Below, piece by piece: positions 1-32,128 of a stretch of DNA of 32,128 nt (positions are counted from its first letter, which is position 1; each line of letters opens with the position of its first letter). The stretch is from assembly GCA_947169745.1 (NCBI GenBank), contig CAMVQZ010000016.1:1-32128 (forward strand). The letters run 5' to 3'. Under the pieces are notes generated by a model that had not been told where the DNA came from, searched no databases, and saw only the letters and a program-made list of their open reading frames with translations. The position numbers and the translations under genes were made by a program. The DNA comes from an uncultured Clostridia bacterium (GTDB lineage Bacteria > Bacillota > Clostridia > Oscillospirales > Acutalibacteraceae).

Positions 1-251
1 TGCACCCGTGTTCGGTGCGTGCTCGCACTGAGCAATTCGCGTTATCGCTCGTTTACACTCGCTCTGTCGTGCGTACATAAACTACCGTCGCGCGGCATCC
101 GGCGCACACCGTCTCAGATAATACTCCCACCCTCCGCCGCCGCACCCCTCACAGGCTGCTTCTTGCGGCTGGGTTATTCTGGCTTCTACCATTTCACTCC
201 CCTGTCACTGAGCGCCTGTTTTCTCCCGGAATTATTTTGCAGCGTGAACGC
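1..251 (+). repeat. Intergenic repeat copy R1, about 251 bp, head end cut by window edge
   Basis: This is the first of two tandem copies. Positions 1-144 are identical to 252-395, after which the copies diverge. Three blocks are conserved in the family. The head contains a core at 38-79. A GC-rich block lies around 131-175. The tail, around 211-238, reads AGCGCC then a T-rich stretch and GAATTATTTT. A hairpin, GCAGCG-TGAA-CGCTGC at 239-254, marks the junction with the next copy. The open reading frame crossing it has no ribosome site or recognisable product and only reflects the repeat. Confidence 0.9.
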
Positions 252-514
252 TGCACCCGTGTTCGGTGCGTGCTCGCACTGAGCAATTCGCGTTATCGCT
301 CGTTTACACTCGCTCTGTCGTGCGTACATAAACTACCGTCGCGCGGCATCCGGCGCACACCGTCTCAGATAATACTCCCACCCTCCGCCGCCGCAGCCCT
401 CACGGGCTGCTACCTGCGGCTGGTTTACTTTGACTTCTGGCTTTTCAATCTTCTGACAGCAAGCGCCTTTTTATCCCAGAATTATTTTACACTAACCCGG
501 TGCGTGGTGGAAAA
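252..514 (+). repeat. Intergenic repeat copy R2, tandem with R1
   Basis: The copy begins with the same 144 bp as R1, with the core at 289-330. Its GC-rich block holds a perfect small hairpin, CAGCCC-TCAC-GGGCTG. The tail is at about 462-490. After the tail the sequence enters the start of a further unit (GGTGCGTG, 499-506) and breaks off just before the gtrA promoter at 521. Together R1 and R2 occupy the gene-free stretch 1-520; I see no gene there. Confidence 0.9.
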
Positions 515-520
515 ATGTAA

Positions 521-549
521 TTGACAATTCGGGTTATTTGGATTAAAAT
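521..549 (+). promoter_or_regulatory. Sigma-A-type promoter for the gtrA operon
   Basis: TTGACA (521-526), a 17-bp spacer and TAAAAT (544-549) form a near-consensus vegetative promoter. A second TATAAT overlaps at 549-554. It lies directly after the repeat pair and about 75 bp ahead of the first start codon. Confidence 0.75.
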
Positions 550-624
550 ATAATTTGTGGTATTTTATACTTTTGATAAAAAACATATAAAAATTTCGGA
601 TGTTATTCCGGAAAGGAAGCATTA

Positions 625-1110
625 ATGAAAATAAAAGAGCTGTTTGTTAATAAAACAAATAATACGATGATACAGTTTTTCAGGAGCCTTTTCGTGGGAG
701 GTATTGCTACAGTTGCCGATATGGCGGTAATGATACTATTCAGAGAGCTGGTACATATGCCAGAATCCGGAGCTGCTGTGTGCGGATTTATCGTAGGGCT
801 TGCCGTAAACTATATCATTTCCACATTCTGGGTATTTGCAAAGGCCAAAGTCAAAAACCGTACCCTTGACTTTATTGTATTTGCAGTGATAGGAATAATA
901 GGACTGGGTCTGACGCAGCTTATTATTGAACCCTTCTCTGTTGAGGGAATATTCGGCGCCGGCTTCTTTGTAAAGAACGGAATATTCGGGCCGCTTCTTC
1001 CCACAGATAAGTACTATATAGTAGGGAAGGTCGTTGCAGTAGTAATAGTATATATGTGGAACTTCTTTGCCAGAAAGCTTATCCTTTATCGTAAGGTAGA
1101 GGAAGATTAA
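625..1110 (+). CDS. GtrA-like membrane protein
   Basis: A 161-residue protein with four predicted membrane helices, matching the GtrA/DPMS-like family in size and in the N-terminal pattern, where a short basic stretch leads into FFRSLFVGGIATVADM. Family members are thought to help move or present polyprenyl-phosphate-linked sugars across the membrane for surface glycosylation. AAAGGAAG at 612-619 is a good ribosome site for the ATG at 625. The next gene, a flavoprotein, starts 35 bp downstream and a GT-C glycosyltransferase follows, so a role in building a lipid-linked sugar is plausible. The actual sugar cannot be read from the sequence. The family call is firm, the function general. Confidence 0.85.
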   Translation: MKIKELFVNKTNNTMIQFFRSLFVGGIATVADMAVMILFRELVHMPESGAAVCGFIVGLAVNYIISTFWVFAKAKVKNRTLDFIVFAVIGIIGLGLTQLIIEPFSVEGIFGAGFFVKNGIFGPLLPTDKYYIVGKVVAVVIVYMWNFFARKLILYRKVEED

Positions 1111-1145
1111 ACGTGTAAAATATACAGAAAGAAAGGTAAATCCAG

Positions 1146-2705
1146 ATGAAAAAAGTATTGATAATAGGAGCAGGCCCCGCAGGACTTACAGCGGCATATG
1201 AATTACTGGACAGATCCGACGAATACGAGGTAACCGTATTTGAGGAAAGCGACTGCTTCGGCGGTATTTCAAGAACTGTAAATTATAAAGGCAACCGTAT
1301 GGATATGGGCGGCCACAGGTTCTTTTCAAAGGTGCCGGAGGTGAACGAATGGTGGGAAAAAATGCTTCCCACACAGGGAGCTATGCCCCACGACGACGTT
1401 GTTCTTGAAAGAACCTCGACAATAGTACCCGGAGGCCCCGATCCGGAAAAGACAGACAGGGTAATGCTGAGAAGAAACAGACTTTCAAGAATCTTCTTCA
1501 ACAGCAAATTCTTTGATTATCCCATTTCTCTCAAATTCGAGACAATAAAGAATATGGGCTTCGGCACCACAATGGTAGTCGGCTTCAGCTATATGAAAAC
1601 AGTATTTCACAAGCGCAAGGAATATTCTCTGGAGGACTTCTATATAAACCGTTTCGGCAAAAAGCTTTATTCGATGTTCTTTGAAAACTACACAGAGAAC
1701 CTCTGGGGCAGACATCCCAGCGAGATATCTCCTGAGTGGGGCGCACAGAGAGTAAAGGGTCTTTCTATCAAGGCCGTTATGAAGGATATCTTCGGAAAGA
1801 AATTCAAGAAAAAGAACAGAAAAGTAGAGACCTCTCTTATCGAGGAATTTGCTTATCCCAAGCTCGGCCCCGGTCAGCTCTGGGAGATCACTGCCGCAGA
1901 TTTCGAGAAAAAGGGCGGCAAAATAATCAAGAACGCAAAGGTAGTAAACGTCATAAAGAACAGCGACAATGTAATGACCGGTCTTGTATACGAGAAGGAC
2001 GGAAAGAAGATCACAGTCGAGGGCGACTATGTGATATCTTCGATGCCTGTAAAGGATCTGGTTGCCGGTATGAATGATGTTCCCGAGGAATTCAGCAAGA
2101 TTGCGGAGGGTCTGCCCTATCGTGATTATATGACAGTAGGCGTGCTGGTTCCTTCTCTTAATCTCAAAAACGAGACAAAGACAAAAACCATCGGAAACAT
2201 CGTGCCTGATAACTGGGTATATGTCCACGACAGAAATGTTAAAATGGGTCGTTTCCAGATATACAATAACTGGTCTCCCTATATGGTAAAGGACATTGAG
2301 CACAGCGTGTGGATCGGTCTGGAGTATTTCTGCGACGAGGGCGATGAAATGTGGTCAATGACCAATGATGATTTCGCAAAGATGGCTATCAAGGAAATGG
2401 TGACCATGGGTCTTATCGACAGTGTGGATGTTGTAATGGATTCCCACGTTGAACGTGTAAAGAAGGCTTATCCGGCATATTTCGATACATATGACCATAT
2501 GGATGATCTGCGCGAATACCTGAATACCATCCCGAACCTGTTCTGCGTTGGACGTAACGGTCAGCACCGGTATAATAATATTGATCACAGTATGTGTACT
2601 TCCTTTGAGACGGTCAAGAACATCCTTTCCGGAGAAACAAATAAGGATAACATCTGGAATGTAAATACGGAAAAGGAATATCACGAGGCAAAGGAAGAAA
2701 AATAA
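1146..2705 (+). CDS. FAD-dependent oxidoreductase, UDP-galactopyranose mutase/HemY-like
   Basis: A 519-residue soluble flavoprotein. The N-terminus has the dinucleotide-binding GAGPAG at residues 8-13, followed by an acidic residue in TVFEES and the GG-x-SRT and MGGHRFF segments typical of the UGM / protoporphyrinogen-oxidase-like amine-oxidase superfamily (COG1232 type). The C-terminus has [15 protein letters not shown], where such proteins close the FAD site. It is longer than classical Glf (about 370-390 residues), so a galactofuranose mutase is not proved. It sits between GtrA and a GT-C glycosyltransferase, which suggests it makes or isomerises the sugar donor used there. It is not haem-linked by context: no haem genes are nearby. 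Confidence 0.8.
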
Positions 2706-2707
2706 GA

Positions 2708-2730
2708 GACGGCGGCTCCCGGCCGCTGTC
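2708..2730 (+). terminator. Weak terminator or attenuator hairpin
   Basis: An 8-bp stem (GACGGCGG with CCGCTGTC, one G-U pair) and a 7-nt loop lie 3 bp after the flavoprotein stop. A T-rich but interrupted tract (TTGCTCTTGATTTTC) follows. It could reduce read-through into the glycosyltransferase gene; a full stop is unlikely because the next gene starts 34 bp later with no promoter seen. Confidence 0.4.
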
Positions 2731-2764
2731 TTGCTCTTGATTTTCATAAAAACCGGAGGAAAAG

Positions 2765-4513
2765 ATGAAGAACACAACACAAATAAACAGAACCGAGCCA
2801 CTGCCGGTCACAGCGGTAAGGGTGCTTTTGCAGCATCCCTTTGTTGCAACCGCGATAGCGTGCTTTTTCTGTATGACAGTTACAACAAGCAAGGTAACAC
2901 TGATCGGGGCGGCTGTTCCTGCTGTGATCCTTTGCTTCTTCGGCATAACCGGAGCCAGCGCAGTATCGTATAAAGCGGCAGAAAAAAGCAGGAAAAGCCT
3001 GATGATATGCTTGTCGGTGATCTCGGTGGCATTTTCGGCGCTGATAGGCTATATGCTGAAGGTCAGCAAGGAGCCTCAGCTTGTGGTGCTCAACGTGGGC
3101 ATCGGAGTTGTTATCGGCATCGGAGCATATCTTTGGTCAAAAAAGAAGCTGGATGTCAGGAGGACTGTGATCCTCATAATGATACTGGGCTTTCTGATGC
3201 GCCTTGCATTTATTGCGACCATCGCTATCACTGCAAAGCAGCACGATGCAGGCAGTATTGAGAAAATGAAGGGACATCTGGGATATATTGCCTTTCTTGT
3301 GGAAAATTCCCGTCTGCCTGATATGGATGTCCGGACTGTATACCAGTATTATCATCCGCCGCTTCATCACATAATCGAGGCGGTGTGGGTAAAGCTGCAG
3401 AGAGCCTTCAGCGTGCCTGAGGCTGATATCTGGGAGAATATCCAGATAATGACAATGTTCTATTCATGCTGCTGTATGATACTTTCATATAAGATATTCC
3501 GTGCTCTTAAGCTTGAGGGCAAGGGTCTGATCGCAGCGGTAGCAGTTGTGGCATTCAACCCCACATTCTATATACTGGCAGGCAGCGTCAATAACGACAT
3601 ACTTTCAGTGACCCTTATCCTGGGCGCTGTTCTTAATACGATCTACTGGTATGAATCAAGGAGCATGGGCAGGATACTCTGCATCGCAGCCTGCGTCGGC
3701 TTTGGTATGATGGCAAAGCTCTCTGCCTGGATGGTTGCACCGGCTATTGCATTCGTATTCATTTTTGCATTTGTAAAGGATCTTATAAAAGAAAGGTCCT
3801 CATGGAAAAAATATGCGGGACAGTTCAGTGCCTTTATAGTACTGTGCGCTCCAATTGCTCTCTGGTGGGAGGTAAGGAATTACATAACCCACAGGGTGCC
3901 ATTCAATTATGTAATGAGGATATCGGACAAATCCCCTCAATATATAGGAAACATCTCTCCTCTGAAAAGACTGTTTGATTTCAGCCCCTATCAGTTTGAA
4001 AACGTCGGGGATCAGTTTACTATGTACGGCGGTAAGTATAACGAATATAATCCTCTTGTCGGATTATTCAAGACTACCTGCTTCGACGAGCTCTTTTCAA
4101 AGGATCATTATAAGGAGATATCCGGACTGGATGCAATTCTGTTCTGGACAGTTGTAATACTCGGTCTTGTAGGCTTTGCCGCAATGATCTGGTGCTTCTT
4201 TAAGGATAAGAAGATGTGCGTGGCGCATAAGATATTCATAGGTGTTCTCTATGCTACATTCTTCTTCTCATATTATGCCTTCTGCTTAACCTTCCCCCAT
4301 GTCTGCACAGAAAATATCAGATATGCGGTACCGCTGATAGTTATCGGAGCGTTCTTTGTAGGAAAGGCTCTGAATATTCTGGATGATCGCAGCGAAAAAA
4401 AGGAGAAGCTCTTTACAGTACCTTATATCCTCTATCTGCTCCTTCTTACAACTATAATAACATACAGTGCAGTATCTGTTATTACATATGATATTATCTT
4501 TGTAAAGGGCTGA
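2765..4513 (+). CDS. GT-C fold glycosyltransferase, family 39-like (ArnT/PMT type)
   Basis: A 582-residue integral membrane protein with about 11-12 hydrophobic helices. An extracytoplasmic loop after about residue 155 carries a His-Asp pair (KQHDAG) and then YQYYHPPLHHI; an acidic residue in loop 1 and a HPPL motif are hallmarks of GT39/GT83-like enzymes, which use polyprenyl-phosphate sugars to glycosylate lipids or proteins outside the membrane. GGAGG at 2756-2760 precedes the ATG. Together with the upstream GtrA-like protein and flavoprotein it makes a three-gene surface-glycosylation set. The acceptor and sugar are unknown. The gene looks intact and ends 19 bp before pth. Confidence 0.8.
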   Translation: MKNTTQINRTEPLPVTAVRVLLQHPFVATAIACFFCMTVTTSKVTLIGAAVPAVILCFFGITGASAVSYKAAEKSRKSLMICLSVISVAFSALIGYMLKVSKEPQLVVLNVGIGVVIGIGAYLWSKKKLDVRRTVILIMILGFLMRLAFIATIAITAKQHDAGSIEKMKGHLGYIAFLVENSRLPDMDVRTVYQYYHPPLHHIIEAVWVKLQRAFSVPEADIWENIQIMTMFYSCCCMILSYKIFRALKLEGKGLIAAVAVVAFNPTFYILAGSVNNDILSVTLILGAVLNTIYWYESRSMGRILCIAACVGFGMMAKLSAWMVAPAIAFVFIFAFVKDLIKERSSWKKYAGQFSAFIVLCAPIALWWEVRNYITHRVPFNYVMRISDKSPQYIGNISPLKRLFDFSPYQFENVGDQFTMYGGKYNEYNPLVGLFKTTCFDELFSKDHYKEISGLDAILFWTVVILGLVGFAAMIWCFFKDKKMCVAHKIFIGVLYATFFFSYYAFCLTFPHVCTENIRYAVPLIVIGAFFVGKALNILDDRSEKKEKLFTVPYILYLLLLTTIITYSAVSVITYDIIFVKG

Positions 4514-4532
4514 CGGAGAGAAAGGAAATAAA

Positions 4533-5132
4533 ATGTTTTTTAAGAAAAAACAGACGCTGCCCACAGGAATCGACTTCATTATCGTAGGGCTGGGAAACAG
4601 CGGTACAAAATATGAGGGCACAAGACACAATGCCGGATTTATGGCAGCAGACTGTCTTGCAGAAAAGCTGGGAGTCAGGATCGACCGGATAAAATTCAAA
4701 TCTCTGGTGACCTCCTGTACTCTCGGAGATAAAAAAGTTCTGCTGATGAAGCCCTCCACATATATGAATAATTCCGGTGTCGCAGTTGTTGAGGCTATGA
4801 GCTTTTACAAGGTTCCGCCCGAAAATGTGATCGTGGTATTTGACGATATCTCCCTTGATATAGGGAAAATGCGTATCCGCAGAAAGGGCAGTGACGGCGG
4901 CCACAACGGAATAAAGAATATTATCTACCTTTCCGGAAGCGACCAGTTCCCCAGGATAAAGTTGGGAGTGGGTCACAAGCCGGAAAAATGGGATCTTGCG
5001 GATTGGGTATTATCCCGGTTCAGCAGTGAGGAATATACGGTTATGGAGGAGGCCGCAAAAAAGGCCTGCGGCGCGCTGGAGCTTATGGTTAGCGGCGAAA
5101 CAGACAAGGCGATGAACCTCTATAATTCATAA
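4533..5132 (+). CDS. pth: Peptidyl-tRNA hydrolase
   Basis: A 199-residue protein that releases peptides from peptidyl-tRNA dropped by stalled ribosomes. The family signature GLGNSGTKYEGTRHNAGF is clear, with the catalytic His at residue 32, substrate-binding Asn at 22, and an Asp at about 104 in VVFDD; GSDGGHNGIKN follows. There is an N-terminal extension of about 13 residues relative to E. coli Pth. AAAGGAA at 4521-4527 supports the ATG start. It is placed right before mfd, as spoVC-mfd in Bacillus subtilis, which supports the identity. Confidence 0.97.
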   Translation: MFFKKKQTLPTGIDFIIVGLGNSGTKYEGTRHNAGFMAADCLAEKLGVRIDRIKFKSLVTSCTLGDKKVLLMKPSTYMNNSGVAVVEAMSFYKVPPENVIVVFDDISLDIGKMRIRRKGSDGGHNGIKNIIYLSGSDQFPRIKLGVGHKPEKWDLADWVLSRFSSEEYTVMEEAAKKACGALELMVSGETDKAMNLYNS

Positions 5133-5150
5133 GTTAAAATTGTTATATCA

Positions 5151-5182
5151 GACCGCAGGGGGGTACTCTTCTCCTTGCGGTC
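5151..5182 (+). other. Stem-loop between pth and mfd
   Basis: GACCGCA pairs with TGCGGTC, extended by further G-C and G-T pairs, around a short loop. No T-run follows, so a rho-independent terminator is not supported; it may slow polymerase or protect the pth transcript end. No other element is seen in the 138-bp gap. Confidence 0.45.
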
Positions 5183-5270
5183 ATAACGCATTTGACAGTG
5201 ATGGCAATATGAGCACTGGATTTAATCGGAGCTTCCTTATTTTCAGTGATGACATAGAGAAAGGGATAAA

Positions 5271-8200
5271 ATGAAACTTCTGAATGATGTGCTGAATAAA
5301 ACAGAAGAATACAGGACGCTGGAAAAAGCTGTCGGGAGAGGACAGACTCCGGCAATGGCCACAGGACTTTCCGGGGTACACAAGGCTCACCTGATATATA
5401 CCATGTGTACAAGGCTGGGGAGACGGGCGCTGGTGCTGGCAGCGGATGAAATAGAGGCGGTAAGGCTCTGCGAGGATATCTGCGCCATGGGAAAGAAGGC
5501 GGTATTCTATCCCTCCAGAGACTTTACCTTCAGAGAGGTCGCCGGTGTTTCCGGAGAGTTTTCTCACAAGAGGATAGGAGCCCTGTTTTCCTTTGTCTGC
5601 GGAAGCTGCGATATCATCGTAGCCTGCGCGGATGCGGCTCTCCAGTATACCATACCTATGGATACCCTGAAAAAATATACTGGCGTATATCGTCAGGGAG
5701 ACGAGGTCTCAATGGAGGAGCTGGTGTCGGTGCTGGAAGGCTGCGGCTTCAGCAGAACGGATAATGTGGAGGGCACAGGGCAGTATTCTGTCCGGGGAGG
5801 CATACTGGATATCTTTATCCCCGGAAAAGCCATGCCCTGCAGAATAGAATTCTGGGGAGATGAGATAGACACCATATCTGAATTTGACCCGGAGACCCAG
5901 AGAAGAACAGACCCTGTGGAGGAATTTACCATAACCCCCTCAGGAGAGCTGCTTATAGCTGACAGGGAGGAGCTTGCGGAAAAGATCGAAGCAAAGGCCT
6001 CAGCCCTGAGAGGAAAAAAGGGAGCCGCCGCAAAGGAAATAATGAAAAAGGAAGCGGAGGCTGTCAGAGCAGGTCAGATGCTTACCTCCATCGACAAGTA
6101 TTATTCCCTTATATACGAAACACCTGCCACGCTGTATGATTATTTTGATGATAATGAGATAGTTTTTGTATCAGAACAGCCTGCGCAGAAGGACAGAGTA
6201 AGAGCTGTTATGACCCAGTGGAGTGAAGATCTGGAGGATTACGTCAAGGAGGGTATCCTGTGCCGGGGACTTGACAGCTTCAGTATGGAATGGGAGTATC
6301 ATCTTTCTGCTCTTTCCCAGCGGGACACTGTATTTATTGATAATTTCACCAGAGGCAGCTGTGAGCTCCCTCTGAGAGAACTGGTCAGCTTTACGGCAAA
6401 GCAGCTCTCTGTCTGGAGCGGCTCTCTCAGCGTATTGTGCGAAGAACTGGACGGCCTCGTTTCCCGGAATACCGTCTGCGTCATCCTTGCCGGAACAAAA
6501 AAGAATGCCGGAATACTGTGCGATGAACTGAGGGAAAAGGGCTATGACGCTGTAGAAGCGGACGAAAACACCGAACCCGGAAGCGGCGGACTGTTTGTCG
6601 CTCCCGGCTCTCTCAGCAGGGGCTTTGAATATCCCCACGCAGGCTTTGCGCTCATAACCCACGGAATTTCTCTTTCTGCCGCAAAGAAAAGCAAAAAGAA
6701 AAAACGGAAAAAGGGAGCGATATTCGCCCTGGAGGATCTGTCTCCCGGAGATTTTGTTGTCCACAGCAACCACGGCATAGGACAGTTTATGGGTGTGGAA
6801 AAAAAGGAGATACACGGCATCGTAAAGGATTATATAATAATCAGATATGCCGGAGGCGGGTCACTGTTTGTGCCTGTCACCCAGCTGGATATGATCGCTA
6901 AATATATAGGGCCGAAGGAGGAAACAGTGGTAAAGCTCTCAAGACTGGGAAGCGACCAGTGGTCAAAATCCAAGGCAAGAGTAAGAAAGGCAGTCAAGGA
7001 TATTGCCGATAAAATGATAAAGGTCTATTCCGAGAGAATGAAGGCAAGAGGCTTTGCCTTTTCTCCCGATAACGAATGGCAGAGAGATTTCGAAGCCAGG
7101 TTTGAATATGAGGAAACAGACGACCAGATAAGGTGCATATCGGAGATAAAGGAGGATATGGAAAAGGTCGTCCCGATGGACAGACTCCTTTGCGGAGATG
7201 TGGGCTTCGGAAAAACAGAGGTTGCTCTCAGGGCAGCCTTCAAATGCGTTACAGACGGCAAACAATGCGCGATTCTTGTACCCACTACCATTCTCGCCTG
7301 GCAGCACTATCAGACGATACTGAGAAGATTTGAGGGGTATCCCGTGAATACAGAGCTGCTCTCCAGATTCCGTACCCCGAAGCAGCAGGCTGAAATAATC
7401 AAAAAGCTCAGACAGGGAGATATCGACATAGTTGTGGGAACCCACAGACTTGTGCAGAAGGATATCGAATTCCGGGATATCGGACTTGTTATCATTGACG
7501 AGGAACAGCGCTTCGGCGTTGAACAGAAGGAAAACTTCAAGGAAAAATACAGCAGTGTGGATATACTCACCCTGTCGGCAACGCCTATCCCCCGGACGCT
7601 TAATATGGCAGTATCGGGAATAAGGGATATGTCGTCTCTGGAGGAGGCTCCCCAGGACAGATATCCGGTGCAGTCCTATGTTCTGGAATATGACGACGCC
7701 GTTATCCACGAGGCGATAAGAAAAGAACTTCGCCGGGGCGGACAGGTCTTTTACCTCTTTAACCGCGTGGAGGGCATAGAGGAAAAAGCGGCGGCTATCT
7801 CAAAGGCTGTTCCTGAAGCTGTAGTGGGAGTAGGACACGGCAAAATGAGCGAAGGAGAGCTTTCCGACGTATGGCGCCGTATGCTGGAGCAGGAAATAAA
7901 TGTCCTTGTCAGTACCACAATAATAGAAACGGGAGTGGATATCCCCAATGCAAACACTCTTATAATCGAAAATTCCGACAGAATGGGGCTTTCACAGCTT
8001 CATCAGCTGAGAGGAAGAGTGGGAAGATCCACAAGAAGAGCTTATGCGTATTTCACCTTCCCAAGGAACAAGGCTCTCAGCGAGATATCCCAGAAAAGGC
8101 TGGAGGCTATCCGGGAATTTACCCAATTCGGTTCGGGCTTCCGTATCGCAATGAGAGATCTGGAGATAAGAGGAGCCGGAGATATGCTGGGAGCTCATCA

Positions 8201-8735
8201 GCACGGACATATGACCGATGTGGGATATGATATGTATATGAAGCTTCTGGGACAGGCTGTGAGTGAGGCCAGGGGAGAAAAAATAAAACCGGTGGACAGC
8301 GACTGCGTTATTGATATACAGGAGGACGCTCATCTGCCGGAGGATTATATCAGCAATCTCAGCCACAGGCTGGAAATGTACCGCCGTATAGCAGATATAA
8401 AAAACAGCGAGGATGCCGGAGATGTTATAGATGAAATGATAGACAGATTCGGAGATCCTCCGGAGGATGCCGGCGCACTTGTAAATGTAGCTCTGATCAG
8501 AAGCAAGGCTCAGACCCTGGGGGTCAATGCTATAAGACAGGTGGACAGCCAGCTGAGGATATTCTTCCGGGAAATACGCTGCGAGGGTGCGGCTGATATC
8601 ATGGAAAACTCCGTAAGGCAGGGCTACAGGGCAAATCTTGATATGAGCGGCAAGCCCCACATAAGTGTGGCAATAAAAAGCGGCGAAACTCCCACAGAAG
8701 TCCTGAAGCATATTCTGGAGATCGGAAGAAGTTAA
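5271..8735 (+). CDS. mfd: Transcription-repair coupling factor
   Basis: A 1154-residue ATP-driven DNA translocase that removes RNA polymerase stalled at lesions and recruits UvrA. Domain order fits Mfd: a UvrB-like N-terminal half, a CarD-like RNA-polymerase-interacting domain at about 489-545 (GDFVVHSNHGIGQF), then the RecG-like helicase domains with Walker A GDVGFGKT (Lys 648), the DEEQ box at 743-746, SATPIPRTL, and the QLRGRVGRS motif VI region. The C-terminal TRCF domain follows. Length is normal. AAAGGG at 5264-5269 lies just ahead of the ATG. It may be read from the upstream glycosylation/pth promoter. No frameshift is seen. Confidence 0.98.
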   Translation: MKLLNDVLNKTEEYRTLEKAVGRGQTPAMATGLSGVHKAHLIYTMCTRLGRRALVLAADEIEAVRLCEDICAMGKKAVFYPSRDFTFREVAGVSGEFSHKRIGALFSFVCGSCDIIVACADAALQYTIPMDTLKKYTGVYRQGDEVSMEELVSVLEGCGFSRTDNVEGTGQYSVRGGILDIFIPGKAMPCRIEFWGDEIDTISEFDPETQRRTDPVEEFTITPSGELLIADREELAEKIEAKASALRGKKGAAAKEIMKKEAEAVRAGQMLTSIDKYYSLIYETPATLYDYFDDNEIVFVSEQPAQKDRVRAVMTQWSEDLEDYVKEGILCRGLDSFSMEWEYHLSALSQRDTVFIDNFTRGSCELPLRELVSFTAKQLSVWSGSLSVLCEELDGLVSRNTVCVILAGTKKNAGILCDELREKGYDAVEADENTEPGSGGLFVAPGSLSRGFEYPHAGFALITHGISLSAAKKSKKKKRKKGAIFALEDLSPGDFVVHSNHGIGQFMGVEKKEIHGIVKDYIIIRYAGGGSLFVPVTQLDMIAKYIGPKEETVVKLSRLGSDQWSKSKARVRKAVKDIADKMIKVYSERMKARGFAFSPDNEWQRDFEARFEYEETDDQIRCISEIKEDMEKVVPMDRLLCGDVGFGKTEVALRAAFKCVTDGKQCAILVPTTILAWQHYQTILRRFEGYPVNTELLSRFRTPKQQAEIIKKLRQGDIDIVVGTHRLVQKDIEFRDIGLVIIDEEQRFGVEQKENFKEKYSSVDILTLSATPIPRTLNMAVSGIRDMSSLEEAPQDRYPVQSYVLEYDDAVIHEAIRKELRRGGQVFYLFNRVEGIEEKAAAISKAVPEAVVGVGHGKMSEGELSDVWRRMLEQEINVLVSTTIIETGVDIPNANTLIIENSDRMGLSQLHQLRGRVGRSTRRAYAYFTFPRNKALSEISQKRLEAIREFTQFGSGFRIAMRDLEIRGAGDMLGAHQHGHMTDVGYDMYMKLLGQAVSEARGEKIKPVDSDCVIDIQEDAHLPEDYISNLSHRLEMYRRIADIKNSEDAGDVIDEMIDRFGDPPEDAGALVNVALIRSKAQTLGVNAIRQVDSQLRIFFREIRCEGAADIMENSVRQGYRANLDMSGKPHISVAIKSGETPTEVLKHILEIGRS

Positions 8736-8855
8736 GGAATAACTGAATAGTAATGGTGTCGCTTCTGTTATAGAAAGCTTATGAGTAATGGAAGTTCTTA
8801 CGGTTTTCAATTAGTTTGTAAATAAAAATGGAGTGGACTACCGGAAGTCAGAATA

Positions 8856-9018
8856 AACCGGCCGCAGGAAGCAGCCCGTGAGAGGTGCGGCGGAGGAGGG
8901 TGTGAGTGTTGTCCGGGGTAGTGAGCGCCGGATGCCGCTGCACGAAAGCTTGTTTATGAATAACATAGCGATTGTAAACGAGCGATTATACGAACATGGG
9001 TCCGGCGTCACGCCGGGC
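8856..9018 (-). repeat. Diverged repeat copy R3, inverted relative to R1/R2
   Basis: The complement matches the R1/R2 family: CCGCCGCAC...GGGCTGCTTCCTGCGGC, GCGGCATCCGGCGC, and ATCGCTCGTTTACA...CGCT occur in the family order, with many substitutions and no tail block. Its head end lies toward the prsA promoter and finishes in a hairpin, CCGGCG-TCA-CGCCGG (9002-9016), followed by T7. Gene-free stretch 8736-9113 otherwise holds only the promoter. Confidence 0.75.
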
Positions 9019-9029
9019 GCGGAATTTTT
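9002..9029 (+). terminator. Possible terminator formed by the end of R3
   Basis: A 6-bp all-G-C stem with a TCA loop (9002-9016) precedes GCGCGGAA and then a run of seven T. The gap between stem and T-run is longer than ideal. No other terminator is visible after mfd, so this may end the upstream operon. Confidence 0.35.
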
Positions 9030-9041
9030 TTAAAATTTTTG

Positions 9042-9070
9042 TGGACTTTATGCAAGAATTGTTATATAAT
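9042..9070 (+). promoter_or_regulatory. Promoter for the prsA-like gene
   Basis: A perfect TATAAT at 9065-9070 has a TGGACT -35 candidate (4 of 6) at 9042-9047 with a 17-bp spacer. The transcript would begin about 35 bp before the start codon. Confidence 0.6.
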
Positions 9071-9113
9071 AAGCCTATATGCGTATGATAAACTTGAAAG
9101 GAAGAACCAGATA

Positions 9114-10271
9114 ATGAAAATAAAAAGTATCGTTAAACCTGTGGCTGTGCTTGGTGCATTTGCAGTGCTTATGTCTGCAGCCGGATGCGCTGATACCTCG
9201 TGGAGCTATAAGACAAAGGATAAGACCCTCTCAAACGGCACATGGATATACTATACTTACTCCGCCACAAACGAGGCTATCCAGAAATACGGCGAGGAAA
9301 ATAAGGACGATGACGGCAACAGCAAGACTATAAAAGTGAGCGATTCAAAATTCTACGATTATAAAGTAGAAGGAAAGAAAATGGCTGACTGGATCAAAAA
9401 CAAGGCAAAGCAGAGATGTCTTGAGGCTCTTACAGTGGATAAGCTCCTCAAGGAGAATAAGGTCGAATATGACAAGAAGCCGATTGAGGATTACAGAAAG
9501 CAGTATATTTCATATATGGAGAAAAACGGAAACGATCTCTTTACAACGCTGGGCGTTTCCACCGGCACGATCGCAGACTGCTCTGTCGTTTATCCTCAGC
9601 TTTCAAATGAGCTTTTCAAATATTTCTACGGCAAGGGCGGCCCCAAGGAGGTCACCGACGAGCAGCTGAAAAAATTCTATACCGATAACTATACGGATTA
9701 TTACTATATCCCCTATACCTTTACAACTACAGGCTCAGACGGCAACAAAACCGATATAGAGGATTCCGAAAAGGATAAGGTAAAATCAAACTTCGGAAAA
9801 TATGCCAAGGAGCTTAACGAGGGCAAGAAAAAGACAACCGATATTGATGAGGAATATAAGAAGGATTTCGAGAAGGAAAAATCCGACAGCGTTTCTGATA
9901 CAGCGGATCTTTCAAAATCCTCTCTTCCGGAAAAGCTTCAGGAGGCTATAAAGGCTCTTGGCAGCAAAAAGGCTGATGTCAAGGAAATCGACGGTGTTTA
10001 TTACCTTATATATAAGGGAGATATCAACGAAAAGGCCGCAAAGATAAAGTCAACAGAGGATAAGGATTCCTCGGATTCAGAGCAGGATACAGATGCTGTA
10101 TCGAGAGAGACTGTTCTCAGGGCTATGAAGGATGACGACTACAAATCATATCTTGAAGAAGAATGCAAGAAACTCAAATATGATACCAATGATGCTTGTC
10201 TTTCAAAATATACAGTAGAAAGAACTGTTGACATCGTTAAAAATGAGGAAGCTAAGCAGGCAAGTGCCTGA
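9114..10271 (+). CDS. PrsA/SurA-like foldase lipoprotein
   Basis: A 385-residue lipoprotein from the ATG at 9114, chosen because AAAGGAAG at 9098-9105 precedes it and it gives a proper signal peptide: basic start, hydrophobic core and MSAAGC with the lipidated Cys at 25. The reading frame continues upstream but that part lacks a ribosome site and overlaps the promoter. The mature part is rich in Lys, Asp and Glu and has a SurA-N-like helical pattern (LTVDKLLKENKVEYDKK, then EVTDEQLKKFYTDNY). I see no clear parvulin active-site signature, so isomerase activity is unproved. Likely role: folding of exported proteins at the outer face of the membrane. Placement after mfd recalls other Firmicutes. 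Confidence 0.75.
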   Translation: MKIKSIVKPVAVLGAFAVLMSAAGCADTSWSYKTKDKTLSNGTWIYYTYSATNEAIQKYGEENKDDDGNSKTIKVSDSKFYDYKVEGKKMADWIKNKAKQRCLEALTVDKLLKENKVEYDKKPIEDYRKQYISYMEKNGNDLFTTLGVSTGTIADCSVVYPQLSNELFKYFYGKGGPKEVTDEQLKKFYTDNYTDYYYIPYTFTTTGSDGNKTDIEDSEKDKVKSNFGKYAKELNEGKKKTTDIDEEYKKDFEKEKSDSVSDTADLSKSSLPEKLQEAIKALGSKKADVKEIDGVYYLIYKGDINEKAAKIKSTEDKDSSDSEQDTDAVSRETVLRAMKDDDYKSYLEEECKKLKYDTNDACLSKYTVERTVDIVKNEEAKQASA

Positions 10272-10278
10272 CAGGTTT

Positions 10279-10308
10279 AAGAGGAAGTCCGGGCGGCTTC
10301 CTCTTTTT
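10279..10308 (+). terminator. Rho-independent terminator after the prsA-like gene
   Basis: AAGAGGAAG (10279-10287) pairs with CTTCCTCTT (10297-10305) around a 9-nt loop, followed by T5. It lies 8 bp after the stop codon and before the tcdA ribosome site, so tcdA depends on read-through or an unseen promoter. Confidence 0.85.
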
Positions 10309-10332
10309 GTCGATTATAAGGAGTGATGTTCC

Positions 10333-11046
10333 GTGGAGGGAATATTTGAAAGAACAGAGCTGCTTGTGGGAAAAGAAGCAATGGAGCGCCTGCGTTCCTC
10401 CAGAGTAGCAGTTTTCGGCGCAGGAGGCGTGGGAGGATATGTTATAGAGGCTCTTGTACGCAGCGGCATCGGCACCCTGGATATCATCGATAAGGACAGG
10501 GTATCTGTCAGCAATATTAACAGACAGATAATTGCAACGACAAAAAGCGTGGGAATGTACAAAACAGAAGCTGCAGCAGAAAGAGCATACAGCATCAACC
10601 CGGATGTGAAAATAAATATTTATAACCTCTTTTACAGCGAGGAAACAGCCGGAGAGTTTGATTTTTCCCGGTATACTTATGTGGTCGACGCTGTGGATAC
10701 CGTCAGCGCAAAAATATCCATAATCATAAGAGCACAGGAAAAAAACGTTCCGGTCATTTCGTCAATGGGCGCCGGAAATAAGCTTCATCCGGAAATGTTT
10801 GAAATATCTGACATTTACAAAACCTCGGTATGTCCCCTGGCAAGAGTAATGAGAAGGGAATTGAAGGCAAGAGGGGTCAGAAAGCTTAAGGTAGTCTATT
10901 CCAGAGAAGAACCCATCACTCCGGCGGTAAAGCTTTTTGATGACGAAAGCAGAAAGCCTGTGCCGGCAAGCATATCCTTTGTGCCATCAGCTGCAGGTCT
11001 TATACTTGCCGGCGAAGTGGTAAGAGATATAACAGGAGCAAAATAA
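10333..11046 (+). CDS. tcdA: tRNA threonylcarbamoyladenosine dehydratase (ThiF/E1-like)
   Basis: A 237-residue E1-like enzyme. TcdA uses ATP to dehydrate t6A at position 37 of ANN-decoding tRNAs into cyclic ct6A. Seen: nucleotide-binding GAGGVGG at 29-35, the Asp-x-Asp region IIDKDRVSVSNINRQ (Arg 64), VVDAVDT near 118-123 and a conserved-looking CPLARVMRREL. It starts with GTG at 10333, with AAGGAG at 10319-10324 in place. It is slightly shorter than E. coli TcdA (268 residues), ending near the dehydratase core. The next gene starts 1 bp after its stop, so they are co-translated. TsaD, which makes the t6A substrate, is encoded in the same window at 30135. A ThiF/MoeB role is less likely. Confidence 0.88.
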   Translation: MEGIFERTELLVGKEAMERLRSSRVAVFGAGGVGGYVIEALVRSGIGTLDIIDKDRVSVSNINRQIIATTKSVGMYKTEAAAERAYSINPDVKINIYNLFYSEETAGEFDFSRYTYVVDAVDTVSAKISIIIRAQEKNVPVISSMGAGNKLHPEMFEISDIYKTSVCPLARVMRRELKARGVRKLKVVYSREEPITPAVKLFDDESRKPVPASISFVPSAAGLILAGEVVRDITGAK

Positions 11047-11047
11047 T

Positions 11048-11707
11048 ATGGAAATGATAGCAGCTCTTAGCAATGAATACATATCTGTAAAAGAAGCAAA
11101 GCCCAGTTACGGGGGCAGTCAGGGATGGTTCCGGAAAACCGACCCGAAAATTGACAGACATGGGTGCGGAGTGATCGCAGCTGCCGATGTTATGCTTTAT
11201 CTGCTTATAAATGTCCCGGAATATAAAAACCCTCAGCTACTGGAATATCTTGCAGGGAACTCTCCTGTGGAAAATGGTATTGAAGCCGACATATATACAG
11301 ATATGATAAGACGGCTGTGCCGGGAATATTTTTCTATCAGTCTGTGGGGACTGGACAGCTCAAAAATGAAACGGGGAATAAAAAGGCTGAGCCGACGGTA
11401 CGGCTGGACGCCCCCGAAAATATGGAAAACCGGAAGCCGCTCCTTCGGGGAAATATGCTCTTCCCTTGAACAAAATATCCCTGTCATACTCAGGATCGGA
11501 GGCAGCGCCGGAAATTATACCGACGGCTTCAGAAAAAATATGATCGGGCAGGAGGATTTCACACCGGAAATGTTTCACGGCAGGGGAGAGAGGATATTCA
11601 GACATTTTGTAGTGGTGACAGGCGCATTCCGGAACAAAAGCGAAAACTGGCTGAGAATTTCTACCTACGGAAGAGAAGCGTATATTTTAGAAAGAAATAA
11701 ATACTGA
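11048..11707 (+). CDS. C39-like papain-fold protein of unknown function
   Basis: A 219-residue protein without signal peptide or membrane helix. Its pattern fits C39-like papain-fold proteins: Gln 25 then Cys 40 in RHGCGVIAAADVML, a central strand PVILRIGG near 145-152, and His 186 in RHFVVVTGAF. After it comes WLRISTYG, where the family usually has an Asp or Asn, so the third catalytic residue is uncertain. AGGAG at 11034-11038 precedes the ATG, and its start is 1 bp after tcdA stops. It is probably cytosolic and co-expressed with TcdA. I cannot assign a substrate; processing of a peptide or a non-catalytic role are both open. Confidence 0.6.
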   Translation: MEMIAALSNEYISVKEAKPSYGGSQGWFRKTDPKIDRHGCGVIAAADVMLYLLINVPEYKNPQLLEYLAGNSPVENGIEADIYTDMIRRLCREYFSISLWGLDSSKMKRGIKRLSRRYGWTPPKIWKTGSRSFGEICSSLEQNIPVILRIGGSAGNYTDGFRKNMIGQEDFTPEMFHGRGERIFRHFVVVTGAFRNKSENWLRISTYGREAYILERNKY

Positions 11708-11711
11708 AAAT

Positions 11712-11890
11712 TTAAGGCAACACCGCTGGGCGACCGCCTGACGGCTTTGCACGCCATCTTTCGGCAAATTTTCCGTCATTTTCGCCAAAATCTCCTTGAA
11801 ATACGTCAGTATTCCTGCGTCGATTTTGTCAATCTGACAAAAAATTATGCTCGAAATCTGACGCGCAATCTCTGTGCGGTGTTGCCTTAA
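11712..11890. mobile_element. MITE-like element with 15-bp terminal inverted repeats
   Basis: A 179-bp element with perfect ends TTAAGGCAACACCGC (11712-11726) and its complement (11876-11890). It encodes no transposase. The outermost bases are TTAA on both sides, so a TA or TTAA target duplication cannot be told apart from the inverted repeat. It lies 4 bp after the stop of the papain-like gene. An internal hairpin TTTTGTCA-ATC-TGACAAAA lies at 11824-11842. It was probably moved by a transposase encoded elsewhere; which family is unknown. Confidence 0.75.
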
Positions 11891-12389
11891 GACTGAAAAA
11901 ATAATAATGGGTGTGTGGCAATGGTAAGTTTTTGCGCGTCTTGGTTGTTTATTTCATCCGACAGTCTGTGCAGTTGCGTGCCTTCGGCACGGAGCCAAAA
12001 AGGTGAACCAGGGTTCCCCCCTCTGGAAATCCCTCCTCCTTTTTTAGTGCCGAACATACTGACAGCTGACAAAAGTGCGTATGTACCTCTGCTTCTATGA
12101 GCAGAAATCAAGGAACATAAGCAACCCTTGTTATCATATAAACCGACAGCTCCAAATATGTTCTACCCGGCTCATACCATGCTGAATCAGCCATACAAAC
12201 TACCCGACAAACACAGCAGGGGTTCAAGGAGGGGAATTACAAAAAGGGGCAACCTCAAAGGGGGCGCAGCCCCATTTTTGGGTCCCCGTTTTGTCCCGTG
12301 CCGGAGGCACGCACCGCAGAGACTATCGCCTCAGAAAACAAACCATATACGCACAGACTACCCCCATAACAATACCTCAATACCTATCG
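11891..12389. other. Gene-free region with GC-rich hairpins
   Basis: No convincing gene is seen. It holds two similar 6-bp-stem hairpins, CGTGCC-TTC-GGCACG (11977-11991) and CGTGCC-GGA-GGCACG (12297-12311), and GGGGC-GCA-GCCCC (12261-12273) followed by ATTTTTG, which resembles a terminator. Open reading frames here lack ribosome sites and known motifs. The region resembles decayed intergenic repeat material. Confidence 0.55.
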
Positions 12390-12498
12390 CCGCGCGACGA
12401 GAGTATATGTACGCACGACAGAGCGAATGGAATGAGCGATAACGCGAACACGCTCAGTGCGAGCACGCACCGAGGCACGCACCGAGGCACGCACCGCC
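12390..12498 (-). repeat. Partial repeat copy R4, inverted
   Basis: On the minus strand it reads as the family head: the GGTGCGTGCTCGCACTGAGC segment, CGCGTTATCGCTC, CGCTCTGTCGTGCGTACATA, then CGTCGCGCGGC. The core is at 12406-12446. The head hairpin GTGCG-AGCA-CGCAC is at 12457-12470. Two exact 12-bp units, CGAGGCACGCAC (12471-12482 and 12483-12494), follow. The GC-rich and tail blocks are absent. It ends 5 bp before the ATPase -35 box. Confidence 0.85.
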
Positions 12499-12502
12499 TG
12501 TA

Positions 12503-12531
12503 TTGACTTATGGATGAATTTATGGTTTAAT
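12503..12531 (+). promoter_or_regulatory. Promoter for the V-type ATPase operon
   Basis: TTGACT (12503-12508), a 17-bp spacer and TTTAAT (12526-12531), each 5 of 6 to consensus. The predicted start is about 30 bp upstream of the first GTG codon. Confidence 0.7.
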
Positions 12532-12568
12532 CTAATTGTATGTACACTTTGAAAAGGGGGGATAAAAG

Positions 12569-12880
12569 GTGGCAAAAGAAATGATAGAAGCTATACTACA
12601 GACGGAAGAAGAGTGCAGAAAAAAAGAGGCTGATGCAAGGGAACACGCGGAAGAAAAAAAGCGAAATGCCCGGACCGATTCAGCCCGGATAATAAGCGAT
12701 GCCCGCAGTGAGGTTGATAAGATGCTTCGGGACGATGCTGCCGCTATCGAGAAAAGCTCACAGCTGGAGCTCGAAAGGGACAGAAAAAAAACCGACGCTC
12801 AGTGCAGTGAGCTTTGCAGTAAAGCAGACAAAAATCTTGACAGAGTAACAAAGCTTGTCGTTGAAGCTATTACAAGCTGA
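12569..12880 (+). CDS. V-type ATPase peripheral-stalk subunit (G/H type, NtpF position)
   Basis: A 103-residue, highly charged, all-helical protein that fits the stator-stalk G/H subunit, which pairs with subunit E as a coiled coil. The sequence is almost continuous heptad-like helix: EECRKKEADAREHAEEKK, then ARIISDARSEVDKML. It starts with GTG at 12569 after AGGGGGG at about 12555-12561. It is first in the operon, the place of ntpF in Enterococcus hirae. These small subunits are weakly conserved, so the name rests on composition and position. Confidence 0.75.
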   Translation: MAKEMIEAILQTEEECRKKEADAREHAEEKKRNARTDSARIISDARSEVDKMLRDDAAAIEKSSQLELERDRKKTDAQCSELCSKADKNLDRVTKLVVEAITS

Positions 12881-12916
12881 CTTTAAAAGCAAACTTGAAA
12901 GTGTGGTGATGACGAT

Positions 12917-14899
12917 TTGGCTAAGCTAAAAATGAATACAGTTAAGATCATTGCCCTCAAAAGGGACAGAAAAAGACTTCTGGAACATCTACAGGACAGT
13001 TCCCTTGTACATATCCGCCACAAGGAAGAGGTTGAGGAGGGCTTTGAGAGAACAGACACTTCAGCTCAGCTTAATCAGTTTGACAGAAATATCCTGCTGA
13101 CAGAGCAGGCGCTCAAAATCCTGGACAGGACTTCACCTGATAAAAAAGGGATCCTGGGTGCTTTCAAGGGATCGAAAGAGGTAGACCCGGATTATGTAGG
13201 ACGGCTCAGCGCCAGCTCTGCAAAAATAATCGGTATATGTCAGAAGATCCTGGATCTGGATAAGCAGCGGGTGGATATCGCAGCGGAAAGGATAAGGATA
13301 AAAGCCGCCTCAGCACAGCTTGAGCCATGGAGCGATCTGGATATCCCGATGAACACTCCGGACTCCGCAGCTTCTGCAGTTTTTATCGGAAGCTTTCCTT
13401 CATACTACGATGACACCTCTCTGTCAGAGACGCTGGCAGAGGAAGCGCCCGATCTCGTATTTGAATATGAGCTGCTCTATTCATCTTCAAATCAGACCTG
13501 TGCAGTAATATGTACGCCTCTGAGTCAGAAGGAGGAGGCAGAGAATGTTTTGCGATCAATGGGATTCACAAGACCTCTTAACCCTACCTCAAAGACGCCG
13601 AAGGTAAAAATGCAGAAATATAGGGAAAGGGACAAGGAGCTTGAGGCAAAGCTGGAAAAAACCGAAAAGGATATCGCCGGCTATGTCGGATACAGAGAGG
13701 ATATCCGGGATATACAGGATTATTTCCAGATGAGATCCGAAAAATATAAGGTAATATCTGAGCTTGACCAGACAAAGCACGTTTTCATCCTTTACGGATA
13801 TGTTCCGGAGGAGGATTGCGAAAAGCTTCAGGAAATGTGTGAAAAGGCAGTGACCTGCGTGGTGGAATTCGGACCTGCAGGAGACGACGCTCCGGTAAAG
13901 CTGAAAAACAACAGCTTTACAAGTCCGGCAGAAAGCATTGTAACGATGTATTCCCCCCCGTCTCATTCAGACGTGGATCCCACGCCTGTTCTGGCATTTT
14001 TCTTCTATTTCTTCTTCGGAATGATGTTTTCCGACGCAGGGTACGGTCTGCTGATGATAATAGCGACTACGCTTATGCTGAAGATACTGAAGCCGGATAA
14101 GAAGATGCATGATAATCTTAAGCTTTTCCAGTACTGCGGAATTTTCACCGTATTCTGGGGACTTGTATTCGGCAGTATATTCGGAGACGCTCCGGCTGTG
14201 ATATATAAGATGGTAACAGGCAACGAGATAACAATGCAGCAGATGCTGCCCTGGCCTACTCTTGATACACAAAAGGACGCGCTGACAATAATGATCCTTT
14301 CCATCGGCCTGGGACTTGTACATATCCTTGTGGGTATGGGATGTAAGTTCTATGTTTGCTGGAAGGAAAAGCAGTATGCCCAGGCTCTCTTTGATACAGG
14401 GCTCTGGATGACGATGCTCATCGGCTTTGCAGTCCTGGGGGCAGGCATAGCGGCTCTTCCGGTGCTGGTATATGTGGGCGGCGGCATTTCGGCTGCGTCG
14501 GCTTTGGGACTGGTGCTGACACAGGGAAGAGAGAAAAAGGGCATTTTCGGAAAGATCATCGGAGGCGTTGCTTCGCTTTATGATATCACAAGCTACATAA
14601 GCGACCTTCTGAGCTATTCCAGACTTCTTGCTCTTGGTCTGACCACCGGAGTAATGGCACAGGTCTTTAATATGCTTTCCACATTGATGGGTACCAGCGT
14701 TTTTGGTATCATATTCATGATAGTGATATTCATAGCAGGTCATGCGATAACCATCGGCCTGAATGCACTGGGATCATATGTGCATACGATGCGTCTCCAG
14801 TATGTGGAAATGTTCAGCAAATTCTACGAGGGCGGCGGCAGGCTCTTTGAGCCCTTCTCCCCCGGCAGCAAAAATTTCAAAGTAAAAAAACAAAAATAA
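12917..14899 (+). CDS. ntpI: V-type ATPase subunit I (a-type membrane stator)
   Basis: A 660-residue subunit with a cytoplasmic helical N-terminal half (to about 350) and about seven to eight membrane helices in the C-terminal half. It forms the ion half-channels against the K-ring. Two essential arginines are visible: Arg 569 in LLSYSRLLALGL and Arg 626 in HTMRLQYVEMFSKFYEG, matching the conserved pair of the family. The start is TTG at 12917, giving MAKLKMNTVK, which aligns with the usual MA-x-x-K-M start; the GGTGATGA ahead of it can pair with the 16S rRNA end. The TTG may keep output of this one- or two-copy subunit low. Confidence 0.93.
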   Translation: MAKLKMNTVKIIALKRDRKRLLEHLQDSSLVHIRHKEEVEEGFERTDTSAQLNQFDRNILLTEQALKILDRTSPDKKGILGAFKGSKEVDPDYVGRLSASSAKIIGICQKILDLDKQRVDIAAERIRIKAASAQLEPWSDLDIPMNTPDSAASAVFIGSFPSYYDDTSLSETLAEEAPDLVFEYELLYSSSNQTCAVICTPLSQKEEAENVLRSMGFTRPLNPTSKTPKVKMQKYRERDKELEAKLEKTEKDIAGYVGYREDIRDIQDYFQMRSEKYKVISELDQTKHVFILYGYVPEEDCEKLQEMCEKAVTCVVEFGPAGDDAPVKLKNNSFTSPAESIVTMYSPPSHSDVDPTPVLAFFFYFFFGMMFSDAGYGLLMIIATTLMLKILKPDKKMHDNLKLFQYCGIFTVFWGLVFGSIFGDAPAVIYKMVTGNEITMQQMLPWPTLDTQKDALTIMILSIGLGLVHILVGMGCKFYVCWKEKQYAQALFDTGLWMTMLIGFAVLGAGIAALPVLVYVGGGISAASALGLVLTQGREKKGIFGKIIGGVASLYDITSYISDLLSYSRLLALGLTTGVMAQVFNMLSTLMGTSVFGIIFMIVIFIAGHAITIGLNALGSYVHTMRLQYVEMFSKFYEGGGRLFEPFSPGSKNFKVKKQK

Positions 14900-14924
14900 A
14901 CAGTCAATTCGGAGGTAAAAATTT

Positions 14925-15398
14925 ATGAACGGTATTATTTTCGCCATCCTGGCAGCAACAGTAGCAACAGTTTTCGCAGGCATCGGTTCTGCAAAGGGCG
15001 TAGGCTCTGCAGCACAGACTGCAATGGGCGTCCTCTCAGAGGATTCCTCAATGTTTGGTAAAATGCTGGTACTCACCCTTCTCCCCGGTACACAGGGACT
15101 TTACGGCTTCATCGTCGGCTTCCTTGTAATGATCAACTGCGGCATCCTTGGCGGTACAGAGCCCTCACTCATGCAGGGTCTTGCTTATCTCGGCGCTTCC
15201 TTCGCTATCGGTATCGGCGGTATGATCTCCGGCTTTGCTCAGGGAAAGGCAGCAGTTGCAGGTATCTCAATGTGTGCAAAGGATGAAAAGAACTTCTCAA
15301 AGGCAATGGTATCCATTACCCTCGTTGAGATCTACGCTCTTCTTGCATTCATCGTTTCTCTGCTCATGGTAATCACCATTCCTAACATCAAGATGTGA
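14925..15398 (+). CDS. ntpK: V-type ATPase subunit K, Na+-type proteolipid
   Basis: A 157-residue, four-helix duplicated proteolipid that forms the rotor ring. Both halves show the GxGSAxG-type packing motif. The residues that bind Na+ in E. hirae NtpK (Leu 61, Thr 64, Gln 65, Gln 110, Glu 139) line up here as Leu 53, Thr 56, Gln 57, Gln 106 and Glu 135, so sodium rather than proton transport is predicted. GGAGG at 14911-14915 precedes ATG. Codon choice is unlike its neighbours: 17 Ile codons with no ATA, and the protein has no Arg at all. This fits a protein needed in many copies per complex. Confidence 0.96.
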   Translation: MNGIIFAILAATVATVFAGIGSAKGVGSAAQTAMGVLSEDSSMFGKMLVLTLLPGTQGLYGFIVGFLVMINCGILGGTEPSLMQGLAYLGASFAIGIGGMISGFAQGKAAVAGISMCAKDEKNFSKAMVSITLVEIYALLAFIVSLLMVITIPNIKM

Positions 15399-15404
15399 TC
15401 AGGC

Positions 15405-15418
15405 GCGGTACCTACCGC
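15405..15418 (+). other. Palindromic hairpin between ntpK and ntpE
   Basis: GCGGTA-CC-TACCGC lies 7 bp after ntpK, in a 51-bp gap that is wider than most gaps in the operon. There is no T-run, so it is not a terminator. It could protect or mark the end of the ntpK message. Confidence 0.5.
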
Positions 15419-15449
15419 AGTGAATATATAAGTAAAGGCAGGTGCGTTT

Positions 15450-16034
15450 ATGAGCAGCGGCGAAAAGATCCTTGCGAGGATAAGGCAGGAGACCGATGAC
15501 AAAATTGCCGGTATTACTGCCGATGCAGACAAGGTCTATACTGAAGCAGTCAAAAAAGCCGAAAAACAGGCACAGGACATAAAGCATGAAGGCGAACATA
15601 AGATACAGCTTCAGTCAGATAATATGTTGAAGGCTCTTAAAAGTAAAAAGGAGCTGGAAAGACAAAAAGCTATTCTCAGAACAAAAAGACAAAAGATCAA
15701 TGAAGCTATAGATCATATCTACAAATATATGACAGGGCTTGACGACAAGGCATACTTTGATATAATCGTCAGGCTGGCATCCTCTGTAAAGGCTGAAAAG
15801 GGTGTAATATATTTCTGTGAAAAGGATCTGAAAAGACTTCCGGCGGATCTGAAGGAAAGACTCAGCAAATGCGGTGTTTCCGCCGAAATCTCAAAGGAAC
15901 CCTTTGAGAGCATCGAAAGCGGCTTCGTTCTGAAAAACGGGGATATCGAGGAAAACCTCAGCTTCATTTCAATTATCAACGAAAAGCGCGAGGAAATAGA
16001 GGATATCATCAGCAAAGAGCTTTTTAAGGATTAA
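15450..16034 (+). CDS. ntpE: V-type ATPase subunit E (peripheral stalk)
   Basis: A 194-residue stator subunit with the usual two parts: a long charged N-terminal helix (about 1-85, EKILARIRQETDDKIAGI onward) that coils with the small G/H subunit, and an alpha/beta C-terminal head that binds the catalytic A3B3 ring, ending in the ESGFVLKNGDIEENLSF segment typical of the family. Length matches E. hirae NtpE. AGGCAGGTG at about 15437-15445 lies ahead of the ATG. It follows subunit K, as expected. Confidence 0.92.
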   Translation: MSSGEKILARIRQETDDKIAGITADADKVYTEAVKKAEKQAQDIKHEGEHKIQLQSDNMLKALKSKKELERQKAILRTKRQKINEAIDHIYKYMTGLDDKAYFDIIVRLASSVKAEKGVIYFCEKDLKRLPADLKERLSKCGVSAEISKEPFESIESGFVLKNGDIEENLSFISIINEKREEIEDIISKELFKD

Positions 16035-16046
16035 GGGGGAATTTGT

Positions 16047-17018
16047 GTGGCATTATCATATGAATTTTCTATCGGCTCGGTAAGAGCAAAAGAGTGCTCC
16101 CTTTTTTCCCAGGCTGATTTTGAACAGATGCTCCTGATGAAAAACGAGGCTGACCTCATCCGTTTTCTCAAGGATAAGGGTTACGGAGAGGGAGACACCA
16201 CTGAGGATATCCTTGAAAGCAACGAAAAGAAAACCTGGGAATATCTCAGGGGAGTTGCTCCTGATATCGAGATTTTCAATGTCTTTCTTCTCCAGAATGA
16301 CATACACAACTTCAAGACTATCCTCAAGGGTACGATATTTGAAAAGGACTACAGAAAGCTTCTCCTGGATCCCTATACTATAGATCCGGATGTGATAAGA
16401 AAAGCTGTTGAAAACAGGAAATTTGACAAGCTTCCGGAATGGCTGGCTGACGCCGCCAGAGAAAGCTATGATATTCTTGCTCACAGCAGCGACGCCCGTC
16501 TTTCTGACGGTATCGCAGACAAAGCCCTGATGGAACATCTCATATCAAAAGGAAAAGCTTCCGGATCGGGATTTCTCAGGGAATACTTTGAAACAATGGC
16601 TTTTTATGCGGATATAAAGATCGCCATAAGAGCCGCGAGGACAAAAGCCTCCAGAGATTATCTTGACGCTGTGCTTTGCAGGGTAGAGGGCCTTGACTGC
16701 AGGGCTCTTGCTGCCAAGGCGGTGTCAGGCTATGATAATCTGCTGAAATATGCAGAGAGCATCCGGGCCTATGACTGCAGGACAGCAATCGGCTTCTACA
16801 GAAGCTCTCCCCCGGCGCTGGAAAGGTTTGTTGACAACAAGCTTATCTCTCTGGCAAAAAAATACTGCAGATATACCACAGAAGGCGCAGAGCCCCTTTT
16901 CGGATATTATCTGGGATGTGAATGCGAGAGAAAGATAATATATATCATATCCGGCGGAATCAACACACGGACTTCTCCCGATAAAATAAGAGAAAGGCTG
17001 CGTGAATACTATGGTTAA
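16047..17018 (+). CDS. ntpC: V-type ATPase subunit C (d-type, rotor top)
   Basis: A 323-residue, mostly helical subunit that joins the K-ring to the central axle. The N-terminus (YEFSIGSVRAKECSLFSQADFEQML) matches the family, including its pseudo-repeated helical bundle and a C-terminal YYLGCECERKIIYII segment. It starts with GTG at 16047, with AAGGGGGA 7 bp upstream. It ends with an 8-bp overlap with the next gene, so translation is probably coupled. Confidence 0.93.
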   Translation: MALSYEFSIGSVRAKECSLFSQADFEQMLLMKNEADLIRFLKDKGYGEGDTTEDILESNEKKTWEYLRGVAPDIEIFNVFLLQNDIHNFKTILKGTIFEKDYRKLLLDPYTIDPDVIRKAVENRKFDKLPEWLADAARESYDILAHSSDARLSDGIADKALMEHLISKGKASGSGFLREYFETMAFYADIKIAIRAARTKASRDYLDAVLCRVEGLDCRALAAKAVSGYDNLLKYAESIRAYDCRTAIGFYRSSPPALERFVDNKLISLAKKYCRYTTEGAEPLFGYYLGCECERKIIYIISGGINTRTSPDKIRERLREYYG

Positions 17019-17331
17019 GAATATTGCCATCATCGGCGACAGCGAAAGCGTCAAGGGCTTCGGCGCTGTCGGTATAGATGTAATACTGTGCAACGAGCCC
17101 TCAGACAGCGCCGTTGTACTGAAAGCGGTGGCTGAAAGAGATACATATGCCATCATCTATATGACCGAGGAGCTTTTTGAGGCGTCAAAAAAGGAACGGG
17201 ATAAATATTCAGAAAAACCCGTGCCTGCAATAATACCCCTCCCCGGTGCGAGAGGAAACACAGGTATCGGCTCCAGGCGTCTTTCTGCCTTTGTTGAGCA
17301 GGCTGTAGGATCCGACATACTATTCAGATAA
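17011..17331 (+). CDS. ntpG: V-type ATPase subunit F (NtpG position)
   Basis: A 106-residue protein with the F-subunit Rossmann-like fold: NIAIIGDSESVKGFGAVGID, then YAIIYMTEEL and the C-terminal tail. Subunit F binds subunit D in the central axle and can stimulate ATP hydrolysis. I chose ATG 17011, inside the last codons of ntpC, because the product then starts M-V-K-x-I like relatives; an in-frame GTG at 17002 is possible. In Enterococcus nomenclature this gene is ntpG, elsewhere atpF. Confidence 0.9.
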   Translation: MVKNIAIIGDSESVKGFGAVGIDVILCNEPSDSAVVLKAVAERDTYAIIYMTEELFEASKKERDKYSEKPVPAIIPLPGARGNTGIGSRRLSAFVEQAVGSDILFR

Positions 17332-17380
17332 TACTCTTCGGCAGACGCCGATATACAACACTAATAAAGAGGTGTGAGAT

Positions 17381-19147
17381 TTGATAAGCGGAGTAATCAC
17401 AAAAGTAGCAGGCCCTCTTGTTATCGCAGAGGGAATGCGGAATGCAAATATGTTCGACGTTGTACGTGTAAGCGACCAGAGACTTATCGGAGAGATAATC
17501 GAGATGCACGGAGACAAGGCTTCTATCCAGGTTTATGAGGAGACCTCCGGTCTCGGCCCCGGAGAAGCTGTGGAATCCACCGGCGCTCCCCTTTCGGTCG
17601 AACTGGGTCCCGGTCTCATCGGAGCTATCTACGATGGTATACAGCGTCCCCTTAACGAGATAATGAGGGTAGCAGGCAACAACCTCAAAAGAGGTGTAGA
17701 GGTGCCCTCTCTCGACCATAAAAAGAAATGGGAATTCAAGCCCTGCGCCAAAAAAGGCGATGAAGTAGTTGCCGGTGACGTTATCGGCACAGTTCAGGAG
17801 ACCCATGCGGTGCTCCACAAGGTACTCGTTCCCAATAAGATCTCCGGAAAGATAAAGGATATCCGCTCCGGAGAATTCACTGTTGATGATGTAGTTGCTG
17901 TTGTTGAAAAGGACGGCAATGAGGAAGAAATCAGGATGGCTACCAAGTGGCCTGTCCGTGTGGGCAGACCCTACAAGAGAAAACTCTCCCCGGATATACT
18001 TCTCACCACCGGTCAGAGAACAATAGATACCCTCTTCCCTATCGCAAAGGGCGGTGTCGCAGCTGTTCCGGGTCCCTTCGGCTCAGGCAAGACAGTCGTT
18101 CAGCATCAGCTGGCTAAATGGGCTTCCGCAGATATAATCGTATATATAGGCTGCGGAGAGCGCGGAAATGAAATGACAGACGTTCTCAATGAGTTCCCGG
18201 AGCTTAAGGATCCGAGAACAGGCAACTCCCTGATGGAGAGAACCGTTCTGATCGCAAATACATCAGATATGCCCGTTGCTGCCCGTGAGGCTTCTATCTA
18301 TACAGGTATCACTATTGCTGAATATTTCAGGGATATGGGATATACCGTAGCTCTTATGGCAGATTCCACCTCCCGTTGGGCAGAGGCTCTTCGTGAAATG
18401 TCCGGACGTCTTGAGGAAATGCCCGGTGAAGAAGGTTATCCCGCTTATCTGGGAAGCCGTCTTGCTCAGTTCTACGAAAGAGCCGGAAGAATAATAGTTA
18501 ACGGCAGTAATGATACAGAGGGTGCTCTCTCAGTTATCGGAGCCGTTTCACCTCCCGGCGGTGACATTTCCGAGCCGGTATCCCAGGCTACCCTCCGTAT
18601 CGTAAAGGTATTCTGGGGACTTGATGCAAGTCTCGCATACAAGAGACACTTCCCCGCAATAAACTGGCTCACAAGCTATTCGCTTTATACAGACCAGCTT
18701 TCCGATTGGTATGCAAAGAATGCCTCACCTGATTTTATGGAGCTGAGGGGCAGGCTTATGGCTCTTCTCCAGGATGAATCCGAGCTCCAGGAAATCGTCA
18801 ACCTTGTTGGTATGGACGCTCTTTCCGCTCCCGACAGGCTCAAGCTGGAAACAGCAAGGGCTATCCGTGAGGACTATCTGCACCAGAACGCCTTTGACTC
18901 TGTGGATACCTACACCTCCCTGAAAAAGCAGGTTCTGATGATGAGAGCTATCCTCCTGTGCTATGACAAGTCTATCGAGGCTCTTGAACAGGGCGCAAAT
19001 GTGGACCTTCTCATCGGAATGCTTGTCCGCGAGAGAATAGGACGATTCAAGTATGAAAAGGAAGAAAATATAGATCAGGAATTTGCTTCTATCAGTGCAA
19101 TTCTTGACAAGGAAATAAAGGATGCCCTGGAAAGGAGTGAGGACTGA
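17381..19147 (+). CDS. ntpA: V-type ATPase catalytic subunit A
   Basis: A 588-residue catalytic subunit. Walker A GPFGSGKT is at 231-238 and the catalytic GER motif has Glu 260 and Arg 261, followed by the Walker [35 protein letters not shown] region. The non-homologous insertion at about 115-190 that marks A- and V-type A subunits is present. The start is TTG at 17381 ([18 protein letters not shown]), with AGAGGTG at 17368-17374. The stop overlaps the ntpB start as TGATG, coupling the two ring subunits in equal amounts. Confidence 0.98.
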
Positions 19148-20517
19148 TGCCAAAGGAATACCGCACTATAAGAGAGGTTGCCGGTCCTCTGATGATGGTC
19201 AGCGACGTTGAAGATGTAACATATAACGAGCTGGGAGAAATAGAGCTTCCCAACGGCGATATCAGACGCTGCCAGGTACTGGAGATAGACGGCAAAAATG
19301 CTCTTGTTCAGCTTTTTGAGTCCGCAGCAGGCATTAACCTCGCCGGCTCAAAGGTGAGATTTATCGGAAAATCAATGGAGCTTCCCGTATCTCCCGATAT
19401 GCTCTCCAGAGTTTTTGACGGTCTGGGTAATCCCATCGACGGCGGTCCTGCTATTATACCGGAAAAAAGACTGGATATAAACGGAACTCCTATGAATCCT
19501 GCAGCAAGAGACTATCCTCAGGAATTTATACAGACGGGTATCTCAGCTATTGACGGACTGAATACTCTCGTCAGAGGTCAGAAGCTTCCCATCTTCTCCG
19601 CCTCCGGTCTCCCCCATGCCCAGCTTGCAGCCCAGATCGCAAGACAGGCAGCTGTCCGCGGAAAGAATGAACAGTTTGCGGTTGTATTTGCCGCAATGGG
19701 TATTACCTATGAGGAATCCGATTATTTTGTACAGTCCTTCAAGGAGACCGGCGCAATCGACAGAACTGTAATGTTTGTAAACCTTGCAAACGACCCGGCT
19801 ATCGAGCGTATCGCAACTCCGAGAATGGCTCTTACTGCCGCAGAATATCTTGCGTTTGATATGGGAATGCACGTTCTCGTTATTATGACAGATATCACAA
19901 ACTATGCAGACGCTCTCCGTGAGGTCTCCGCCGCAAGAAAGGAAGTTCCCGGCAGACGAGGCTATCCCGGATATATGTATACCAACCTGGCAACTCTTTA
20001 TGAGCGTGCCGGCAGACAGAAGGGTAAGGATGGTTCCATCACCCTTATACCGATACTGACAATGCCGGAGGACGACAAGACCCATCCTATCCCTGACCTT
20101 ACAGGATATATCACAGAGGGTCAGATCATCCTCAGCCGTGAGCTTTACAGAAAGGGCGTCACTCCGCCTATTGATGTTCTTCCCTCTCTTTCCAGACTTA
20201 AGGACAAGGGTATAGGTGAAGGCAGAACAAGAGAGGATCACGCAGCTACAATGAACCAGCTTTTCTCTGCCTATGCAAGAGGAAAGGACGCAAGAGAGCT
20301 GATGATCGTCCTTGGCGAAGCTGCTCTTACAGACATTGATAAAAAATATGCTGAATTTGCCGAGGCCTTTGAGAGAGAATATGTATCCCAGGGATACACT
20401 GCAAACCGTTCTATCGAGGAAACTCTCGATATTGGCTGGAAGCTTCTGCATATACTTCCCAGAAGCGAGCTCAAACGTATCAAAGACGATATGCTCGACA
20501 AATACTATGCTGAATGA
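19147..20517 (+). CDS. ntpB: V-type ATPase regulatory subunit B
   Basis: A 456-residue non-catalytic partner of A in the A3B3 ring. It has no Walker A; at the corresponding place it reads [19 protein letters not shown], as usual for B subunits. Other marks are [48 protein letters not shown]-type sequence through about 235-285 and [17 protein letters not shown]. Length is normal. Its ATG lies inside the TGATG junction with ntpA. Confidence 0.98.
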
Positions 20518-20535
20518 TCCTGTGGGGGTTCTTAA

Positions 20536-21213
20536 ATGGCTATAATGAATGTTAACCCGACAAGAATGCAGATGACTAAGCTCAAAAAGCAGCTCCAGAC
20601 TGCAAAGAGAGGTCATAAAATGCTCAAGGATAAAAGAGATGAGCTGATGCGCCAGTTTATTGAGCTGGTACAGGAAAACAAGAAGCTGAGAGATGAGGTG
20701 GAGAAAAAGCTTTCTGAATGTAACGCCCATTTTATCAGCGCCAGCTCTGTAATGAGCCATCAGGCTCTGGACAGCTCCCTTATGTCCTCAAAACAGCAGA
20801 CGGGTGTGGAAATAGATTCAAAAAATATAATGAGCGTTGATGTTCCTGTCTTTTCCTCTGTGGCAGAAAGCCCCAACGAGGGAGATATCTTCCCCTATGG
20901 CTTCGCCTTTACCTCATTTGAGCTGGACGGCGCAGTAATGTCTCTGCAGGAGCTTCTCCCGGAGCTTATCCGTCTTGCAGAAACAGAAAAAAGCTGTGAG
21001 CTTATGGCAGCGGAAATAGAAAGAACAAGACGAAGGGTAAATTCTCTGGAACACGTTATGATCCCAAGGTATGAGGAGACTATCAAATACATCTCCATGA
21101 AGCTTGAGGAAAACGACAGAAGCAGCCGTACAAGGCTGATGAAGGTCAAGGATATGCTCCTGGACAAGGCGCACAATTATTCCGGAAAATATACAAACCC
21201 AGCCGGGGAATGA
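20536..21213 (+). CDS. ntpD: V-type ATPase subunit D (central axle)
   Basis: A 225-residue protein with the two long helices of the rotor axle: NVNPTRMQMTKLKKQLQTAK...RDELMRQFIELV at the start and AAEIERTRRRVNSLEHVMIPRYEETIKYISMKLEENDR near the C-terminus, which fold into one antiparallel coiled coil. The NPTRM motif is diagnostic. GGGGG at 20523-20527 precedes the ATG. It is the last gene of the operon; no H or J homologue of the Enterococcus operon follows. Confidence 0.95.
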   Translation: MAIMNVNPTRMQMTKLKKQLQTAKRGHKMLKDKRDELMRQFIELVQENKKLRDEVEKKLSECNAHFISASSVMSHQALDSSLMSSKQQTGVEIDSKNIMSVDVPVFSSVAESPNEGDIFPYGFAFTSFELDGAVMSLQELLPELIRLAETEKSCELMAAEIERTRRRVNSLEHVMIPRYEETIKYISMKLEENDRSSRTRLMKVKDMLLDKAHNYSGKYTNPAGE

Positions 21214-21255
21214 TCCCCTGAATAATACAATAATATAAAATATAATATAATAAAC

Positions 21256-21291
21256 AAAGCACTTATGGTATCGAAGCCATAAGTGCTTTTC
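21256..21291. terminator. Strong terminator after the ATPase operon, probably bidirectional
   Basis: A perfect 13-bp stem (AAAGCACTTATGG with CCATAAGTGCTTT) closes an 8-nt loop. The T-run (T4 at 21287-21290) follows on the plus strand, and A-rich sequence upstream gives TTTGTTTA on the minus strand. It may also stop transcription from the fabV operon. Confidence 0.92.
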
Positions 21292-21307
21292 TATGCATAA
21301 GATGTCA

Positions 21308-21479
21308 GGGGCTATGCCTCCGAACCCCCCGGAGTATTTCGCTGTCTGCGAACAGCGACCAAAGGCTCTGCCTTTGGAAACCGCAGCCTTTGTAAAGGCT
21401 GGCGAAACTTTATGTCTGGTATTCTGTTACTTTCATCGCGGCACGAGAATATCCGAAACAGAGAGCACAGGCACTGTGC
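21308..21479. repeat. Cluster of five short hairpins
   Basis: Five palindromes lie in 172 bp: GGGGC-TAT-GCCTC (21308-21320), CGCTGT/ACAGCG (21340-21357), CCAAAGGC-TCT-GCCTTTGG (21359-21377), CAGCCTTT-GT-AAAGGCTG (21384-21401) and GCACAG-GCA-CTGTGC (21465-21479). No gene is present. It lies between the two convergent operons, and looks like REP/BIME-type intergenic repeat material that could shield mRNA ends. Confidence 0.65.
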
Positions 21480-21500
21480 AGGCGTCGACGCTGCCGATGG

Positions 21501-22679
21501 TTACTGTTCCAGGCTGGGGATACGGACGTCAGGGTCGATGTCGGCGTCGTAGTCTACTCCGTCGATTCCGAAGCCGAAGAGCCTGTAGAAATCCTGATGA
21601 TATCCCTCCAGGTCTGCGTGAGTATCCAGGTTGTCGCTGCTTATTTCAGACCACAGTTTATTCACCTCTGTCTGAATCTCATCCTGCATTTCCAGGTCGT
21701 CCATACGGATCCTTCCCGTATCGTCTGTCTTTGTCTCTCCGCAGAATATTTTCTCATTGAACATCCTGCACATCTGCTCAATGCAGCCCTCGTGGACATT
21801 GTGAGCCTTCATAACCTTATAGAGAATAGAGATATAAAGGGGAACTATCGGAATCGCAGCACTGGACTGGGTGACAAGAGCCTTGTTTACGGAAATATAA
21901 GCCCTGATGCCTTTTTCGGTTATTTCCTTTGAGGCAGCAAAAAGATCATCCTTTGCCTTTCCGATTGAGCCGTCAGCATACATTGGATGTGTTATTTCCG
22001 GACCGATATATGAATAAGCCACTGTAACAGCATCGTCCTCAATAGCATCAGCTGCTTTGAGAGCTTCTATCCAGAGCTTCCAGTCGTCTCCGCCCATAAC
22101 GCGGACTGTCGCTTCTATCTCCTCTTCCGTTGCCGGTTCAACTGTAATGTTGCTTACTGTATTGTCCTTCAGATTTATTGTCTTATTTGTATATGACTCT
22201 CCTACGGTCTTGAGAACAGATGTATAGACAGTCCCGTCCTCCATTGTCCTTCTGGGAGCTGCAAGGCTGTATATAACACAGTCTACCTTTCCCATATCCT
22301 TCTTGATGAGTTCGATAGTCTTTTCCTTGATCTCCTTTGAATATGCGTCACCGTTTATGGTCTTTGCATAAAGTCCGTCAGCAGCAGCAAATTCCTCAAA
22401 AGCCGCTGTATTATACCAGCCGGAGGTAGCTGTCCTTGAGCCGGATGCTGCTCTGTCAAAAATAACTCCTAATGTGGCTGCGCCGTAGGAATAGGCTGCA
22501 GAGATTCTTGAAGCAAGTCCGTAACCCATTGAAGCGCCTACAACAAGGACTTTTTTAGGTCCCCTTTCGCTGTGAGGCTGTGCCTTGACATAATCGATCT
22601 GGGCTTTAACAGAGGCTTTGCAGCCCTCTGCGTGAGCTGTTGTGCAGATAAATCCTCTTACCTTTGGTTTGACTATCAT
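21501..22679 (-). CDS. fabV: Enoyl-ACP / trans-2-enoyl-CoA reductase
   Basis: A 392-residue monomeric reductase of the FabV/Ter family, which reduces the trans-2 double bond in the last step of each fatty-acid elongation round. Seen: the nucleotide loop GASMGYG (48-54), FDR at 74-76 where an acidic residue points to NADH, PGW-like SGWYN, and the family catalytic pair Tyr 234 and Lys 243 (Y-x8-K) in HPMYADGSIGKAK. AAAGGATGATC lies ahead of the ATG. It is last in a minus-strand operon. Whether it works on ACP or CoA substrates cannot be told from sequence. FabV-type enzymes are usually insensitive to triclosan. Confidence 0.95.
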   Translation of the reverse strand: MIVKPKVRGFICTTAHAEGCKASVKAQIDYVKAQPHSERGPKKVLVVGASMGYGLASRISAAYSYGAATLGVIFDRAASGSRTATSGWYNTAAFEEFAAADGLYAKTINGDAYSKEIKEKTIELIKKDMGKVDCVIYSLAAPRRTMEDGTVYTSVLKTVGESYTNKTINLKDNTVSNITVEPATEEEIEATVRVMGGDDWKLWIEALKAADAIEDDAVTVAYSYIGPEITHPMYADGSIGKAKDDLFAASKEITEKGIRAYISVNKALVTQSSAAIPIVPLYISILYKVMKAHNVHEGCIEQMCRMFNEKIFCGETKTDDTGRIRMDDLEMQDEIQTEVNKLWSEISSDNLDTHADLEGYHQDFYRLFGFGIDGVDYDADIDPDVRIPSLEQ

Positions 22680-22698
22680 TTAGATCATCCTTTCAAAA

Positions 22699-23517
22699 TT
22701 ATTTTTTTATTTCAGTGTATTTATTGGTTTTCTGATCCAGGACAAGCACCCTGTCGGTGCCGTCGGCTGTAACGAATATGGGAGAGCTTAATTTGGTCAC
22801 TAATTCAAAATTGAGCTTCGGATTGTATTTATAGCACTTCACGCCCTCTCTTGTATCTAATTTGCTGTCGGTCTCAAAGGTATAATCAGAAAGGCTTTCC
22901 TTCAGACCCAGCTTTTTCATATCCAGTCCGCAGATGGCAAACAGAGCCTCGCTTGCGCTTTTCTTTGCGCCGGGGTACAGCTCCTCCTGGCTCTTGTCCT
23001 TTTTGCCGCTGTCCTTTTCGCAGGGGACATATGTTCCTGTCCAGTCCTTTTTAAGTATCTCTGAGCCGTCACAGGCAACTAATACATCTGTTCCGAAATA
23101 AATCCTTACAGAGTTTTTCTCCTTATAAAAGCACAGATAAAAATAATCCTTGCCGTTTCTTTTCGTTATATCATAATAGAATTTTTTAAAATCCGCTGCC
23201 TTCGAGGGAAGATAGAAGCCCTCAAAGCTGCAGGAATCCACAAGCTTTTCCGCTTCCTCCTTGCTTATGCTGCCCTTCGGGGGAATGATCTCATTTTCCT
23301 TGGTGTCTCTTTCTATAAGATCTCCGGTCTTTTTCGGATCGGGTGCGCTTTCCTCCGGATGAAGGTCATAGACTACCTTTCCCTCCGAATCAACGCTGAT
23401 CTGTATATCACCGCTGCCATCCGGGTTTTCGGGATCCCTTTCGCCCTCTCCGGTACAGCCGCAAAGTCCGGCTATACTCAGTGCCAGAAGAGCAGCCAAC
23501 ATAATTTTCTTTTTCAT
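22699..23517 (-). CDS. Unknown lipoprotein
   Basis: A 272-residue protein with a lipoprotein signal: basic KKK start, hydrophobic stretch, and LCGC with the lipidated Cys at 21. A Pro, Asp, Glu and Lys-rich linker (about 22-80) follows, then a globular part with many aromatic residues (FYLPSKAADFKKFYYDI, YFYLCFYKEKN) and a C-terminal segment DGTDRVLVLDQKTNKYTEIKK. I do not recognise the family. It lies between rlmA and fabV with short gaps (15 and 19 bp), so it is co-transcribed. Location: outer face of the cytoplasmic membrane. Confidence 0.8.
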   Translation of the reverse strand: MKKKIMLAALLALSIAGLCGCTGEGERDPENPDGSGDIQISVDSEGKVVYDLHPEESAPDPKKTGDLIERDTKENEIIPPKGSISKEEAEKLVDSCSFEGFYLPSKAADFKKFYYDITKRNGKDYFYLCFYKEKNSVRIYFGTDVLVACDGSEILKKDWTGTYVPCEKDSGKKDKSQEELYPGAKKSASEALFAICGLDMKKLGLKESLSDYTFETDSKLDTREGVKCYKYNPKLNFELVTKLSSPIFVTADGTDRVLVLDQKTNKYTEIKK

Positions 23518-23532
23518 TTTGTATGCTCCTTT

Positions 23533-24351
23533 TTATCTTTTTCTTAATACTCTGATAATATAATTCACTGTCAGGTCTGTTTTATTCCTTCCCTCCAGTT
23601 CCTTTTCCTTGCCGTATTTTATGCGGTGAAAATGAGGGGTCATTTCCAGAAGCTCCCTGAGAGCTTTCTCGTCAAGGCTTATTCCGAAGCTTCTGTCATA
23701 TTCGCAAAGAGTTTCAAAGCCATCTCCGTGAGGCGCCGGCTTCTTATTCTGATCAAAGACCTGGTCATATATCATTCTCTTCAGTTCAATCAGATGTCTG
23801 GATCCGGCTGTGACCTCAATCAGTATCCCGCCCTTTTTCAGTATTCTCTCGTATTCGTCATTTACAAAAAGCGAAAATACTGCCGTCGCTGCATCTGCGC
23901 TGCCGCTTGCGACAGGTATGTGAGAGGCTGTGGCAACGATCCAGGTGATATCCCTGTCCCTGGAGCAGGACATTTTTGCCCCCTCCTTGGAAATATCCAC
24001 TCCGATACACTGCGCATTCAGTTCCTTTTTCAGTATACTGGTGTAATATCCCTCTCCGCTGCCTATATCTATCAGAACAGGATGTTCGCTCCTGCAGTTT
24101 TCCTTCAGAAGCCCTGCAATATCGTCACAGACAGGTCTGTAAAATCCCCGGTCAAGAAAGGCTCTTCTGGAAATCAGCATCTCCTTTGCATCTCCCGGTG
24201 AAATGGAATGCTTATCCTGCACCAGAAGAAGATTCAGATAGCCCTGTCTTGCCTTATCAAAGCTGTGACCCTTCTTACATATAAATTTATTCTCGTTTTC
24301 CGCAAGAGGTCTGCCGCAGACCGGACAGGTAAGTATATCCCTCGCCGACAA
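23533..24351 (-). CDS. rlmA: 23S rRNA (guanine-N1)-methyltransferase, RlmA type
   Basis: A 272-residue SAM-dependent methyltransferase of the RlmA family (E. coli RlmA has 269), which methylates a guanine in helix 35 of 23S rRNA (G745 or G748). The N-terminal zinc finger has Cys 9, Cys 12, Cys 25 and His 29, followed by the diagnostic QGYLNLLLVQDKHS...GD and ARRAFLD-like region, and the SAM motif VLIDIGSGEGYYT. I chose TTG 24351: AGGAG lies 8 bp upstream, the length then fits, and the start falls 14 bp after the sprT-like stop. The longer frame would overlap that gene and has an atypical N-terminus. Confidence 0.9.
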   Translation of the reverse strand: MSARDILTCPVCGRPLAENENKFICKKGHSFDKARQGYLNLLLVQDKHSISPGDAKEMLISRRAFLDRGFYRPVCDDIAGLLKENCRSEHPVLIDIGSGEGYYTSILKKELNAQCIGVDISKEGAKMSCSRDRDITWIVATASHIPVASGSADAATAVFSLFVNDEYERILKKGGILIEVTAGSRHLIELKRMIYDQVFDQNKKPAPHGDGFETLCEYDRSFGISLDEKALRELLEMTPHFHRIKYGKEKELEGRNKTDLTVNYIIRVLRKR

Positions 24352-24365
24352 AATATCATCTCCTG

Positions 24366-24851
24366 TTATTGTATCCTTTTCAGCCTGCCGCCGCAAGTGC
24401 AAAGGTAATACTCCGGATGCTGCACCAGACGGCTTTTTCTGCTTCGTCTTATAACATTGCCGCAGCGCTGACACATCAGCTTATGTCTCTCCGGCATTTC
24501 TGTGCTTATTCCGTATTTTTCCGGGTCTGTAGTCCGGGATATATCGTATCCGAAAATATTATTCATCCGGGCGGCATAGCCTTTGAAAACCGCACCGTGA
24601 TTGCTGCAGCCTTTGCAGGTATGTATCAGCTCGTGAGCCAGAGTCTGTCTCAGAGCAATCTCCGGAGCACTGAGGAGTCTCTCTGAAACACTGATGACAA
24701 AGCCGGTTCTTTCATTTCCCCTGCAGCTTCCCAGAATAGTCCTCGCTCTGGTATTGATCCTGACCCCGGGATGGATATTCAAAGAATAAGGTATTCCTGC
24801 TGCCGCAGCTTCCTTTTTTATTTCTGCAAATATCCTGTCCGCATCATTCAT
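24366..24851 (-). CDS. SprT-like zinc metalloprotein
   Basis: A 161-residue protein with a zinc-protease helix, LAHELIHTCKGCSNHGAVFKGYA: His 73, Glu 74, His 77 and a third His at 85. A C-terminal zinc ribbon follows (Cys 127, Cys 130, Cys 151, Cys 153). This is the SprT-like domain layout shared with SprT and the SPRTN family, where proteolysis of DNA-crosslinked proteins is known in eukaryotes; bacterial function is unclear. ATG 24851 is preferred over the TTG one codon earlier, with GGGAGG 8-9 bp ahead. First gene of the minus-strand operon. Confidence 0.85.
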   Translation of the reverse strand: MNDADRIFAEIKKEAAAAGIPYSLNIHPGVRINTRARTILGSCRGNERTGFVISVSERLLSAPEIALRQTLAHELIHTCKGCSNHGAVFKGYAARMNNIFGYDISRTTDPEKYGISTEMPERHKLMCQRCGNVIRRSRKSRLVQHPEYYLCTCGGRLKRIQ

Positions 24852-24886
24852 CAATCTGCCCTCCCGTAAAGCTCCTCCGACATCTG

Positions 24887-24918
24887 TCTCTATATTATAA
24901 CATCTCTATATTATAACA
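24887..24918 (-). repeat. 16-bp exact tandem duplication carrying two -10-like boxes
   Basis: TCTCTATATTATAACA occurs twice without a gap (24887-24902 and 24903-24918). Read on the minus strand each copy contains TATAAT (24894-24899 and 24910-24915), ahead of the sprT-like gene. No good -35 at 17 bp was found, so these may be weak or accessory start sites. Confidence 0.6.
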
Positions 24919-24948
24919 TAAATATCAACAAATCAACGCCGTAAGGCT

Positions 24949-24977
24949 ATTATACCATAAAATCACATACTTGAAAA
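24949..24977 (-). promoter_or_regulatory. Promoter for the minus-strand sprT-rlmA-fabV operon
   Basis: On the minus strand, TTTTCA (24972-24977), a 17-bp spacer and a perfect TATAAT (24949-24954). The leader would be about 90 bases and pass over the 16-bp tandem duplication. Confidence 0.6.
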
Positions 24978-24994
24978 CAAAAATATATTTCTGC

Positions 24995-25013
24995 AGTGCG
25001 TGCTCGCACCGGG
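24995..25013. repeat. Small fragment R7 of the repeat family
   Basis: AGTGCGTGCTCGCACCGGG matches the head hairpin segment of the family, with stem GTGCG-TGCT-CGCAC at 24996-25009. It ends about 5 bp before the alr -35 box. It is short enough that chance remains possible. Confidence 0.5.
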
Positions 25014-25017
25014 CTGG

Positions 25018-25046
25018 TTGACATCGGGGTGGGTATGGAGTAAAAT
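25018..25046 (+). promoter_or_regulatory. Promoter for the alr-polA-tsaD operon
   Basis: Consensus TTGACA (25018-25023), a 17-bp spacer and TAAAAT (25041-25046), the same boxes and spacing as the gtrA promoter. It faces away from the minus-strand sprT-operon promoter 40 bp upstream. Confidence 0.85.
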
Positions 25047-25082
25047 AGAAGGTACACAAAACTTAATGTGAGGCTTGATATT

Positions 25083-26276
25083 ATGGAAACTTATTTAAGA
25101 AGAACCTGGGCAGAGGTCGATATGGACAGAATAAAGCATAATTTCAAAGCGATAAGAGAAGCGGCTGATAACTCAGCCGGAATAATGTGCGTTATAAAGG
25201 CCGACGGCTACGGTCACGGCGCAGTTTTTCTTGCCCGTACATACGAAAAACTGGGAGCTTCCTGGTTTGCGGTATCAAATATAGAGGAAGCAATGCAGCT
25301 GAGGGAAAACGGAATAGCCCTGCCGATACTGATTCTCGGATTCACACCTGCTGAATATGCAGGGATACTGTCGGATAACAATATATCCCAGGCGGTTTTC
25401 TCCGAGGAATATGCGAAAGAGCTGTCTGAAAACGCTGTCAGAAAAAATAAAGAAGTTAAAATCCATATAAAGTTAGATACCGGAATGAGCAGGATCGGAT
25501 TTATGTATCAGGATAAAGAAAGAGACTTTGCATCTCTGGATACGATAACTGATATCTGTAAATTGCCGGGACTCAGGCCGGAGGGTATCTTCACTCATTT
25601 TGCCGTTTCAGACGAAGCCGAGGAAGGTGCCGAAGCCACAAGGAAACAGCTGGAGCATTTTTCTGACGCTGTATCGAAGCTCAGAGAAAGGGGCATCGGC
25701 TTTGAAATAGTACACTGCTCAAACAGCGGAGCTATTATTGATTATAAGCAGGCGCATTTCGACTGCGTGAGGGCGGGAATAATTCTTTACGGACTGTCTC
25801 CGTCAGGAAAGCTCAAGGGCAGACTGGATCTGCTTCCTGCGATGAAGATCAAAAGCGTAATCGCTCAGATAAAAACAGTCCAGCCCGGAACGGCTGTAAG
25901 CTACGGCGGCATTTATGTAACAGATAAGCCCACTGTAATAGCTACCGTACCAATAGGATATGCTGACGGATATTCAAGGAGCCTCAGCCAGAGAGCATAT
26001 ATGTCTGTTGCCGGGAAAAAAGCTCCGGTTATCGGCAGAGTTTGTATGGATCAGGTTATGATAGACGTTACCGGAATAGAAAATATCCATACCGGCGATG
26101 AGGTAACAGTTATCGGAGACGGTATGGACGGAGCAATGTCCTTTGACGATATTGCAGAGCTTACAGGAACAATAAATTATGAGGTAGTATGCCTTGTGGG
26201 AAAAAGAGTTCCCAGGGTATATCTTAAAAACGGCAGGAATGTTGGTATAATGGATATAATAAGGAATACAAACTAA
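25083..26276 (+). CDS. alr: Alanine racemase
   Basis: A 397-residue PLP enzyme that makes D-alanine for peptidoglycan. The PLP lysine is Lys 39 in CVIKADGYGHGA, the same position as in the Geobacillus enzyme; the second catalytic base is Tyr 274 in AVSYGGIYVT. HIKLDTGMSRIGF, VRAGIILYG and the C-terminal GRVCMDQVMID also fit. I chose ATG 25083 with GTGAGG at 25068-25073 ahead; the in-frame GTG at 25068 is probably part of that ribosome site. First gene of a long operon. Confidence 0.97.
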   Translation: METYLRRTWAEVDMDRIKHNFKAIREAADNSAGIMCVIKADGYGHGAVFLARTYEKLGASWFAVSNIEEAMQLRENGIALPILILGFTPAEYAGILSDNNISQAVFSEEYAKELSENAVRKNKEVKIHIKLDTGMSRIGFMYQDKERDFASLDTITDICKLPGLRPEGIFTHFAVSDEAEEGAEATRKQLEHFSDAVSKLRERGIGFEIVHCSNSGAIIDYKQAHFDCVRAGIILYGLSPSGKLKGRLDLLPAMKIKSVIAQIKTVQPGTAVSYGGIYVTDKPTVIATVPIGYADGYSRSLSQRAYMSVAGKKAPVIGRVCMDQVMIDVTGIENIHTGDEVTVIGDGMDGAMSFDDIAELTGTINYEVVCLVGKRVPRVYLKNGRNVGIMDIIRNTN

Positions 26277-26281
26277 AGCAT

Positions 26282-26605
26282 ATGGATTATCTTGCAATTA
26301 TTTTTTTCTTTCTTATTGTGAATTCGGCGGCTTCGGCGGTTTTGATTCTGATCGCAGCGGCAGCCTTTGTCAGATTTATAAGGGACAAGGACGGATTCAG
26401 GGAGAGAATAATAATACATATTTTCCCCGGCCTGGGCACACTGCTGTCAGCAATACCGATACTGATGTTTGCAGGACTTCAGGCTATGCGGATCATTCTG
26501 ACGCTGCTGTGTATCCTGTCCGCTGCGCTTATAGCGGCGTTCTGGATAATAACCGTCAGGCGTATGCGCAGGGAGAAAAAAGAAACAAATTCGGAGAGTG
26601 AATGA
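26282..26605 (+). CDS. Small membrane protein of unknown function
   Basis: A 107-residue protein with about three hydrophobic helices (near 4-28, 48-65, 69-91) and a basic, charged C-terminus (VRRMRREKKETNSESE), probably in the cytoplasm. No known motif was seen. It starts 5 bp after alr and ends just before polA, whose start region touches its stop. The ribosome site is weak, so coupled translation from alr is likely. It appears real by position and composition. Confidence 0.65.
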   Translation: MDYLAIIFFFLIVNSAASAVLILIAAAAFVRFIRDKDGFRERIIIHIFPGLGTLLSAIPILMFAGLQAMRIILTLLCILSAALIAAFWIITVRRMRREKKETNSESE

Positions 26606-26606
26606 A

Positions 26607-29198
26607 ATGAAGCTATTGGTTCTTGACGGAAACAGCATATTGAACCGGGCATATTACGGTATCAAGACCCTGACTACAAAGGACGGTTATTTTACCAATG
26701 GTATCTACGGATTCCTGACCACATTTCATAAGCTTATAGAAGAAAATTCCCCGGATGCTGTAGCTGTCGCCTTCGACCTCAAGGCTCCCACCTTCAGGCA
26801 TAAGGCCTATGACGGATATAAGGCAAACAGAAAGGGTATGCCCCAGGAGCTGGCCTCTCAGCTTCAGCCCCTCAAGGATATAATAAGCGCTCTTGGCTTC
26901 AGGATAGTTACCTGCGAGGGCTATGAGGCTGATGATATCCTGGGTACTCTTTCCAGAAAATGCAGCGAAAGCGGAAACGAATGTATTATCGCAACCGGCG
27001 ACAGAGACAGCCTGCAGCTGGTATCCCCAAACGTTACAGTCCGGATAGCCGCCACCAAATTCGGCAGACCGGAGGTGACGGTATATGACGTGGAGAAAAT
27101 AAAGGAAGTGTACGGAGTAGAACCCCTGCAGCTTATCGAGATAAAAGCGATACAGGGAGATACCTCTGACTGCATACCCGGAGTTCCCGGTATCGGAGAA
27201 AAGGGAGCAAAGGATCTTATATCCCGGTTCGGGAGCATCGAAAGGATATATGCAGAGCTTGATACTATTGATGTCAAGCCCGGTATCAGGAATAAGCTGG
27301 CAGCCGGAAAGGAAAGCGCCTTTCTCAGTCATATGCTGGGAACGATCTGTACAGAGGCTCCTGTGGAGACTGATATCGAGCATTATGTGCCGGGCGCGCC
27401 GGATAAGGCGGCGGCAGCTGGCCTTATGGCAAAATATGAGCTTTTCTCCCTGATGAGCAAATGGGGACTCAGCAAGGAGGATGTACTTCTTCCGGATAAG
27501 GACGAGACTTCGTCTGAGGAAGAAAGGATAGTCATAAAGATATCGGATATTACAGATACAGATAAAATATATCAAGAGCTTAAAAATAAAAAGGTGGGCT
27601 TCATTGCCGAAACAGATGATGAACAGATAACCAGCCTGAGTTTCTGGAACGGAGAATATGTATTTGTTTCAGACGCCCTGATGCCGGGATTCCCGGAGCT
27701 GTGCAAACGTTTTTTTGAGGACGATAATATCAGCAAATATACTCATAATATAAAGCCGGTATTCAAGGCAGCTGAAAAAAGCGGTATCGGATGCAGCGGC
27801 ATAGTCTTTGACACAATGCTGGCAGCATATCTTCTTAATCCGAATTCATCAGATTATTCCATAGACAGGCTTATGGGAGAATATGGCATAAAAGTCTGTG
27901 AATGTGAAAAGGAGACAGGCTTTGAAAGTCTTATCCCCCTTGAAATGAAGCTTGAAGCGGAGATAGAAAAGAAATCCCAGACAAAGCTTCTCCACGAGAT
28001 AGAGCTTCCCCTGGCAAGAGTTCTTTCCGGGATGGAAAACGAGGGCTTTGCTGTGGACAAGGAGGGCATACGCCGATACGGCGAGGAACTGACAAAAGAT
28101 ATCGACAGACTGACAAAGGAAATATACGATCAGGCGGAGGGCGAATTCAATATCAATTCTCCCAAGCAGCTGGGAGTTGTGCTCTTTGAAAAGCTTATGC
28201 TCCCCAAGGGTAAAAAGACAAAAAGCGGATATTCTACCAGCGCCGAGGTTCTGGAGGAGCTGAGGGGATATCATCCGATAATAAACAATATACTTGAATA
28301 CAGGACCCTGACAAAGCTTCGTTCTACTTATTGCGACGGGCTCCTTAAGGTGGTCGGGCCGGACGGAAGAATACGCTCCAGCTTCAATCAGACGGAAACA
28401 AGGACAGGCAGGATAAGCTCCACCGAGCCTAATCTGCAGAATATACCCGTGAGAACAAAAAGGGGCAAGGAGCTGCGGAAATTCTTCTGCGCAAAGGAAG
28501 GCTGTCTGCTGGTGGATGCGGATTACTCCCAGATCGAGCTGAGGGTTCTGGCTCACATTGCAAATGACAAAAATATGATAGAAGCCTTCAGTAACGGAGC
28601 TGACATCCATACCTCGACAGCAGCAAAGGTATTCGGACTTCCGGAGGAAATGATAACCCCTGCCCTCAGAAGCCGGGCTAAGGCAGTAAACTTCGGTATC
28701 GTATACGGTATCGGCGCTTTTTCCCTGGCAAAGGATCTGGGGATAACGAGAAAAGAAGCGGATGAATATATAAAAGACTATCTCAGGCTTTATTCCGGAA
28801 TAGACAATTATATGAAACAAACCGCCGAAAAAGCAAAAGAGGACGGTTATGTGACTACAATGTTCGGCAGAAGGCGCTATCTCCCTGAACTGGCCGCCTC
28901 CAACAGGAACATAAAGGCTTTTGGAGAAAGAGTTGCCCGCAATATGCCGATACAGGGAACAGCCGCAGATATAATAAAGATCGCTATGATAAAGGTATGC
29001 GACAGGCTGAAAAAGGAAAATATGCGTTCCCGGCTTATCCTGCAGGTACACGATGAGCTTATCGTTGAGGCTCCTGAGGATGAGGCGGAAAAGGCCGCCC
29101 GGATACTCAGCGAGGAGATGCAGAATGCGGTCAGTCTTTCTGTTCCCCTTATCGCAGACGCCGGCATAGGAAAAACATGGTATGAAGCAAAGGCTTGA
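26607..29198 (+). CDS. polA: DNA polymerase I
   Basis: An 863-residue polymerase I for Okazaki-fragment processing and gap repair. The N-terminal 5'-3' nuclease (about 1-290) has the GYEADDILGTL and IQGDTSDCIPGVPGIGEKGA motifs. The middle domain keeps the proofreading fold but not its metal ligands: the DxE site reads AETDD and the Asp after the N-x3 motif reads NIKPVF, so it is probably inactive. The polymerase domain has motif A DADYSQIELR (637-646), motif B RAKAVNFGIVYG and motif C with His 815, Asp 816, Glu 817. ATG 26607 is chosen because GGAGAG lies 8 bp ahead; the in-frame GTG at 26598 overlaps that site. Confidence 0.97.
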   Translation: MKLLVLDGNSILNRAYYGIKTLTTKDGYFTNGIYGFLTTFHKLIEENSPDAVAVAFDLKAPTFRHKAYDGYKANRKGMPQELASQLQPLKDIISALGFRIVTCEGYEADDILGTLSRKCSESGNECIIATGDRDSLQLVSPNVTVRIAATKFGRPEVTVYDVEKIKEVYGVEPLQLIEIKAIQGDTSDCIPGVPGIGEKGAKDLISRFGSIERIYAELDTIDVKPGIRNKLAAGKESAFLSHMLGTICTEAPVETDIEHYVPGAPDKAAAAGLMAKYELFSLMSKWGLSKEDVLLPDKDETSSEEERIVIKISDITDTDKIYQELKNKKVGFIAETDDEQITSLSFWNGEYVFVSDALMPGFPELCKRFFEDDNISKYTHNIKPVFKAAEKSGIGCSGIVFDTMLAAYLLNPNSSDYSIDRLMGEYGIKVCECEKETGFESLIPLEMKLEAEIEKKSQTKLLHEIELPLARVLSGMENEGFAVDKEGIRRYGEELTKDIDRLTKEIYDQAEGEFNINSPKQLGVVLFEKLMLPKGKKTKSGYSTSAEVLEELRGYHPIINNILEYRTLTKLRSTYCDGLLKVVGPDGRIRSSFNQTETRTGRISSTEPNLQNIPVRTKRGKELRKFFCAKEGCLLVDADYSQIELRVLAHIANDKNMIEAFSNGADIHTSTAAKVFGLPEEMITPALRSRAKAVNFGIVYGIGAFSLAKDLGITRKEADEYIKDYLRLYSGIDNYMKQTAEKAKEDGYVTTMFGRRRYLPELAASNRNIKAFGERVARNMPIQGTAADIIKIAMIKVCDRLKKENMRSRLILQVHDELIVEAPEDEAEKAARILSEEMQNAVSLSVPLIADAGIGKTWYEAKA

Positions 29199-29214
29199 TC
29201 AGGAGGTGTTGCAG

Positions 29215-29676
29215 ATGCTTCATATATTATTTGTCTGTACGGGTAATACCTGCCGCAGTCCCATGGCAAAGGCTATTTTTGCCAGAAAATCCGAGGAATA
29301 CGGCATATCCAGCATTTTCAGCAGTGCCGCTCTGGGATTCTGCGACGGTACCTGCGTTTCTCCTAATGCAGTCACTGTCTGTAATGAGATAGATATCGAT
29401 ATCAGTCATCACAGACCCCGGATCCTGCGGGAACACGACATAGATGTTACAGATTACTTTGTAGTAATGACCCAGGATCACAAGCTGACGCTTCTCACAG
29501 TGGGAGTGCCTCCTGAGAAAATATATGTACTTGGGGGCGGTATCCCGGATCCCTACGGCGCTGACCTTGTAACCTACAGAAGGTGCAGAAAAGCCATCGA
29601 GGAATCAATAGACACCTTCTGCAAGTTTTTGCTTGCAAATAAAAATGAATCCCAGAAGGAAACAGCTGATGAATGA
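29215..29676 (+). CDS. Low-molecular-weight phosphatase, likely protein-arginine phosphatase
   Basis: A 153-residue LMW-PTP fold enzyme. The P-loop is CTGNTCRS with Cys 8 and Arg 14; the general acid is Asp 112 in PDPYG. The residue four after the Cys is Thr 12, as in B. subtilis YwlE, where that Thr favours phospho-arginine over phospho-tyrosine, so a McsB-opposing role is possible. No mcsB lies in the window. ATG 29215 follows a perfect AGGAGGTG at 29201-29208; the frame's earlier ATG at 29182 lies inside polA. It overlaps rimI by 8 bp. Confidence 0.88.
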   Translation: MLHILFVCTGNTCRSPMAKAIFARKSEEYGISSIFSSAALGFCDGTCVSPNAVTVCNEIDIDISHHRPRILREHDIDVTDYFVVMTQDHKLTLLTVGVPPEKIYVLGGGIPDPYGADLVTYRRCRKAIEESIDTFCKFLLANKNESQKETADE

Positions 29677-30112
29677 AATAATTATCGTCCCTATGTGTAA
29701 GGAGCATATCCCTGAGCTTGCAAGACTGGAGAAGCTCTGCTTTTCCCAGCCATGGAGCGAAAAAAGTCTCGAAGAAGAGCTGGACAACCACATTGCTCAT
29801 TTTTTTACTGCTATAAAAGGGGACAGGATAATCGGATATATCGGCACATTTGTAGTCTGCGAAAGCGCCAATATATCAAACATTGCTGTTTTCCCGGAAT
29901 ACCGGAGGCAGGGCGCTGCAAGGGCACTTATCACAGAGGCCTGCAGAAATTCCCTTTCCCTGGGGGCTCAGTCTCTCTCCCTGGAGGTAAGAGTCTCAAA
30001 CAGCGAGGCAATATCCCTCTATTCTTCAATGGGCTTTGAAGAGGTGGGAATGAGAAAGGGCTTTTACAGAGCTCCTGCCGAGGATGCTCTTATACTGACA
30101 AAGGAATTATGA
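29669..30112 (+). CDS. rimI: Ribosomal-protein-alanine N-acetyltransferase
   Basis: A 147-residue GNAT acetyltransferase (E. coli RimI has 148). The acetyl-CoA site shows NIAVFPEYRRQGAARAL, and SLEVRVSNSEAISLYSSMGFEEVGMRKGFY is the usual RimI C-terminal pattern. RimI acetylates the N-terminus of ribosomal protein S18, possibly others. AAGGAA at 29656-29661 supports ATG 29669. It lies next to tsaD, a common bacterial arrangement that supports the call. Confidence 0.92.
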   Translation: MNEIIIVPMCKEHIPELARLEKLCFSQPWSEKSLEEELDNHIAHFFTAIKGDRIIGYIGTFVVCESANISNIAVFPEYRRQGAARALITEACRNSLSLGAQSLSLEVRVSNSEAISLYSSMGFEEVGMRKGFYRAPAEDALILTKEL

Positions 30113-30134
30113 AAAAAGACAGGAGATTTATCTG

Positions 30135-31139
30135 ATGAAGATACTGGCAATTGAAAGCTCATGTGATGAAACAGCCGCAGCCGTCGTCGAGGACGGCCGC
30201 AGAGTGATTTCTTCGGTGATAGCTACTCAGGTAGAGGAACACAAGCTGTATGGAGGCGTTGTTCCGGAAATAGCGTCAAGACGCCACTGCGAATCCATTA
30301 ACGGCGTTGTAAGAGAAGCTCTTTCCCAGGCGGAAATGAAGCTTACAGACCTGGACGCCCTTGCTGTGACCTATGCGCCGGGGCTTATCGGAGCTCTTTT
30401 AGTCGGCGTGAATTTTGCAAAGGGTCTTTCCCTTTCCACCGGGCTTCCGCTGATACCCGTTCACCATCTCAGGTCTCATATTGCTGCCAATTACATCGCT
30501 CATCCGGATCTGAAGCCGCCCTTTCTTTGTCTTGTTGTATCCGGCGGTCACAGCCACATTGTCGAGGTAAGGGACTACACAGATATGAAGATCATCGGAA
30601 AAACAAGGGATGACGCCGCAGGAGAAGCCTTTGACAAAGCCGCCCGTACAATGGGTATGCCCTATCCCGGCGGTATACATCTTGACAAGGCTGCTTCCTC
30701 CGGAGATCCTCTCTCCTTTTCCCTTCCGAGGCCAAAGGTCAGCGGAAACCCCTATGATCTCAGCTTTTCCGGTCTTAAGACCGCTGTCATAAATCTTATC
30801 CACAACTCCTCCCAGAGAGGTGAAGAGCTTCCCGTAAACGATCTGTCTGCCTCCTTCCGCAAAACAGTAGTTGACAGCCTGATGGAAAAATTCCTTCTTG
30901 CTGCTGACGACCTGGGCTACAAAAGTCTTGTGCTTGCCGGGGGTGTTTCTGCAAATTCTCTTCTCAGGCAGCGTATGGACGAAGAAGCAAAAAAAAGAGG
31001 ACTGACAGTCTGTTATCCTCCCCTTCCTCTTTGCGGAGACAATGCCGCAATGGTAGGCGCTCAGGCTTATTATGAATTTCTTTCGGGAAACACAGCCGGA
31101 ATGGAACTCAATGCCGCAGCAACTATGTCAATCGAATAA
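30135..31139 (+). CDS. tsaD: tRNA N6-adenosine threonylcarbamoyltransferase
   Basis: A 334-residue ASKHA-fold enzyme that, with TsaB and TsaE, moves the threonylcarbamoyl group onto A37 of ANN-decoding tRNAs to make t6A. Metal ligands His 111 and His 115 are in PVHHLRSH; other marks are LAIESSCDETAAAVV, VVSGGHSHI and LAGGVSANSLLR. AGGAG at 30121-30125 precedes ATG. Neither tsaB nor tsaE is in this window. Its product is the substrate of TcdA, encoded 19 kb upstream. Confidence 0.98.
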   Translation: MKILAIESSCDETAAAVVEDGRRVISSVIATQVEEHKLYGGVVPEIASRRHCESINGVVREALSQAEMKLTDLDALAVTYAPGLIGALLVGVNFAKGLSLSTGLPLIPVHHLRSHIAANYIAHPDLKPPFLCLVVSGGHSHIVEVRDYTDMKIIGKTRDDAAGEAFDKAARTMGMPYPGGIHLDKAASSGDPLSFSLPRPKVSGNPYDLSFSGLKTAVINLIHNSSQRGEELPVNDLSASFRKTVVDSLMEKFLLAADDLGYKSLVLAGGVSANSLLRQRMDEEAKKRGLTVCYPPLPLCGDNAAMVGAQAYYEFLSGNTAGMELNAAATMSIE

Positions 31140-31153
31140 TATCAGAGCATAAT

Positions 31154-31193
31154 AAAAGCACTCCCTGTATCAGACCTGGGGAGTGCTTTTTTT
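31154..31193. terminator. Shared terminator of tsaD and tetR
   Basis: AAAAGCACTCCC (31154-31165) pairs with GGGAGTGCTTTT (31179-31190), followed by three more T on the plus strand. On the minus strand the stem opens inside the last codons of tetR and ends in a T-rich tract, so it can serve both convergent units. Confidence 0.88.
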
Positions 31194-31760
31194 GTTATCC
31201 GGATTCATATAACGGGCGACCGCCAGACGCTGACAATCGCTTACCAGATTTTCAATATGTGCCGTAATGGTCTCAGGCGGCTCCTTCATTCCGCCGGTGA
31301 CCCACGAGATAATACTGCCGGTTATTCCGTAAGCGAAAAATCTTGCAATAAACTGCTTATCCTCCTCGGATACCACATAGTTGCCGGAAACATCCTCAAT
31401 AACAGATACAAATACATTTGAGCTGACTTTATGCAGGTATTCCCGGAATTCCTCGCTATATGAAGTCCTCAGTGCATTCGCATAGAATCTGGAGCCGTCC
31501 CTTATGGTATGAAGCAGGGTCAGAAGCTTATCTGTCCAGGTGTCAAAGCTCAGTCCGTCTACAAACGGCTCTATGGCTTCATTATAGAATATCCAGTTCA
31601 GAAGCTCGTATTTGTCCTGAAAATGATAATAAAATGTCTGCCGGTTCAGGCCGCATTCTGAGGTGATATCAGATACTGTTATTTTTGCAAAAGGCTTTCT
31701 CTCCATCAGCTCTTTAAAGCCCCGGGCTATGGAATTTTTTGTTTTTATAGAATCAGACAT
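31170..31760 (-). CDS. TetR/AcrR-family regulator (DhaS-like C-terminal domain)
   Basis: A 196-residue one-component regulator. The N-terminal helix-turn-helix is ITVSDITSECGLNRQTFYYHFQDKYELLNWIF, typical of TetR proteins; the C-terminal ligand domain resembles the TetR_C_8 type seen in DhaS-like proteins. ATG 31760 follows GGAGG 5 bp upstream; the frame extends upstream without a ribosome site. Its target is not visible: neighbours upstream are beyond the window edge. The promoter region has a near-palindrome (TGATAC-N7-GTATGA) that could be its own operator. Confidence 0.88.
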   Translation of the reverse strand: MSDSIKTKNSIARGFKELMERKPFAKITVSDITSECGLNRQTFYYHFQDKYELLNWIFYNEAIEPFVDGLSFDTWTDKLLTLLHTIRDGSRFYANALRTSYSEEFREYLHKVSSNVFVSVIEDVSGNYVVSEEDKQFIARFFAYGITGSIISWVTGGMKEPPETITAHIENLVSDCQRLAVARYMNPDNKKSTPQV

Positions 31761-31793
31761 AACAACCTCCGTAACAAATAATATCATACCTCC

Positions 31794-31821
31794 ATTGTAT
31801 CACATTTTCCCCATTTGTAAA
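31794..31821 (-). promoter_or_regulatory. Promoter for tetR, with possible operator
   Basis: On the minus strand, TTTACA (31816-31821), a 16-bp spacer and TACAAT (31794-31799). A near-palindrome overlaps the -10 and start region. Repeat copy R5 begins 5 bp beyond the -35 box. Confidence 0.6.
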
Positions 31822-31825
31822 CCAG

Positions 31826-32063
31826 GCAGCGTGACGCTGCACCCATGTTCGCGTTATCGCTCGTTTACACTCGCTCTGTCGTGCGTACATATACTTTCGT
31901 GGCGCGGCATCCGGCGCGCAGTACCTCAGACAATACTCCCGCCCTCCGCCGCCGCAGCCCTTACGGGCTGCTTCTTGCGGCTGTTATATTCGGACTTAAA
32001 GAGTTTCACTTCCCTGACAGTAAGCGCCTGTTTTCTCCCAGAATTATTTTACACTAACGACGC
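31826..32063 (+). repeat. Intergenic repeat copy R5
   Basis: A full copy in the same orientation as R1 and R2. It begins with hairpin GCAGCG-TGA-CGCTGC (31826-31840); the core is at 31850-31891; the GC-rich block carries CAGCCC-TTAC-GGGCTG; the tail is at about 32023-32050. It lacks a 25-bp stretch present in R1 and R2 between TTC and GCG in the head. No gene is seen in 31822-32128; the frame crossing it is a by-product of the repeat. Confidence 0.9.
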
Positions 32064-32128
32064 TGCACCCATGTTCGCGTTATCGCTCGTTTACACTCGC
32101 TCTGTCGTGCGTACATATACTTTCGTGG
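32064..32128 (+). repeat. Intergenic repeat copy R6, cut by the window edge
   Basis: The 65 bases are identical to the start of R5 (31838-31902), giving a tandem period of 226 bp. The core is at 32076-32117. The array may continue beyond the window. Confidence 0.88.

Follow-up and report, generated by a model that had tools for sequence, protein, structure and literature searches.

Identical heads and divergent tails in adjacent copies of a promoter-facing clostridial repeat

Two tandem copies of an intergenic repeat, R1 and R2, open the 32,128-nucleotide stretch of DNA analyzed here (the window), which is contig C16 in full from the 177-contig draft genome (2.53 Mb) of an uncultured Clostridia bacterium. 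The two copies have the same head and different tails. The preliminary description had reported a 144-bp exact match between R1 and R2 followed by divergence, as well as identity of R5 and R6 over 65 visible bases. Direct comparison confirmed both. R1 and R2 repeat with a period of 251 and match exactly at 1–144 and 252–395 (144 bp), with frequent mismatches beyond; the windowed identity is 1.00 up to ∼135 and then 0.90, 0.85, 0.70, 0.65, 0.80 and 0.38. R5 and R6 (period 226) match exactly at 31833–31902 and 32059–32128, a run of 70 bp that is stopped by the contig end. A repeat unit is interrupted at both ends of the window. Because the contig end forms the left border of R1, the 144-bp identity is a lower bound and may reach further left. 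The features at the two ends, including a tail that resembles a copy on contig C40, are as follows.

1–251, plus strand: R1, left-truncated by the contig end, with a hairpin-module remnant (1–14), the core (36–103) and the tail (104–251)
15–28, plus strand: hairpin of R1, GTGCG-TGCT-CGCAC, followed by AATTCGCG
239–254, plus strand: hairpin module at the R1/R2 junction, GCAGCGTGAACGCTGC, assigned from its sequence
252–496, plus strand: R2, identical to R1 at 252–395, with a C40-type tail at 396–496 that terminates in ..TTATTTTACACTAAC
380–395, plus strand: putative recombination breakpoint in R2, ACCCTCCGCCGCCGCA (R1 equivalent 129–144), where R1-like sequence gives way to C40-like sequence
31829–32058, plus strand: R5, hairpin GGCAGCGTGACGCTGC
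32059–32128, plus strand: R6, identical to R5 over 70 nt and truncated by the contig end

Architecture of the repeat family

R1 and R2 belong to a modular, hairpin-headed, genus-specific intergenic repeat that occurs in short tandem arrays. A 20-base core pattern matches the own genome (∼2.5 Mb) 247 times at up to 3 mismatches, and its reversed control gives 0 matches. The own-genome sample, taken as the stretches around these copies, comprises ∼100 arrays or single copies with 147 units. Each unit consists of up to four hairpin modules, a core of ∼68 bases and usually a T1 tail, which is found in 117 of the 147 units; other tails are rare. The hairpin modules GCAGCGTGACGCTGC, CCAGCGTCGACGCTGG, GTGCGTGCTCGCAC, GCACAGTGCCTGTGC and GCGGAGTGCCTCCGC all have a TTCG end. 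Tandem periods cluster at 88–90 and 224–255 bases, and 96 of 100 arrays or single copies use one strand only, orientation being compared within the cluster. The T2 form (3/147 units), in which heads of inverted orientation occupy both ends, is a minority form. A cmscan search of the window yielded 0 Rfam matches above the gathering score, and no published description of the family was found in the open-access literature.

The hairpin was analyzed in a relative, G026, using the 79 distinct 25-mers that precede every RATTCGCG, chosen regardless of pairing. Each of six fixed stem positions is paired in 91–97% of cases, compared with ∼40–47% after shuffling, and one position alternates among A-T, C-G and G-C. 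The stem positions thus remain paired with varying bases, so that the hairpin structure is retained even as the underlying sequence differs.

Between loci, the core is 0.87–0.89 identical and the tail 0.29–0.46. As its conservation thus exceeds that of the tail also in comparisons between loci, the core is subject, to some extent, to family-wide constraint or preferential homogenization. In the core (e.g. window 46–64), two CGCTC boxes flank a spacer that takes the forms GTTACAC, ATTCCAT, ACTCCGT, GCTCCGC and GCTTACGC across all species, and its outer two bases stay complementary despite this variation, as if a tiny stem or dyad were kept. The T1 tail is richer in C than in G on the displayed strand (e.g. 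window 104–160), up to 0.64 versus 0.15 in one 15-base bin, and could serve as a Rho-loading site in RNA transcribed in the direction opposite to the promoter that the repeat faces.

Origin of the shared head and the different tails

A 28-mer diagnostic of the R1/R2 head matches the genome exactly at 101 and 352 only; the closest sequence elsewhere differs from it at 2 positions. Because this head variant is private to the R1/R2 locus, the identity is local, and a head type common to the whole genome was ruled out as its source. The tails have relatives elsewhere. The R2 tail is 99% identical to the C40 copy, with 118 bases exact, and the copy closest to the R1 tail lies on contig C108 (93%). 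The C40 and C108 copies have a common head type that differs from the R1/R2 head. Heads therefore group R1 with R2 and C40 with C108, whereas tails group R1 with C108 and R2 with C40, and such crossed grouping is the pattern expected under recombination. Along R2, 13 consecutive sites informative between R1 and C40 are R1-like and the sites that follow are C40-like, except for one that resembles neither. The single switch has a maximum descent of 28/41, which was reached in 0 of 100,000 permutations, a value uncorrected for the choice of C40 as the best-fitting parent among ∼60 aligned copies. R2 is a mosaic that combines the R1 head with a C40-type tail and, judged from this sequence pattern, is probably a recombination product with its breakpoint in the 380–395 segment.

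The heads probably became identical by local exchange between alike heads, which left the tails beyond the breakpoint different. Two older units with different tails would have stood adjacent, and their similar heads would then have undergone homologous recombination, either as unequal crossing-over or as gene conversion from one head to its neighbor. The heads would thereby have become identical, and the tails past the breakpoint would have remained distinct. The same process could expand arrays so that the inner units are identical in full while the final tail differs, as seen on contig C49. Unequal exchange and gene conversion fit R1/R2 equally, and the contig end cuts the array, hiding its full unit count and the left neighbor of R1.

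A recent tandem duplication of the whole unit, after which a relaxed tail diverged and a constrained head did not, would agree with the higher conservation of the core than of the tail across loci and with the fully identical duplicates on contigs C106 and C53. However, divergence in R1/R2 begins at a single point after 144 identical bases, and each of the two tails closely matches a different locus (99 and 93%). Mutation after duplication would not recreate existing tail types, and the C40 match thus disfavors such a duplication, which we consider very unlikely. Selection on the head alone, another suggestion of the preliminary description, is not needed, given the sharp switch and the close relatives of both tails on C108 and C40.

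Hairpin modules could instead have served as mobile or site-specific joints, in the manner of REP/IS200-like elements, that connected head and tail without homologous recombination. The modules vary in order and number (up to 4 per head), each with its TTCG end, and their stems change sequence yet keep pairing. The R1/R2 breakpoint nevertheless lies within the tail, away from any hairpin/TTCG boundary, and no Y1 transposase was found in the own draft genome; joining by modules is accordingly given little credence.

The draft state of the genome bears on a further explanation, in which the assembly merged or wrongly joined near-identical heads at the contig end. Contig C16 begins and ends inside the repeat, the family accounts for ∼40 of the contig ends examined, and a short-read assembler can over-collapse a 144-bp identical stretch. 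Against such an artifact, the R2 switch is interior, and the parents have a common stretch of ∼16 bp there, too short for the usual graph join. Similar tandem arrays also lie mid-contig (C49 and C53), and the R1/R2 head is private to its locus. An assembly artifact is therefore improbable. A duplicate produced by De Bruijn graph overlap was rejected because contig-end overlaps vary from 21 to 53 with no fixed k.

Array homogenization is also seen at some other loci. The 70-nt head is identical in 10 of 41 adjacent pairs, compared with 10 of 9801 between-locus pairs. Contig C49 contains three 225-bp units, of which copies 2 and 3 match exactly over 231 bp before the last tail diverges. On C106 and C53 and in most of C123 and C49, the compared unit is identical throughout. 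The majority of the remaining arrays consist of old copies that have diverged from end to end. The earlier proposal that heads are more alike within a locus than between loci thus applies to about a quarter of adjacent pairs and is not a general rule. Similarly, of the proposed local gene conversion or duplication limited to the head, the local homogenization is borne out by the private head and the single R2 switch, but most other arrays do not display the pattern. Given this unit-wide identity on C106, on C53 and, for the most part, on C123 and C49, the R1/R2 pattern represents an instance and not a law.

Position of the hairpin end relative to promoters

The remaining repeat copies and the promoter-like sequences of the window are located as follows.

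521–549, plus strand: promoter-like TTGACA-17-TAAAAT, immediately right of R2 and before the gene at 625
8830–9013, minus strand: third copy, inverted, between an mfd-like gene (ends at 8735) and the ORF at 9039
12389–12471, minus strand: head-only copy, hairpin end toward TTGACT-17-TTTAAT (12503–12531), upstream of a V-ATPase gene cluster
R5 left flank, minus strand: outward promoter TTTACA-16-TACAAT, which would serve the TetR-like gene 31170–31787

Among the outer left (hairpin) ends of arrays (n = 82), 80% meet an outward sigma-A-like promoter, scored as a TTGACA/TATAAT-like −35/−10 pair (score ≥9), compared with 8.8% of shuffles; for array-internal ends, used as a control, the values are 5 and 2.7%. 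The −35 box begins a median of ∼15 bases from the hairpin. By codon-based scoring of the flanks, the head-side gene reads away from the repeat in 64 of 65 scored arrays (64:1), and in 53:0 at a stricter threshold, with 23 away and 21 toward on the tail side. In relatives, the head-side away:toward counts are 22:4 (G017), 10:2 (G025), 9:5 (G008) and 6:15 (G026), all from small samples in which some G017 loci overlap one array. The promoter-facing orientation is thus near-absolute in the own species, common to some relatives and absent in one.

The promoter-facing hairpin end, seen across ∼100 arrays of the own genome (G000) and in the window at 12389–12531 and 31800–31850, was the most unexpected feature encountered. 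The arrays of G026 (L088–L099 and L144–L163) contain extra hairpin modules, CCAAAGGCGGAGCCTTTGG and TTAAGGGCGGAGCCCTTAA, and, in contrast to those of the own species, are mainly located at the 3′ ends of genes. Beside the head-only copy, window 12463–12496 contains a perfect 12-bp tandem, GCACGCACCGAG (2.8 copies), that resembles iterated hairpin arms. An intergenic block at 11712–11890 starts with GGCAACACCGC and ends with GCGGTGTTGCC, which form terminal inverted repeats, and is possibly a different mobile element.

The hairpin end may be maintained or targeted at its position because of the promoter. It is conceivable, though doubtful, that the repeat is addressed to promoters: its arrays would be placed or retained with the hairpin end a short distance upstream of the −35 box, and array length and module order, altered by recombination, could tune or insulate a substantial fraction of the promoters in the cell. 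An intrinsic terminator directed toward the neighboring gene was rejected as a general role, as no general T-run is present (the T fraction is 0.18 over outward positions 1–6 and 0.27 over the six that follow); single loci with a T-run terminator exist, such as window 9010–9035 and L090.

According to the usual description, small repeats in bacteria lie where insertions are least harmful. In contrast, this family has a fixed promoter-ward orientation at nearly every scored locus of one species, in arrays that apparently recombine. If the position is functional, gain or loss of array length would give rise to variation in gene expression among rumen and gut clostridia; if it reflects targeting, an unrecognized mobilizer would exist. 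The family also helps to explain the fragmentation of such draft genomes into many contigs.

Distribution and relation to known repeat systems

A head sequence model detected the family in 38 of 64 genomes of the genus and, marginally (E 4e-4), in 1 of 196 other genomes sampled from the order. Per genome, the copy number varies between zero and at least 72, the scoring being capped. The exact core of the own species had no match in a set of genome contigs from which the own records were excluded. A looser scan with a core pattern produced matches in relatives along with chance matches in unrelated taxa; the named relatives with matches are clostridial MAGs, including the isolates Lapin-005__bin22, RUG573 and RUG669. 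PF01797 (Y1_Tnp/RAYT) is scattered in the genus and gave 0 matches in the 177-contig draft of the own genome despite hundreds of repeat copies. Mobilization by a RAYT was ruled out on the basis of this lack of Y1_Tnp in the draft.

By analogy, the family may work like BIME or BOX repeats, without a RAYT transposase. It resembles MITEs such as Correia elements in being short, non-coding and high in copy number, and the minority T2 form has inverted heads at both ends. In contrast to MITEs, most units are without terminal inverted repeats, and neither a target duplication nor a partner transposase was found.

The BIMEs and REPs of enterobacteria and pseudomonads are RAYT-linked, species-specific palindromic mosaic repeats that occupy hundreds of intergenic sites and undergo complementary stem changes (PMC2817692). 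The present family is similarly made up of high-copy extragenic palindromes in composite arrays, with stems kept by complementary changes. It differs in that no Y1/RAYT protein was found in the own draft genome, that array units keep one orientation whereas BIME palindromic units alternate, and that a conserved RATTCGCG, without GTAG, lies 3′ of a hairpin whose end faces promoters.

The BOX element of Streptococcus pneumoniae is a composite small interspersed repeat of modules with tandem inner units, and convergent gene pairs of the pneumococcus have an excess of BOX, RUP and IS elements between them (PMC3049150). The present family is likewise a modular composite with tandem inner units, an analogy drawn from architecture. 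It differs from BOX in its location, as its head ends face gene starts at a ratio of 64:1 and BOX is in excess between convergent genes.
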